Part shown: positions 1 to 64,000 of the stretch, one piece after another | Numbering within the stretch: position 1 is the stretch's first letter | Layout of the letters: every line of letters begins with the position of its first letter | DNA from: Nitrosomonas eutropha | Lineage (GTDB): Bacteria > Pseudomonadota > Gammaproteobacteria > Burkholderiales > Nitrosomonadaceae | Assembly (NCBI RefSeq): GCF_900116685.1 | Contig: NZ_FPBL01000008.1 | Span: 1 to 64,000, forward strand | Length of the DNA: 64,000 nt | Direction: 5' to 3' | The notes under the pieces: model-generated | What the model saw: only the letters and a program-made list of their open reading frames with translations | Databases searched by the model: none | Told to the model about the DNA's origin: nothing | Translations under genes and position numbers: made by a program

Positions 1-109
1 CATCCATTCGCATCAGCAGTGCCATCCTAAAGGCAGTCAAAAGATAATGAAAATTTTAAATTCTTATTTAGAACATAAGAAAAAATTATGTTTTATCCGG
101 ACAGTGTAG

Positions 110-659
110 TCACAAGATATTTGTCCCAAGAGTGATACACCTGATTTGCACGGCAGTAAGAAAAAAAGAGGTATTTTTAGCATATCGTGCAGCAATACCA
201 CGCCATTTTTTTAGATGAAGGAAAGTATTTTCAAAGAGATACCTCAGTTTATACAATTCATTATCATAATGATCTTTGCATTTTCCGATTTTTTTTGGTG
301 GAATAACAACGTTTATCTTCTGTTTTTTCGCCTGTTCAATAATGAATATTACTGTCATAACCGTGATCAGCCAATAGATAATCGGCATCGATTCCTTCAA
401 TCAGGTGGCCAACTTACGTGCAATCAGCAGTGGTACCTTGCGTGACAAGGATTCTGATCGGCATACCATGCGCATCCACGGCCAGATGTATTTTGGTGTT
501 GAGCCTCCTTTTGTCCGGCTCATATCCTGATTACCACCTCTGGCTCCACTGGCATGGGGGTGAACCTTGCAGTGGCTGGCATCAATCATCAGCCATTCAT
601 AATCTGGATCATCAATCAGAACCTGTTCAAAGTCTCTGTAAATATGAGACACTTGGGAG
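110..659 (-). pseudogene. Decayed IS5-family (IS427-like) transposase remnant
   Basis: The minus strand encodes transposase-like sequence in pieces. The upstream piece (to about 401) contains DDPDYEWLMIDASHCKVHPH and GGNQDMSRTKGGSTPK, the first catalytic Asp region of IS5-type DDE enzymes. The reading then needs a frame change to continue (KIHLAVDAHGMPIRI), meets an in-frame TAA, and changes frame again before the C-terminal part (IIEQAKKQKINVVIPP ... YKLRYLFENTFLHLKKWRGIA). The N-terminus is missing at about 659, where a second insertion sequence begins. A two-frame layout is normal for this IS group, but the extra stop and second frame change mark it as dead. Family assignment is from motif memory, not a search. 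Confidence 0.75.
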
Positions 660-1457
660 ATGAGAAACAGTTACCCGAGCGACATCAGTCACGAACAATT
701 CGAGCTTATCAAACCTTTGCTGGAGAGCGCGCGCAGGAAGACCAGCCCCCGACGAATAGATCTGTACGAGGTTTTTTGCGCGGTGCTGTACCTGCTGCGT
801 ACGGACTGCCAGTGGCGAGCCCTGCCTAATGACTTTCCCAAGTGGCGCACGGTACACTCATACTGGGCCATCTGGAGTGAGTCGCGCGAGGGCGGTAGCC
901 TGCTGGAGCAGGCATTAAAAAAATCAGGTTGGTGCGGCCCGAGAGAAGTTGGGGCGCAACGCCTGCACGTCATTCTTGATCGTGGACGCGCAGAGCGTGA
1001 AGAACACGGACACGGCGAGCCAGAAGGGCTATGACGCAGGCAAGAAGGTATCAGGCACCAAGCAAGCGTCATATCGCGGTCGATACCCAGGGTTTGCCGC
1101 ATGCCATTGCGGTGACGACAGCGGAAGTGACCGATCGCAAAGGTGTGTTGCAGGCTTTTCAGCGTTGTCGTTCAGGCCTTGGCCGGGTGGTGGCGGTGTT
1201 GGCGGACAACGGTTATGTGGGGAGTCGTTTGCTCAAGGTGTACGCGATGTGCTGAGCGAGACTGTCGCGGTTCAGATCGCCAAGCGCGCAGTGAGTTGCA
1301 TACCTTCGCCGTTATCCCCAAGCGTTGGGTGGTGGAGCGCAGCTTTGCCTGGCTGGAGAAGAATCGACGGCTGTGGAAAAACCGTGAGCACTTACTCAAC
1401 ACCAGCTGGCAGTTTATTCATCTGGCCTTCCTGGCATTAATACCCAGAAGATCATAA
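660..1457 (+). pseudogene. Decayed IS5-family (IS1031-like) transposase
   Basis: Starts as MRNSYPSDISHEQFELIKPL, the typical N-terminus of IS5/IS1031-type transposases, with VFCAVLYLLRTDCQWRALP following. The similarity then jumps frames near 930 (FLIVDAQSVKNTDTASQKGY, first catalytic Asp), again near 1065 (KRHIAVDTQGLPHAIAVTTA and [10 protein letters not shown], second Asp) and again near 1255 ([20 protein letters not shown], the catalytic Glu region). At least three frame changes make a functional product unlikely. It abuts the truncated IS427-like remnant on the left and a 5'-truncated IS1595-like gene on the right, so the three elements appear nested or joined by deletion. Confidence 0.8.
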
Positions 1458-1475
1458 ACAGGTTCTTAGGGCTTT

Positions 1476-2376
1476 GGTACGGAGGCGCAGTGCGAGCAAG
1501 CGCTGGAAGTTGCCAGCTGGTCGGATGGGCTTCACTGTCCACGCTGTAACAGTACTGCTTACTATGTCATACGTGATGGTATACGCAAGGTTTTTCAATG
1601 CAGAGCCTGCCGACATCAGACCTCATTGATTGCCGGGACAGTTTTTCAGGGCACTAAACTACCGTTGACCGTCTGGTTCTTGGCAATTTATCTGGTTAGT
1701 CAGGCCAAGACCGGTTTGTCGTCCCTGGTGCTCAAGCGTCAGCTGGGAGTGAGCTATCCTACGGCATGGTTGATACACCACAAACTGATGCATGCGATGG
1801 CCAATCGTGAGGAGCGCTATGTCCTTGATGGCAAAATCCAGGTCGATGATGCTTATCCTGGTGGAAAGCGTGCGGGTGGAAAAGTGGGCAGAGGTTCAGA
1901 GAATAAGGTGCCCATTATTGCCGTTGACACCCGCTGTGCCTCTGACTGAGGATGACCACTCTTTGCGCGTGAGGCTTACCCCAGTCTCAGAACTTATGCT
2001 GGAGGCAATTTCAGCCTGGGCAAAGGATTGTCTGGCACCAGGCAGCACGGTACTCTCGGATGCCTTGGCCTGCTTTGGTGCCGTTACAGAAATTGGCTGC
2101 AGTCACCATTTTACAGCTATCACCGGACACAAACCAAAGGAGACTCCCGAGTTCCGGTGGGTCAACACTATACTCGGTAATCTCAAGACCAGTTTGTCAG
2201 GTTGTTACTATGCTTTTAACTTCCGCAAGTATGCCGCTCGCTATCTTGCCGCCTTCAGTTACCGATTCAACCAGCGTTTTGATCTTTGCTCACTCCACGA
2301 ACGATTGCTGATCGCCGCTGCTTCGACCACTCCGCAGCCCTTGCACTCTATTCGGATGGCTGACGTTCGTTGCTAA
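1476..2376 (+). pseudogene. 5'-truncated, frameshifted IS1595-family transposase
   Basis: The conceptual product begins at FGTEAQCEQALE and has a zinc ribbon (CPRCNSTAYYVIRDG ... FQCRACRHQTS) followed by the IS1595/ISXO2-like catalytic region (GTVFQGTKLPLTVWFLAIYL, QVDDAYPGGKRAGGK). Near 1935 the frame is lost (a TGA follows AVDTRCASD) and the remaining catalytic domain (VLSDALACFGAVTEIGCSHH, VNTILGNLKTSLSGCYYAF) continues in another frame to 2376. The usual start region is absent because a stop lies just upstream in the ribbon frame. It is therefore both truncated and frameshifted, and presumably inactive. Confidence 0.8.
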
Positions 2377-2409
2377 TCAGGTCATTACAAAAGCAGTTTC
2401 TGACTAACG

Positions 2410-2460
2410 GGGATAGTTACGTCTTAAAGATGATTACTTGTCATAAAACGTAACTATCCC
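2410..2460. repeat. Perfect 13-bp inverted repeat (GGGATAGTTACGT)
   Basis: GGGATAGTTACGT at 2410-2422 is mirrored exactly by ACGTAACTATCCC at 2448-2460 with a 25-base spacer. The right arm lies inside the last codons of the carbonic anhydrase remnant, whose stop codon is in the spacer. It may be an IS end that matches adjacent DNA, or a transcription terminator hairpin of the lost gene. The sequence alone does not decide. Confidence 0.6.
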
Positions 2461-2580
2461 TGTATCCACATCGTACATTCCACCTTCCAAAGCAATTTCC
2501 TTGTTATCCAGCAAAGTAGTCAGATTGCCCAGTTTGATACCGTGGCACGCGCCCTTGACTGCACCACATTTGGAATTCAC
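2434..2580 (-). pseudogene. Remnant of a beta-carbonic anhydrase gene (3' end)
   Basis: Read on the minus strand, 49 codons give SKCGAVKGACHGIKLGNLTT followed directly by DNKEIALEGGMYDVDTGIVT and a natural stop after FYDK. The first block matches the zinc-ligand Cys region of beta-carbonic anhydrases (CGAVKGA) and the second matches their C-terminal GMYDxxTG strand. In an intact enzyme about 60 residues normally separate the two blocks, so there is an internal deletion. The N-terminal half, with the first zinc-binding motif, is not found upstream to 2784. The gene would have converted CO2 and bicarbonate. It now sits between IS debris and the Smr-domain gene. Confidence 0.75.
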
Positions 2581-2784
2581 CTGTTTCTCAATATCACTCC
2601 TGCATGTAGAAAAACGATGATAGCCATTTGTGAATCGTTCGATACAAGGCCCGGGGAGGGTTCAATACTTTATAAAAAACAGGTAAAAAATTTCTGTATG
2701 TTGGATGCATGTCGAGCAAAGGGCGACGAAGCGGTAGGGCTATTTCCAGGTTTCCAGAAACAGATAAACGATCAACTGCAATTT

Positions 2785-4379
<1,595 letters not shown>

Positions 4380-6971
4380 TTAAAGATTGCGTTCCACCCA
4401 GCCCGTCACACTTGTCAGGGCTTGTGGCAGCTTGTCTGGCAGCGTGCCGCCGGCCTGTGCCATATCCGCACGTCCGCCACCTTTCCCACCCACCTGTTGC
4501 GCAACAAAGTTGATCAGGTCACCTGCTTTGAGCTTTGCTGTCAGATCATCGGTCACACCGGCAATAAGCACTACTTTATCGTCTTCGATGGTACCCAGCA
4601 CGACAACACACGATTTCAATCGACTCTTGAAATTATCCAGTGTTTCACGCAGTGTTCTGATGTTCACATTTTCCAGCACTGCCGCCAACACTCGTATTCC
4701 CTTGATTTCCTGCGCCTGCTCAATCAGGGAAGAACTTTGCATGCCAGCAAGCTTCGATCGCAAAACTGCGATTTCCTTCTCTACTTGCCTGACATGATCC
4801 AGCACCTGAGATAACTTCAGAGCAGCTTCCTGTGGTGCTGCCTTGAGCACATCGGAAACCTGTTGCAACTGTTGTTCTTGTTGCTGTATGTAAGCTAACG
4901 CAGCCTCGCCCGTCAATGCTTCAATCCGGCGAATACCTGCTGCCACACCAGATTCAGCAACAATCCGGAAGAAACCAATGTCGCCACTGTGTTGCACATG
5001 AGTACCACCACATAGCTCGGTTGAAAAATCACCCATTGATACAACACGTACCGTATCACTGTATTTTTCACCGAATAATGCCATGGCACCTTGCTTGACG
5101 GCCTCATCATAGGCCATCAGTTGTGTCGCTACTTCATGATTCTTGCGGATTTGCATATTGACGAGATTTTCAATCTGACGAATCTCGTTTGCCTGCATAG
5201 CGCTATTATGGGAAAAATCGAAGCGTAATCTGTCAGCATCAACCAGTGATCCTTTCTGCGTGACATGATTACCCAATATCTGGCGTAAAGCAGCATGCAG
5301 CAAATGTGTCGCGGAATGATTGTAGGCAGTGTTGATTCGAGCAACTGGATTAACCCTGGCGATCACCCGATCACCTGTCACCAGCCGACCACTGCTCAGC
5401 ATTCCAGTGTGGCCGAATACCTTGGCCTGGATTTTCTGAGTATCTCTTACGGTAAAAGTGCCGCCACCTGACAAAAGCTCTCCGCTGTCGCCGGCTTGGC
5501 CACCTGATTCCGCATAAAAAGGAGTTTGATCCAGCACAACCACAGCTTCTTCACCGGCCTCTATGAAATCCACACGGCTGCCTTCCTTATACAGCACCAA
5601 AATATGCGCTTCATGCTGCAATGTTTCATAGCCGTGAAACTTGGTTGGCAATCCGACATATTCAAGACTCGTTTGCATAGTGAATTTGCCGCTGGCACGT
5701 GCGCGATCCCGTTGTTGCGCCATACACACCTCAAATCCGGCCAGATCAATCCTGACCTCTCGTTCACGAGCAATATCCGCAGTCAGATCAACCGGAAAAC
5801 CAAAGGTATCGTACAGACGAAAAACAACATCGCCCGAAAGCATATTGCCTTCCTGAGCTAATGCGGCTTCCAGCACTCCCATACCATTCTCCAGTGTTTC
5901 AGCAAAACGTTCCTCTTCCTGCCTGATAACACCAGCCACATGCTTCTTGGCAGCCATCAATTCTGGATAGGCCTGCCCCATGACATCAACCAGATCATCC
6001 ACCAGCAAATGAAAAAAAGGCTGTTTCTGCCCGAGCCGGTATCCATGCCGAATGGCGCGACGCAGGATACGCCGCAACACATAGCCTCGTCCTTCATTGC
6101 CTGGAATCACATCATCCGTAATCAGGAAAGCACAGGCACGGATATGATCAGCGATAACCTTGAGCGAGTTGTTTGACAGATCCTGTTCACCGGTCACTCT
6201 GGCGGCAGCTTCAATCAAACAGCGAAACAGGTCGATTTTATAATTGCTGTGAACCTGTTGCATAACAGCCGCAATACGCTCCAAGCCCATGCCGGTATCT
6301 ACTGATGGCTTGGGCAGCGGATGCAGTTCGCCACTGGCATCGCGGTTATATTGCATGAATACCAGATTCCAGATTTCGACATAACGATCACCATCCGCAT
6401 CCTCCGATCCGGGCGGGCCGCCCGCCACTTCCGGGCCATGATCATAAAAAATTTCGGAACAGGGGCCACAAGGCCCTGTATCTCCCATTTGCCAGAAATT
6501 ATCTGATGTTGCAATACGCACCAGCCGGGAAGGAGCAATCTTCACCTCATTCAGCCAGATATCTGCTGCTTCATCATCCTCCGCATAGACAGTTGCCCAT
6601 AGCTTATCCCTGGGAATATTTAGCGGACCGGTCAGAAACTCCCAGGCAAACAAAATAGCATTACGCTTAAAATAATCTCCAAAGCTGAAATTACCGAGCA
6701 TTTCAAAAAAAGTATGATGCCGTGCGGTATAACCTACATTTTCCAGATCATTATGCTTGCCTCCTGCCCGCACACAACGCTGGGCACTGGCGGCACGAAC
6801 GTAAGGGCGTTTATCCTGACCAAGAAACACATCCTTGAATTGCACCATACCCGCATTGGTAAACAGCAAGGTGGGATCATTCCCTGGCACCAGCGGGCTG
6901 GATGGCACGACGACATGCCCGTGTGTCTCAAAAAAATCAAGAAATTTCTGCCTGATTTCACTACTTTTCAT
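4380..6971 (-). CDS. alaS: Alanyl-tRNA synthetase
   Basis: Attaches alanine to tRNA(Ala) and removes mischarged Ser or Gly. The class II catalytic core is at the N-terminus ([47 protein letters not shown]). The editing domain has [11 protein letters not shown] and the zinc-binding [10 protein letters not shown], and the C-terminal DHHA1-like glycine-rich end ([15 protein letters not shown]) is complete. I chose ATG 6971 (863 aa). The frame can be extended to a TTG at 6992, but that abuts the recX stop and adds non-homologous residues. The gene follows recX closely in the common recA-recX-alaS order. Confidence 0.97.
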
Positions 6972-6988
6972 CCTAAAAACCTCACGAC

Positions 6989-7429
6989 TCAATTCTCTAT
7001 TTCCCTGGTATCACACAAAACCCTGCTGATCACTTCAGAAGGAAAGCCTTTTCCTGCCAAATAACGGATTTGCTTTCCCCGTTCTGCCGGAGTAGACGAG
7101 ACGCCGCCAAATTTTTTGTACCAAAGCGCTCGTGCACAGGAAAATTCTGTTTGCTCAAAATCTTTCATGGCAGCTTCAATCAGATGATCGGTAATTCCCT
7201 TCATTTGCAACTCATAGCGTATTCGTTTGCTTCCATATTTACGACTGCGCGCATGGAGAATCTGCTCAGCTGCCCTTTCATCTGACAGCAGTTTTTGCTG
7301 CTCAAGTCTGTCAAGAATATTTTTTATTTCATCAAGTGTGTGCTCATGGCGCGATAGTTTTCTTTCCAGCTCCTGCCGCGAATACTCTCGTCGGACAAGA
7401 TATCCCAGCGCGCGTGTATATAAATTCAT
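6989..7429 (-). CDS. recX: Regulatory protein RecX
   Basis: A 146-residue cytoplasmic modulator of RecA filaments. It has the three-helix repeats typical of Rec[21 protein letters not shown] near the N-terminus, [20 protein letters not shown] in the middle and [20 protein letters not shown] towards the end. It starts 2 bases after the recA stop, so it is almost certainly translated from the recA message. In characterised bacteria RecX limits RecA activity by binding within the filament groove. Assignment rests on context and repeat pattern, both of which are strong here. Confidence 0.93.
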
Positions 7430-7431
7430 CT

Positions 7432-8463
7432 TTATTCGTCGGGAGAAGGTGGAACAGCTCGATTATTTGTTTCAGCAAGATCAACTGCCGCACGTATTTT
7501 CTGTTCAATCTCACGTGCAAGATCCTTGTGCTCTTTCAGGTAGTCACGCACATTATCCCTGCCCTGCCCGATTTTCTCACCGTTGTAGGAATACCAGGCG
7601 CCAGCTTTCTCGATCAGTTTATGCAACACACCCAGTTCGATAATCTCGCTCTCGCGCGAGATACCTTCCCCGTACAAAATAGCGAAATCTGCCTGTTTAA
7701 AGGGAGGCGCAACCTTGTTTTTAACAATTTTAACGCGAGTTTCATTACCAATCACTTCATCCCCCCGCTTAATTGAACCGGTACGGCGAATATCCAGACG
7801 AACGGAAGCATAAAATTTCAGTGCGTTACCGCCTGTGGTTGTTTCCGGATTACCAAACATCACACCAATCTTCATGCGTATCTGATTGATAAAAATTACC
7901 GTAGTATTGGTTCGTTTGATATTGGCGGTCAGCTTGCGCAAGGCCTGAGACATCAATCTTGCCTGTAGTCCCATCTGCGGTTCACCCATTTCCCCTTCTA
8001 TTTCAGCGCGGGGTGTCAGTGCCGCAACCGAGTCGATTACAACAATATCAACCGATCCGGATCGAACCAGCATATCCGTGATCTCCAGCGCCTGTTCACC
8101 GTTATCCGGCTGGGAAATCAGCAATTCCTGTACGTTAACGCCAATCTTTTGAGCATACTGCGGATCCAGCGCATGTTCTGCATCAATAAAAGCGGCTGTT
8201 CCGCCAAGCTTTTGCATTTCTGCTATCACCTGCAGCGTCAGGGTAGTTTTACCTGAAGATTCCGGACCATAAATCTCGATAATACGTCCGCGCGGAAGTC
8301 CGCCCACACCCAGCGCAATATCCAGACTCAGCGAACCGGTAGATACCACCTGGATATCTTTAGCCACATCGCTATCACCAAGCCGCATGATTGAGCCCTT
8401 GCCATACTGCTTTTCAATCTGCGCCAGTGCAGCCGTAAGCGCCTTATTTTTGTTTTCGTCCAT
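7432..8463 (-). CDS. recA: Recombinase RecA
   Basis: A 343-residue ATP-dependent strand-exchange protein for recombination and repair. The Walker A motif [13 protein letters not shown], Walker B region [12 protein letters not shown], the L2-flanking [20 protein letters not shown] and [20 protein letters not shown] are all present. N-terminus [20 protein letters not shown] is the usual RecA start, and the ATG at 8463 follows a GGGGA ribosome site. I looked for an SOS (LexA) box upstream, between 8464 and 8715, and found no clear CTGT-N8-ACAG palindrome, so its regulation is not evident from sequence. It heads the recA-recX-alaS run. Confidence 0.98.
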
Positions 8464-8715
8464 AGCTATCCCCGAAAAAGACAGCCGAAATTATCGCATA
8501 TTCAATCTGTAAAAAACGCCATCCAGCATCAACTACTATGCCAATACGCTAAAAGCCTCCAAAAACTTCAAGCCACTGGCTGCCCTGGGATATAATTCAC
8601 AGCAAAATCCACAGGAAAGAATGCCGATTCGTCTGACACTGATTACTCACAAGACATCTACGGCACGCATAGCTTCAGGATGGTTAACATCCAGATAAAA
8701 TAAAGGAGGCCAATC

Positions 8716-9390
8716 ATTCGTATCATCTTACTGGGCGCACCAGGCGCGGGCAAAGGCACGCAAGCAGGTTTTATCCGCGAGCATTTTTCAATTCCACAGA
8801 TTTCCACCGGTGACATACTCCGTAATGCTGTAAAAGCAGGAACCAAGCTGGGCATAATGGCAAAAAAAATCATGGAATCTGGCGGCCTGGTTTCGGATGA
8901 AATCATTATTGATCTGGTCCGCAATCGAATTGAAGAACCTGATTGTGTCAACGGTTTTTTGTTTGATGGCTTTCCCCGCACCATTCCTCAGGCCGATGCA
9001 CTTAGAACAGCCAATGTACATATAGACTATGTCATCGAAATTGATGTACCTGATGCCGAAATCATAAAACGTTTATCAGGCCGCCGCGTACATCCAGCAT
9101 CAGGTCGGATTTACCATATTACATTTAACCCGCCAACAGTTGCTGATCGGGATGATGTGACTGGCGAAGCGCTGGTTCTGCGTGATGATGACCGGGAAGA
9201 AACCGTGCGCAAACGTCTGCAGGTCTACCATGACCAGACTCAGCCATTGGTTGGATACTATCTCGAATGGTCAAACAGCAGCGATCCCGATGCGCCAGGT
9301 TACGTCAAAGTTGCCGGAACCGGCAGCGTGGAAACCATACAGAAAAATATTATCGTGGCGCTCAAACAGACAGGCCAAGCACTTCTTTGA
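8716..9390 (+). CDS. adk: Adenylate kinase, apparently starting at AUU
   Basis: Catalyses ATP + AMP = 2 ADP in the cytoplasm. The protein opens with [20 protein letters not shown], the canonical P-loop N-terminus, so the initiator must be the codon just before it, which is ATT at 8716. An AAAGGAGG ribosome site ends 6 bases upstream. In the same frame there is a TAA five codons earlier and no ATG, GTG or TTG between. Other motifs are present: [31 protein letters not shown], the lid [13 protein letters not shown], and [14 protein letters not shown]. The product is 224 residues, a long-lid adenylate kinase. The first in-frame ATG (8857) would delete the P-loop, so it cannot be the start. Confidence 0.93.
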
Positions 9391-9555
9391 ATCGTTCCCT
9401 GTCCCAGATCATTTGCTGAGAAATGACTAAAGTAAACGCCGGGCAGATTGTAACTGCCTGATCAGGCAGCTGGTTTTTCAAAGACTTCTGCTGCGTGACA
9501 TTTATTTATACGGTACGCGGACGAGAAACAAGTTTTGATCAACCAGGAGTGGAAT

Positions 9556-10815
9556 ATGACTATAAAAAATGCATTCTATGCCCAATCTGGCGGTGTAACG
9601 GCTGTAATCAATGCTTCAGCAGCAGGTTTACTGGAAACAGCACGCACACACCCGGATAAAATTGGAAACGTTTATGCCGGTCGCAATGGCATTATCGGGG
9701 CACTCACCGAAGACTTAATTGATACCGGCGCCGAATCCTCTGAAGCAATCCGGGCATTGCGCCACACGCCATCCGGCGCTTTTGGCTCCTGTCGCTACAA
9801 ACTGAAAAGCCTGGAAGATAACCGACGGGAATACGAACGTCTGATAGAAGTATTCAAAGCCCATAATATCGGCTATTTCTTCTATAACGGTGGCGGTGAT
9901 TCAGCCGATACCTGCCTGAAAGTCTCACAGCTGGCCGGTACACTCGGCTACCCAATCCAGGCAATTCACGTACCCAAGACGGTTGACAACGATCTGCCTG
10001 TCACAGATTGTTGCCCGGGGTTTGGTTCAGTCGCCAAATATGTGGCTGTTTCCATGCTGGAAGCCAGTTTTGATGTCGCCAGCATGGCCAAGACTTCAAC
10101 CAAAGTATTCATTCTGGAAGTAATGGGACGTCATGCCGGCTGGATTGCAGCCGCGGGCGGGTTGGCTTCCAGTAAAGATCGTCATGTCCCAATTATCATC
10201 CTGTTTCCAGAAGTTATATTTGATGAAGAGAAATTTCTGGCCAAAACGGATCGTTACGTCAAGGAATACGGCTATTGTACGGTAGTGGTATCAGAGGGAG
10301 TGAAAGGAACCGACGGCAAGTTCCTGTCCGATCAGGGGTTGCGCGATGCGTTTGGACATGCGCAACTGGGTGGTGTGGCACCAGTGATCGCAAATATGGT
10401 CAGGAATGGCCTGGGATTAAAATATCACTGGGGAGTAGCAGATTATCTTCAGCGTGCTGCCCGGCATATTGCCTCCCGCACAGATGTGGAACAAGCCTAC
10501 GCCATGGGCAAAGCTGCTGTGGAATATGCAATTGCCGGACACAATTCGGTTATGCCAACTATCGAACGTATCTCCAGCTCGCCCTATGCCTGGAAAACCG
10601 GCATGGCCGAACTCTCCAAAGTCGCCAATGTAGAAAAGATGATGCCAGCAGACTTTATCAGTGAAGATGGCTTTGGCATTACTGACAAATGCCGCGAATA
10701 TCTCAGCCCTTTAATCGAAGGGGAGGACTATCCACCATACAAAAATGGACTGCCCGATTATATTCGGCTTAAAAATACGGCAGTTGCTAAAAAACTGGCC
10801 GAGTTCAAAATTTAA
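9556..10815 (+). CDS. pfp: Pyrophosphate-dependent 6-phosphofructokinase
   Basis: Phosphorylates fructose 6-phosphate reversibly, using PPi instead of ATP. The nucleotide/PPi region reads YAQSGGVTAVINASAAG and YNGGGDSADTC. The substrate region has PKTVDNDLPVTDCCPGFGS, where TVDND is the family's catalytic signature, and VMGRHAGWIAAAGGL contacts the sugar phosphate. The GGD in place of GGE/GGT of ATP enzymes is consistent with PPi specificity. I chose ATG 9556, which has AGGAG upstream; a longer frame begins 21 bases earlier. Product length is 419. With hppA immediately downstream it links glycolytic flux to membrane PPi energetics. Confidence 0.93.
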   Translation: MTIKNAFYAQSGGVTAVINASAAGLLETARTHPDKIGNVYAGRNGIIGALTEDLIDTGAESSEAIRALRHTPSGAFGSCRYKLKSLEDNRREYERLIEVFKAHNIGYFFYNGGGDSADTCLKVSQLAGTLGYPIQAIHVPKTVDNDLPVTDCCPGFGSVAKYVAVSMLEASFDVASMAKTSTKVFILEVMGRHAGWIAAAGGLASSKDRHVPIIILFPEVIFDEEKFLAKTDRYVKEYGYCTVVVSEGVKGTDGKFLSDQGLRDAFGHAQLGGVAPVIANMVRNGLGLKYHWGVADYLQRAARHIASRTDVEQAYAMGKAAVEYAIAGHNSVMPTIERISSSPYAWKTGMAELSKVANVEKMMPADFISEDGFGITDKCREYLSPLIEGEDYPPYKNGLPDYIRLKNTAVAKKLAEFKI

Positions 10816-10838
10816 TCTGTTTTGTTTTTTAGCAGCAA

Positions 10839-10874
10839 GAGCATATAAAATATACGTTTAAGCTATATATGCTC
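10839..10874. repeat. 9-bp inverted repeat between pfp and hppA
   Basis: GAGCATATA (10839-10847) is mirrored by TATATGCTC (10866-10874) with an 18-base A/T-rich spacer. No U-run follows, so it is a weak terminator candidate; it could also be an operator-like element upstream of hppA. Confidence 0.35.
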
Positions 10875-10969
10875 AGAGCTGTTCATGGTTTTGATTGTAG
10901 ATTGATGCGGGGCTACCAGGCCTGGCTCCGTACGTATTTAGGATGGTCTGATTTTAACTGGAGTTCTTT

Positions 10970-13027
10970 ATGGCAAACGGTTTAACGATTGCAATCTGCA
11001 GCGCGATACTTGCCCTGATTTTTAGCGGCCTGTGGATTCGGCGTATCTACGCACAACCCGCTGGTAATGCACGCATGCAGGAAATTGCAGCCGCCATACA
11101 GGAAGGTGCGTCGGCTTATCTCAAGCGACAATATCTGACGATCGGTATGGTGGGTATAGTTTTATTTCTGATTATCGGTCCGACACTTTCCTGGAATACA
11201 GCCATTGGCTTTGCGCTGGGGGCTATACTTTCCGGGCTGGCCGGTTTCATGGGCATGAACGTCTCGGTTCAGTCCAATGTCCGGACAGCTGAAGCCGCCC
11301 GCAGCGGATTGAACGAAGCACTTGCCATTGCCTTCCGTGGCGGCGCCGTAACCGGAATGCTGGTTGTGGGGCTCGGCTTGCTTGGTGTGGCAGGTTATTC
11401 AGCCCTGCTACTCAGTGGCGCAGATGAAAGCAGCAATATCAGTGCTCTCATCCACCCGCTGGTTGGTTTTGCTTTTGGTGGCTCATTAATTTCAATTTTT
11501 GCCCGGCTGGGTGGTGGTATTTTCACCAAAGGTGCAGACGTTGGTGCTGATCTGGTTGGTAAAGTTGAAGCCGGAATTCCGGAAGATGACCCGCGCAACC
11601 CGGCCGTAATTGCAGATAACGTAGGTGATAACGTGGGTGACTGCGCTGGAATGGCGGCTGACCTTTTTGAAACCTATGCAGTCACCATCATCGCTACCAT
11701 GCTGCTGGGTGCCCTGCTGTTCCAAACCGAAACAGGCAATGCAGCGGTCTATCCGCTCGCGCTGGGTGCTGCATCCATCGTTGCTTCAATTATCGGCTGC
11801 TACTTCGTCAGGATGCGTGAGGGTGGCAAGATCATGAACGCTCTGTATCGCGGATTGGCAGTTGCCGGTGGAATTGCTTTCTTCGCTTATTTGCCAATAA
11901 CCGTATGGTTTATGGGAGGAGCAACCCTGTCACTAGACGGTGTCGAAGTCAAGGGCGGCGAGCTGGTCATGCGTCTGTTTGCCAGCACAACGGTTGGCCT
12001 GGTCTTAACCGGTCTAATGGTTATTATCACTGAATACTACACCTCTACTGAATATCCACCGGTACAACATATCGCCAACGCTTCCACCACCGGACATGCC
12101 ACCAACATCATCGCTGGACTCGGCGTGGGTATGCGTGCCACAGCTGCCCCGGTACTGGCAGTCTGTGCAAGTATCATCGTTGCCTACTCACTCGCCGGAA
12201 TCTACGGAATCGCGATTGCTGCAACCGCCATGTTATCCATGACTGGCATCATCGTAGCACTGGATGCCTATGGCCCGATTACTGATAACGCGGGCGGCAT
12301 TGCTGAAATGTCCGGCATGCCTGACTCCGTGCGTGCTATTACCGATCCGTTGGATGCAGTAGGTAACACCACCAAAGCCGTTACCAAAGGTTACGCGATC
12401 GGCTCGGCCGGCCTGGCTGCGCTGGTATTGTTCGCCGACTATACTCATGGACTGGAACATGCCGACAAACTGCTTACCTTTGATTTATCCAATCATCTGG
12501 TAATTATCGGGCTGTTTATCGGCGGCATGGTTCCCTTCCTGTTTGGTGCAATGTCGATGGAAGCAGTTGGGCGTGCAGCTGGCTCAGTTGTACTTGAAGT
12601 GCGTCGCCAGTTCAAAGAGATCCCAGGAATTATGGACGGTACCCATAAACCTGATTATTCCCGTGCGGTCGATATGCTGACCAAGGCAGCGATTCGGGAA
12701 ATGATCATTCCATCTCTATTACCTGTGCTGATACCGGTGTTGGTCGGCGTTTTCCTCGGCCCGCAGGCTTTGGGAGGCGTCTTGATGGGCTCAATCGTTA
12801 CGGGCCTGTTTCTTGCTATCTCCATGACTGCTGGTGGCGGCGCATGGGACAATGCCAAGAAATATATCGAAGATGGAAATTATGGTGGCAAAGGTAGCGA
12901 TGCTCACAAAGCTGCTGTAACGGGTGATACAGTTGGTGATCCTTACAAGGATACTGCTGGCCCAGCTATTAACCCATTGATTAAAATCATCAACATCGTA
13001 GCGTTACTGATTATCCCACTGCTATAA
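10970..13027 (+). CDS. hppA: Membrane-bound proton-translocating pyrophosphatase
   Basis: A 685-residue polytopic inner-membrane pump that couples PPi hydrolysis to proton transport. Many hydrophobic segments are visible. The catalytic loops carry [56 protein letters not shown] and [18 protein letters not shown], all Asp-rich PPi/Mg sites. The residue after GNTT is Lys ([18 protein letters not shown]), which in this family marks the K+-independent proton-pumping subtype. It lies 154 bases after the PPi-dependent phosphofructokinase and is followed by a strong terminator. Together the two suggest that PPi is an energy currency in this cell. Confidence 0.97.
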
Positions 13028-13049
13028 TCGGAAATCAGGCTCTACTGCT

Positions 13050-13080
13050 AAAAAAGCCCGCCAGATTTGGCGGGCTTTTT
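13050..13080 (+). terminator. Rho-independent terminator after hppA
   Basis: AAAAAGCCCGCC, a short AGATTT loop, then GGCGGGCTTTTT. The stem is GC-rich and ends in a T-run, 23 bases past the hppA stop. It also marks the left limit of core genome before the cassette array. Confidence 0.9.
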
Positions 13081-13289
13081 CGTATATCCTGCAAAAAAAT
13101 CCATGCAAAAATAAAACTCTCTACTTATCAGCCAACATATCCAGAATCCTGGACTGATAATCTACAATAGCAACTCTATTCCACATTTTAACCATCGTAC
13201 CCATACCTTATCCTCACTCGCACAAGGTTAAATAATTTTCAAACTAATTCTGTTGTCGTATCTGTTTATGAAAACTGACCAGCTCTGAA

Positions 13290-13350
13290 GTTATACGACA
13301 TCACATACAAGATTATTGGACAAAATGTCTTATATATTACGTTATACGAA
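13290..13350. other. Left boundary of the integron cassette array (possible attI remnant)
   Basis: GTTATACGA occurs twice as a direct repeat, at 13290-13298 and 13341-13349. The second copy (GTTATACGAA) is the exact reverse complement of TTCGTATAAC at 13931-13940, the R'' end of the first cassette, so recombination into this site at 13341/13342 is implied. The 13081-13340 stretch holds no gene I can recognise and no integrase. It may contain a worn attI or a lost cassette's attC. Confidence 0.5.
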
Positions 13351-13362
13351 GGAAGAAAAAGA

Positions 13363-14136
13363 ATGAGTGCAAAAGAATTTGCGTCGCAGCTTAAAGCAAC
13401 GATCCAGGACATCAAAGGCAAAGGCACCGCTGCAATCTACTGCGACAACCTCATCGCATATCTCGACGAGGTAGCCAACTCTCCCTCGGTGATGGTCTCT
13501 CCGGCCGAGCTGGAGCAGTACAAGGCGCAGCTGCAACTCGAAGTAGAAAGAAACAAGAATGAACATGCTTCCGGTTTGGAGATGTTTAGGTCAGTTATTA
13601 CCGCCGGCCAGAACGCAATCCGATCGTCATTCTTGTTGAACGGTGGCGCGGCGATCGCCCTGCTAGCCTTCATAAGCAAGTTGACGGAGAACCAGAAAGA
13701 CAAGGTCGCGCTCTTTGCCGACAGCCTTAGCCCTTTCGTGCTGGGCGTCCTTGCAATAACGGTCACTTCCGGGTTTACGTACTTGAGTCAATGGTTCTAT
13801 GCAACCGACGGCGGCGGTTGGAAAGTCAAGACAGGCCTCTGGCTCAATGTTGCCGCCATTGTCATCGGGTTGTCGTCCTACGGGTTCTTCATCTGGGGCA
13901 TGTGCAAAGGCGTATGCAGGCTTTCAGACCTTCGTATAACAAGCCCATGCACGCGACGTGCGACACGTCGGGGCAGCACAAGCCAATCGCACGGTTTGAA
14001 TCCAGCACGCCATTCACAGCGGCCAGCGTGGGCGAACGCTTCGACGATATCGGTTGGGAGCGATTGGACGGGGCAGGAAAGATTGCGTCACCATCGTCAC
14101 CAAAACGGTATACGGTTCATTCCATCAAGCATTTAG
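13363..14136 (+). CDS. Cassette 1: unknown two-helix membrane protein
   Basis: Not recognised. The first ~190 residues look like a real protein: a soluble N-terminus (MSAKEFASQLKATIQDIKGK), a helical ELEQYKAQLQLEVERNK stretch, then hydrophobic segments (NGGAAIALLAFISKL, FVLGVLAITVTSGFTYL and GLWLNVAAIVIGLSSYGFFI). A GGAAG site precedes ATG 13363, which is 13 bases inside the cassette. Near 13930 the frame runs through the cassette's attC arm (TTCGTATAAC) without a stop, so the last ~65 residues, rich in Arg and Ser, are probably non-native readthrough. A normal cassette gene would have ended near 13940, suggesting a small frame or fusion error here. Function unknown. Confidence 0.6.
   Translation: MSAKEFASQLKATIQDIKGKGTAAIYCDNLIAYLDEVANSPSVMVSPAELEQYKAQLQLEVERNKNEHASGLEMFRSVITAGQNAIRSSFLLNGGAAIALLAFISKLTENQKDKVALFADSLSPFVLGVLAITVTSGFTYLSQWFYATDGGGWKVKTGLWLNVAAIVIGLSSYGFFIWGMCKGVCRLSDLRITSPCTRRATRRGSTSQSHGLNPARHSQRPAWANASTISVGSDWTGQERLRHHRHQNGIRFIPSSI
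13931..13965 (+). other. attC arm of cassette 1 (R'' TTCGTATAAC)
   Basis: TTCGTATAAC at 13931-13940 is the exact inverse of GTTATACGAA at the start of cassette 1. A short hairpin (GACGTG-CGA-CACGTC) follows. I do not find the matching GTTAGGT that should open cassette 2, so this attC is incomplete and cassettes 1 and 2 look fused. Confidence 0.5.
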
Positions 14137-14228
14137 TAATAGTTGAGGCTAATGTGTTAGTTGTAAAGTACTGCCTGAACCTTGAACTGTTCAACGGCCC
14201 AAGCCCTCCGGTTTGGGGAAACAAATGA
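13947..14228 (+). CDS. Cassette 2: small hypothetical protein
   Basis: An open frame ending at 14228, 31 bases before the R'' core of a good attC, which is the normal position of a cassette gene end. The plausible native part starts at or before GTG 14028 and reads VGERFDDIGWERLDGAGKIA, then KRYTVHSIKHLVIVEANVLV and NGPSPPVWGNK at the end. I do not recognise a family. An in-frame ATG at 13947 gives 93 residues, but its first part overlaps attC-like DNA. Function unknown; the gene may be truncated at its 5' end by the fusion with cassette 1. Confidence 0.4.
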   Translation: MHATCDTSGQHKPIARFESSTPFTAASVGERFDDIGWERLDGAGKIASPSSPKRYTVHSIKHLVIVEANVLVVKYCLNLELFNGPSPPVWGNK

Positions 14229-14258
14229 AGTTGAGAACCATCGTAAGTAGAGCCAGCG

Positions 14259-14316
14259 ACCTAACCCGGCGGTCAAGCCGAACGCCTTCGGCGTCGGCTT
14301 ACCTTGCACGTTATAC
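14259..14316 (+). other. attC recombination site (cassette 2 / cassette 3)
   Basis: R'' core ACCTAAC (14259-14265) and R' core GTTATAC (14310-14316) flank a strong imperfect palindrome: CAAGCCGAACGCC pairs with GGCGTCGGCTT around a short loop, with an extrahelical base. This is the layout of an integron attC (59-base element). R' begins the restriction-modification cassette. Confidence 0.85.
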
Positions 14317-14341
14317 GCATAAGCTCGCCCCTTCATAGCGG

Positions 14342-14378
14342 TTGCCAAATTGCAGCATTTTGTATACTATGAGTCACA
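14342..14378 (+). promoter_or_regulatory. Candidate methyltransferase promoter with controller-type operator
   Basis: TTGCCA (14342) and TATACT (14363) could form -35 and -10 boxes with a 15-base spacer. Right after lies ATGAGTCACA (14369-14378), a 10-mer that also occurs upstream of the controller gene at 16515-16524. A shared motif at both promoters of a type II system suggests binding by the controller protein. This is inference only. Confidence 0.4.
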
Positions 14379-14401
14379 CACAAAGCTGTACTGGAAGTAA
14401 A

Positions 14402-15346
14402 ATGAAGTTTCTTGAAGTTAATAAAATCCATCAAGGCCGATCAGAAATACTAATGAAACAGATTGAACCAGAATCTGTAGCTCTTAGCTTTTGGTCTCCG
14501 CCCTACTTTGTTGGCAAGGAATACGAAAAGGATGAAACCTTTGATTCTTGGCAGGCTATGCTTCGCCAAGTTATACACCATCATTCAAAGGCACTCAAAC
14601 CAGGCGGGTTCCTAGTAATAAATATTGGTGACATTCGTTGCTTCAAAGACGAGAGCATTCCACGCTTCCAAGCAATGAACATCTCTATGCAAAAATCAAA
14701 AATTACCAGAGAAATGGTGCTTGAAGCAAAAGCACAATTTCCTGAATTTAGCCGGTATCAACTAGCAGAACATCTTGGTTGTAGCGAACAAACAATTGAT
14801 AGAAGGCTAAACGGAAATAATATTCGGGGTGGAAAATATGAAATACAGACAAGAGTAAATCTTGTGGGTGGGCCACTCCAAACATACGGACAAGAATGTG
14901 GTCTTTATTTGTATGATCACAGAATCTGGGTTAAAGACCCAGCATGGGCAAATTGCAAGTGGACTTCAAACTCGCTTAAATCAGTTGATGAATATGAAGA
15001 TCTTTACGTTTTTTGGAAACCAGGGCAGCAAACCATAGATAGAAAAAAATTAGAACCACAAGAATGGAAGGATTGGGGGTCGAGAGCTATATGGTTTGTT
15101 AAAAGTGTGCGCGCAAACGATGACCATGAAGCTAAATTTCCACTGGAGCTTGCGTCAAGAGTTATAAGGCTATACACAGATAAAGATGATGTTGTGCTAG
15201 ATCCTTTTATGGGATCTGGCACAACAAGCATAGCTTGTATTCGTCACGGAAGGAAATTTATTGGAATTGAAAAAGAGGCTAAATATGTAGCGCTGGCACA
15301 AGAAAATATAAAAAAGGAGATGAGCCAACTTAAGCTAAATATTTAA
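14402..15346 (+). CDS. Cassette 3: type II DNA methyltransferase (predicted N4-cytosine, BglI-like system)
   Basis: A 314-residue beta-class amino-methyltransferase. SPPY (residues 32-35) is the catalytic motif IV of N4-cytosine and some N6-adenine enzymes and comes first; the AdoMet motif DPFMGSGTT (267-275) comes last, which defines the beta order. Between them lies an apparent helix-turn-helix (FSRYQLAEHLGCSEQTIDRR, about 116-135). ATG 14402 begins MKFLEVNKIHQGRSEIL, a typical start for this class; a TTG at 14342 would add 20 residues. Its TAA overlaps the stop of the convergent endonuclease gene. It would protect host DNA from that endonuclease. Base specificity is inferred only from SPPY. 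Confidence 0.88.
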   Translation: MKFLEVNKIHQGRSEILMKQIEPESVALSFWSPPYFVGKEYEKDETFDSWQAMLRQVIHHHSKALKPGGFLVINIGDIRCFKDESIPRFQAMNISMQKSKITREMVLEAKAQFPEFSRYQLAEHLGCSEQTIDRRLNGNNIRGGKYEIQTRVNLVGGPLQTYGQECGLYLYDHRIWVKDPAWANCKWTSNSLKSVDEYEDLYVFWKPGQQTIDRKKLEPQEWKDWGSRAIWFVKSVRANDDHEAKFPLELASRVIRLYTDKDDVVLDPFMGSGTTSIACIRHGRKFIGIEKEAKYVALAQENIKKEMSQLKLNI

Positions 15347-16245
15347 GGGAACGGCACTTGAATGGTCTGCACTCTCCATGGTGCAATATTTTTTAAGAGT
15401 TCAAAACTGACACGAGCTCGTAATTTTCTTGGGTCTTTGGATTTATCATCTTTTCCTGGAAATAATAAACCGTTATACGCGCCAAGATAATTCGGCTGCT
15501 GTGTTAACAAAAGTCCATTCGGAATGCAGGCAATATCAATTCTTTCCAATGGCTGCCCATCATTTCTAGCGCCTACAACATTTGGTTGCAACATTCGATA
15601 CACGGGTTTTAAAGCAATCATCACAAGCGGGGCAATCGTGCCATCTGAAAGAACGAAAACCGGCGGGAGGCTTGCATGAAAATCATGTGATGCCCGCGCC
15701 CCAGTTGCTTGTAATATGGTATTTCTGACCCCATCCACGGGATTTATCCAAACACCATCGCCTGAGACTTGGTTGTGACTCATGACTGTGTGATGTTGAT
15801 CATCTCTTGGGCCTACGCTTTTGATATCCACGAAGAACCATACTGAATTCGTAAATCCACCTGTTGCGGTCGCAATCGCATCGTCAGTGAGTACAAATCG
15901 CTGATCTGATCCCGTTGGTAATCCCGTGTCTCTAACACGGAATACCGAATCTAATAATCTTGGCAGTTTTGAACCGATTGCGTGCTCGCCAACCTCAATC
16001 CAAGGATACTGGTCTTTAATTGGCTGGCGCCCCCTATCTTCAGGTGGATAGTTCTCCCAAAAAGGGTAGAGATAAGATGCTTCATTGTAATCTTGTTTGA
16101 TTTCAACAATATTTGCAGTAATTATCGAAACAAGGTAGTTTGTCAAAAACTTCTCAAGCTCAATCAAAGAAGACGGGTTGGCTATAAAATGGTTTCTCGC
16201 TGAGTTATAGATATTGAATTGATTTTGTCGATGAATATTAATCAT
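15343..16245 (-). CDS. Cassette 3: BglI-like type II restriction endonuclease
   Basis: A 300-residue protein that matches my memory of BglI over much of its length: DYNEASYLYPFWENYPPEDR, PWIEVGEHAIGSKLPRL, GLPTGSDQRFVLT, FVDIKSVGPRDD, NQVSGDG and VLSDGTIAPLV. The catalytic residues fit: Asp114 (in TGSD) and Asp140-Ile-Lys142, the same 25-residue gap as BglI Asp116 / Asp142-Ile-Lys144. The predicted target is therefore GCC-N5-GGC, cut within the spacer. The gene overlaps the end of the controller gene by 8 bases (ATGATTAA), so the two are translationally coupled, and its stop overlaps that of the methyltransferase. Confidence 0.9.
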   Translation of the reverse strand: MINIHRQNQFNIYNSARNHFIANPSSLIELEKFLTNYLVSIITANIVEIKQDYNEASYLYPFWENYPPEDRGRQPIKDQYPWIEVGEHAIGSKLPRLLDSVFRVRDTGLPTGSDQRFVLTDDAIATATGGFTNSVWFFVDIKSVGPRDDQHHTVMSHNQVSGDGVWINPVDGVRNTILQATGARASHDFHASLPPVFVLSDGTIAPLVMIALKPVYRMLQPNVVGARNDGQPLERIDIACIPNGLLLTQQPNYLGAYNGLLFPGKDDKSKDPRKLRARVSFELLKNIAPWRVQTIQVPFP

Positions 16246-16471
16246 AAAAGCTAGCTTTCACCTTGAGGTCTGCAAATAATTCTTGAATATCAACATCCAA
16301 AGCCACTGCAACTTGCTGTACGATTTCAATCGTAGGATTTCTGACTCCGCGCTCGATTCCGCTTATGTATGTGCGGTGAAGTCCTGACTCATCAGAAAGT
16401 CGGTCTTGTGACCAACCTTTTTTTTCACGGGCTAGTCGTACATTTTGGCCAAAAAGAAGTTGTATGCTCAT
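16238..16471 (-). CDS. Cassette 3: Xre-type controller (C) protein of the R-M system
   Basis: A 77-residue helix-turn-helix protein. The HTH reads GWSQDRLSDESGLHRTYISG followed by IERGVRNPTIEIVQQVAVAL, the standard Xre/Cro pattern of restriction-modification controller proteins. It sits directly upstream of the endonuclease and overlaps it by 8 bases, the C-R operon arrangement. Such proteins delay endonuclease expression until methylation is complete, by first activating and later repressing their own promoter. A palindrome about 33 bases upstream of its start is a natural binding site. Confidence 0.9.
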   Translation of the reverse strand: MSIQLLFGQNVRLAREKKGWSQDRLSDESGLHRTYISGIERGVRNPTIEIVQQVAVALDVDIQELFADLKVKASFYD

Positions 16472-16503
16472 ATGTCTGCATAATGGCGGTGCGTTACTTA
16501 TTG

Positions 16504-16524
16504 GTCTATAGACGATGAGTCACA
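16504..16524 (-). promoter_or_regulatory. Candidate C-box operator of the controller gene
   Basis: GTCTATAGAC (16504-16513) is a perfect 10-bp palindrome, flanked by ACT to the left and AGT to the right at nearly equal distance, and lies 33 bases upstream of the controller start. The adjacent ATGAGTCACA (16515-16524) is repeated before the methyltransferase. Position and symmetry fit a C-box. Confidence 0.5.
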
Positions 16525-16535
16525 TTAAAGAATAC

Positions 16536-16616
16536 GTATAACAAATCGCTCAACACGGACGGGCAAAAGCGGCACTTCGCTCTGCTTTTGCTCGCCGGTT
16601 AGCTCAAACGTTAGGC
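16536..16616 (+). other. attC site of the restriction-modification cassette
   Basis: R'' GTATAAC (16536-16542) is complementary to GTTATAC that opens this cassette at 14310. R' GTTAGGC (16610-16616) opens the next one. Between them GGGCAAAAGC pairs with GCTTTTGCTC around a central loop. This defines a 2.3-kb cassette (14311-16610). Confidence 0.85.
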
Positions 16617-16625
16617 ACCAATATC

Positions 16626-17050
16626 ATGCGAACACTTTCACCGCTGTTTCTTGCATTCGCAACGCTCTTCGGAGCCACAGGACTGTATGCAGCCACAATG
16701 AACAAGTGCGTCATCAACGGCAGCGTCTCATATCAGCAAACGCCCTGCTCTTCGACTCAGGCCCGAAAGGATCCGACGCTGGACGAACTGAACGCCGCTG
16801 AAAAGAAACGGCGCGCTGCTTCCAACACAACCAAAGCTACGGCTATTCCAGCCCCCCTCTCCCCACCCCGGGTGAGTTGTCGCCACCCGCTCCTACAGCC
16901 TCCAACCGCTATCGCTGCGACGGTCGCAAGCATTGCTCTCAAATGAGTTCGTGCGCGGAAGCCAAATTCTTCCTGAGCAACTGCCCCGGCGTAAAAATGG
17001 ACGGAGACAACGACGACATCCCCTGCGAAGAGCAATGGTGCAGCCCTTGA
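16626..17050 (+). pseudogene. Cassette 4: DUF4124 / excalibur secreted protein, frameshifted
   Basis: The N-terminus MRTLSPLFLAFATLFGATGL has a signal peptide (cleavage near LYA-A). Then MNKCVINGSVSYQQTPCSS matches the DUF4124 pattern. The opened frame then degenerates, but another frame continues as YRCDGRKHCSQMSSCAEAKF and GVKMDGDNDDIPCEEQWCSP with a stop at 17050. That is an excalibur calcium-binding domain. The span is one base short of a whole number of codons, and a run of six C at 16852-16857 is the likely slip point. With one more C the gene would be a complete 141-residue exported protein. A sequencing error or real inactivation are both possible. Confidence 0.75.
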
Positions 17051-17062
17051 GCATCTACCAGC

Positions 17063-17125
17063 GCCTAACTGAGCGTTGCAGGGAACGCCTCCAGCAGTGC
17101 ACGCTTCGGCCACGCCACGCGAGCG
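17063..17125 (+). other. Degenerate attC site (cassette 4 / cassette 5)
   Basis: R'' GCCTAAC (17063-17069) matches the GTTAGGC that opens cassette 4. The expected R' GTTAGCG is only recognisable as GCGAGCG (17119-17125), judged from the GCGCTAAC at the far end of the SMR cassette. Likely weak or inactive. Confidence 0.5.
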
Positions 17126-17144
17126 CCCATGAACGGAGATCACG

Positions 17145-17462
17145 ATGGCCTGGATATACCTGATCCTCGCTGGACTCTTTGAGATTGGCTGGCCCATCGG
17201 ACTGAAGATGGCGCAGGTGCCGGAAACCCGATGGAGTGGTGTTGGCATTGCGGTCGCGTTTATGGCCGTGAGTGGCTTTCTGCTATGGCTGGCTCAGCGG
17301 CACATTCCCATCGGTACTGCCTACGCTGTTTGGACGGGCATCGGTGCGGCCGGCACCTTCCTCGTGGGCGTTCTTTACTACGGAGATCCAACATCAGTTG
17401 CGCGGTACTTTGGCGTGGCGCTCATTGTTGCCGGGGTCATCACGCTCAAGCTCGCGCACTGA
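17145..17462 (+). CDS. gdx: Cassette 5: SMR-family exporter of the Gdx/SugE type
   Basis: A 105-residue inner-membrane protein with four hydrophobic helices. It has the SMR catalytic Glu in AGLFEIGWPIGLKMAQ (residue 13) and the helix-3 motif IPIGTAYAVWTGIGAAGTFL. The Gly/Trp pattern after the Glu fits the Gdx (SugE) branch, which exports guanidinium or small guanidinyl and quaternary ammonium ions with proton exchange. A GGAGAT site precedes ATG 17145. SMR genes are frequent integron cargo. The gene is GC-rich and sits between two attC sites. Substrate is inferred from family only. Confidence 0.88.
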   Translation: MAWIYLILAGLFEIGWPIGLKMAQVPETRWSGVGIAVAFMAVSGFLLWLAQRHIPIGTAYAVWTGIGAAGTFLVGVLYYGDPTSVARYFGVALIVAGVITLKLAH

Positions 17463-17470
17463 GGTGTGGG

Positions 17471-17532
17471 CGCTAACAATTCATTCAAGCCGAAGCCGCT
17501 CTTCGCGGCGCGGCTTAATTCAGGCGTTGGGC
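17471..17532 (+). other. attC site (cassette 5 / cassette 6)
   Basis: R'' CGCTAAC (17471-17477) and R' GTTGGGC (17526-17532) enclose AATTCATTCAAGCCGAAGCCGC and its near-inverse GCGGCGCGGCTTAATTCAGGC. The arms are nearly identical to those of the sites at 18364 and 19155. Confidence 0.9.
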
Positions 17533-17540
17533 GCCCAAGG

Positions 17541-17942
17541 ATGACCGTGCAAATAGACAAAATCATCGCGCAGTGTTCGGCTGAACAACCAACGGCTGAA
17601 TCTCTAGTAAGAGACTTGGGTGTGTACTCCCATGAGGAGTTCTGCATATCGTTCTGCGCGAGAGTTGCATCCGAGTACGTGGCAGGCCGTCTTTCATTTG
17701 AGGCCGCAGATGCGGCGGTGAACTGGCTTCACTATTTCTGCTATGTAGATGCAGAGCGGGGTATACCGGATTTTTCTACGGCAGTTCATGCGGCATTTGA
17801 CCAAGGCGAGTACGCTCACGCTGGAGACCCACCAGACACCGATCCCGTAGAGAAATACACTCGTCCTCTACTGGCGCAAGTGGCTACTGACTATGGCAGT
17901 CTGTGTGCGCCCAACAATTCGCTGCGGGCGCGACGGCCCTGA
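17541..17942 (+). CDS. Cassette 6: hypothetical protein
   Basis: A 133-residue acidic protein beginning MTVQIDKIIAQCSAEQPTAE at ATG 17541, nine bases inside the cassette. It contains LVRDLGVYSHEEFCISFCAR and FEAADAAVNWLHYFCYVDAE and looks all-helical, with no signal or membrane segment. I do not recognise the family. The frame runs through the R'' core of its own attC and ends 27 bases inside the site (last residues APNNSLRARRP), a common arrangement for cassette genes. Function unknown. Confidence 0.7.
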   Translation: MTVQIDKIIAQCSAEQPTAESLVRDLGVYSHEEFCISFCARVASEYVAGRLSFEAADAAVNWLHYFCYVDAERGIPDFSTAVHAAFDQGEYAHAGDPPDTDPVEKYTRPLLAQVATDYGSLCAPNNSLRARRP

Positions 17943-17972
17943 CGGGCCGCAGCCTGAGCTCAAACGTTAGGC
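17909..17972 (+). other. attC site (cassette 6 / cassette 7)
   Basis: R'' GCCCAAC (17909-17915) is complementary to the GTTGGGC that opens cassette 6. R' GTTAGGC (17966-17972) opens cassette 7. Its last bases, AGCTCAAACGTTAGGCA, are the same as those of the site at 16536-16616. Confidence 0.9.
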
Positions 17973-17982
17973 ATCATTCCGT

Positions 17983-18369
17983 ATGCGCAAGCAATATCAT
18001 TTTCGTGAAAGCAAAGAAGGCTTACTCGCTTGGGATGTTCATCTCTTGATTGACCTTGTGAAGGATATACAGCCTTGTGCTGTGGATCTTTCCGCCATCC
18101 GGGAAGTTGACGAGCCCTATTGGTACAGCACTAAAGATCCACTCCCTACTTGCCGTGATTTGATCGACCATATGCGACTTGTCGAGGCCACAGACCTTAT
18201 CTATCCGATCATTCTTTCACCGGATGGTCGGGTTATGGATGGGATGCATCGTGTGGCCAAGGCCCTGTTGCAGGGTCAGCCCCACATCATGGCCGTACGC
18301 CTTCAGATCATGCCGGAGCCGGATTATATTGGCGTTGATCCGGACGATCTCCCGTATGATGATGCCTAA
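17983..18369 (+). CDS. Cassette 7: ParB/sulfiredoxin-fold protein
   Basis: A 128-residue protein. The centre reads LIYPIILSPDGRVMDGMHRV followed by AKALLQGQPHIMAVRL. The MDGMHR sequence resembles the nucleotide-binding GxHR-type loop of ParB-N/Srx-fold proteins. There is no HTH or partition partner, so it is not a chromosome-partition ParB but a stand-alone fold member of unknown role. The DDLPYDDA tail is acidic. The start at 17983 lies ten bases after the R' core, and the TAA is inside the R'' core of its attC. Function unproven. Confidence 0.75.
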   Translation: MRKQYHFRESKEGLLAWDVHLLIDLVKDIQPCAVDLSAIREVDEPYWYSTKDPLPTCRDLIDHMRLVEATDLIYPIILSPDGRVMDGMHRVAKALLQGQPHIMAVRLQIMPEPDYIGVDPDDLPYDDA

Positions 18370-18423
18370 CAATTCATTCAATCCGACACCGCTTCGCGGC
18401 TCGGTTTAATTCAGGCGTTAGGA
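18364..18423 (+). other. attC site (cassette 7 / cassette 8)
   Basis: R'' GCCTAAC (18364-18370) pairs with the GTTAGGC at the start of cassette 7. R' GTTAGGA (18417-18423) opens cassette 8. The hairpin arms are AATTCATTCAATCCGACACCGC and GCGGCTCGGTTTAATTCAGGC. Confidence 0.92.
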
Positions 18424-18429
18424 GTGCCA

Positions 18430-18774
18430 ATGAATTATAACAACCGAATATTTCGTGGAAAATCTAACTCTGCGAATGGTGAGGTCAGCGAATCAACGCG
18501 TTTTCATTATCATCAAAACGCAGATCAGGTCTGGGCTGAGTACTCTGGCGGCGAAATTGTGAGTGGACACCTTCAAGGGAAGATATTTGCTGATGGTAGT
18601 CTTGAGTTTATGTACCATCACGAAAATATCTACGGTGAGTTGATGGCCGGTAGATGTTGCTCTACACCTCATCAAAGCCCAGATGGAAAGCTAGTTCTCA
18701 AAGAGAGTTGGCAATGGTTTACTGGGGATCAAACAACTGGAGTATCAGAGATTGAAGAAGTTTTTGAATCCTAA
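18430..18774 (+). CDS. Cassette 8: small beta-rich conserved hypothetical protein
   Basis: A 114-residue protein starting MNYNNRIFRGKSNSANGEVS at ATG 18430. It has WAEYSGGEIVSGHLQGKIF and GELMAGRCCSTPHQSPDGK, then LKESWQWFTGDQTTGVSEIE near the end. I recall this small family as widespread in bacteria and often mislabelled N-acetylglutamate synthase; nothing in it resembles an acetyltransferase. The alternating pattern suggests an antiparallel beta structure. The TAA falls within the R'' core (TCCTAAC). Function unknown. Confidence 0.78.
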   Translation: MNYNNRIFRGKSNSANGEVSESTRFHYHQNADQVWAEYSGGEIVSGHLQGKIFADGSLEFMYHHENIYGELMAGRCCSTPHQSPDGKLVLKESWQWFTGDQTTGVSEIEEVFES

Positions 18775-18849
18775 CAAGTACCAGCACAACCGTTCCCTCC
18801 TGTCACTGAACTCGCAACAAGTTGCTCGCCTGTGTGGTGGGCGTTAGGC
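18769..18849 (+). other. attC site (cassette 8 / cassette 9)
   Basis: R'' TCCTAAC (18769-18775) is complementary to GTTAGGA that opens cassette 8, and R' GTTAGGC (18843-18849) opens cassette 9. The internal arms (AAGTACCAGCACAACC and GCCTGTGTGGTGGGC) pair imperfectly, unlike the neighbouring sites. Confidence 0.8.
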
Positions 18850-18854
18850 GCGAC

Positions 18855-19160
18855 ATGACAGATCCTCGCAACTTGAGCCAAGAAGATCGGCGCCTTTTTC
18901 GCATCGTCGGCGAAGTGCTTCACTACGTCTGGGACCCAATCGGCGTAGCTGGCGTCCCACAAGCTCGTGACGAATACGACAATTACGTGCCGCAAGTATT
19001 TAGCCTTCTTCGGGCAGGCTCCGACAAAGCGGTAATATCTGAGTACTTGCAACAGATTTCAGAAGGCCGCATGGGACTCTCCAAACTTACGGATCAAGCC
19101 GATGATGCGGCCTCAGTACTCGTGGACTGGCGTGATCACATCAATGAAAGTCGCGCCTAA
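18855..19160 (+). CDS. Cassette 9: hypothetical protein
   Basis: A 101-residue protein beginning MTDPRNLSQEDRRLFRIVGE, with VLHYVWDPIGVAGVPQARDE and YDNYVPQVFSLLRAGSDKAV. It looks all-helical and soluble. Proteins with the WDPIGV...ARDEYD...Y pattern are recurrent small hypotheticals; I know of no function. ATG 18855 is six bases past the R' core, and the TAA lies in the R'' core at 19155. A longer in-frame start would run back through the attC site and is rejected. Confidence 0.72.
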   Translation: MTDPRNLSQEDRRLFRIVGEVLHYVWDPIGVAGVPQARDEYDNYVPQVFSLLRAGSDKAVISEYLQQISEGRMGLSKLTDQADDAASVLVDWRDHINESRA

Positions 19161-19184
19161 CAATTCATTCAAGCCGAAACCGCT
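19155..19184 (+). other. Truncated (half) attC ending the cassette array
   Basis: R'' GCCTAAC followed by AATTCATTCAAGCCGAAACCGCT repeats the left arm of the sites at 17471 and 18364, then stops being similar. The right arm and R' core are absent, so the array was cut here. Confidence 0.85.
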
Positions 19185-19259
19185 ACGTTCCTGCATCGCC
19201 TGCATGACTTCTTCGTGGGTGTATGACTTGGCATTGAGGTCGTTGGCTTCCCGCAGGGC
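19185..19259 (-). pseudogene. Fragment resembling a type II antitoxin
   Basis: Twenty-five codons on the minus strand read ALREANDLNAKSYTHEEVM followed by QAMQER, preceded by a TAA and running into the half attC. The SYTHEEVMQAM pattern resembles the C-terminal half of RelB-like antitoxins. There is no toxin gene beside it. The match is by eye and short. Confidence 0.4.
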
Positions 19260-19262
19260 TTA

Positions 19263-19355
19263 CTTGGAACTATCGGGTATATTCCTCCTGCTGAAGCAGA
19301 AAGAAACTTCTATCAGCAGCAGGATAAACACGTGAACAAAGCCACTTTACTTTAA
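19263..19355 (+). pseudogene. IS3-family transposase C-terminal remnant
   Basis: Reads LGTIGYIPPAEAERNFYQQQ then DKHVNKATLL and a TAA. The LGYxPPAEAExxYY pattern is the typical end of IS3-family OrfB transposases. Only the last 30 codons remain, directly behind the antitoxin-like fragment and before the RND efflux genes. Confidence 0.75.
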
Positions 19356-19385
19356 CTCAATAGCCTCCTCAAAACCTGGGGCGGT

Positions 19386-22300
19386 TCAGTGAGCCCACTT
19401 GCGCAAGGCGACATAAAAAACAGGAGTAAGAAACAAACCAAACAACGTCACACCGAGCATCCCGGCAAAAACGGTTATACCTGTTGCGTAGCGCACTTCA
19501 CTACCTGCACCGTAGCTGAGCACGAGGGGAACAGAGCCAGCAATGAAAGCGATTGAGGTCATTATGATCGGGCGAAGTCGAAGACGGCAGGCCTCTAATG
19601 CAGCCTCGACGATATTCTTACCCTGGATTTCAAGTTCCCGGGCAAACTCAACGATCAGGATGGCATTCTTGCATGCCAGTCCCATCAATACAACCAGCCC
19701 CACCTGGACGAATATGTTGTTGTCGCCGCCCGCGAGCCAGATACCGAAAAGCGCAGCGCACATGCATACCGGCACGATCAGGATGACCGCCAAGGGTAAT
19801 GTCCAGCTCTCGTAGAGGGCAGCCAGCACCAGAAAGACCAGCATGATCGATAATGGGAAGACGATGACCGCCGCATTGCCCTGCGTCACCTGCTGATAGC
19901 TGAGGTCGGTCCATTCCAGCACAATGCCGCGGGGCAAAACCTCCGCAGCAATCTCCGACAGCTTGGCGATGACTTGTCCCGAGGAAAGCACGCGGGGATC
20001 CGCATCACCGATAAGGTCAGCGGCGGGATAACCGTTGTAGCGGATGACTGGATCCGGGCCAAAGGTATGCTGAATCGTTACCATCGACCCCAGCGGAACC
20101 ATCTCTCCTTCAATATTGCGGGTGTACAGGTTGCCGATGTCTTCAATCTTCTGGCGGAAGGCTGAGTCTGCCTGGGCCATCACCCGGTAGACCCGGCCAA
20201 ATAAATTGAAATCGTTGATATAGATGGAGCCAAGATAGATCTGCAAGGTGCTGAAAAGATCTGTCAAAAATACCCCTTGGGCTATGGCTTTAACTCGATC
20301 TACATTGACCTCGAGCTGCGGGACGTTCGCTTGATATGAGCTGACAGGAAAAGTCATGCCCGGCGTCTGGGCAATCACATTCTGGAATTTAGTCGTTGCG
20401 CTTTGCAACGCTCCATACCCTAGACCGGCGCGATCGACCAGATAGAGCGAATAGCCCGACCCGTTGCCCAGCCCTTGAATAGGCGGAGGCAGTAATGCAT
20501 AGGCTTGCCCGTCCTTGATCTCTGCAAGCCTGCCATTCAGTTCAGCGGCGATGGATTCCGCAGAACGCTGGCGTTGGTCGAAAGGTTTGAGGATGATGTA
20601 GGACGTGGTCTGGTTGGGCGTGTTGACGGATTGCAAGGCATTCATGCCCACATAGCTTTCAGTGATGTCCACGCCTTCGATAGTACTGGCGATTCTGTTC
20701 AGTTGACGTGTGACAGCATCGGTACGAGCAAGTGATGCGCCCTCCGGCAATTTGGCTCCTGCGAAGAGGTAGAGCTTGTCCTGATTTGGAATAAAGCCGG
20801 TCGGCACGATATGGAATAGCAGGGTAGTCGCGAGCAATAGTCCTGCATAGACGGTGAACACGATGCCGCGGCGCCCCAGCGTTCGGGCTACAGTATTGTG
20901 ATATCCATGGGAGCTGCGGAGAAACAGCCGGTTGAACGGACGGAACAGCCACCCCAGCATGCGTTCGAGCAGCCGTGTGAGCGCATCCTTCGGAGCATCA
21001 TGTCTTTTGAGCAGTTTTGCCGCCAGTGCCGGCGACAGGGTGAGTGAATTGATCGCAGAAATGACGGTGGATATGGCGATGGTGACGGCAAACTGCTTGT
21101 AGAATTCCCCGGTGACACCGCTCAGGAATGCCATGGGCACGAAAACCGCGCAAAGCACGAGCGCAATGGCGATGATCGGACCGGAGACTTCCTTCATGGC
21201 CTGGTGTGCTGCTGCAAGAGGACTCAGGCCTTCCTCAATGTTGCGCTCAACATTTTCGACGACGACGATGGCATCATCGACGACAATACCGACTGCCAAT
21301 ACCAGTCCAAACAATGTCAGCGTATTGATAGAATATCCGAGAAGGTACAGCCAGGCAAAAGTACCGACAATCGAGACCGGTACCGCGATCAGGGGAATGA
21401 TTGATGCACGCCAGGTCTGCAAGAAGAGAATGACCACCAGCACGACCAGGAAGACCGCTTCGATCAGGGTTTGACCCACTGCCCGAATGGATTCCCGGAC
21501 AAATACAGTAGGGTCCCACACTATTCGATACGTCACGCCCGCAGGGAAGTTTGCTGAAAGTTCTTCAAACTTGGCATAGACCGCTCTGGCTACCGCCAGG
21601 GAGTTTGCGTTGGGAGTGAGGAAAATGCCAGCGCTGGCGCCGTTCTTTTCATCAATCATAGCGTGCAGCGTGTAATCGCCGGAGCCGAGTTCAACGCGTC
21701 CCACGTCGGATAAGCGAACCAATTGGCCATGGTCCCCGCTTTTCAACACGATATCGCTGAACTCCTGTTCGCTGCGAAGCCGCCCGCGCACATTTATCGG
21801 AATGAGGAAATCCGTACTCTTGGGCGATGGTTCTGCGCCCAACTGACCCGCAGATACCTGGACGTTCTGTTCACGCACGGCATTGATCACATCACTGGCT
21901 GTAAGCCCGCGTGTGGCGAGTTTGTTCGGGTTCAGCCACAGACGCATCGCATAGTCGCCTTCCCCGTATAATCCGACGTTGCCCACCCCCTCCAGGCGTG
22001 AGAGCTGATCCTTTATATTCAATGTCAGGTAGTTGCGTAGATAGACTCCATCGTAGCGATTGTCAGGTGAAGAAAGACTCACAAACATGAGCGGGGTAGG
22101 AGACTGCTTCTGTGTGGTTACACCGTACTGACGTACATCGGGGGGCAGACGGGACAGGGCCTGGGCGACGCGATTTTGTACACGGACAGCTGCAGTATCG
22201 GGATCGATGCCGGGTGTGAAGGTGACTGTCACTTGCAGGCTTCCGTCGGAACCCGCAACGGACTTCATGTACATGATGCCTTCGACGGCATTGATCGCTT

Positions 22301-22505
22301 CTTCCAGCGGAACGGCGATTGAATCTGCCATCTCTTTTGGATTGGCGCCGGGGTACATTGCCCGCACAACTACGCTGGGCGGCACCACTTCCGGGTATTC
22401 ACCCGCAGGCAGGAGCGGAATGGCGATAAGTCCCAATGCAAAAATAATTATTGAAAGAACAATTGCAAATATGGGACGGTCGATAAAGAATTTGGAAAAA
22501 TCCAT
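19386..22505 (-). CDS. RND-family multidrug efflux permease (HAE1, AcrB/MexB-like)
   Basis: A 1,039-residue inner-membrane proton/drug antiporter. The N-terminus MDFSKFFIDRPIFAIVLSII is typical. The proton-relay residues are visible as the Asp pair in AVGIVVDDAIVVVENVERN (TM4) and the Lys in GLACKNAILIVEFARELE (TM10). The duplicated 12-helix layout and large periplasmic loops match AcrB in length. It lies 24 bases downstream of its adaptor gene on the same strand. No outer-membrane channel or local regulator is present, so it must use a channel encoded elsewhere. Substrates cannot be inferred. It lies between IS fragments, which suggests acquisition. Confidence 0.95.
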   Translation of the reverse strand: MDFSKFFIDRPIFAIVLSIIIFALGLIAIPLLPAGEYPEVVPPSVVVRAMYPGANPKEMADSIAVPLEEAINAVEGIMYMKSVAGSDGSLQVTVTFTPGIDPDTAAVRVQNRVAQALSRLPPDVRQYGVTTQKQSPTPLMFVSLSSPDNRYDGVYLRNYLTLNIKDQLSRLEGVGNVGLYGEGDYAMRLWLNPNKLATRGLTASDVINAVREQNVQVSAGQLGAEPSPKSTDFLIPINVRGRLRSEQEFSDIVLKSGDHGQLVRLSDVGRVELGSGDYTLHAMIDEKNGASAGIFLTPNANSLAVARAVYAKFEELSANFPAGVTYRIVWDPTVFVRESIRAVGQTLIEAVFLVVLVVILFLQTWRASIIPLIAVPVSIVGTFAWLYLLGYSINTLTLFGLVLAVGIVVDDAIVVVENVERNIEEGLSPLAAAHQAMKEVSGPIIAIALVLCAVFVPMAFLSGVTGEFYKQFAVTIAISTVISAINSLTLSPALAAKLLKRHDAPKDALTRLLERMLGWLFRPFNRLFLRSSHGYHNTVARTLGRRGIVFTVYAGLLLATTLLFHIVPTGFIPNQDKLYLFAGAKLPEGASLARTDAVTRQLNRIASTIEGVDITESYVGMNALQSVNTPNQTTSYIILKPFDQRQRSAESIAAELNGRLAEIKDGQAYALLPPPIQGLGNGSGYSLYLVDRAGLGYGALQSATTKFQNVIAQTPGMTFPVSSYQANVPQLEVNVDRVKAIAQGVFLTDLFSTLQIYLGSIYINDFNLFGRVYRVMAQADSAFRQKIEDIGNLYTRNIEGEMVPLGSMVTIQHTFGPDPVIRYNGYPAADLIGDADPRVLSSGQVIAKLSEIAAEVLPRGIVLEWTDLSYQQVTQGNAAVIVFPLSIMLVFLVLAALYESWTLPLAVILIVPVCMCAALFGIWLAGGDNNIFVQVGLVVLMGLACKNAILIVEFARELEIQGKNIVEAALEACRLRLRPIIMTSIAFIAGSVPLVLSYGAGSEVRYATGITVFAGMLGVTLFGLFLTPVFYVALRKWAH

Positions 22506-22529
22506 GATCGTACCTTTACCCTGACGCTT

Positions 22530-23705
22530 TCATGGAACCGGAAGAGGGGTAATCGCTTGCGATTCCATGGCGACATGCTCAGGACTTACAATCATTCCCT
22601 CACGAAAGATCTTCTGGGCGCCGGTGACAATGACCTTATCTGTCGTGTCAAGGCCGGACTGCACGATGTATAGGCCATCGATCTGACGACCCAGTGTGAT
22701 GTTCTTGCGTAGCGCTTGGTTACCTTCTCCCAGTACATAAACATATTTATGATGCTGGTCGGTCAGAATGGCCTTGGCGTCTATCAAAAGTGCAGGCAAC
22801 TCATCACCTTGCAGCTGTACTCGAGCGAAAAGGCCGGGTGTCAGCAAGCGGTTAGCATTAGGGACAACAGCGCGAGCACGAATTGTGCCTGTTGTGGGAT
22901 CAACTTGATTGTCGAAGAAATCCACAATCCCCCGGTGCGGAAAGCCTTCCTCATTAGCCAGACCGATGCGGACCGGATAGACATTGCTCTCGCGATTGTT
23001 CTTGCGAGTGAATTCCTTGTGGCGCAGGAAGCTATGCTCATCGCAGTCGAAGTACACGTACATTGGATCCTGCGAGACCAGGGTTGTCAGCATTGACTGG
23101 TCAGCCTGGGCAAGATTGCCGGCAGTTAAGTATGCTCGCCCCACGCGACCTGCGATCGGTGCTCGAACCTCGGTAAAACCGAGATTGAGTTTGGCAGTAG
23201 CGACGGCAGCTTCCGCTGCACGAACCTCGGCGGCCGTTTGGTTCAACTCCGTTTGTCTCCTGTCAAACTCTTCGCGTGACATCGCCTGTGCTGCGAACAG
23301 TGCCCGCGCGTGTGTAGTCTTGCTTTGCGCAAGTTTCGCCGCCGACCGTGCATGTTCGAGCTGCGCCTGTGCACTATGGAGCACATTGCGGTATGGCCGG
23401 GGATCAATGACGAAGAGAAGGTCGTCAGGTTTAACCTCGCTCCCTTCCTTATAGGCAACGCGATTGATGTAGCCACTGACGCGAGGACGCAGCTCTACAG
23501 TTGGGATTGCATGGACTCGGCCATTGAATTCGTCCCAGGTTTGCACTGAACGCACCAGTACACTCGCAACTGCAACATCGAGTGGTGATGACTCGACCGG
23601 CGTATTAGATTCGATATTACATCCGACGAGGAAAGCTACCGAGAGAGCAATAAGAATAGTAAATACGCATGGCTGACGTATGGTTGAGCTGTACATATAA
23701 ATCAT
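22530..23705 (-). CDS. RND efflux periplasmic adaptor lipoprotein (AcrA/MexA-like)
   Basis: The membrane-fusion subunit joining the RND permease to an outer-membrane channel. A signal peptide with a lipobox (IALSVAFLVGC) marks it as an inner-membrane lipoprotein. Beta-barrel and lipoyl halves are seen as RPRVSGYINRVAYKEGSEVK and GFTEVRAPIAGRVGRAYLTA, either side of a long helical hairpin rich in Ala and Gln (HSAQAQLEHARSAAKLAQSK). I chose ATG 23705 (MIYMYSSTIRQPC, 391 aa); an upstream ATG at 23765 adds 20 residues ahead of the signal and is less likely. It heads the two-gene efflux operon. Confidence 0.92.
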   Translation of the reverse strand: MIYMYSSTIRQPCVFTILIALSVAFLVGCNIESNTPVESSPLDVAVASVLVRSVQTWDEFNGRVHAIPTVELRPRVSGYINRVAYKEGSEVKPDDLLFVIDPRPYRNVLHSAQAQLEHARSAAKLAQSKTTHARALFAAQAMSREEFDRRQTELNQTAAEVRAAEAAVATAKLNLGFTEVRAPIAGRVGRAYLTAGNLAQADQSMLTTLVSQDPMYVYFDCDEHSFLRHKEFTRKNNRESNVYPVRIGLANEEGFPHRGIVDFFDNQVDPTTGTIRARAVVPNANRLLTPGLFARVQLQGDELPALLIDAKAILTDQHHKYVYVLGEGNQALRKNITLGRQIDGLYIVQSGLDTTDKVIVTGAQKIFREGMIVSPEHVAMESQAITPLPVP

Positions 23706-23850
23706 GAAAAATCTCTGGAGCGATTTTGGTGCAAATATACACTGAAATACACTGGACCAAGGCATTCTGCGGCGGGTTCAAGTACAACCCGATTACATCA
23801 GCGGCCTTGGCTGCAAACTCGGGATCCGTGCTGACGCACCAGGATCAGTG

Positions 23851-23910
23851 GCGCTGGCGCTGGGCGTCTCCGATGACGCGGTGTATATAGCGCGTGCTGC
23901 GTAAACAAGG
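23851..23910 (+). pseudogene. IS630-family transposase fragment, inverted relative to its N-terminus
   Basis: The plus strand reads ALALGVSDDAVY and, after a one-base shift, RVLRKQG, which resembles the ALGVSxxAVWRVLRKxG segment of IS630-family transposases. The N-terminal part of an IS630-type transposase is on the opposite strand just to the right. Confidence 0.55.
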
Positions 23911-23960
23911 CAAGGCGTCCAGCTGCAGCGCCAAAGAACCGCCATCCCAGCTCGCCTTGC

Positions 23961-24155
23961 TCACTGGTGGCGCCACCACCCGACCGTATTCGGGCGCACG
24001 CCGATCTCACTGGCAACTTCGTCGTTGCGCTTGCCCCGCAGGCAGGCCAGAACGATGCGGGCGCGTTCGGCCATGCGAACCTCACCGCTGCGACTTCGCG
24101 ATAGCCGCTCAAGCTCGGTCATGACTTCCGCCGTACACGACAACGTGATCGCCAC
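23961..24155 (-). pseudogene. IS630-family transposase N-terminal remnant
   Basis: Sixty-four codons read MAITLSCTAEVMTELERLSR, MAERARIVLACLRGKRNDEV and ASEIGVRPNTVGWWRHQ, then a stop. This is the HTH N-terminal domain of an IS630-type transposase; the catalytic part is missing. With the oppositely oriented fragment at 23851 it shows a rearranged, dead element. Confidence 0.75.
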
Positions 24156-24391
24156 TCATGCCATGAGGCCCCATGCTTCAAATGATGCGGGTATCATAAT
24201 ATGATCGACATATTTTGTAATTAAACACCAGCTTAGAGGGTCGTGAAACTTAATCCTCGAAATATTCCTATTGAGGGTTTCTGAGAAAAAGTGCCTCGGA
24301 GAAAAGTTAAATTATGGCATGATCTAATAGATTCTGACAGGCCGCCACTGAGTTTTATCATTAGGGTGCAGGATATCGTGGGCAAGAGAAG

Positions 24392-25495
24392 ATGAACCTG
24401 AATCCAATTTTCAGAAAGATTGTTTTAGGTGCTGCCGAAGCGTCGTTGGACGTCGCGGGAGCAGCGCTCCTGCCTGGGGCGTGGTCGATATTGAAGGGTG
24501 CCCTCGAACCGGTATTGGAACGATTGAAAGCGCGACTCGGGGGCGAGGAGCCTACCACAACGCTTGAACGCGCCCAAAAGGCTGTTGCGGAATTTGAGGC
24601 CGACCATCATCTGCAGGAAATGCTGCGCAGCACTCTGTTAGAACGACTCGATATGCTCGTCAAGGGCCAGCAGATTATTCACACTGACGTGCAGAAATTA
24701 ATGCTGATCGTATCGGGTGATCAGAAGCTGTTGAATGAGCTTGTAGGAGGTATCCAGCGTATTGAGCAGCGCCTGGATGAAGGCGTGAATCTCAGCGACG
24801 AAGCTGTGAAGAAGCTGACACAAGCCGTACTACGTGAGGCGGAAAACAGTCGCCAAGTGCGAGCGTTGGCCCTCCGGGAGATGGGCCCCGTAACGAAGCT
24901 TGTTGCGCGGCAGGTACACCGGTTACAGGTCCGGGCCGTCGAGCTGATCGAAGAAGGAGCACTGGATCGCGCTAACGATGAGCTGCAAGAAGGACTGGTG
25001 CTGATTGCAGCGTTACTGAAAGAAGCACCCACTGATTTGACCCTGCGACTACAGCTGGGATTTATCTACAAAACCATTGCACAGGTATTCAGCGTGGCTG
25101 ACGATCATGAACAGGAGAAGACCTACATCCAGCGCGCCGAACAGATATTCAGATTCGTGAAGGATGATGTATCCGGTAATCCAAAGACTGCTTTGGATGC
25201 CGCCAACGCGATTCACGGGTTAGGCAATGTGTATCACCAACGAGGTGACTTTGAGGCGGCGGTTGAGAACTACAAACTGGCCACTTCACTTTCCTCGGAT
25301 CACATGTACGCATGGCACGATATGTTTGTCGCTTATTACGAGCTGGCGAAGCGAGGTAAGGTAGACTTGAACATGATGCGCCATGCACTCAACATGCTGA
25401 AGCTAACGGGGGAAGAAGCGCCCGGACTGAGTGCCGGGCATATTGCACAGTTGGCATCAATTCTCTGTAAATTTGAGAAAGATGCCATACCCTGA
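24392..25495 (+). CDS. Unrecognised TPR-containing protein with hydrophobic N-terminus
   Basis: A 367-residue protein I cannot assign. Residues about 8-45 are hydrophobic/amphipathic (KIVLGAAEASLDVAGAALLP, GAWSILKGALEPVLERL). A charged helical stretch follows (about 60-180: LLERLDMLVKGQQIIHTDVQ, IEQRLDEGVNLSDEAVKKLT). The C-terminal half has TPR-like repeats (AIHGLGNVYHQRGDFEAAVE, about 268-287). A small-residue-rich helical N-terminus on a repeat domain is reminiscent of membrane-acting effector domains, but this is speculation. It stands alone between IS630 and IS3 debris, so it is probably acquired. Base composition is more GC-rich than the flanking core genes. Confidence 0.8.
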   Translation: MNLNPIFRKIVLGAAEASLDVAGAALLPGAWSILKGALEPVLERLKARLGGEEPTTTLERAQKAVAEFEADHHLQEMLRSTLLERLDMLVKGQQIIHTDVQKLMLIVSGDQKLLNELVGGIQRIEQRLDEGVNLSDEAVKKLTQAVLREAENSRQVRALALREMGPVTKLVARQVHRLQVRAVELIEEGALDRANDELQEGLVLIAALLKEAPTDLTLRLQLGFIYKTIAQVFSVADDHEQEKTYIQRAEQIFRFVKDDVSGNPKTALDAANAIHGLGNVYHQRGDFEAAVENYKLATSLSSDHMYAWHDMFVAYYELAKRGKVDLNMMRHALNMLKLTGEEAPGLSAGHIAQLASILCKFEKDAIP

Positions 25496-25583
25496 CACCC
25501 AGATACAGCTGATCGACTGCGCCAGCGGATAATTCGAACCGTTAGAGGCATATATGAATTACACAGCAAATAAGGAGTATCAA

Positions 25584-25808
25584 ATGACTTCAAATTCAGA
25601 ACGGGACATAGAAAAAGGCTATTCGAAAGCGGATTTTGTCGCAAAACTCCGCCGGCTGGCAGATTCCATTGAAAATGGCGAGCGTTTCGAAATTCAGATC
25701 GCGGGAGAACGCATTTATGTTCCGGTTCGTGCAACCTTTACCATTGAGCATGAAAGATCCGATTCAGAAGAAGAAATTGAATTCCAGATAAAGTGGCAGA
25801 AAAATTAA
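25584..25808 (+). CDS. Amphi-Trp domain-containing small protein
   Basis: A 74-residue acidic protein: YSKADFVAKLRRLADSIENG, FEIQIAGERIYVPVRATFTI, and an acidic end with EEEIEFQIKW. The pattern of one helix followed by beta strands, with the terminal IKW, fits the amphi-Trp domain named for its recurrent Trp. Function of the domain is not established. I chose ATG 25584 because AAGGAG lies six bases upstream; the frame also has an ATG at 25554 without a ribosome site. It lies 88 bases after the TPR gene and could share its transcript. Confidence 0.8.
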   Translation: MTSNSERDIEKGYSKADFVAKLRRLADSIENGERFEIQIAGERIYVPVRATFTIEHERSDSEEEIEFQIKWQKN

Positions 25809-25888
25809 CACTCAAGATTCTGTTCTGGTCAAGTAAAGCCGGACACATTGTTGGTAATTGTCAATCTACTTGTCGCCTATAAGGAAAC

Positions 25889-26085
25889 TCAAGCCACCTG
25901 TTTGAGTGTGTTTTTTTGTTTACCAGAAGGTGTTTTACTTTTCCGGGGATTCAGATGAACTTGTTGATTCTGCACCAGTTTCGTACTGGGCTCAATCATC
26001 GTTCAGGATGGTTTGCTCGTGCTACCTCATAGATGGCATGGCGTTGAGCCAGCAACTCCTCATCCTGACCGTTTGCCGTTGCATG
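25889..26085 (-). pseudogene. IS3-family transposase C-terminal remnant, frameshifted
   Basis: The minus strand reads HATANGQDEELLAQRHAIYE and VARANHPER, then a stop; a second frame continues as LVQNQQVHLNPRKSKTPSGK to a TGA. This matches the end of IS3-family OrfB proteins (QRHALYExARxxxPERW ... LNP). It is dead and differs from the IS3 tail at 19263. Confidence 0.7.
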
Positions 26086-26100
26086 GGAGTGCTGTATTGA

Positions 26101-26839
26101 ATCGCGCTGTGACCATGTTCCGTGTTGTACAACGGGACATCGTCGCCATACTGGTGCCGCCGTCCGTTAACTCCAACGTTGAAGGCTTACGAAAAAGCCA
26201 CGATTTGACCACAATCAGTTTTCTTCCTACAATCTGCTGTACTATTAGAAGTTAGCAATCCAGCAACACGTCAGATCTACAGCCCAAGGCTGGCGATTCA
26301 AATCTCACCCCGGCAGTACTTGTTTTTGGCATAGCCATTACTTTTTTGAAGAAGCCTTTTGTACGGCTTTCTCTCACCAGCGAGATTTTCACGAACCCAT
26401 TGACAGGTTCAACATAGGGCGTAGTTCAGCCTGACCCGGCATTGTTTGGATCTTGAAAGACAGATCGAACTCACTAGATTTTTCCCAGGATTGCTCATCA
26501 CCCGTGCTTGGGTATTTTCTTGTCACAGCATAAGGTAATGGTAAAACCACCCCCTACTGCCCTTTATTTGTCAGTGTGTAGTCGTTCACCCCTCGCTTTC
26601 AAGTGGTGTAATTTCTTCAAAGGAACGAATAAATTCATGACAGATCAGCTATTACGTAGCAACAACTTCCCTCCAACAACCTGCAAAACTTTAAAAAATA
26701 ATTTCACTTCCAGGCCAGAAGCTCTGGGCATTTCGTCCTCTCCCAGGTGTACCCATAAGCAAATGATCAAACTGCAAAATCTAAAGCCTAATTTGTTTTA
26801 TCAAGATCAAAAATCAGACATCACTTGCAGGCTTGCCGA
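26101..26839. other. Non-coding stretch upstream of the glucan synthase
   Basis: I find no gene with recognisable features here. Short frames exist but lack conserved motifs or ribosome sites. It probably contains decayed mobile-element DNA on the left and the promoter of the glucan synthase gene on the right; no clear promoter boxes could be fixed. Confidence 0.4.
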
Positions 26840-29800
26840 ATGAATCTCCACTTCATACAAACACTCGGCTTGTTCCGTTCACGTTTCCCGGGTAACAGCG
26901 ACCCTCTTATCCGTTCTACGCTTGGCCCTCATAGCAACCCGAGCCAGCTTGGTGTAGCAATTGCCCAAGGCTCCAAAGCGTATTTAGCCGGACTTCATCA
27001 TTTTAAGTTGCGAGAACGAACGCGTGAAAATGCGCTTTACATTCGTGCAGTTCTGCGCACCCTTAACCGCGCCCAGCAACGCGGCGAAAATGTAACACCA
27101 ACCGCCAGCTGGTTGCTCGAAAATGCTCATGTCATTGAAGAGGCAATTCCTGCTGTTTTACGCGATCTTCCCCCCCGCTTCTACCTGCAACTGCCATCCA
27201 TGCCCAACTCCAAGGTGTCACGCACACTCGCGATTGCCTGGGCTTATATTGCGGATGTAGATAGTGCCGTGTCAGAAGAAGGTTTTCGTACCCTCGTCGA
27301 GGGTTTTCAGACTGTACAGCCTCTGAATATTGGAGAATTATGGGTACTACCTTCATTGTTACGCTTTGTTCTGGTTGAAAATCTCCGGCGTATGGCAATC
27401 CGCATCGTACACACACACGACATGCGGTTAACCGCTAATCTCATTGCCAACAGGCTGATCGACGCATCCCCCGAAGAAGAAACCGGAATACTGGCTGATT
27501 ATGCCAAGTATGCCCAAGACAGAACTTTTGCCACACAGTTTCTCCATCGTTTGCGGGATGGTTCCCACATTTCACATAAAGGATTACTTTGGCTGGAATC
27601 TGCACTGAAGGCTGCTCAAACAACTGCTGAGCAAATCACACTTGATGAGCATGCTGATCTATCGATCAATGGAATCATTACCGGCAATATCTTCAGGAGT
27701 CTACGTCTCATCGATGATATTGATTGGACCAACTGGTTCGAGCAGGTCAGCCTTATTGATCAGCTGCTGCGTGCACGAACCAATTTTGCTGCACTGGATT
27801 TTGCTTCACGTGACACGTACCGCAATGCGATCGAAACACTTACCAAACGCTCAGGACAGAATGAACATGATGTCGCTCGGCAAGTAGTGGAACTGGCTGA
27901 AACAACATCAGATGAAACAGCGCACAATCCCGACAAAGTGGATATAGGCAGCTTTCTCGTTGGATCCCGGCGACACGAGCTGGAAAATATACTCGGTTGT
28001 ACCACACCCTTTGGGGAACGCCTCCGCGACGCATGGCGTAAAAGTAGCTGGCTTGGCATCGTGCTACCGGTCAGCCTGATAACCGGATTATTACTGGCTG
28101 TTGCCACCTTGAGACTGCGTACAGAAGAATCAGATGTGTACGTACTGCTATTACTGCTTGCACTTTCTCTCATCCCAGCAATTGAAGCGGCAAACGGCCT
28201 GTTCAACGCATTCATTACCATGCTGATCAAACCGGACAAACTGATTGGCTACGAATTCAAGGAAGGTGTACCTGATGATGCACGCACCTTTGTGGTTGTG
28301 CCCACATTAATCGGTAATCGCGATGAAGTTGAACAAGCGATACGTGATCTTGAGATTCTCTACCTGGCCAACATGAAAGGCACGTTGTATTTCGCGCTGC
28401 TATCAGATTGGCCCGATAGCAGCATGGAAGAAACACCTGCTGATCGCAAGCTGCTCGCCTTTGCACACAAACAGATGGCGGCTCTCAATAATCGTTATCC
28501 GAATAAAAACTTTACCCGTTTTTATTTCCTGCATCGCAATCGTCTCTATAACGAAGCGGAAGGTTGCTGGATGGGTTGGGAACGCAAGCGAGGCAAGTTA
28601 CAGGAGTTCAATGCCCTGCTGCGCGGCGATGCCAGCACCACTTACTTTACGCCAGACAATCCGTTGCCCGAAGATGTCAAGTACGTACTGACACTCGACG
28701 CTGACACAAGAACAACACGCGATGCAATTGCACGTCTGGTCGGCAAGCTTGCTCATCCACTTAATCATCCAATATTTGATACAGAAAACAGGCAACTTCG
28801 TACGGGTTACGGCATCCTGCAACCGCGTATTACACCATCGCTCACCGTCGGCGACAAAGCGTCCTTATTTCAGCGCATCTCTTCCACCAATCGCGGTATG
28901 AATCCTTACGTATTCGCAGTTTCAGATATTTACCAGGATCTGTTTGCGGAAGGCATTTTCACCGGAAAAGGGCTTTACCACATCGATACCATGACGGCAG
29001 CTCTGCAAGGGCGTATCCCCGAAAACACCGTTCTCAGCCACGATTTGCTGGAAGGGGCTTACGCACGTGCCGCTCTGGTGACTGATATTGAGGTAGTCGA
29101 AGATTACCCAACCCGCTACCTGGTTGATTCTGCCCGCCGACACCGCTGGGTACGTGGTGACTGGCAGCTGCTGCCGTGGATTTTTAATCCTAAATCAGGA
29201 TTATCCATGTTGTCGCGCTGCCAAATGATTGATAACTTGCGCCGCTCAATTACACCAATTTCATGGATAGCTGCTGCTATTGCAGGTTGGACGCTGCTCT
29301 CCTCAGAACTAGCAACGGAATGGTTGGTGCTATTAGCATTATGCCTGTTCCTGCCACAAGCACCAGGCTTGCTGAGTGCATTGCTGCGGCGCGATAGCAG
29401 GACAACTCTCGGCAGTCACTTTGCTGCCTTCGCGCGCGATACCCTCCTTGCGGTAACACAAATAGTGGCAAGAATCATTTTGATGGCGCATCAGGCGTGG
29501 TCCCTCAGCGATGCTATCCTGCGTACGCTGCACCGGCTGCTGATCAGCAAACAGAGACTACTTGAATGGCGTACCGCTTCGCAAGAAATGCGATTCAGTG
29601 AACGCAGCCTCGCAGGCCACTTTCGTATCATGTCGGGAGCGCTGATAATCGCCACCGCCGGATTGATCATTCCATTAATACTTGGTGCAGATGGAATAAC
29701 CGTAGCGATAGTATTCACATTGCTCTGGGCGGGATCACCTATCCTTGCATGGTTGATCAGCCACCCGGCAGAAGCTGAGAGCAGACTGAAGATAGCACCG

Positions 29801-32800
29801 GAAGATATTTCAGCATTACGTCGTATTGCCCGCCGGACTTGGCTCTATTTTGAGACTTTTGTCACAAGTGAACACCACATGCTGCCACCTGATAATTATC
29901 AGGAAAAACCCATACCACTTGTTGCCGGTCGAAGTTCCCCCACCAATATTGGCGTCTACCTCCTCTCTACAATCGCAGCGCGGGATTTTGGCTGGATTGG
30001 ATTTATTAAAACGGTAGAGCGGCTGGAAGGAACATTTGCCACGCTGCAAAAAATGGAACGTTTTCGCGGCCATCTTTATAACTGGTACGACACACGCAGT
30101 CTCGAACCTCTTCAGCCTCTCTATATATCCTCAGTGGATAGCGGTAATCTCGCTGGCCACCTGATCACAGCAGCAGCAGCCTGTGACAACTGGTCAGCCG
30201 CACTAGCTGTTCATCTGCAAGGTGATTATGAAGGCATCATCGACTGCACTGATATTCTGCATGAAACGCTAAAAGTTCTGCCAGATGACAGAAAATCACT
30301 CAGACCATTGCGACAACGGTTGGGCGAGCGCCTCAAAAGCATGCATCACGCGGTCAATGCATTGCATCATGAGCCCGGAACAGCTTCTATTCGTACCATT
30401 AATCTCGTTGCACTGGCTACGGATATTGTTAACCTGGCAAAGGCGCTTGACGAAGAAATTCATTCACCTGCCTGCGAGAAACTGGTGCTGTGGGCACAAA
30501 ATCTGGAAAAAACCTGCAATGCGCATCTGAGTGACACGCATACTGATGCCGAGACAGTCAAACAACTGCGCCAGCGGCTGCTTACTTTACACGATGGATT
30601 AAGAAAATTTGCCTTTGAAATGGATTTCCAGTTCTTGTTGCGGCCAGAACGCAAACTGCTTTCCATCGGTTATCGAGTAACAGAGCGTCAACTGGACGAA
30701 AGCTGCTACGATCTGTTGGCCTCCGAAGCGCGGCTGACAAGCCTCTTTGCAATCGCGAAAGGTGATCTGCCAACCAGGCACTGGTTTCGCCTCGGCCGCC
30801 CGATAACAGCAATTGGTTTTTCCGGTGCCTTAATGTCATGGTCGGGCTCGATGTTTGAATATCTGATGCCTGCTCTGGTGATGAAAGAACCATTGGGCAG
30901 CATTCTCAACCAGACGAATCAATTGATCATTGAGCGCCAGATTGCCTATGGGCGTAAAAAAGGTGTGCCGTGGGGAGTATCGGAATCTGCCTACAATGCC
31001 CGTGACCGGGAAATGACTTATCAATACACCAGTTTTGGCATCCCGGAACTGGGGTTGAAGCGTGGTCTGGCCAAGGATACAGTCATTGCACCCTATGCCA
31101 GCCTGCTCGCCGTCCAGTTCCGTCCAAAAGAAGCCGTTGCCAACCTCAATCGACTGGAAACTCTGGGTGCGTTAGGTTACTACGGCTTTCATGACGCCGT
31201 AGATTTCACACCTGAACGCTTACCTAAAGATCGAGGATGCGCCGTAGTGCGCAATTTCATGGCACATCATCATGGTATGTCCATCATTGCTATTAATAAT
31301 GCTTTGCTCAACGGTCGGATGCGTGAACGCTTTCATGCTGATCCGGTAATTGAAGCAGCTGAATTATTATTACAAGAAAAAGCACCGCGTACGGTACCCG
31401 CCATGCCTATCCATGCTGAGACCAGTGATCGAATCGAGCCCGAACTGCTTGATCAACGCCCGGATTCACGGCTGATAACCAATCCGCTCATTGCTCCCCG
31501 CGCGGTTAATGTTATGTCAAATGGCCATTATTCACTTATGCTAACTGCATCTGGCAGTGGTTACAGCCGTATCGGTGAAATTGCCCTTACCCATTGGAAC
31601 AATGACCCCAATGAAGAACGTACCGGCACTTTCCTGTTCATTTCCGACCCTGCCACTGGCGCATGGTGGTCAGCCACAGCTGAGCCCAAACATGTTCCCA
31701 ATGAAATTTGCCACACCACGTTTTACAATGATCGCGCTATTTTTTCCAAAAAAGTTGGCCAGTTGCGCTCAGAGACGGAGTGTATCGTTATGTCCGAATA
31801 TGACGGCGAGATGCGACGCATTACACTATGGAACAATGGTGATGAAGATCGTCATATCGAGATCACTTCTTTTGCTGAACTGGTGCTTGCACCCGAAGCA
31901 AATCATAGTGCTCACCCATCCTTTTCAAAAATGTTCGTTCGGACGGAAATCTGTCATAACAACACAACCATTTTTGCCGAACGACGCAAACGCCTGGAAA
32001 CCGAGCCTGACATGGCACTTGCTCATCTTGTGACCTTCAGTGAGGGAATGCTGCGTGAAGTTGAGGCTGAAACAGATCGCCGTACCTTCATTGGCCGCGG
32101 CCGTTCTATTGCCAATGCAGCTGCCTTTGATCCAAACACCCGGCTGTCCCAGAAAGCCGGCTTTACACTTGACCCTGTCATGGCGCTGCGGGTCAAGATA
32201 CGTGTGCCCACGCGCCGTAAAATATCGGTTGCTTTCTGGACTATTGCTGGAAAAAACCGTTCTGAGCTTGAGCAGAATATCCATCGCCTTGTCCATCCAG
32301 GCTGTTTTCGGAGGCAAGCAAAGCTTGCCTGGACTCGCTCACAAATCCAGGCACGTTACGTAGGTTTAAAACTTGCAGAAACATCTGGTGTGCAGAAACT
32401 TGCCCGTTATCTGCTCTACCCTCATCCGGTACTGCGAGCACCCGTAGATACAATTGCGCCCGGGCCAAGCCAACAATCAATGCTGTGGCCCCTGGCAATC
32501 TCAGGTGATTTCCCGATATTTGTCTTGCGTATTGCTGATATTACTGACCTGGCTATCATCATCCATGCCCTGCGCATACAGGAATATCTGCGCAGCCGCA
32601 ATCTGATCTTTGATCTCGCCGTTATCAACGAGCAACCCACCTCTTATGTGCAGGATTTGCAGCAGGCAATCGAACAACTTTGCAGTAACGCAAGACTTCT
32701 CAACGGCGAATCTGGATCATGTCAACATATCTTCGCGATACGCCGGGATCTGATTGATGCGGATACTTATAGCGCATTACTGGCGATTGCTTATATTAGC

Positions 32801-35320
32801 TTGCATACGCATAACGGGCCTGTTCTTGACCAGATTGAACGTGCTGAAATAGCGCTTGCCCGTCACAAAACCACTGCCCCACCCTCAATTCGTTTGCAGC
32901 AAGCTGCTCCAGTGACCGTTTACAGTCAAGATCTCACTTTCTGGAACGGCTTTGGCGGCTTCGCAAATTCGGGCCGAGAATATGTTGTTCGACTCTCAGG
33001 AAATCGGGTAACGCCACACCCATGGATCAACATTATCGCTAACGATAATTTCGGCTTCCACACCTCATCCGAGGGGGCATCTTTCACCTGGAGTCGTAAC
33101 AGCCGTGATTTTCATCTGACTCCATGGTCAAATGATCCTGTGACTGACCGGCCAGGAGAAGGTATCTATATCCACGATCTCGATACAGGAGCTGCCTTTT
33201 CTCCATTTGCCTGTCTGTTGCGCGATCCGGCTGCTGTTTACGAGGCACGTCATGCACGAGGCGTATCCAGCTTTACAATTCAGCGTGGCAGCCTTACCGC
33301 AACACTCACTCAGCTTGTCGATCCGATTGATCCTGTAAAAATACAGCGCTTGTGGTTTAAAAATACAGGCAGTAAACCCCGCAAGTTCAGAATCTATGCT
33401 TATGCTGAGTGGATACTTGGCAATCATCGCTCCCGTTGTGCGCCCTTCATCGTAACCGATCGTGATCCAACAACTGGGGCACTGAGCGCACACAATCCTT
33501 ATCACCTTACATTTGATAACATCACTGCCTTTCTGGCCTGTGATGGTAACAACCAGCATTTCACCTGCAATCGGAGCGAATTCATCGGTCCCGGCGGCTC
33601 AACCAGTGCACCTGTGGCAGTATTAACAGGCGCAACGCTATCGGACAGCCTCACAGCGAATGCTGATCCCTGTGCGGTGCTGGCCTGCGACATCAAGATC
33701 GCACCAGGAAGTGAAGCAACACTGCATTTCGTACTGGGTACGGCTGATTCACTGCAAGAAATTTCAGAACTAGCACAACCTCACCTTGCCAGAGATTTCG
33801 ACACCCGCCTCACTGATAATTACGCAGCATGGAATAAATTCGCCAGTACACTCCAGGTGCAGACGCCTGATCCTGCCTTTAATGCCATGGTGAATGTCTG
33901 GTTGCCCTATCAGGCACTGACCTGCCGTATCCGCGCCCGTTCTGCTTTTTATCAGGCAAGCGGCGCTTATGGCTTTCGGGATCAGTTGCAGGATACATTA
34001 GCGTTGCTTTTGCACGATTCCACGCTGGCTCGCATGCAGATTCTCAATGCGGCAAGTCGCCAGTTCGTACAAGGTGATGTTCAGCACTGGTGGCTGCCAT
34101 TGAGTGGCTCGGGCGTACGTACCACTATCTCAGATGATGTGGTATGGCTTGTTTACACGACCTGGCATTACATCAAAACTACAGATGATTACGCTATTCT
34201 TGATGAAGAATTGCCTTTCATCACGGGCCCCGAGCTGGAGCAAGGACAAGCCGATGCCTTTTTTACACCAGAAACTGCCGAAGAAAGTGCATGTCTTTAT
34301 GAGCACTGTGCACATGCGCTTGATCTCGCAATAAAACGAAAGGGCGAAAATGATCTACCGCTGATCCTCGGTGGTGACTGGAATGACGGCATGAACCTGG
34401 TTGGTAAAGCTGGACAAGGCACCAGTACCTGGCTAGGCTGGTTCCTGCTCAAGACATTGCGGGATTTTGCGCCTGTTGCAAGACAACGTGATGACATAAA
34501 ACGTGCTGAAGCCTGGGAGCAACATACCCATTGCCTGGCTCTTGCACTCCAGGCTCACGCATGGGATGGACACTGGTACCGCCGTGGCAGCTATGATGAT
34601 GGCACATTCCTCGGATCGCAATCATCTGATGAATGTCGCATTGATTCTATTGCACAATCCTGGGCAGTGCTGTCTGGTGCGGATGATCTCCCGCGTGCCA
34701 GGCAGGCAGTCGATCAAGCCATTAAAATGCTGGTGGACGATAATTCAGGAATTGTGCGCCTGTTCACCCCGCCTTTTCAACATACCAGCAAGGAACCGGG
34801 TTACATCAAGAGCTACCCGCCAGGCATACGCGAGAACGGAGGGCAATATACTCATGCCGCAACCTGGCTCGTAGCCGCACTCACTGAACTGGGCAATGCA
34901 GATGAAGCATATCGGCTATTTTCCCTGCTGAACCCGGTGAACCACGCGCTGGACGAAGCAGCCGCCTCACGATATCGCGTCGAGCCTTACGTGGTTGCCG
35001 CCGATATTTACTCTGAAGGCCGCCAGGCTGGGCAAGGTGGCTGGACCTGGTATACCGGGTCAGCTGGCTGGTTGTACAGAGTTGCAGTCGAAAATATATT
35101 AGGGATCCTTCGCGAAGGAGCAGTACTCCGGATAAAACCGGCACTTCCCTCCACCTGGGACAGTTTTTACGTTCAGTTGCACATTGACACAGCGTACTAC
35201 AACGTTACAGTAAAGCGTGCAGCATCGGCCAGCTGTACGCTTGATGGCAGATTAATCGAAAATTTCCTTATCCCACTGGAAAAAAATGGTCAGCATGAAA
35301 TAATGATCAATGTAATCTAA
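26840..35320 (+). CDS. Cyclic beta-1,2-glucan synthase (NdvB/ChvB/Cgs-like)
   Basis: A giant inner-membrane enzyme of 2,826 residues that starts, elongates, sizes and cyclises periplasmic beta-1,2-glucan. Several hydrophobic segments lie at about 400-460 and 800-980. The GT84 glycosyltransferase domain has FVVVPTLIGNRDEVEQAIRD and the DxD-type motif TLDADTRTT (Asp near residue 620), then HRWVRGDWQLLPWI. The glucoamylase-like region follows (GWIGFIKTVERLEGTFATLQ). The C-terminal half has GH94 phosphorylase domains with GYGFRDQLQD-like AYGFRDQLQD and the catalytic Asp in LGGDWNDGMN (about 2513-2516). Length equals that of Brucella Cgs (~2,870). ATG 26840 chosen over a TTG 15 bases upstream. In relatives the glucan serves osmoadaptation and host or surface interaction. 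Confidence 0.92.
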   Translation: MNLHFIQTLGLFRSRFPGNSDPLIRSTLGPHSNPSQLGVAIAQGSKAYLAGLHHFKLRERTRENALYIRAVLRTLNRAQQRGENVTPTASWLLENAHVIEEAIPAVLRDLPPRFYLQLPSMPNSKVSRTLAIAWAYIADVDSAVSEEGFRTLVEGFQTVQPLNIGELWVLPSLLRFVLVENLRRMAIRIVHTHDMRLTANLIANRLIDASPEEETGILADYAKYAQDRTFATQFLHRLRDGSHISHKGLLWLESALKAAQTTAEQITLDEHADLSINGIITGNIFRSLRLIDDIDWTNWFEQVSLIDQLLRARTNFAALDFASRDTYRNAIETLTKRSGQNEHDVARQVVELAETTSDETAHNPDKVDIGSFLVGSRRHELENILGCTTPFGERLRDAWRKSSWLGIVLPVSLITGLLLAVATLRLRTEESDVYVLLLLLALSLIPAIEAANGLFNAFITMLIKPDKLIGYEFKEGVPDDARTFVVVPTLIGNRDEVEQAIRDLEILYLANMKGTLYFALLSDWPDSSMEETPADRKLLAFAHKQMAALNNRYPNKNFTRFYFLHRNRLYNEAEGCWMGWERKRGKLQEFNALLRGDASTTYFTPDNPLPEDVKYVLTLDADTRTTRDAIARLVGKLAHPLNHPIFDTENRQLRTGYGILQPRITPSLTVGDKASLFQRISSTNRGMNPYVFAVSDIYQDLFAEGIFTGKGLYHIDTMTAALQGRIPENTVLSHDLLEGAYARAALVTDIEVVEDYPTRYLVDSARRHRWVRGDWQLLPWIFNPKSGLSMLSRCQMIDNLRRSITPISWIAAAIAGWTLLSSELATEWLVLLALCLFLPQAPGLLSALLRRDSRTTLGSHFAAFARDTLLAVTQIVARIILMAHQAWSLSDAILRTLHRLLISKQRLLEWRTASQEMRFSERSLAGHFRIMSGALIIATAGLIIPLILGADGITVAIVFTLLWAGSPILAWLISHPAEAESRLKIAPEDISALRRIARRTWLYFETFVTSEHHMLPPDNYQEKPIPLVAGRSSPTNIGVYLLSTIAARDFGWIGFIKTVERLEGTFATLQKMERFRGHLYNWYDTRSLEPLQPLYISSVDSGNLAGHLITAAAACDNWSAALAVHLQGDYEGIIDCTDILHETLKVLPDDRKSLRPLRQRLGERLKSMHHAVNALHHEPGTASIRTINLVALATDIVNLAKALDEEIHSPACEKLVLWAQNLEKTCNAHLSDTHTDAETVKQLRQRLLTLHDGLRKFAFEMDFQFLLRPERKLLSIGYRVTERQLDESCYDLLASEARLTSLFAIAKGDLPTRHWFRLGRPITAIGFSGALMSWSGSMFEYLMPALVMKEPLGSILNQTNQLIIERQIAYGRKKGVPWGVSESAYNARDREMTYQYTSFGIPELGLKRGLAKDTVIAPYASLLAVQFRPKEAVANLNRLETLGALGYYGFHDAVDFTPERLPKDRGCAVVRNFMAHHHGMSIIAINNALLNGRMRERFHADPVIEAAELLLQEKAPRTVPAMPIHAETSDRIEPELLDQRPDSRLITNPLIAPRAVNVMSNGHYSLMLTASGSGYSRIGEIALTHWNNDPNEERTGTFLFISDPATGAWWSATAEPKHVPNEICHTTFYNDRAIFSKKVGQLRSETECIVMSEYDGEMRRITLWNNGDEDRHIEITSFAELVLAPEANHSAHPSFSKMFVRTEICHNNTTIFAERRKRLETEPDMALAHLVTFSEGMLREVEAETDRRTFIGRGRSIANAAAFDPNTRLSQKAGFTLDPVMALRVKIRVPTRRKISVAFWTIAGKNRSELEQNIHRLVHPGCFRRQAKLAWTRSQIQARYVGLKLAETSGVQKLARYLLYPHPVLRAPVDTIAPGPSQQSMLWPLAISGDFPIFVLRIADITDLAIIIHALRIQEYLRSRNLIFDLAVINEQPTSYVQDLQQAIEQLCSNARLLNGESGSCQHIFAIRRDLIDADTYSALLAIAYISLHTHNGPVLDQIERAEIALARHKTTAPPSIRLQQAAPVTVYSQDLTFWNGFGGFANSGREYVVRLSGNRVTPHPWINIIANDNFGFHTSSEGASFTWSRNSRDFHLTPWSNDPVTDRPGEGIYIHDLDTGAAFSPFACLLRDPAAVYEARHARGVSSFTIQRGSLTATLTQLVDPIDPVKIQRLWFKNTGSKPRKFRIYAYAEWILGNHRSRCAPFIVTDRDPTTGALSAHNPYHLTFDNITAFLACDGNNQHFTCNRSEFIGPGGSTSAPVAVLTGATLSDSLTANADPCAVLACDIKIAPGSEATLHFVLGTADSLQEISELAQPHLARDFDTRLTDNYAAWNKFASTLQVQTPDPAFNAMVNVWLPYQALTCRIRARSAFYQASGAYGFRDQLQDTLALLLHDSTLARMQILNAASRQFVQGDVQHWWLPLSGSGVRTTISDDVVWLVYTTWHYIKTTDDYAILDEELPFITGPELEQGQADAFFTPETAEESACLYEHCAHALDLAIKRKGENDLPLILGGDWNDGMNLVGKAGQGTSTWLGWFLLKTLRDFAPVARQRDDIKRAEAWEQHTHCLALALQAHAWDGHWYRRGSYDDGTFLGSQSSDECRIDSIAQSWAVLSGADDLPRARQAVDQAIKMLVDDNSGIVRLFTPPFQHTSKEPGYIKSYPPGIRENGGQYTHAATWLVAALTELGNADEAYRLFSLLNPVNHALDEAAASRYRVEPYVVAADIYSEGRQAGQGGWTWYTGSAGWLYRVAVENILGILREGAVLRIKPALPSTWDSFYVQLHIDTAYYNVTVKRAASASCTLDGRLIENFLIPLEKNGQHEIMINVI

Positions 35321-35450
35321 GCAACGATCGCTGTTTGCATATTTCATCCTGCTGTTTCGATAACTTTTGTAAGAAACTACATCCATAAAATCAGATCCAA
35401 TTTTTGAGTCTGATACGAACATCAACTCTGACAAGCACTTGGAGTAATTA

Positions 35451-38096
35451 TTGGCAACATCCGAAAACTCAATAAATAAGTCAGATCATTCCGCTCACAC
35501 TCCCATGATGCAGCAATACCTGCGTATCAAAACACAGCATACCGATAAGCTGCTGTTTTACCGCATGGGGGATTTTTATGAGCTGTTTTATGAAGACGCT
35601 GAAAAAGCAGCCAGATTGCTGGATATTACATTGACTCACCGTGGTTCCTCCGCCGGAGAGTCAATCAAAATGGCAGGTGTGCCATTTCATGCAGCAGATC
35701 AATATCTGGCAAGATTGGTAAAACTGGGTGAATCCATTGCTATTTGTGAACAGATCGGCGATCCCGCTACCAGCAAGGGGCCGGTAGAACGTCAGGTTGT
35801 CCGCATCATCACCCCCGGTACCCTGACTGATGCGGGGTTGCTGGAAGAACGTGGTAATAGTGTTGTATTGACACTAGCACTGCATCACGGCGTGATTGGC
35901 CTGGCTTGGCTCAACTTGGCCGCCGGAGATATGCGCGTACTGGAAACCTCCCCAGATAACCTGGCCAGCGAGCTGGAACGCTTGCATCCATCAGAAATTC
36001 TGTTGCCGGAATCACTTGATCTGCCTGTGATATTAAATAATTTTACCGCCCCCAAACGCCTGCCGGATTGGCAATTCGATTATGAACATGCCATGCAGCA
36101 GCTTACCCGGCAATTCGGCACCCGTGATCTGAATGCCTTTGGTTGTGAAGAATTGCGTGCTGCAATCATGGCAGCCGGTGCATTATTTGAATATGTCAGG
36201 CTGACGCAACATACTGCTGCAGCCGACGAATCGGCAGCACAGATACTTGGTCATCTGCAAACATTACGGGTGGAACGGCCAGAGACCTATTTGCGTATGG
36301 ATGCCGCTACGCGCCGTAATCTTGAAATTACGCTGACATTGCGCGGAGAAGATGCACCCACACTATCATCCCTGCTGGACATTTGCTCAACCAGCATGGG
36401 TAGCCGGTTGTTGCGACACTGGCTGCATCACCCGCTACGCAACCGTATCATCTTGCAACAGCGACTGGATACCGTTTCTGATTTGATTGAGGCAAAGCCT
36501 GGAATCCTCTATGCAAGCATCCGTGAACAACTCAAACATATTGCTGATATTGAGCGCATCACCAGCCGGATTGCTTTAAGAACAGCTAGACCCCGTGATT
36601 TATCCGGCCTACGCGACAGCCTGACAGCGCTCCCTGAAATTGTTAAACTGATCACAACCTCAACAGCTATTGCCGTTCATCGTTTTGTCCCGGCCATGGG
36701 GCCGAATACCACGCTCACACAACTGCTCGTTCATGCACTGCAACCGGTACCCGGTGCAGTGATTCGTGAAGGGAACGTTATTGCTGACGGCTATGATATC
36801 GAGCTGGATGAATTACGCGCTTTACAGAAGAATTGTGGCGAATTCCTGCTGCAACTGGAAGCACGGGAACGTAAGCGTACCGGTATCCCGACCCTCAAAG
36901 TGGAATATAACCGGGTACATGGTTTTTACATTGAGGTAACCCGCATCCATAGCGAAAAAATCCCCTCGGACTACCGCCGCAGACAAACCTTGAAAAATGC
37001 GGAGCGCTATAGCATCCCCGAGTTGCAGGCATTTGAGAACAAAACACTGACTGCACGTGAACAGGCATTGGCACAGGAAAAAAAACTGTACGAGCAGTTA
37101 CTGGAACAACTGGCAGATTTCATCATTCCTTTACAGGAAATTGCCGGCTCTGTTGCTGAACTGGATGTCCTGTGTGCTTTTGCTGAACGTGCAGATTTGT
37201 TTGGTTATACCAAACCGGTATTTACTGATGATCCTGCTTTGGATATCGAGGCTGGGCGACATCCGGTAGTGGAAAATCAAATAGAACAATATATTGCCAA
37301 TGATATACAGTTGGGTGCTGTCACGCGGGAAGGGCGGCAGATGCTGATCATCACCGGCCCGAACATGGGTGGAAAATCTACTTACATGCGACAAACAGCG
37401 CTAATTGTTCTGCTAGCGCATTGCGGTAGTTTTGTTCCGGCCGGGAGCGCTCGCATCGGCCCCATTGATCAGATTTTTACCCGGATTGGTGCAGCTGATG
37501 ATCTGGCAGGGGGACGTTCCACCTTCATGGTGGAAATGACGGAAGTCGCCAGTATTTTGCGCAATGCAACCGCACAAAGCCTGGTGCTGGTGGATGAAAT
37601 TGGCCGGGGAACTTCAACTTTTGATGGGCTTGCATTGGCTTTTGCCATCGCCCGCCACTTACTGACTCAGAATCAGAGCTATACCTTGTTTGCCACACAC
37701 TATTTTGAACTGACCCGACTAGCGGAAGAATTTCCGCAGGCAATCAATGTACATGTCACCGCAGTAGAGCACAAAAGACGTATTGTCTTTCTTCACCGAA
37801 TAGAGGAAGGATCTGCCAGCCGGAGTTATGGGCTGCATGTTGCCGCACTGGCAGGTGTACCGGATAAAGTTATCCGGAATGCCGGAAAAATTCTGGCGCA
37901 ACTGGAGCGGGAAGCGCTCAGCAAGAACCCTCAGCAGAGATTATTTGAAACGATTGAGGAAAACGAGGAAGCTGCTCCTGCTTCCGTGCATCCGGTGCTT
38001 GATTATCTTGAGCAACTTCACCCTGACGAGCTGACTCCCCGGGATGCACTGGAACAACTTTACCTCATTAAATCAATGGCTAATAGGATAAAATGA
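35451..38096 (+). CDS. mutS: DNA mismatch repair protein MutS
   Basis: An 881-residue mismatch sensor and ABC-type ATPase. The mismatch-reading motif is [19 protein letters not shown]. The clamp and lever regions precede the ATPase with Walker [18 protein letters not shown] and Walker [21 protein letters not shown], and HTH-like [11 protein letters not shown] follows. I accept a TTG start at 35451: GGAG lies six bases upstream and the residues [17 protein letters not shown] match the usual MutS N-terminus, so the first internal ATG would be too late. Convergent with the slyD gene, with only 34 bases between. Confidence 0.97.
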
Positions 38097-38130
38097 TTAA
38101 CAGGATGGTGAAAAACGCTGGTAAGATCAT

Positions 38131-38610
38131 CTAATGTTCGTGGCCATGCGGCCCATGTACATGCCCGTGAGATAATTCTTCTTCCGTTGCTGGACGTACT
38201 TCCATAACAGTGCATTCAAACTGAAATGCTATACCAGCGTAGGGATGATTACCATCCACTACCACGACATCATCAGTGATCTCTCTCACTGTATAGATAT
38301 AGAAATCATCAGAATCTTCCTCGCCTCCCTCAAACTGCATCCCGACCGTGATTTCTTCTGGGAACGCACTACGCGGCTCAACGCGCATCAGTTCTTCATC
38401 ATATTCGCCAAAAGCATCATCTGGTTCCATTTGCAGGGATAAGGTTGCCCCGATTTCTTTTTCATGCAGCGCTTCTTCTACTACTGGAAATATTCCATCA
38501 TAACCACCATGCAAGTAGCTGATGGGTTCATCAGTTTCTTCCATCAGATTTCCTTCCTGATCGGTCATTTTATAGTGAAGTGATACCACCGTATTTTTTA
38601 CTATGCGCAT
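38131..38610 (-). CDS. slyD: FKBP-type peptidyl-prolyl isomerase, SlyD-like
   Basis: A 159-residue prolyl isomerase and chaperone. The FKBP half-domains VSLHYKMTDQEGNLMEETDE and PISYLHGGYDGIFPVVEEAL flank an inserted IF chaperone domain (VGMQFEGGEEDSDDFYIYTV, VVVDGNHPYAGIAFQFECTV). The C-terminus SHGHVHGPHGHEH is a histidine-rich metal-binding tail, as in SlyD, where it serves nickel handling. That tail and the DGNHPYAGIAFQF motif separate it from FkpB/SlpA. Start ATG 38610 is followed by RIVKNTVVSLHY as expected. Confidence 0.92.
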   Translation of the reverse strand: MRIVKNTVVSLHYKMTDQEGNLMEETDEPISYLHGGYDGIFPVVEEALHEKEIGATLSLQMEPDDAFGEYDEELMRVEPRSAFPEEITVGMQFEGGEEDSDDFYIYTVREITDDVVVVDGNHPYAGIAFQFECTVMEVRPATEEELSHGHVHGPHGHEH

Positions 38611-38670
38611 GCTTCCTCTGCCTGAATCAGGCTTCCTTGTGGTTGATAAAATTTGTTCAAAGTCACACTG

Positions 38671-39321
38671 TTAATTTCTCAGCACACACGGTGCGAAACT
38701 TTTGCGATGAATAGCTGTTATCCCATGCAAACGAATTGCTTCCAGGTGCGCCTTGGTGGGATAGCCTTTATGTCGATCAAAACCATAAATCGGGTAAATC
38801 TCGTGTAGCCGTAACATCTCTGCATCCCTCGCAGTTTTGGCAAGAATCGAGGCTGCCGAAATCTCAGCTACTAGACTATCTCCTCTAATAACTGCCTGCA
38901 CTTCATAATCCAGTTGTGGTACATGGGTGCCATCTACCACAATTAGTGAATTAGATACCGGCATTAATTCAATCACTGCTCTTCGCATTGCGAGCATGCT
39001 GGCCTGTAAAATATTCAGCCGGTCTATCTCCTCTACCGAGGCTGACGCAATTGCCCATGCACGAGCATACTGTTTGATCTGTCCGGCCAGGCTAGTTCGC
39101 CGTTTTTCACTTAACTGTTTGGAATCCGCCAATCCATTGATAACGTGACAAGAATCCAGCACAACACACGCAGCATAAACCGGGCCGGCCAGCGGCCCCC
39201 TACCCGCCTCATCCACCCCGTAGATAGCTTTTCCTTCTGGATAAATCCATACCCGAACGACATCAGAAGTTGCGATTTCCGAATTCCCTGTTAACCAAAT
39301 CAGATGGCCCGGGCAGTGCAC
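38671..39321 (-). CDS. rnhB: Ribonuclease HII
   Basis: Removes RNA from RNA/DNA hybrids and misincorporated ribonucleotides. The catalytic signature [20 protein letters not shown] is clear, with [10 protein letters not shown], the Asp in [12 protein letters not shown] and [18 protein letters not shown]. The start is uncertain: no ATG lies between the conserved core and 39381, so I propose GTG 39321 (216 aa), which overlaps fabZ by 22 bases. ATG 39381 would overlap it by 82 and add residues unlike the family. In related genomes lpxA and lpxB usually lie between fabZ and rnhB; here they do not. Confidence 0.93.
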
Positions 39322-39743
39322 ATCAGCCGGGCTTCGGTAACAAGCTGGCCATCCACCTCTGCACAGGCTGAATATTTCCAAATTCCTTTAAGCTGACGGG
39401 TAATTTCAACCTTTAATACCAGCTGATCACCCGCGATAACCGGTTTCTTGAATCGTACCGCATCAATACCAACGAAGTAATACACCTGTCCGGCATCTTT
39501 TTCCATATTCTCCGATCGAATCGTTAGCAAGGCAGCCGCCTGCGCTAGTGCTTCAACAATCAATACTCCCGGCATCACCGGATGATGCGGAAAATGTCCG
39601 GAAAAATAGGGTTCATTGATGGAAACATTCTTGTATGCATGAATCCGTTTGCCCAGCTCAAGTGAAACCACTCGATCAACCAGAATCAACGGATAACGAT
39701 GCGGCAGGTATTTCAGTATTTCATGGATATCCATCACAGCCAT
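39300..39743 (-). CDS. fabZ: 3-hydroxyacyl-[ACP] dehydratase FabZ
   Basis: Dehydrates beta-hydroxyacyl-ACP in fatty acid synthesis, in the cytoplasm. The hot-dog fold motifs are complete: [11 protein letters not shown] with the active-site His, and [20 protein letters not shown] with the catalytic Glu. [19 protein letters not shown] follows. Length 147 fits. Start at ATG 39743 ([18 protein letters not shown]); ATG 39734 is also possible. It follows skp with lpxD missing between, and overlaps rnhB. Confidence 0.96.
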
Positions 39744-39776
39744 TCTATCTCTCTGTTATACAAATATTTTATGTAC

Positions 39777-40340
39777 TTATTGCTTCTCGGAAACCGGTTC
39801 CTGTGCATTTAATGCCTTGATCACCTGGTCAGTAATATCAATACGCGCACTTCGATAGACTGAATCTTGCAGTTGCAGGATCAGATCATAATCCTGTTGC
39901 TCTGCGAGTTCTTTAATCACCTTGTTGGTGCGTTCCAGAATCAGGCTGTACTCTTCATTTTGGCGCAAACTCAAATCTTCCCGCATCTGCTGCTGTGTAC
40001 GCTGGTAACGTCGGCTGAGTCCGGCCAGTTCCCGCTCCTTCAAGCGCCGCTCCTCTTCATTGACAAAGTCAATATTTTTTTCCAGCTCCTGCTGTAAAGC
40101 TCTGATCTGCACGGAAAGCTCCCTGATACGTGCATCACGCGCCTGAAATTCATTTTCTATCTTTTTTTGCGCGGCTACAGCAGGCATTGATTCCCGCAGC
40201 ACTTTCTCGGTATTGACAACGCCGATCTTGATCTCTCCAGCAAACAGATAGGGCGATAGAACAAAAACCACCAGAAAAATGAATATTTTTACAAAGCGAG
40301 CAACAGTTATCTGACTGTACCTATTCAATGAATCTTTCAT
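39777..40340 (-). CDS. skp: Periplasmic chaperone Skp/OmpH
   Basis: A 187-residue periplasmic holdase that carries unfolded outer-membrane proteins to BamA. A signal peptide is seen (FVKIFIFLVVFVLSPYLFAG, cleavage after the FAG region). The mature start EIKIGVVNTEKVLRESMPAV is characteristic, followed by a long charged coiled coil (about 60-140: NEFQARDARIRELSVQIRAL ... EEERRLKERELAGLSRRYQR) that forms the tentacles. It lies 25 bases downstream of bamA, the standard order. Confidence 0.93.
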   Translation of the reverse strand: MKDSLNRYSQITVARFVKIFIFLVVFVLSPYLFAGEIKIGVVNTEKVLRESMPAVAAQKKIENEFQARDARIRELSVQIRALQQELEKNIDFVNEEERRLKERELAGLSRRYQRTQQQMREDLSLRQNEEYSLILERTNKVIKELAEQQDYDLILQLQDSVYRSARIDITDQVIKALNAQEPVSEKQ

Positions 40341-40365
40341 TTTCTTCTAATACGATTTTTCAGAT

Positions 40366-42642
40366 TCAGAAAGTCTGTCCAAACTGAAACTGGAAACGTT
40401 GCAATTTGTCGCCTGGTTTATCATTAAGTGGCTGGGCAATACTGAACTTTAGTGGCCCCATGGGAGAAATCCAAGTTGCAGCCAATCCGGCAGAATAACG
40501 AAAATCATCAAATCCCAGTCCGGAAAATGAATTAATAATTGTACCGCCATCCGCGAACGCACTCAGGCGAACTGATTTGTCTTCCTTCATAAACGGTACC
40601 GGAAACAATACTTCAACGTTACCGACTATACGCTTGCTGCCTCCCAGAGCCAGATTATTATTGTCACGAGGCCCCAACGTATTGATGTTGTATCCTCGAA
40701 CCGAATTAAAGCCACCTGCAAAAAAATTCTTGAAGAAAGGTAGCGGTTTGCCGGAATATCCATCACCCACTCCCACTTCACCATTCAGCATCAGGGTAAA
40801 CAGCCTGGAGACAGGAAAAAACCATCTCTGCTCATAACTGACTTTGTAGTAATTCAGGTCTCCGAACGGCATACCAAATTCGCCAAATAATCGCTGCATC
40901 AATCCAGAGGTTGTCCAGATCGCACTGTCACGACGATCACGCGCCCAGCTCAAGGTAAGCGGAAGATTATTGGAAGTCTTGCCAAATTGATCGACAAAAT
41001 CCCTGAAACGTTGCGGGCTGTCATTGCGCAGATCAATTTTGGTGTGTTCATAACCCAGCCCCAATGAAACCACGTCATTTTCCGCGACAGGGATACCAAA
41101 GCGAATATTGGCACCAGTCGTATCGGTATTGAACACCCCTACACTGCTCAGAGAGCGGGTATTGATGTCACGTTTAAACGCTTCCAGACCGAGACTGACT
41201 CCATTAATCGTATAGTACGGATTACTGAATGAAGCCGAGATAATCTTGTTAACGCTCCCGGTATTCACCTGCAGACTGAGAAAATTACCCGTTCCCAGAA
41301 TATTGTTCTGGGCAATTGATCCATTCAGAATAATTCCTTCGCGATCGGAATAACCAGCACCAAACATGATTGCCCCGGTCGGCTTCTCAACTACATTGAC
41401 ATTGATATCCACCTGATCCGGTACATCTGCAACTGGAGGGGTTTCGACGTTAACACTGGTGAAAAAATCCAGCCTGTCCACCCGTTGGCGGGAGCGGTTG
41501 ATCTGTTCGGTAGAATGCCAGCCCCCTTCCATCTGCCGGAATTCACGACGTATCACTTCATCCCGGGTACGTTCATTACCGCTGATGTTGATGCGTCTGA
41601 CATAAACCCGGCGCCCTGGGTCAATAAAGAAAGTAAAAGCTGTCTTGCGAGTTTCCTTGTCCAGCTCCGGTGAGGCATTAACATTGGCAAAGGCGTAACC
41701 GTCATTCCCCAGCCTGTCACTGATCAGCTTGATAGATTCAGTCAGCTTTTCGCGGGCAAATACGCCACCTGGCTCCAGTTTAATCAGCTTGCGCAATTCT
41801 TCTTCCGGCACAAGCAGCTCGCCTGCAAGTTTTATATCGGATACCGTATATTGAGGACCTTCCGTTACATTGACTGTAATGTAAATATCTTTCATATCCG
41901 GCGTAATCGAAACTTGCGTAGATTCGATATTGAACTCTAGATATCCCCGATCAAGATAATAGGAACGCAGCGTTTCAAGATCAGCCGATAATTTTTGCTT
42001 TGAATACTGATCGTCCTTCGTAAACCATGTCATAAAACCCGGTGTTTTGAGACTGAACAGACCGGTCAGCTCATCTTCAGGAAAAACATGATTGCCGACA
42101 ATGTTGATTTGCTTGATTCGAGCTGTTTTTCCTTCCTTGATGTCAAAGTTGATGCCGATACGGTTCCGTTCCAGCGGCGTGGTTGTGGTCGTAATTTTGA
42201 CGGCATACTTACCCCGGCTGATGTACTGACGCTTCAATTCCTGCTCAGCTTTTTCAAGTAGCGAACGACTGAAAATACGGGATTCTGACAAGCCTGCCTG
42301 CTTCAGCCCTTCCTTGAGCTTATCCTTGTCAAATTCCTTTGCGCCGTTGATTGTGATTTGCGCGATTGCAGGACGTTCCTGAACCTGCACAATCAGCAGC
42401 TCTCCTTCGGATTTCAGTTTGACATCACTAAAAAAACCGGTTGCATACAGTGCCTTGATCGCTGCACTGGCTTTTTTACTGTCGAGCACATCGCCAACTT
42501 TAACAGGCAGATAACTGAATATTGTTCCGGCTTCGGTACGCTGAATACCTTCTACCCGGATATCCCTAACCACGAATGAATCATTTGCCGCGCAACCTAT
42601 TGAATACAGGAAAAAAAATAACGCATAAAACCTGAATTTCAT
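40366..42642 (-). CDS. bamA: Outer-membrane protein assembly factor BamA
   Basis: The core of the BAM machine that inserts beta-barrel proteins into the outer membrane. A signal peptide ([15 protein letters not shown]) is followed by [20 protein letters not shown], the first of five POTRA repeats, with [20 protein letters not shown] marking POTRA5. The C-terminal barrel contains the lid-lock motif [16 protein letters not shown] and ends in an aromatic residue (FQFQFGQTF), the usual barrel signature. Length 758 is normal. It starts 2 bases after the rseP stop. Confidence 0.97.
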
Positions 42643-42644
42643 GT

Positions 42645-44012
42645 CTATTCAGCAGCCAGACGAAGTAGATCGTTATATATTGCAAACACCATCAACGTAA
42701 TCAGCAAAGCCATACCAATCTGATTACCGACATACATTATTTTTTCAGATAATGGTATTCCCCGCACCACTTCGATCAAGTAATACATCAGGTGCCCGCC
42801 ATCCAGAACTGGAATCGGTAGAAGATTCAACACACCAAGACTGATACTAATCAGAGCCAGGAATCCCAGGTAGGCAGCAAACCCCATTTGAGCCGACTGG
42901 CCAGCATAGTTTGCAATGGTAATCGGCCCGCTGATATTCTTCAGCGAAACATCACCAGTTACCATTTTCCCAAGCATGCGCACGGTAAAATAAGACATTT
43001 CCCAAGTCTTGGTAACCGCTTTAATCAAAGCTGCCATCGGAGGATAGCTGGTTTTCACTAGCAGATTTTCTAGTATCTCATGATGGATTTCAGGCGTAAT
43101 TCCAGCCTTGCCAATTTCAGCATGACCCTCGGATACGGTTTCCGGCTGTAATGACATAACAAGCACCCGGCCATCCCGCATCACCTCAACCGAGAGTGTG
43201 TGCCCGGGATTTGAACGCACCATATCGACAACATCTTCCCAGGTGGAGACTTCCTTTCCATTAATCGCCACAACTCTGTCGCCAGTCTTGAGACCCGCGT
43301 GTTCTGCCGCCCCGCCAGCCATCACCTGATCAATAACCGGAGCAATAATTGGCCGATAAACACTCAAGCCCAGTCGGTTCAGAAAATCGCTTTCAAGATC
43401 TTCTGCGCCAAGACTGCTCAAATCGAGCTTAAGCTGACGAGAAATTCCACTTTCACCTGCAACTGTTATCCTCACATCAGGATTCTTGTCTACTGCATTA
43501 TCCAGCAATAGCAGTCGGGTTTCCTGCCAGGTGGTAATTGCCTGATCGCCGATTCCGGTAATGGTATCTCCGTTTCTGAAGCCTGCTGAAGCCGCAAGTG
43601 TTGCGGGTTCAATTTCTCCCAGGATTGGCTTTACGCCACTGATACCAAGTATAAAAAGTAACCAGTACAACAAAATAGCTAATAAAAAATTGGCCACAGG
43701 GCCTGCAACTACGATAGCGAAACGCTTGGAAACAGGTTGTCGATTAAACGCACGCGGAAGTTCGTCAGCGGAAACTCGCCCTTCCCGTTCATCCAGCATC
43801 TTGACATATCCTCCCAGAGGGATCGCAGCAACCACCCATTCCGTCTGATCACCACCAAGGCGTTTTTTGAACAGGGGCTGACCAAATCCGAGAGAAAAGC
43901 GCAGCACCTTGACTCCACACCAACGAGCGACCAGATAATGACCAAATTCGTGAAAAGTGATCAGCAGACCCAGTGCAATTACGAATGCAAAAATAGTTGA
44001 GAGCAGTGTCAT
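42645..44012 (-). CDS. rseP: Site-2 membrane metalloprotease RseP
   Basis: Inner-membrane zinc protease that cuts within anti-sigma factors and signal-peptide remnants. The first helix has the zinc motif [20 protein letters not shown], two PDZ regions follow ([20 protein letters not shown] and [20 protein letters not shown]), and the last zinc ligand lies in [20 protein letters not shown] chose ATG 44012 (455 aa, [20 protein letters not shown]); a TTG five codons upstream is less likely. It lies between dxr and bamA in the envelope cluster. Confidence 0.96.
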
Positions 44013-44030
44013 ATCAAAGATCTGCAAAAA

Positions 44031-45272
44031 TTATCCATTCCACTGCTCGGTACGAAATAACGGAGCCCCAGACCGCTCTCTTTGCCAGGTCTGATTATCC
44101 AACCATTTGCGAGCTATCTCACGCGCCTGTAAATCAGCAACAAGCACATCTTCCAAGTCTGTAACTTCCTGTCTGTCTATTGATTCCATTACATATCCGA
44201 TGATCGCAGGGATTGCCGTGAAAGGTATTTCACCGGCCAGAAAAACTTCAACCGCAACTTCATTGGCAGCATTCAGTACGGCTGGCATATTACCTCCCTT
44301 TGAAAGGGCTTCATATGCAAGCCTGAGACAGGGGAATCGCTCGAAATCCGGAGCTTCAAAATTCAATTGTGCAATTTTGAAAATATCCATGGATTGCACA
44401 CCACTTTCCATTCGCTCGGGATAACCCAACGCATGTGCTATCGGCGTGCGCATATCCGGATTACCGAGTTGGGCAAGCACCGAGCCATCAATATATTCAA
44501 CCATAGAATGAATGACGCTTTGCGGATGAACAACCACCTGGATTTTTTCGGGTTCTACATTAAACAGCCAGTGCGCCTCAATGACTTCCAGCCCTTTATT
44601 CATCATGGTAGCCGAATCAACTGATATTTTTCTGCCCATCACCCAGTTGGGATGAGCACAAGCTTGCTCCGGCGTAACGGTTGACAAGGTCTGCAGATCT
44701 GCTTTACGGAAAGGTCCTCCCGAGGCAGTCAGCAATATCCGGCGCACCCCAGAACTAATCAGATCTCCATTGTAATGTTGTGGCAATGACTGAAAAATCG
44801 CATTGTGTTCGCTGTCTATCGGTAATAACGTTGCATGATATTGTCTGACCGTATCCATAAAGATACGGCCAGCCATCACCAGCGTCTCCTTGTTAGCCAG
44901 AAGAATATGTTTGCCCGCCCGCGCAGCTGAGAGTGTCGGACGAATACCTGCCGCACCAACAATCGCTGCCATAACCGTATCGATTTCTGGCAAAGATGCT
45001 ACTTTTTCCAGTGATTCGATACCTGAAAGCACCATGGTATCCAAGCCTGCCACACGCAATTTAGCTGCCAGTTGCTCGGCACTCTGAGCGTTAAGCATCA
45101 CAGCATACAACGGATAAAATCGTTTACACTGCTCAAACATTTTTTCAACATTCTTATCGGCAGTCAGGGCAATCGCCTGAAACCGGTCGGGATGTCTGGC
45201 TACCACATCCAGTGTGCTTTCCCCAATGCTGCCGGTCGAGCCCAAGATGGTCAAATGACGGATTGGAGTCAT
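44031..45272 (-). CDS. dxr: 1-deoxy-D-xylulose 5-phosphate reductoisomerase
   Basis: Second step of the MEP isoprenoid pathway: rearranges and reduces DXP to MEP with NADPH. Visible are the NADPH fold [36 protein letters not shown], the metal/substrate region [26 protein letters not shown] and [20 protein letters not shown]. Length 413 fits. It overlaps the end of cdsA by 4 bases, so the two are coupled. Isoprenoid precursor and the downstream uppS-type lipid carrier genes share this transcription unit. Confidence 0.97.
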
Positions 45273-46096
45273 AATTCAGTCGAATAAAATAAGATGGCCG
45301 CTAGCGCAGCAACGGGCAAGACCGGGATCAACGCATCAATACGATCCAGTATACCGCCGTGACCTGGTAAAATACTGCCACTATCCTTAACGCCTGCCTG
45401 CCGTTTCAATAATGATTCAAACAAATCACCCACTATTCCCAGCACCGCGAGCACAAGCAACAAAGGAACCAGCAAGCTAATCAGTTTGTTTTCCCTATCT
45501 ACTATATAAAACCAGATCAACGCATAGATCAATACACCAACTAGCGCAGCAGCCACTCCCTCCCACGTCTTTCCAGGACTGATCTGCGGTGCAAGTTTAT
45601 GCTTGCCATAGGTACGCCCGATAAAATAGGCAACGCTGTCAGATACCCACACTACTCCCATGAATCCAAGTAACAATAATGGATCTATCGCACGAAGCTG
45701 ATAAAGTGACAGACACACTGGCAGCAATACCAGCCAGCCGGTTAACATGAATACCCACACATTGCGGATGGGTTGGGTTGTTACCAATTGGTAAGGTACC
45801 GCCAATAACCAGAAGATGGCAGATGCGATATAAAACCAGATCATCGATGAATCTGCCGGATTTCTGGCTACCACCATGCTGGTCAAGAATAATAGCTCCC
45901 CTCCCAGCAAGGTGGTGAAAATCATATAAAGAACAGTCTGGCCAACTGAGAAACGCCCCAGACGACACCACTCCCTGGCTGCTGTAACAGTCAATCCCAG
46001 GAGTAATACGGCCCAGAAAATATCCGGTAGATAAAATAATGCCGCCAGAAAGGCGGTCAATAATATGAGTGCAGTAAAGAGTCGGGTGCTAAGCAT
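45269..46096 (-). CDS. cdsA: Phosphatidate cytidylyltransferase
   Basis: Makes CDP-diacylglycerol from phosphatidic acid and CTP in the inner membrane, the branch point of phospholipid synthesis. About eight hydrophobic segments are present. The signature near the C-terminus is [20 protein letters not shown] followed by [15 protein letters not shown], with the conserved Asp pair. [20 protein letters not shown] and [15 protein letters not shown] are also family motifs. Length 275. It lies between uppS and dxr, overlapping the latter. Confidence 0.95.
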
Positions 46097-46130
46097 GAAC
46101 GGGTGAGTCCCGTTAATTGAACAATGATGG

Positions 46131-46922
46131 TTAAACTTTATTTTCGTTCAAGATCTTATCCTTGATTTCCTGCCGACTTGCAAGCTGCTCACTTGTTTGG
46201 CCAAATCGGCGCTCACGTTTCTGGTAGGAAAGGATAGCCTTGTCAAGAGTTGATACATTGAAATCCGGCCACAAGGTATCGGTAAAATACAGTTCGGTAT
46301 ACGCAAGTTGCCAGAGCAAAAAATTGCTGATCCGACATTCTCCTCCTGTGCGAATGAATAAATCCGGCTCGGGAGCATCCGCCATAGCTAAGCATCTGGA
46401 AAGATCAGATTCATTAAAGTCCATGGTTGAATCAGAGCTTTGGGCGATCATTTTACGTACAGCCTGCATGATATCCCAGCGTCCTCCGTAATTTGCAGCC
46501 ACCGTAAAATGCAAACGAGTGTTACCGGCAGTAAGCATCTCACCATGCCGAACACATTCGATTATTCTGGGATCGAATTTCGAAAGATCACCAATCACCC
46601 TGAACCGGACTCCATTTTCATGCAAGCTGGCGACCTCCCGTTCAAGCGCAGCAAGAAACAGCTGCATCAGCAACTTGACCTCTTCTGCAGGTCTTCGCCA
46701 GTTTTCACTACTGAACGCAAAAATTGTCAGATACGGAACGCCTTTTTCAATGCAGGCTTTGATCGTGCCTCGTACTGCCTCAACACCCTGAGTATGCCCT
46801 GCTATTCGTGGCAGATAACGCTGCTTTGCCCACCGGCCATTACCATCCATGATAATAGCGATATGCTTGGGTGTCATCCCGGTTTCCGGGATTCCACGAG
46901 TTGAACTCAATATTGAAGGCAT
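46131..46922 (-). CDS. uppS: Undecaprenyl diphosphate synthase
   Basis: Cis-prenyltransferase that builds the C55 lipid carrier for peptidoglycan and other wall polymers. Motifs are [18 protein letters not shown] with the catalytic Asp, [38 protein letters not shown] and [20 protein letters not shown]. The last 20 residues are charged and probably disordered. Start ATG 46922 lies 3 bases after the frr stop; the internal Met 16 ([12 protein letters not shown]) is an alternative start. Confidence 0.96.
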
Positions 46923-46925
46923 ATA

Positions 46926-47483
46926 TCAGACAGCCATCAATTCTGCTTCTTTGGTTTGCAGCAGCTTGTCTACCTCGGCAATATATCGGTCTGTCAGTTT
47001 CTGGATATCATCCTGCGCACGGCGATCCTCATCTTCCGCGATCAACTTGTCCTTCAACAACTCTTTCAACTGGGTGTTAGCATCACGCCGAATATTCCTC
47101 ATTGCGATACGAGCTGTTTCCGCTTCTGTTCTAACAATTTTGGTCAAGTCCTTGCGTCTCTCTTCTGTCAAAGGAGGCATAGGCACTCTCACCATTTCAC
47201 CCGCAGTCATCGGATTTAAGCCCATATCAGAATCTCGTATCGCTTTTTCAATGGCTGAAAATGCTTTTTTATCCCATGGAATAACACCTATGGTCCGCGC
47301 ATCAGCCAGGGTTACATTCGCAAGCTGCCTGATCGGCGTAGGTGTTCCATAGTAGTCAACTGTTATATGATCCAGCAGTCCTGTATGTGGACGTCCACTT
47401 CTTACTTTGCTGAAATCAACTTTAAGTGCATCTAGGCTTTTCTGCATTTTCTGCTCAGTAGCCTTTTTTACATCAGCAATCAT
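46926..47483 (-). CDS. frr: Ribosome recycling factor
   Basis: Splits post-termination ribosomes together with EF-G. A 185-residue protein with [60 protein letters not shown] and [20 protein letters not shown], all hallmark segments of the three-helix bundle and beta/alpha/beta head. It starts at ATG 47483 ([20 protein letters not shown]), about 100 bases after pyrH, in the usual translation gene order. Confidence 0.97.
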
Positions 47484-47583
47484 ATTTAAGTAGATATTGA
47501 TATTAAAAAGCGATTACAACAATGCACATACGCTCTGCCATATACCGCGCGGAATAACAATATTTTAGATAGCATCCAAAAAT

Positions 47584-48297
47584 TCAGACAATTACCGAGG
47601 TTCCTTCATCTTCACCCATGATAACTCGTTTGAGTGCTCCGGTCTTAAAAATACTGAATACATTGATGGGAAGCTTCTGATCACGGCACAAGGTCAGCGC
47701 AGTAGCATCCATTACCTGAAGGTTTTTATTAATTGCCTCATCAAAAGTCAGGTTACGAAAACGTTGTGCATCCTTATTTTCAAAAGGATCACTGGTATAA
47801 ATCCCATCAACTTTGGTCGCCTTGAGAACTATGTTGGCATTCATTTCCATACCACGCAAGGCAGCTGCTGTATCCGTAGTAAAAAAAGGATTACCGGTTC
47901 CCGCAGCAAATATGACTACTTTACGTTCATTTAAATAACGCAAGGCCTTGCCACGAATATAAGGTTCCACGACTTGATCTATCCGCAAAGCTGATTGTAC
48001 CCGTGAGACAACGCCATTCCGTCTCATCGCATCATGTAATGCTAAAGCATTCATGGTGGTAGCAAGCATTCCCATATAATCAGCTGTTACGCGATCCATG
48101 CCATCTCCCGCAGATTTCATACCACGAAAAATATTACCCCCACCTACCACAATCGCAACCTCAACGCCTAACTGCAACACTCCAGCAATCTCGACGACGA
48201 TACGCTCAACCACTGTACGATCAATGCCATACTGCGCATCACCCATAAGAGCCTCGCCCGACAACTTCAATAAAATACGCTTATAGACGGCTGGCAT
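47584..48297 (-). CDS. pyrH: Uridylate kinase
   Basis: Hexameric UMP kinase of pyrimidine nucleotide synthesis. The amino-acid-kinase fold is clear: [60 protein letters not shown], and [20 protein letters not shown] (here [10 protein letters not shown]). The C-terminal region has [13 protein letters not shown]. Length 237 is usual. Start ATG 48297 ([14 protein letters not shown]). A gap of about 550 bases separates it from tsf. Confidence 0.97.
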
Positions 48298-48849
48298 ATA
48301 TGCCCGTGTAATGGAAATTTATCGTAAAGTCTTCCTGAAAATTGATCACGCTGCTATCCATACACTATCAACAGCTACTCCAGATTCTGTTGAGACTCCT
48401 CTGGAGTGATGACAGCAGATAGCAGGAAATGGCTGACGAGAAGCTGCAGTCGATCTTATCGCTGTGCAAAGGAAAGAAAGAGCGATCGTGTTCCATTTGT
48501 TAAATTCGACTGACAAGTTTCGCCAGAAACTGGCCTGTGCGTATATCCATAACACAGCCTCTACATAACTGGTAATTGTTCGTATCGCTGCGCTCCGGAT
48601 CGTCTGCCTTGTCCAAACAATAGAGCTCCATCTTTGCTCACTGTGCCTCTGTTCATACGTGAATTGAGCTCCAATAATCCATTAGAAACCCATAGAAGAT
48701 ATATAGAATTTACGCCTGATGGATAAATTCAGGCTGAGGCACAATCCGCATACACCAGATACTGAATCTCAACAGATCCTAGCTTATAGTGACAAGCCGT
48801 TATTTACCTCTGTCGCACACTCGGTCAAACCAATCACTAGAAAATATTC
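48298..48849. other. 552-base gap between pyrH and tsf
   Basis: I find no gene here. Short frames on either strand lack conserved motifs. In most relatives these genes are nearly adjacent, so this is unusually long. It probably contains a terminator for tsf and a promoter for pyrH, but none is clear enough to mark. Confidence 0.4.
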
Positions 48850-49734
48850 TTATTTTGATTGACTTACCTGCGCCATAACCTCAGCTGCAAAATCATCAGA
48901 TTTCTTTTCGATTCCCTCACCTACAACGTACAGTGTAAAATTATTGACACCAGCAGACTTTGTTTTTAACAGCTTTTCGACAGTCTGCTCGGGATCTTTG
49001 ATAAAAGGCTGACCTAACAATGTAACTTCCGCCAAATATTTGGCAACCCGCCCTTCTACCATTTTCTCAATTATATTAGCCGGTTTACCACTTTCTGCCG
49101 CCTGGGCAGTAAATATCTGACGCTCATGCTCAAGTAAATCAACAGGCACTTGCGCACTTGATACGCAAACAGGCTTGCTGGCTGCAATATGCATGGCTAT
49201 ATCTTTACCCAGGACTTCGTCTCCTCCCGAATAATCAACCATTACCCCGATCTTGCTTCCGTGCAGATACATCGCGAGACGACCTTCGGCCTGGTAACTG
49301 ATTCCACGACGAATACTAATATTTTCGCCCAGCTTCATAATCAAAGCCTTGCGAACAGATTCAACCGTTTCTCCACCAGTCAAAGGCATTTCAGCCAATA
49401 ATGCCGTATCCGGAACACATTGGCTCACCATCAATTTCGCCAGATCACTGGCAAAACTGATGAAATCTTCATTTTTGGCAACAAAGTCGGTTTCACAGTT
49501 AACCTCTACCAGTGCGCCCTGTTTGCCATCAGCAGTAATGAACCCACTAATAACTCCTTCCGCAGCAATACGGCCAGCCGCTTTACTCGCTTTGGCTCCA
49601 CTTCTGATCCGCAATAAATCTTCAGCGGCCTTCATATCTCCATCAGCCTCGGATAAGGCTTTTTTACATTCCATCATGCCCAAGCCGGTAAGCTCGCGCA
49701 ATTCTTTAACCATACTTGCAGTAATCTCTGCCAT
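48850..49734 (-). CDS. tsf: Elongation factor Ts
   Basis: Guanine nucleotide exchange factor for EF-Tu. A 294-residue protein beginning [20 protein letters not shown], followed by [20 protein letters not shown], the conserved N-terminal UBA-like domain. The exchange motif [20 protein letters not shown] contains the TDFV element that inserts into EF-Tu. [19 protein letters not shown] lies in the C-terminal core. Located 72 bases after rpsB on the same strand, the universal order. Confidence 0.98.
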
Positions 49735-49806
49735 ACTGACTCCGTATCCGGTTAATACAAAAACTTTGAATAATCTATTTCAACAAGAGGCGGTAACGGA
49801 GATCAT

Positions 49807-50562
49807 TTACGCACCTGCAGACAGGTCTTGACCGGACAGAATCTCACTATCAGTTTTACCCATCTCGACAATTTCCTGGATGGCTTGGTTGCGCCCCTCC
49901 AAAATGGCATCTGCCATGGCGCGCGCATAAAGTCGTATCGCTTGGCTGGAATCATCATTTCCCGGTATCACATATTGAATACCGGCCGGGCTATGATTTG
50001 TATCTACTACACCCACAACCGGAATGCCCAGTTTACTCGCCTCGATAATCGTGCCTTTCTGGTACCCCACATCAATCACAAACATGGCATCCGGCAGTCC
50101 TTTCATCTCCTTGATGCCACCAAGACTGTTGTTCAGCTTTTCCAGTTCACGCTGAAAATCAAGAGCCTCTTTCTTTACCAGCTTGTTTAATGTCCCATCT
50201 TGCACCATTTTTTCCATATCTTGCAAACGCTTGATCGATTGCCTGATCGTCTTGAAATTGGTCAGCATTCCTCCCAACCAGCGCTGATTAACATAAGGAG
50301 CGCCACACCGGATTGCTTCTTCTTTGACAATATCACGTGCCTGGCGCTTAGTTCCCACGAAAAGAATTGTCTCTTTATTTGCTGTTAACCTGCGAGCATA
50401 ATCCAGCGCATCCCTGAACATGACAAGCGTATGCTCGAGATTAACGATATGAATTTTATTACGCTGACCGAAAATATATGGGGCCATTTTCGGGTTCCAG
50501 AAACGGGTTTGATGGCCAAAATGAACACCCGCTTCCAACATTTGCCGCATAGTAACTGACAT
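49807..50562 (-). CDS. rpsB: 30S ribosomal protein S2
   Basis: A 251-residue small-subunit protein with the S2 signatures [20 protein letters not shown] and [20 protein letters not shown], and [20 protein letters not shown] with its conserved Asp. The start ATG 50562 has an AGGGAG-type site six bases upstream. The 200-base leader contains a small palindrome (CCTTAATGAAGG at about 50602) that may take part in autoregulation, but I cannot show it. It is the first gene of the minus-strand cluster reaching to rnhB. Confidence 0.98.
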
Positions 50563-50775
50563 GAATTCTCCCTAGGGTTAACCGCTACTTATCGACGTAC
50601 TTCCTTAATGAAGGCACCCTATTTTGATAAGCGCGAGTTGTAAGTTATATTATAAAAGTTAATGAAATAAGAAATTTCTCCAGCGCATAAAATTGCTTCT
50701 GGCACCGAACACAATTATAACATGGCAGATCCCGCGCTCAAGAAAACTCACTTTTCAAATTGAATGAAACCGGAA

Positions 50776-51531
50776 TCAGTCCGCTGAATTACCAACTCTG
50801 AAGTTCAACTTATCAACATCATGTAATGTGATATGTTTGATATTAACCGTGATAAGGCCTTCCTCCTGCAGCTTGGAGAATGATCGGCTGACCGTCTCCA
50901 GCTTGAGCCCCAGATAGCTACCAATATCTTCCCTTGTTGCTCTCAAAATAAAATCTGTTGGCGAATATCCTCGCCTGGCCAGACGGGTTGACAGGTTAAG
51001 CAAAAAAGCAGCCAACCGTTCTTCTGCTCGCATGCCGCCCAGTAACATCATAACCCCTCTGTCCTGCACAATTTCACGGCTCATAATCTTGTGAAGCTGA
51101 CTCATCAGCGAAGGAATATTTTGCCCGATTTCCTCAAGTTTTTTGAAAGGCACTTCGCAGACCTCACTATCAACCAGCGCAACCGTGTCACAAGTATGCT
51201 TCTCCGGACTGATCGCATCCAGCCCCAACAGCTCGCCTGTCATATAAAAGCCAGTCACCTGCTGGCGCCCGTCCACCTTCAGCACACAAGTTTTAAAGGA
51301 GCCATTTTTTACCGCGTAGAGTGACTTGAAATCAGATCCGGCATGCGATAAATACTCGCCTCTCCGCACCCTGAATTTATAATTGATCAGATTTCCAAGG
51401 TACTCTATTTCCTCATCAGTCAATCCCACCGGCAGACACAATTCTCGAAAACTGCAAGTCATACAGTCGGATCTTTGCTGCAGGACAGTGGAATTACCGG
51501 GTATTGCGCAGTTATACAAGACGACTCCCAC
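50776..51531 (-). CDS. fnr: FNR/ANR-type iron-sulfur transcription regulator
   Basis: A 251-residue Crp/Fnr-family protein. Cys23, Cys26 and Cys32 (DCMTCSFRELCLP) and a central Cys125 (DSEVCEVPF) match the four ligands of the oxygen-labile [4Fe-4S] cluster of E. coli FNR. The cyclic-nucleotide-like fold (GEYLSHAGSDFKSLYAVKNG) leads to the HTH (TREDIGSYLGLKLETVSRSF), whose ETVSR recognition helix fits FNR boxes (TTGAT-N4-ATCAA). It should switch genes on at low oxygen. The N-terminal start could be shorter. A small cytochrome c gene lies 35 bases upstream of it on the same strand. Confidence 0.92.
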   Translation of the reverse strand: MGVVLYNCAIPGNSTVLQQRSDCMTCSFRELCLPVGLTDEEIEYLGNLINYKFRVRRGEYLSHAGSDFKSLYAVKNGSFKTCVLKVDGRQQVTGFYMTGELLGLDAISPEKHTCDTVALVDSEVCEVPFKKLEEIGQNIPSLMSQLHKIMSREIVQDRGVMMLLGGMRAEERLAAFLLNLSTRLARRGYSPTDFILRATREDIGSYLGLKLETVSRSFSKLQEEGLITVNIKHITLHDVDKLNFRVGNSAD

Positions 51532-51566
51532 CTTAATTTAGAGAGGAACAAAGACCAGGCACTAAT

Positions 51567-51878
51567 TTATCTGGCAACACTATTCCCCAGCACATACTCC
51601 GCCAGACTCTGCGCAGAATCCCCCGTCAAATTTGGAAAAGCGGGCATCCCAATTCCTTTACCATTTTTCACTCTTTCCATGATAGCGTCCGCATTAGTCA
51701 TCTCGGGCTTCAATATCATTACGTTGCCGCTCACAGGCGTATGGCACTGCACACAGGCTTCCTTAAAAATCTTTTCACCTGTCGCGCCTGATGATGGCAT
51801 GTAGTCATTACTTCTGATGCAACCACCCAACGCAGACAACACAAAACCGAGCAGCATCACAGGCAAAATAGTTTTCAT
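51567..51878 (-). CDS. Small c-type cytochrome lipoprotein
   Basis: A 103-residue exported single-heme protein. From ATG 51878 it begins MKTILPVMLLGFVLSALGGC, a signal peptide ending in a lipobox, so it is probably membrane-anchored in the periplasm. The heme site is ACVQCHTPVSG (CxxCH), and the axial Met is probably that in GIGMPAFPNLTG. It ends LAEYVLGNSVAR, the usual final helix. An in-frame upstream ATG at 51905 adds nine residues and seems less likely. It may carry electrons in respiration; the partner is unknown. It lies just upstream of the FNR-type gene. Confidence 0.88.
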   Translation of the reverse strand: MKTILPVMLLGFVLSALGGCIRSNDYMPSSGATGEKIFKEACVQCHTPVSGNVMILKPEMTNADAIMERVKNGKGIGMPAFPNLTGDSAQSLAEYVLGNSVAR

Positions 51879-52115
51879 TTTTCTGGCATCTATCAGCAAT
51901 AACATCTCTAAAAACAGCCAAGCTTACAGGCAACCGATCAAGTCTAGCATACTTACCACTCACTCGGATTAATTCCAATAAAGACACATTAAAATCAATT
52001 GGTTATCATGAGATCATCAAATATGAAAAAAGCATAATTGTTACGAACCAAAAGCTTGTAATGAATCAATGAATTTCAGCCACCTCGAAAGCCTGAGTTC
52101 ATCATAGTATTGATC

Positions 52116-54290
52116 CTAAAAATTCACACGCACTCCCGCAAGACCAGAACGCCCAGGCAATGGCGCGCGATCCTTCAAAAAAGAGGTATGCCGCCGCGCT
52201 TCCTCATTTAACAAATTGGAGCCTCGCACGAACAGGCTGCAATTCATCTCCCCCCAGTCAAACCCATAATCCAGCTGAACATTCAGCATTGTGTAACCAG
52301 CGGTAGCTGTTTCCAGTGAAGCGGTATCAGTCTGTTTGTATACTTGCATCATATCAACTTTCCCTCGCCAGGGGCCATAGGTATAATCAAGCGCACCTCC
52401 GAAACGAAGTGGCGTTATCCGTGGCAAATATCCCCCCGTGGACAGTCGCCCGCGCACGTAGTCAGTCCACAACCGCAAATCCAGTTTGCTACGACGATTG
52501 TTGAGCAGATGAATAATCGTTTCGAATTCCGCTCCTATGAAATTTGCATTACTCTGATCATAATTCAGTAATAACAGGCCATCCTTGTCCAGCACGCCCT
52601 TGATATCGACACGATCCGGCAATCTGTCACCTGTCAAATCTGATTCCCGCAAAAATATAAAATCACCGATCTGTTTGGCAAACAGGTTAAGTGTCCAGTT
52701 TAAATTCCCGTTTTGTTTGCTCAGAGACAGATCAATACTACTGGTCTTTTCCGGCGAGAGTGTGGTTCTGCCCACTTCAAATGTATTTGTAGCCAGATGC
52801 GGCCCGTTGGAATACAGCTCTTCCAATGCCGGGGCCCGCAGCGCGTAGGAAAGACTCCCACCCAGCGAATAATTCTCCTGAAATTTCCATGTTGCACCGC
52901 TTGAAATACTGAAAATGTCATGACTGACTTCAAAAGCGTCATTTTTACGCTCCGTCCATTGATGTTCAAAGCGCCCGCCCACCTCAATAATCCAGCGTCC
53001 GGCATCTAGTTTTTCCAGCAAGAATACCCCCAACGAATCCAGGTGAGAATCGGGAACAAAGGCCTCTTCACCAGCAGTAGAAAGATTGCGATTCTGGTAT
53101 TGCAGTCCCAGCACACCCCTCCAATTACTTAGGGGCTGGTGCAGCATCTCAAGCCGACCATCCCACTCACGATTCAGCAGCAACGTTCCATTCCCATCAT
53201 CTCCCGATTCCCGATGCGCATGATCGTTATAACCCCAGCGTATTTTTATTTTCTGCAACCCAGGCAGAGGTTGATTTAACGCCCCCTTCATATCGAAACG
53301 CGTCTGCTTTTGTCTGATTCGCGCCCCCTCTTCATGGCCCGATACAGCATCGTCACCATGCAAACCTTCGTCATGCCCGTGATCATGCCCCGGCACGCCA
53401 TAGTGATTAACAAAGCGACTGACTGCGACCCCAAAAAAACCACGTTCGTCAATATAAGATAAACCACTGGAAAAATTTGTTGTCCGGACATCGCTGTTCT
53501 CAAGCACACCTTTTTTCGCACCAGGCTCTGGCTCAATCTGCGCGAAACCGGGTATCGAATAATTCCCGGTGTGCCGCTTCATTCCATCCAGATGCCAGGC
53601 AAAATGCCCGGCTCCCGCATTAAGTCGGAATGCTCCCGTAAAATCATCAGCAACCGAGCTGTAATGCCCATACAGATCCCCCTCCATTTCATTAGGGATA
53701 TGATCTGGTATCCGTTGATTAACGACATTCACCACTCCACCACTGGCTCCGGAGCCATAAAGCAAAGTCGAAGGTCCGCGAAAAATTTCAACCTGATCGG
53801 CAAACAACGCCTCTACTGCCACGGCATGATCAGGGCTGACCGTGGAAACATCCATCGTACCAACACCATCCTCCAGCACCCGCACCCGCCCGCCGCCCAG
53901 GCCGCGGATTATTGGGCGACCGACCGCCGGCCCGAAATCACTGCTGGATACACCCAGCTCCTGAGAAACTGCTTCACCAACATTACGTAAATCACGTGTT
54001 TGAATACGTTCTCGTTGCAAAATTGATACAGGCTTGGGTATATCTGCCTGAGTTCCACTTAAAGGATCAGCCGTCACCACGATGGGTTGAAGTGATATGG
54101 ATTCAGTCGCTGCAGACTCAAATGCCATACCATCAGACACTTCCGATACTTCCCGGGCGCAGGCGCAAAACGAAACCAACAACCCTGCAAATACTATCAG
54201 ACCGGTTAAAGCCTCCGGTTTTCCTGAATCAAATTTGAATAAACGGAAAAGTTCGATTATGCTACTGCTTACAAACAAAACGATGAACAT
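52116..54290 (-). CDS. TonB-dependent outer-membrane receptor, ZnuD-like
   Basis: A large beta-barrel transporter. The plug starts after a signal region (LTGLIVFAGLLVSFCACA): LQPIVVTADPLSGTQADIPK is the TonB box area, then RPIIRGLGGGRVRVLEDGVG and LLYGSGASGGVVNVVNQRIP. The barrel includes GHDHGHDEGLHGDDAVSGHE, a His/Asp-rich external stretch as in ZnuD zinc receptors, and ends RSGLAGVRVNF with the terminal Phe. Zinc is the likely substrate, by analogy. The start is doubtful: ATG 54290 gives an odd N-terminus and leaves only 11 bases to the divergent lipoprotein start, so a later start is likely. Confidence 0.88.
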   Translation of the reverse strand: MFIVLFVSSSIIELFRLFKFDSGKPEALTGLIVFAGLLVSFCACAREVSEVSDGMAFESAATESISLQPIVVTADPLSGTQADIPKPVSILQRERIQTRDLRNVGEAVSQELGVSSSDFGPAVGRPIIRGLGGGRVRVLEDGVGTMDVSTVSPDHAVAVEALFADQVEIFRGPSTLLYGSGASGGVVNVVNQRIPDHIPNEMEGDLYGHYSSVADDFTGAFRLNAGAGHFAWHLDGMKRHTGNYSIPGFAQIEPEPGAKKGVLENSDVRTTNFSSGLSYIDERGFFGVAVSRFVNHYGVPGHDHGHDEGLHGDDAVSGHEEGARIRQKQTRFDMKGALNQPLPGLQKIKIRWGYNDHAHRESGDDGNGTLLLNREWDGRLEMLHQPLSNWRGVLGLQYQNRNLSTAGEEAFVPDSHLDSLGVFLLEKLDAGRWIIEVGGRFEHQWTERKNDAFEVSHDIFSISSGATWKFQENYSLGGSLSYALRAPALEELYSNGPHLATNTFEVGRTTLSPEKTSSIDLSLSKQNGNLNWTLNLFAKQIGDFIFLRESDLTGDRLPDRVDIKGVLDKDGLLLLNYDQSNANFIGAEFETIIHLLNNRRSKLDLRLWTDYVRGRLSTGGYLPRITPLRFGGALDYTYGPWRGKVDMMQVYKQTDTASLETATAGYTMLNVQLDYGFDWGEMNCSLFVRGSNLLNEEARRHTSFLKDRAPLPGRSGLAGVRVNF

Positions 54291-54301
54291 AGGAGGTTTA
54301 A

Positions 54302-54508
54302 ATGTTTAGATTTTCATTTTTAGCAATCGCCTGCGCAGCCATCTTGGCGTTAAGTGCCTGCGAAGAGAAAAAAAGCCTTGATGGGCACTCAATGGAGAAA
54401 CCACCTCCCTCAGCTTTCATGGAGCGTGATTCCGCCCCAGATCTCGACAACCCTGAAGGGATGGCTACGAGTTCATCTTCACCCGAAGAGGAAAAGGGCC
54501 AACCTTAA
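54302..54508 (+). CDS. Small lipoprotein of unknown function
   Basis: A 68-residue protein with a signal peptide and lipobox: FRFSFLAIACAAILALSAC. The mature part EEKKSLDGHSMEKPPPSAFM and EEEKGQP is short, acidic and Pro/Ser-rich, with no fold evident. A strong AGGAGG ribosome site lies six bases upstream of ATG 54302, and the signal peptide supports it as a real gene. It is divergent from the ZnuD-like receptor; a shared control region is not evident. Confidence 0.75.
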   Translation: MFRFSFLAIACAAILALSACEEKKSLDGHSMEKPPPSAFMERDSAPDLDNPEGMATSSSSPEEEKGQP

Positions 54509-54936
54509 AACTTCACAATTATAAACAGCTCACCAGTACAATTAGCGTGATCTGTATGATGCCATGCATAGCCTTCTTATTTGAAAGATGTGTAGCAAAA
54601 TCTAAGGAAGGCTATGTAGGTAAAGTGAAATCGGAACAAACAGCCTCTCTTGCGAGTGCGCAAGATTAATTAGCCTCACCATCCATACATATTCGCCATG
54701 TTCTGGCTCTGGCGCATATTTACCCGCCATCACAAGAAACAACTCAATATTTACTGGCAGTAATAAATATTGTCCAAAAGGTACTCGCAGAAACAAGTTG
54801 TAGCGTAGTCGTTAGTTCATCGATGGAATTTATACACAAAAACTCCCTGTGAAAACATGATAGAAATTGCTACCCACAACACCCGCGCCCGTTAAGCTAT
54901 TTTTATTATGGCTGTTTTGCTATGATGAGGAACCTT
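54509..54936. other. Gap after the small lipoprotein gene
   Basis: Holds one clear inverted repeat (54567-54616, listed separately) and otherwise nothing I can assign. A 64-codon frame on the minus strand (54602-54796) has no ribosome site or known motif. The promoter of the PHP gene is presumably in the right-hand part. Confidence 0.4.
54567..54616. repeat. 10-bp inverted repeat CATAGCCTTC ... GAAGGCTATG
   Basis: Perfect arms at 54567-54576 and 54607-54616 with a 30-base spacer, 60 bases after the lipoprotein stop. No T-run follows, so a terminator role is weak; a remnant of a small mobile element end is another option. Confidence 0.4.
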
Positions 54937-55818
54937 GTGATCACACATTCTTCGATGTTAAACATTGACTTGCACAGCCACTCAACCATATCCGATGGTA
55001 TGTTATCACCCTCTCGATTATTGGCGCACGCAGCCTCGCGTGGTGTAAATATACTGGCATTAACAGATCATGACGATATTGCGGGGTTGAGTGAAGCCCG
55101 CCACCGCGCCCTGCAGGAAAATATCACATTAATCAACGGCGTTGAGATTTCTGTCACGTGGCGCAGCCGGACTTTACACATCATAGGACTTAGAATCAAC
55201 CCCGAGCATCCACCACTGGCAGATGGGTTAGAAGAAATCCGAGATGGCCGTATGGATCGGGCACAAGCAATTGCTGCACAACTGGATAAATACGGTATTC
55301 ATGGCAGTCTTGAGGGTGCTCGTGCCCAGGCTGGTGAAAGCAGATTAATCGGTCGCACACACTTCGCCCGTTTTCTGGCTAGCCAGGGATACGCCAAGGA
55401 TGTCAAATCCGTATTCAAAAAATTCCTGGTCAAAGGCAAGCCTGGCCATGTCTCACACGTATGGACCAGTCTGAGTGAGGCCATAGATTGGATTCGTGGC
55501 AGTGGAGGTCAGGCTGTCATTGCCCATCCAGCTCGCTACAAGCTGGGTAATAACCTGCTCGAACAATTACTTAGCGAATTTTGTGAGCTAGGGGGGGCAG
55601 GAATAGAAGTTGTCTCTTCCAGCCATACGTCCGAACAAACTCGGCAATTTGCACAACTGGCTTCTCGCATGAATCTGTACGCATCGTGCGGATCCGACTA
55701 CCATGGCCCGGGAGAAAGTTACTTTGATCTGGGCCGATTACCCGCGTTGCCGCCCGAATGTACCCCGATATGGTCAGAATGGAAAATTTCAGACATTCAG
55801 AAAAAGTCAATCCAGTAA
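54937..55818 (+). CDS. PHP-domain phosphoesterase (RNase AM/TrpH-like)
   Basis: A metal-dependent phosphoesterase. The four PHP motifs are visible: IDLHSHSTISDG, LALTDHDDIAGLSEA, INGVEISVTWRSRTLHIIGL and CGSDYHGPG near the end, plus AVIAHPARY. The best-studied relatives remove 3',5'-bisphosphate nucleotides or trim rRNA 5' ends. I prefer the GTG start at 54937, with GAGGAA four bases upstream; ATG 54922 and 54955 are in frame. It lies upstream of a Sua5/YciO gene, a pairing common in beta- and gamma-proteobacteria. Confidence 0.88.
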   Translation: MITHSSMLNIDLHSHSTISDGMLSPSRLLAHAASRGVNILALTDHDDIAGLSEARHRALQENITLINGVEISVTWRSRTLHIIGLRINPEHPPLADGLEEIRDGRMDRAQAIAAQLDKYGIHGSLEGARAQAGESRLIGRTHFARFLASQGYAKDVKSVFKKFLVKGKPGHVSHVWTSLSEAIDWIRGSGGQAVIAHPARYKLGNNLLEQLLSEFCELGGAGIEVVSSSHTSEQTRQFAQLASRMNLYASCGSDYHGPGESYFDLGRLPALPPECTPIWSEWKISDIQKKSIQ

Positions 55819-55930
55819 CCATAAATGAGCAAGCCGGATAAACCAGATTATTATTCTCTGGAAAGTTACCTATTTCACTCAATCATGAAACTGTTGTAAT
55901 TTCCTTATATAACCGCTTTAAAAAATAGCC

Positions 55931-56563
55931 ATGGCTCAATTTTTTTCCATACATCCACAAACACCCCACTTAAGACTTATCCGCCAGGCAGCTGATATCG
56001 TTCGCAAAGGCGGCATAATTGTTTATCCAACCGATTCCTGTTACGCACTGGGTTGCCAGATCGGCAACAAGGAGGCAATGGATCGCATACGCACCATTCG
56101 CAAAGTGGATCAGAATCATAATTTCACACTGGTGTGCCGGGATCTGGCGGAAATAGCAACGTATGCCAAAGTGGACAATGCGCAATATCGTCTGCTTAAA
56201 ACCGCCACACCCGGCAGCTATACTTTTATTCTGACTGCGAGTCGCGAAGTTCCACGTCGGCTCCAACATCCCAAGCGCCACACAATCGGGCTACGCATCC
56301 CCGAGCATCCTGTCACACAGGCATTATTAGCCGAATTAAACGAACCTCTGCTGAGCTCAACACTTATCCTCCCAGAGGACGAGCTGCCACTGAATGATGC
56401 CGAAGAAATACGCCAGCGCCTGGAACATCAGGTCGAGTTAATCATGGATGCCGGCTCCTGTGGCACCAACATGACTACGGTAATTGATCTGACGGAAGCA
56501 ACCCCGAGAATCGCCCGCCTTGGAAAAGGGGATCTCTCACCCTTCGGAATCACGAATGGATGA
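55931..56563 (+). CDS. yciO: Sua5/YciO/YrdC-family protein
   Basis: A 210-residue protein of the YrdC fold. YPTDSCYALGCQIGNKEAMD, the KxR-type ligand region RTIRKVDQNHNFTLVCRDLA and PGSYTFILTASREVPRRLQH are the family motifs. YrdC/Sua5 makes threonylcarbamoyl-AMP for tRNA t6A; the YciO subgroup is related but less certain in role. Length and the HNFTLVCRDLAEIATYA segment fit YciO rather than TsaC. It overlaps the M50 peptidase gene by 8 bases. Confidence 0.85.
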   Translation: MAQFFSIHPQTPHLRLIRQAADIVRKGGIIVYPTDSCYALGCQIGNKEAMDRIRTIRKVDQNHNFTLVCRDLAEIATYAKVDNAQYRLLKTATPGSYTFILTASREVPRRLQHPKRHTIGLRIPEHPVTQALLAELNEPLLSSTLILPEDELPLNDAEEIRQRLEHQVELIMDAGSCGTNMTTVIDLTEATPRIARLGKGDLSPFGITNG

Positions 56564-57221
56564 CATCATTCAAGGTATCGCTATTTACGCACTGCCTGTT
56601 ATTTTTGCCATCACATTGCATGAGGCCGCCCACGGCTATGTTGCCCGGCATTTTGGTGATCTAACCGCAGAAAAAGCCGGGCGTATCAGCCTGAATCCAC
56701 TCAGGCACATTGATCCTTTTGGCACTATTCTACTTCCCTTAATGATGTTCCTGGCTAGCAAACTGGTAATGGGTAACGGCCTGCTTTTTGGCTGGGCCAA
56801 ACCGGTCCCCGTTAATTTCAACCAGTTACGACAACCCAAAAAAAACATGCTGTGGGTAGCTGCCGCCGGCCCAGGTGCCAACCTGCTAATGGCCTTCTTC
56901 TGGGCAGCCATCATCAAATTCGGAATAAGTGTACCTGACGGTACTTATGCCAAGCCCATGATATTAATGGGCATCGCTGGTATCGAAATTAACGTGGTTT
57001 TGATGGTGCTGAACCTCTTACCCCTGCCACCGCTTGATGGTGGACGTATAGCAGTAAGTCTGCTGCCCAACAAACTTGCCTGGAAATTTGCTCAAATTGA
57101 ACCCTATGGGTTTGTAATTTTGCTGGTACTACTCGTCAGCGGTGTCCTGGGGGTGGTGCTATGGCCTCTGATTACAATCACCAAACAGATGATCGTCATA
57201 CTTTTTGGTCTTTATGTATAA
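56556..57221 (+). CDS. M50-family site-2 membrane protease (YwhC/FtsH-associated type)
   Basis: A 221-residue polytopic membrane protein with the zinc motif ITLHEAAHGYVARHFGD and the second ligand region LLPLPPLDGGRIAVSLLP. It lacks PDZ domains, unlike RseP. Six hydrophobic segments are apparent. ATG 56556 overlaps the end of the Sua5/YciO gene by 8 bases, and the reading frame upstream is not conserved. The substrate is unknown; S2P enzymes cut within membrane helices. It precedes trpS. Confidence 0.88.
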   Translation: MDDIIQGIAIYALPVIFAITLHEAAHGYVARHFGDLTAEKAGRISLNPLRHIDPFGTILLPLMMFLASKLVMGNGLLFGWAKPVPVNFNQLRQPKKNMLWVAAAGPGANLLMAFFWAAIIKFGISVPDGTYAKPMILMGIAGIEINVVLMVLNLLPLPPLDGGRIAVSLLPNKLAWKFAQIEPYGFVILLVLLVSGVLGVVLWPLITITKQMIVILFGLYV

Positions 57222-57297
57222 ATAGTGTTCTCTCTACGTATCGCCAGGCACCCTTATATTTTTTCTTCGATTCCACGCTATCCGGAGCTCTGTAAAA

Positions 57298-58500
57298 ATG
57301 TTTGTTGATCGCGTTCTCTCAGGCATGCGTCCTACAGGAAATCTACATCTAGGACATTACCATGGTGTATTGAAAAACTGGTTAGCCTTACAGCAGAAAT
57401 ATGAATGCCTCTTTTTTGTGGCTGACTGGCATGCATTGACGACTCATTACGACTCCCCCGAAATCATTGAGCAGAATAGCTGGAATATGGTAATCGACTG
57501 GCTGGCAGCAGGAGTAGATCCTACACAGACAACCTTATTCATTCAGTCGAAAGTCCCCGCACACGCCGAGTTATATTTATTATTATCAATGATTACCCCA
57601 CTTGGCTGGCTGGAACGTGTCCCTACTTACAAAGATCAGCAGGAAAAACTTGTTGCGAAGGATCTCAGTACCTACGGTTTTCTCGGGTATCCTCTCCTGC
57701 AAAGTGCTGACATACTGGTTTACCGGGCCAATCTTGTTCCTGTAGGAGAAGACCAGGCACCTCACCTGGAGTTTACGCGTGAAGTATCTCGCCGGTTTAA
57801 CCATATCTTTGGCAAAGAACCGGATTTTGAGAAAAGGGTAACACAAGCCATTAAAAAAATGAGCTCTGAAAAAGGAAAGCTTTATGGTGAACTGCGTAAT
57901 CGCTATCAGGAAAAAGGTGACGAGAATGCGCTTACTGAAGCCAGATTATTACTGGAGGAACAACAAAATCTTGGCATGGATGATCGCGAGCGGCTATCCG
58001 GTCATCTGGAAGGAAGAAGTAAGGTCATTTTGCCTGAGCCACAAACGCTATTGACCAAAGCATCCAAAATGCCCGGCCTGGATGGCCAGAAGATGTCCAA
58101 ATCGTATGGCAACACAATCGGCTTGCGTGAAGATGCGGACAGTATTGCTCGAAAAATTCGCACCATGCCAACTGATCCAGCACGCATTCGCCGCAACGAC
58201 CCTGGTAATCCGGAGAAATGTCCAGTATGGCAATTCCACCAACTTTATTCATCAGAAGATACCCGGAAATGGGTATGGCAAGGCTGCACAACCGCAGAGA
58301 TCGGGTGCCTGGAATGCAAACAACCGATCATTCAGTCAATACGGGAAGAACAGGCGCCCATTCTGGAACGTGCCAAAATGTATGAGGAAGACCCTGCTCA
58401 AGTAAAAAAAATTGTCGCCGAAGGATGTAAAAAAGCCAATCAACTGGCGGAAGAAACTATGCGGGATGTCAGAGCGGCATTGGGGATCGGGTATCCGTGA
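57298..58500 (+). CDS. trpS: Tryptophanyl-tRNA synthetase
   Basis: Charges tRNA(Trp). Class I motifs: SGMRPTGNLHLGHYHGVLKN (HIGH-like) and GLDGQKMSKSYGNTIGLRED (KMSKS). It is 400 residues, longer than the ~330 of many TrpRS, with an insert around 180-250 (KGDENALTEARLLLEEQQNL). This longer form is common in beta-proteobacteria. The stop TGA overlaps the ATG of scpA (TGATG), so scpA is translationally coupled to it. Confidence 0.96.
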   Translation: MFVDRVLSGMRPTGNLHLGHYHGVLKNWLALQQKYECLFFVADWHALTTHYDSPEIIEQNSWNMVIDWLAAGVDPTQTTLFIQSKVPAHAELYLLLSMITPLGWLERVPTYKDQQEKLVAKDLSTYGFLGYPLLQSADILVYRANLVPVGEDQAPHLEFTREVSRRFNHIFGKEPDFEKRVTQAIKKMSSEKGKLYGELRNRYQEKGDENALTEARLLLEEQQNLGMDDRERLSGHLEGRSKVILPEPQTLLTKASKMPGLDGQKMSKSYGNTIGLREDADSIARKIRTMPTDPARIRRNDPGNPEKCPVWQFHQLYSSEDTRKWVWQGCTTAEIGCLECKQPIIQSIREEQAPILERAKMYEEDPAQVKKIVAEGCKKANQLAEETMRDVRAALGIGYP

Positions 58501-59345
58501 TGAATGACATATCCAGACAAGCCTTTGCAGATACCGGGAATATACTGGATAACGCTGCATTAATCGACCCGGTTGCAAGAGTACAGGGCATACCGCTACT
58601 GGAGGTTCCACAAGATTTATACATTCCACCCGAGGCACTCCAGATTTTTCTGGAAACCTTTGAAGGACCGCTTGATCTGCTACTTTATCTGATCCGCAAG
58701 CATAATCTGGATATTCTTGATATTCCCATGGCCGAACTCACGCGGCAATATATCGCTTATGTCGAAACCATGCGCGCTGATCAGCTTGAGCTGGCTGCTG
58801 AATATCTGCTCATGACTGCGTTACTGATCGATATCAAATCTCGCATGCTGCTGCCGCACCCGGCCATCATCCAGGAAGAGGAAGTCGATCCCCGGGCAGA
58901 GCTGGTACGGCGACTCTTGGAATATGAACAAATCAAACAGGCCGCCATCCACATACATAGCCTGCCGATTGTTGGCAAAGATTTTATGTTGGCCTCTGTC
59001 TGGACTGATTTCATTGCTGAAAAACAGTTCCCTGATGTCAATCCTCAAGATTTGTACGATACCTGGCTTGCACTGATGGAACGCCTCAAACTTAACTGTA
59101 ACCACACCATTCGTTACGAAGCCATCTCTGTACGGGCATGCATGAGTGAAATTCTGAAAAACCTGCAACCCCGGGGCAGCGCTTCCTTTACTGAATTATT
59201 CAGTAATATCTCAAATATTCACAAACTTGTAGCCAGTTTCCTTGCGCTGCTGGAGTTAGCGCGGGAAGCGCTGGTTGATATTGTTCAATCAGATCGCTTT
59301 GGAACAATTTATGTCCACACCTGCCATTCTGACCGAACCAGTTGA
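58500..59345 (+). CDS. scpA: Segregation and condensation protein A
   Basis: Kleisin subunit of the SMC condensin. The N-terminal kleisin motif [20 protein letters not shown] and [20 protein letters not shown] are clear, then the helical [20 protein letters not shown] and, at the C-terminus, [20 protein letters not shown], the winged-helix part that binds the SMC head. Start ATG 58500 overlaps the trpS stop; the first 35 residues are variable. It overlaps scpB by 35 bases, with which it acts in chromosome folding. Confidence 0.93.
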
Positions 59346-59961
59346 AGCAAATCTGGTTCTTTCGCTGAATGATCAGATTGTCAGGGTTGTTGAAGCCGCA
59401 TTGTTAACAACATCCGAGCCTTTGATCATTAACGATCTCAAGAAGCTCTTTGAGGGTGATATTGATAAAAAAATACTGCAGGAATCCCTGACAATCCTGG
59501 ATAAGAAATGGCGTGACAGCGGGATAGAACTGGTTTCAGTCGCAGGAGGCTGGCGCTTCCAAAGTAAGCCTGAAATGCAAATTTTCCTGGATCGGCTCAG
59601 CCCACAAAGGCCGCCCCGCTATTCGCGTGCAGTAATGGAAACTTTAGCCATCATCGCCTACCGGCAACCTGTCACCCGTGGAGATATTGAAGAAATCCGG
59701 GGAGTAGCGGTTTCTACACAAGTTATTAAAACCCTGGAATCACGCGGCTGGATTGAAACTATTGGACAGCGCGAAATACCGGGCAAACCTTATCTTTATG
59801 CAACCACCCGGCATTTTCTTGATGATCTGAATTTGCAATCTCTGGAACAGCTCCCCTCCCTGGAAAATTTTAATTCCCTGAATATATCCGCAGAGGAAAA
59901 GCCAAATGATCAGGGAATAGATCAAGAGTCCAGCAAATCCGCCATTCACGAGTCAATATAA
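59311..59961 (+). CDS. scpB: Segregation and condensation protein B
   Basis: A 216-residue winged-helix partner of ScpA. Recognised by [20 protein letters not shown], the [19 protein letters not shown] and [20 protein letters not shown] segment, and [20 protein letters not shown]. The C-terminal 40 residues are acidic and disordered. ATG 59311 gives [20 protein letters not shown]; the frame extends 12 codons upstream into scpA without a better start. It is followed 22 bases later by icd. Confidence 0.93.
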
Positions 59962-59983
59962 TTTTTCAACTTCTGGAGACACT

Positions 59984-61231
59984 ATGTATCAACATATCAA
60001 GGTACCAGCCACCGGCAGCAAAATTCAGGTAAAAAATGACTCTTCCCTGATCGTGCCAGATAATCCAATCATCCCTTTTATTGAGGGAGATGGCACAGGT
60101 ATAGATATCACACCCGTCATGATCGAAGTGATCAATGGTGCCGTAAAAAAAGCATACGGTGATTCCCGGAAGATTTCCTGGATGGAAATTTATGCAGGCG
60201 AGAAATCGACTCGTGTCTATGGACGGGATGTCTGGCTGCCAGACGAAACCTTGCAAGCGGCAAAGGAATTTGTGGTATCCATCAAGGGGCCATTAACCAC
60301 ACCAGTAAGCGGTGGCATCCGGTCAATCAATGTCGCATTACGCCAACTGCTGGATCTGTATATTTGTCTGCGCCCGGTACGGTATTTCCAGGGTGTCCCC
60401 AGCCCGGTCAAACAGCCGGAGAAAGTGGATATGATCATATTTCGTGAAAACTCGGAAGATATCTATGCGGGTATCGAATGGGAAGCCGGAACAGCAGCTG
60501 TTGAAAAAGTAATTAATTTTCTGACAACAGAAATGGAAATCACCAAGATCCGATTTCCTCAATCTTCCGCGATCGGGATAAAACCAGTTTCAAAAGAAGG
60601 TAGCGAACGTTTGATCAGAAAAGCCATTCAGTATGCAATCGACCATAAACGGCGCTCTGTCACCTTGGTGCACAAAGGAAATATCATGAAATTCACAGAA
60701 GGTGCTTTCAAGAAATGGGGTTACGAACTGGCAGCAAAAGAATTTGGCGCAGAGCTACTGGATGGTGGGCCGTGGATGAAACTGCAGCACGATGGTAATG
60801 AAATTATCATCAAGGATGTTATTGCTGATGCCTTCCTCCAGCAAATCTTGCTGCGTCCCGATGAATATGATGTTATCGCCACCCTGAATTTAAATGGTGA
60901 CTATATTTCTGATGCTCTGGCCGCACAGGTGGGTGGTATCGGAATCGCTCCCGGAGCAAATCTGAGCGACAGCATAGCGATATTTGAGGCGACACACGGC
61001 ACAGCACCAAAGTACGCTGGCAAAGATCAAGTCAATCCAGGATCAATCATCCTGTCAGCAGAAATGATGCTCAGACACATTAACTGGCACGAAGCAGCCG
61101 ATATCATTATCAGTTCAATGGAGAAAACAATACAGGACAGAATCATGACCTATGATCTGGCAAGACTTACACCAGATGCTAGGCAGGTCACTTCTTCAGA
61201 ATTTGGGAGTGCAATGATACAAAGAATGTAA
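59984..61231 (+). CDS. icd: Isocitrate dehydrogenase, NADP-dependent
   Basis: Oxidises isocitrate to 2-oxoglutarate with NADP+. Closely similar to E. coli Icd: [40 protein letters not shown] (with the phosphorylatable Ser region), [39 protein letters not shown] and the metal-binding [39 protein letters not shown] fits NADP preference. Length 415. A perfect 10-bp inverted repeat follows 64 bases after the stop. Confidence 0.97.
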
Positions 61232-61295
61232 CAGAACTCATGAAATCAAGATTCCCTGTAACATTTACCTCAGTAAATCTATTTTAGAAATTAAA

Positions 61296-61330
61296 CCCCG
61301 GCCTGACATTATAAAAACTTCAGGCCGGGG
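61296..61330. terminator. Hairpin between convergent icd and cspA
   Basis: CCCCGGCCTG (61296-61305) and CAGGCCGGGG (61321-61330) form a perfect GC-rich stem with a 15-base A/T-rich loop. On the minus strand it is followed by TTTAATTT, so it probably terminates cspA, and may serve icd as well. Confidence 0.7.
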
Positions 61331-61369
61331 AAAAACCGACCTCTAAAGGTCAGCTTTTACACCACCAAG

Positions 61370-61573
61370 TTAGGCAGCTTGAATATTTGAAGCTTGCTTG
61401 CCTTTTGGTCCTTGCGTAACTTCAAAGCTTACTTTTTGGCCTTCCTTCAGGGTCTTGAAGCCTGACATATTGATCGCGGAAAAATGCGCGAACAAATCCT
61501 CGCTGCCGTCATCCGGTGTAATAAAACCAAATCCTTTAGAATCATTGAACCACTTTACTGTGCCTGTTGCCAT
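61370..61573 (-). CDS. cspA: Cold-shock-domain protein
   Basis: A 67-residue CSD protein: [20 protein letters not shown] with the RNP1 motif KGFGFI, then DLFAHFSAI (RNP2-like, FAHFSAI) and [20 protein letters not shown]. Binds single-stranded RNA/DNA and destabilises structure. The long region upstream (61574-61945, shared with clpS) fits the long 5' leader of cold-shock messages. The paralogue number cannot be told from here, so the symbol is approximate. Confidence 0.92.
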
Positions 61574-61945
61574 TTCTACTTCCTATAAAAAACTGGGCCG
61601 GATACCCTGATACTATTTGAATTTCAAGACCGCAAACGGCTCTAACCAGTACTGCAGAAAACTTGAAGCCAAACGCCGGTTGCAGTTTTACGCAAAATAT
61701 GTCCCAAGTCAAGCAAAGATACGATGTTGATGCTACAAATTTTCACTTATGAAATGAGGCAAATAACTACTTGACTAATCACTCAAGAAAGACAGGAACT
61801 TTGTCGTAATCGACCCAGATGACTCCAGGAAAGAAGGTGGCTATAAACACCGGAAAGATCGGGTTAGCGGTTAGAATACAGAAGTCAGTACTGATAAATA
61901 TTTTTCTTATAAAATACCAGACCCAGAACATCGAAAACGTAAGCC
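61574..61945. other. Divergent control region of cspA and clpS
   Basis: Between oppositely oriented cspA and clpS. No gene is visible. It should carry both promoters and the cspA leader; the sequence has no box I can fix with confidence. Confidence 0.45.
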
Positions 61946-62257
61946 ATGGCAACAGATAACCGAAATCCTGAAAGTGTTATCGAAAAAGGCAAAACCAGAT
62001 TGACCCCCCCGCCTTTATATAAGGTAATACTGATTAATGATGATTTTACCCCCATGGATTTCGTGGTAAAGGTGTTACGCCACTTCTTCTTCATGGATGA
62101 AGAAATGGCAACCCGAATCATGTTGAAAATTCACACTGAAGGTGTAGGAACATGTGGAACTTATCCCGGCGATATTGCAGCCACAAAAGTACAGCAGGTT
62201 AATGAATTATCAAAACAAAATCAGCATCCACTCATGTGTGTGATGGAGAAGGAATAA
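61946..62257 (+). CDS. clpS: ATP-dependent Clp protease adaptor ClpS
   Basis: Delivers N-degron substrates (N-terminal Leu, Phe, Tyr or Trp) to ClpA. The motif [20 protein letters not shown] lines the N-degron pocket and [20 protein letters not shown] contacts the substrate amino group. The N-terminal ~25 residues are flexible, and the protein ends MCVMEKE. Length 103. It is followed by clpA after one base, the conserved order. Confidence 0.96.
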
Positions 62258-62258
62258 T

Positions 62259-64000
62259 ATGATTGCGCAAGAACTGGAAGTAAGTTTGCATATGGCTTTC
62301 GTCGAGTCACGACAAAAACGTCACGAATTCATTACGGTTGAACACCTGCTACTGGCTTTGCTAGATAATCCCAGCACCACAAAAGTGTTGCTTGCCTGCG
62401 CAGTTGATATCGAGGATTTACGCAAATCCCTGCAAGATCATATTGCTCGCCATACACCAGTAGTAGAAGGATCCGGGGATGTTGACACCCAGCCCACTCT
62501 AGGCTTTCAGCGGGTCATCCAAAGAGCAATTCTCCATGTCCAATCCTCCGGCAAAAAAGAGGTCACCGGTGCTAACGTTCTGGTCGCAATTTTTGGCGAG
62601 AAAGATTCACACGCAGTTTATTTTCTGCAGCAGAAAGGTATAACACGACTGGATGTAGTGAATTATATTTCTCACAAGATAGACAAGACGGCACAGAACA
62701 GCGAATCTGAAAAAAATGAGGAAAGTACTGACAATGAGCAACGGGATTCAGGCAGCCCGCTGGAAAGTTACACCATCAATCTGAACAGCCAGGCAGCTGC
62801 TAACCGGATAGATCCTCTGATCGGACGTGAAAAAGAGGTTGAGAGAGTCATTCAGACATTATGTCGCCGCCGCAAAAATAACCCTCTGCTGGTTGGTGAG
62901 GCAGGTGTAGGAAAAACTGCTATTGCCGAAGGGCTGGCCAGAAGAATTACTGAAAACCGGGTGCCGGATGTACTTGCCAATCACCAGGTTTATGCCCTGG
63001 ACATGGGAGCATTACTGGCTGGAACAAAATATCGGGGTGATTTTGAGCAGCGGCTGAAGGCGGTATTAAAGCAGCTCACTGACAATCCCAAAGCAATTCT
63101 GTTCATCGACGAAATCCACACTCTGATCGGTGCTGGCGCTGCATCGGGCGGTACACTGGATGCATCCAATCTGCTCAAACCCGCACTCAGCTCCGGGCAG
63201 CTTAAATGTATCGGAGCCACTACCTACAACGAATATCGTGGAATTTTTGAAAAAGATCACGCCCTGTCCCGTCGCTTCCAGAAAATTGATATCTCCGAAC
63301 CTGATATCAGCGAAACCGTGGAAATTCTGCGCGGGTTAAAATCCCGCTACGAAAAACATCATAATGTCAGATATACCGAAGTTGCACTAACAGCAGCCGC
63401 AGAATTGTCAGCACGCTTCATCAATGATCGTCATTTGCCAGACAAGGCAATTGATGTCATCGATGAAGCCGGCGCTGCCCAGCGAGTGCTCCCCAAATCC
63501 AGACAGCGGAAAATTATCGGTAAACAGGAAATTGAGCATGTTATTGCTGGAATAGCGCGGATACCGCCACAGAATGTTTCCAATGATGACCGTAATAAAC
63601 TTAAAACACTGGATCGTGACCTAAAAGCCATCGTTTTCGGGCAGGATGCAGCAATTGATGCGCTCACTGCTGCCATTAAAATGGCGCGTAGTGGCTTGGG
63701 AAATACCGGCAAACCTATTGGCTCCTTCCTGTTTTCCGGGCCAACCGGCGTAGGAAAAACTGAAGTGGCACGTCAGCTCGCCTATACACTCGGCATCCCT
63801 CTGCATCGCTTTGATATGTCCGAATACATGGAACGCCACGCAGTTTCAAGACTGGTCGGTGCGCCGCCGGGCTACGTTGGATTCGATCAGGGAGGCCTAC
63901 TGACTGAAACGATCATCAAACAACCACACGCTGTACTGCTGTTTGACGAGATCGAAAAAGCACACCCTGATATCTTCAATGTCATGCTCCAAATCATGGA
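62259..64000 (+). CDS. clpA: ATP-dependent Clp protease ATP-binding subunit ClpA (3' end beyond window)
   Basis: AAA+ unfoldase for ClpP. The reading frame is open to the window end (about 580 codons). The N-domain ([36 protein letters not shown]) precedes the first AAA+ module with Walker [17 protein letters not shown] (about 62893) and Walker [16 protein letters not shown]. The second module begins with [20 protein letters not shown] near 63740, then [14 protein letters not shown] at the edge. It starts one base after the clpS stop. The ClpP-docking loop should lie beyond the window. Confidence 0.96.

Follow-up and report, generated by a model that had tools for sequence, protein, structure and literature searches.

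By the common description, an integron cassette is a single gene that lacks a promoter of its own and relies on that of the integron. The locus described here raises the question of whether a complete restriction-modification (R-M) system can be carried as one cassette together with its own regulator. It lies in a 64,000-nucleotide stretch of DNA, the window, from a host genome that carries an ammonia monooxygenase gene and is probably that of an ammonia oxidizer of the genus Nitrosomonas. Borders, gene content and homology point to a complete, self-contained BglI-family type II R-M system packaged as a single integron cassette (probability about 0.85).

Cassette borders and gene order

The cassette, its borders and its genes are located as follows.

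14259..14316, forward strand: attC of the preceding cassette, the left border of the R-M cassette (covariance model, 40.6 bits, E 3e-7, 140 kb searched)
14311..16610, forward strand: R-M gene cassette, 2,300 bp, limits at the G/TT crossover points of both attC sites
14402..15346, forward strand: methyltransferase M, 314 aa, N4-cytosine type, beta class
15343..15346, genes of both strands: TTAA common to the stop codons of M and R (read from sequence)
15343..16245, reverse strand: restriction endonuclease R, BglI-family, 300 aa
16238..16471, reverse strand: controller protein C, HTH, 77 aa
16536..16616, forward strand: attC of the R-M cassette (covariance model, 46.4 bits, E 1.2e-8, 140 kb searched)

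The covariance model comprises seven attC sites from contigs C12 and C17 of the same genome and none from the window. It places an attC on both sides of the R-M genes and reproduces the limits 14311-16610 of an earlier note on this DNA. By these independently modeled borders, the segment is a single integron cassette, as the note had proposed. The reading frames of C, R and M are all open. The C-R operon (16471-15343, reverse strand) is convergent with M on the forward strand. In the program-made list of open reading frames, M starts with TTG at 14342; the conserved start is the ATG at 14402. The overlap of 8 nucleotides between controller and endonuclease (16238-16245) and the TTAA in which the two convergent genes end (15343-15346) are present as described before. 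The emphasis on tight packing holds in that both overlaps are real, but the integron is not the maker of the TTAA overlap: both Microcystis copies of the system share it, and it is for this reason read as inherited. The 8-nucleotide overlap is peculiar to the window copy; C and R are 12 nucleotides apart in Microcystis.

The host array

Upstream of the cassettes, two remnants of the integron platform are recognized.

13140..13284, reverse strand: intI fossil, aligning to intI start regions of genomes of the same genus, e.g. L058 and L076; limits approximate
13290..13347, forward strand: attI, GTTATAC and a second GTTATAC 51 bp later; about 58 bp, 91% identity with the contig C17 copy

The attI sequence adjoins an intact intI in L058 and L076, two other genomes of the genus, and lies beside 5' pieces of intI in six further loci. 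A functional intI is missing beside attI in the window. Since about 140 bp before attI align to the intI start region, the array is, on this alignment, a derelict integron which has kept attI and lost intI. The leader repeat at 13162-13344 had been considered as a mobile dispersed repeat; this was dropped, as the repeat consists of the intI fossil and attI. An intact IntI of the host is encoded on another contig (C12:352703-353647), and contig C17 contains another derelict that shares this leader. Further attC sites of the window are found at 17471-17532, 17909-17972 and 18364-18423. Including both R-M borders, five sites were found at E 1e-4 to 1e-13 (140 kb searched). A weak site at 19155-19226 (E 0.8) looks truncated, and a weak site at 18769-18849 appears with filters off only. 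In total, the array has about seven attC sites, several of them weak or truncated. In the closest relative searched, the same fossil sequence is located behind hppA, with no cassettes in the stretch read. This locus is too changed to read an insertion junction for the window cassette.

Endonuclease, methyltransferase and controller

R matches the BglI family model PF14562 (Endonuc_BglI) over residues 9-295 (E 1.9e-120, 401.9 bits) and the BglI chain of the crystal structure PDB 1dmu over residues 1-296 (E 2.8e-78). Matches of this strength identify R as a genuine gene and not a chance reading frame. The alignment to BglI, proposed in the earlier note as a check, spans the catalytic region and is near full length, with 138 identities in 292 columns (47%) and protein lengths of 300 aa for R and 299 aa for BglI. 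The Asp-25-Asp-x-Lys signature of BglI was correctly recognized: D114 is followed by 25 residues and D140-x-K142. The catalytic residues E87, D114, D140 and K142 correspond to E87, D116, D142 and K144 of BglI. Five base-contact residues of BglI were compared, with the roles of these and of the catalytic residues taken from the literature (PMC548270). D148, K265, D267, R276 and R278 of R equal D150, K266, D268, R277 and R279 of BglI. Catalytic and base-contact residues are also invariant in nine homologues. Full-length homology and both sets of residues place R in the BglI family of type IIP enzymes. The recognition site GCCN5GGC, cut as GCCNNNN^NGGC, is a strong prediction, strengthened by the conservation of all BglI base-contact residues compared. 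It is favored over an SfiI-like site because R retains the equivalent of BglI D150, which is absent in SfiI (PMC548270). GCCN5GGC occurs 22 times in the window and 0 times in the cassette.

M matches the N4/N6 methyltransferase model PF01555 (E 4.4e-43). Its sequence contains SPPY (motif IV) and then DPFMGSGTT (motif I). SPPY before DPFxGSGTT is the typical motif set and order of beta-class N4-cytosine methyltransferases, and M is assigned to this class on that motif order. M probably modifies GCCN5GGC as N4-methylcytosine. C matches PF01381 (HTH_3, E 1.6e-17) and the PADLOC control protein (E 5.8e-19). With M, R and C all intact and a profile match for each, the claim of a complete R-M system with its own regulator was borne out.

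Putative promoters and operators

Candidate promoter and operator sites are located near both ends of the cassette.

14342..14370, forward strand: putative M promoter, TTGCCA-17-TACTAT (consensus scan, 9/12)
14363..14378, reverse strand: putative O_M-like C-box covering the -10 at M; GTATACTATGAGTCACA, conserved in both Microcystis copies (L009, L010)
16493..16524, reverse strand: putative operator of the C-R operon, a double C-box (O_L + O_R); TGTGACTCATCGTCTATAGACCAATAAGTAAC, conserved in Microcystis

The core pattern of the double C-box operator had 0 matches in 100 shuffles of the window. At the position of TGTGACTCATCGTCTATAGACCAATAAGTAAC upstream of C, both Microcystis copies have TGTGACTTATnGTCTATAGACTAAAAAGTAAC, and two Clostridia-type copies match partly. 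The C-box at M is kept in both Microcystis copies and in part in a viral contig. In the promoter consensus scan, promoter-like sites of the region were no commoner than in shuffles; hence, support for the M promoter comes from the conservation of its -10 region. An alternative -10, TATACT, is present at 14363-14368. From these sites, C is inferred to bind the C-boxes and to switch both promoters.

Relatives and the Microcystis cassette

A scan of one genome per species, covering 84,980 species, yielded nine relatives of R. The nearest ones are those of Microcystis aeruginosa and M. wesenbergii. Homologues of R and M are adjacent in all 10 of 10 related loci. Identities between window and Microcystis are 75% (R), 80% (M) and 79% (C), and the convergent order of C-R and M is the same. 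Trees group the window with Microcystis, with support of 98/97 for R and 92/91 for M. The dN/dS ratios against Microcystis are about 0.07 (R) and about 0.06 (M), at a dS near saturation; judged by these ratios, R and M are under strong constraint. PF14562 was found in no genome but this host among 399 sampled of the order, and likewise among 399 sampled of the phylum. No relative of R was found in plasmid and phage collections, and a viral-contig scan with M alone gave no match. The best plasmid relative of M is located on Geoalkalibacter pGSUB1 (57%), where no BglI-like gene is annotated beside it. No convincing attC was found near the Bacteroidota, Verrucomicrobiota, Clostridia and viral copies; one match (E 0.92) was ignored.

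DNA homology between window and Microcystis extends from 14361 to 16527. It includes both promoter regions and ends just before attC. In Microcystis, an attC of modest score lies immediately behind the C promoter and has the strand that is expected of it (L009, 2983-3069; 18.9 bits, E 1.1e-3, 2.8 kb searched). The attC sites of the Microcystis R-M units were missed by the default filters of cmsearch and found with filters off. The L009 site shows visible homology to a separate Microcystis attC (L082). Cassette length is 2,324 bp in Microcystis vs. 2,300 bp in the window, the distance from left border to M start 99 vs. 91 bp, and that from C start to attC 73 vs. 65 bp. Both borders are thereby within 8-14 bp of the same gene-relative positions.

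Empty sites were found in five Microcystis genomes that lack the system, where the flanks are continuous at G/TTAAGA. The empty site reads AATTTAC..G/TTAAGAGTCC, the filled site ...ACCGG/TTATAC (cassette) ...AACCG/TTAAGACC. The comparison reveals a precise G/TT insertion of the Microcystis copy. As the flanks of the five system-free genomes run across the predicted point, the Microcystis R-M unit is, on the reading of these junctions, a cassette that stands alone at a secondary insertion site. An IntI above the family cut-off is present in 4 of 12 Microcystis genomes and open in 3; of the R-M carriers, one (G836) has an open intI and the other (G835) an intI with a stop codon.

Proposed function and transfer

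The most likely function, as far as the sequence can tell, is a mobile, self-timed type II restriction defense. The integron integrase would excise or capture a 2.3-kb circle via attC. On entry into a naive cell, M would be expressed immediately from the M promoter and would modify GCCNNNNNGGC, probably to N4-methylcytosine. The C protein would accumulate slowly, activate its own C-R operon via O_L/O_R and repress the M promoter via the C-box over the -10 region. The endonuclease would appear only after the host has been protected, and the mature system would cut unmodified incoming DNA at GCCNNNN^NGGC. Read-through from an upstream cassette would enter M in sense, which would favor protection. 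Since M and the C-R operon are each transcribed inward from a start close to one end of the cassette, an integron promoter may be dispensable for their expression; therefore, the cassette could work in a decayed array, as in the window, or as a lone insertion, as in Microcystis.

R-M systems have addiction properties in common with toxin-antitoxin modules. The unit might be mainly a selfish addiction module, in which residual endonuclease kills the cells that have lost it, so that cassette and neighbors are retained, and an anti-phage role is secondary. The intact and constrained genes agree with this, as does the proposal of toxin-antitoxin cassettes as stabilizers of super-integrons (PMC2654758). 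As a main function, addiction is somewhat unlikely: the array has no intI and only the few, partly degraded attC sites listed above, the Microcystis cassette has no array to stabilize, and the conservation of specificity residues is explained no better than by defense. Addiction and defense are not mutually exclusive. A stabilization of the array by the cassette, as suggested in the earlier note, is possible; the idea is weakened by the decay of the array and by the lone position of the Microcystis copy.

The chances are about even that one C-R-M cassette has passed between Pseudomonadota and Cyanobacteriota by integron recombination. The delay imposed by the C protein would then be what allows a lethal nuclease to be taken up safely in a single recombination at attI, attC or a chance GTT. 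The attC arms of the two cassettes share little alignable sequence and differ too much for a proof of shared descent of the two sites. This divergence, the end of the DNA homology before attC and the lack of an attC found beside the system in any other relative would also suit a movement of the block by ordinary homologous or illegitimate recombination, with cassette status gained independently in each lineage. The match of the borders would then be a coincidence. Such an independent origin is unlikely in view of the near-identical border positions and of attC sites that agree in orientation and in their location behind the C promoter.

A real cassette whose genes are unexpressed or inactive, a silent passenger in a dead array, would fit the derelict array without intI and the weak promoter matches. 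This is quite improbable for three open frames with retained active-site and base-contact residues and for operators at both promoter regions that are common to Microcystis. An active endonuclease without methylation would be lethal; hence, with R intact, either M must be expressed or both genes must be silent. Finally, a BglI-like fold with a different specificity, e.g. an SfiI-like or relaxed site, is very improbable: only 47% of the aligned columns are identical to BglI, the SfiI family model PF11487 gives a match to R as well (E 5.8e-77, 259.4 bits) and K73 of BglI is replaced by R73 in R and in all nine other homologues, but all five base-contact residues are kept, including the D150 equivalent that SfiI lacks, and the BglI model is far ahead of the SfiI model (401.9 vs. 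259.4 bits).

Significance

The cross-phylum cassette is the valuable part of the finding. One cassette, not reduced in size, unites a toxic nuclease with the antidote to it and with what is presumed to be a timing circuit. The matching unit occurs in two phyla, once in a derelict array and once as a lone secondary-site insertion with empty sister targets. Sequence comparison suggests that integrons can carry a whole R-M system between distant bacteria. If the transfer is true, integrons carry complete, ready-to-run R-M systems, beyond small promoterless genes. Two questions thereby become open to testing: can R-M systems spread as cassettes by virtue of C-protein timing, and do integrases insert defense systems outside arrays?

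Comparison with known systems

The regulation looks Esp1396I-like. In that system, the C/R operon faces M, and the C protein also acts as a repressor at the transcription start of M (PMC4041747). The cassette shares the convergent arrangement, with R preceded in its operon by an HTH controller gene, a paired C-box operator upstream of C and a C-box at the promoter of the convergent M. It differs in its enzymes and recognition site and in its location, as Esp1396I is plasmid-borne (pEsp1396I); moreover, its C-box operators are putative. From BglI, to which R is homologous over the full length with near-equal size and the same catalytic and listed base-contact residues, it differs by an identity of 47% and by a gene that forms an operon with a controller gene within an integron cassette. 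The array resembles a CALIN, an attC cluster without integrase (IntegronFinder, PMC9024848), in having attC sites and no intI nearby. In contrast to a CALIN, attI and an intI fossil are still recognizable, which directly reveals the array as a decayed integron and lends support to the idea that attC arrays without an integrase derive from integrons by decay.

The cassette had been called unusual for bringing its own promoters and regulator. Own promoter regions and a regulator are present; however, toxin-antitoxin and some resistance cassettes carry their own promoters as well (PMC11014356), and type II restriction systems in integrons have already been reported, according to the review PMC12409362, which cites Darracq 2025. 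R-M systems are also known from Xanthomonas integrons (PMC12444791). As far as the searches go, what is new is a C-regulated cassette of BglI type and full length, which occurs in two phyla and has empty-site proof in one. Like the known defense cassettes (Darracq 2025 and Kieffer 2025, via the review PMC12409362; Xanthomonas, PMC12444791), it represents an anti-phage system as integron cassette. Type II restriction genes in integrons tend toward reduced size in the account of this review (PMC12409362), whereas R of the window is full length; and the window cassette comprises C, R and M as one complete unit, promoter regions included, and is matched by a cassette in a second phylum.

Integrons in Microcystis

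The restriction-modification cassette of Microcystis wesenbergii (L010) carries an insertion between the promoter of the controller gene and the attC site.

L010, about 5600-5700: insertion of ~95 bp whose ends are inverted (TATAGCGGTTTTCA...TGAAAACCGCTATA)

This insertion splits the R'' box of the cassette attC and may hold the cassette in place. Several further attC sites, some of them paired, and an open IntI gene were found in the same species (L082, L084, L086, L088, L091 and L122, loci listed jointly for both features). These finds establish the presence of integrons in Microcystis, either now or in the recent past. A search of open-access papers found no report of Microcystis integrons.

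Leader of the Nitrosomonas array

The start of the array in the window is marked by an attI site and the remains of an integrase gene. Contig C17 of this genome has another derelict integron that shares this leader.

13140-13347: attI site and fossil of the intI 5' end, array start
17145-17462: efflux gene of the small multidrug resistance (SMR) type, scoring above the cut-off of NCBIfam NF000280
L046 1513-2634 (contig C17, about 42012-43133): second derelict integron

Leader matches occur in 33 of the 81 genomes searched within the genus, frequently several per genome. Most of the matching genomes have the attI-like part only, and some matches adjoin an intact or broken intI. The C17 integron comprises at least two attC sites; no adjoining intI was found. 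The SMR gene belongs to a different cassette of the window array than the restriction-modification genes.

Viral and plasmid relatives of the methyltransferase

The methyltransferase has an intact relative (69%) on a viral contig.

L018 4854-6216 (IMGVR_UViG_3300036766_000363): methyltransferase relative and BglI-like endonuclease remnant

The adjoining remnant comprises the final 68 residues of the endonuclease only, and no controller gene was found. Perhaps the methylase has been retained as protection from restriction. The closest plasmid relative (57%), on pGSUB1 of Geoalkalibacter subterraneus, has no annotated BglI-like gene beside it. It adjoins a nuclease-related-domain protein, and the locus may represent a related restriction-modification system using a different endonuclease.
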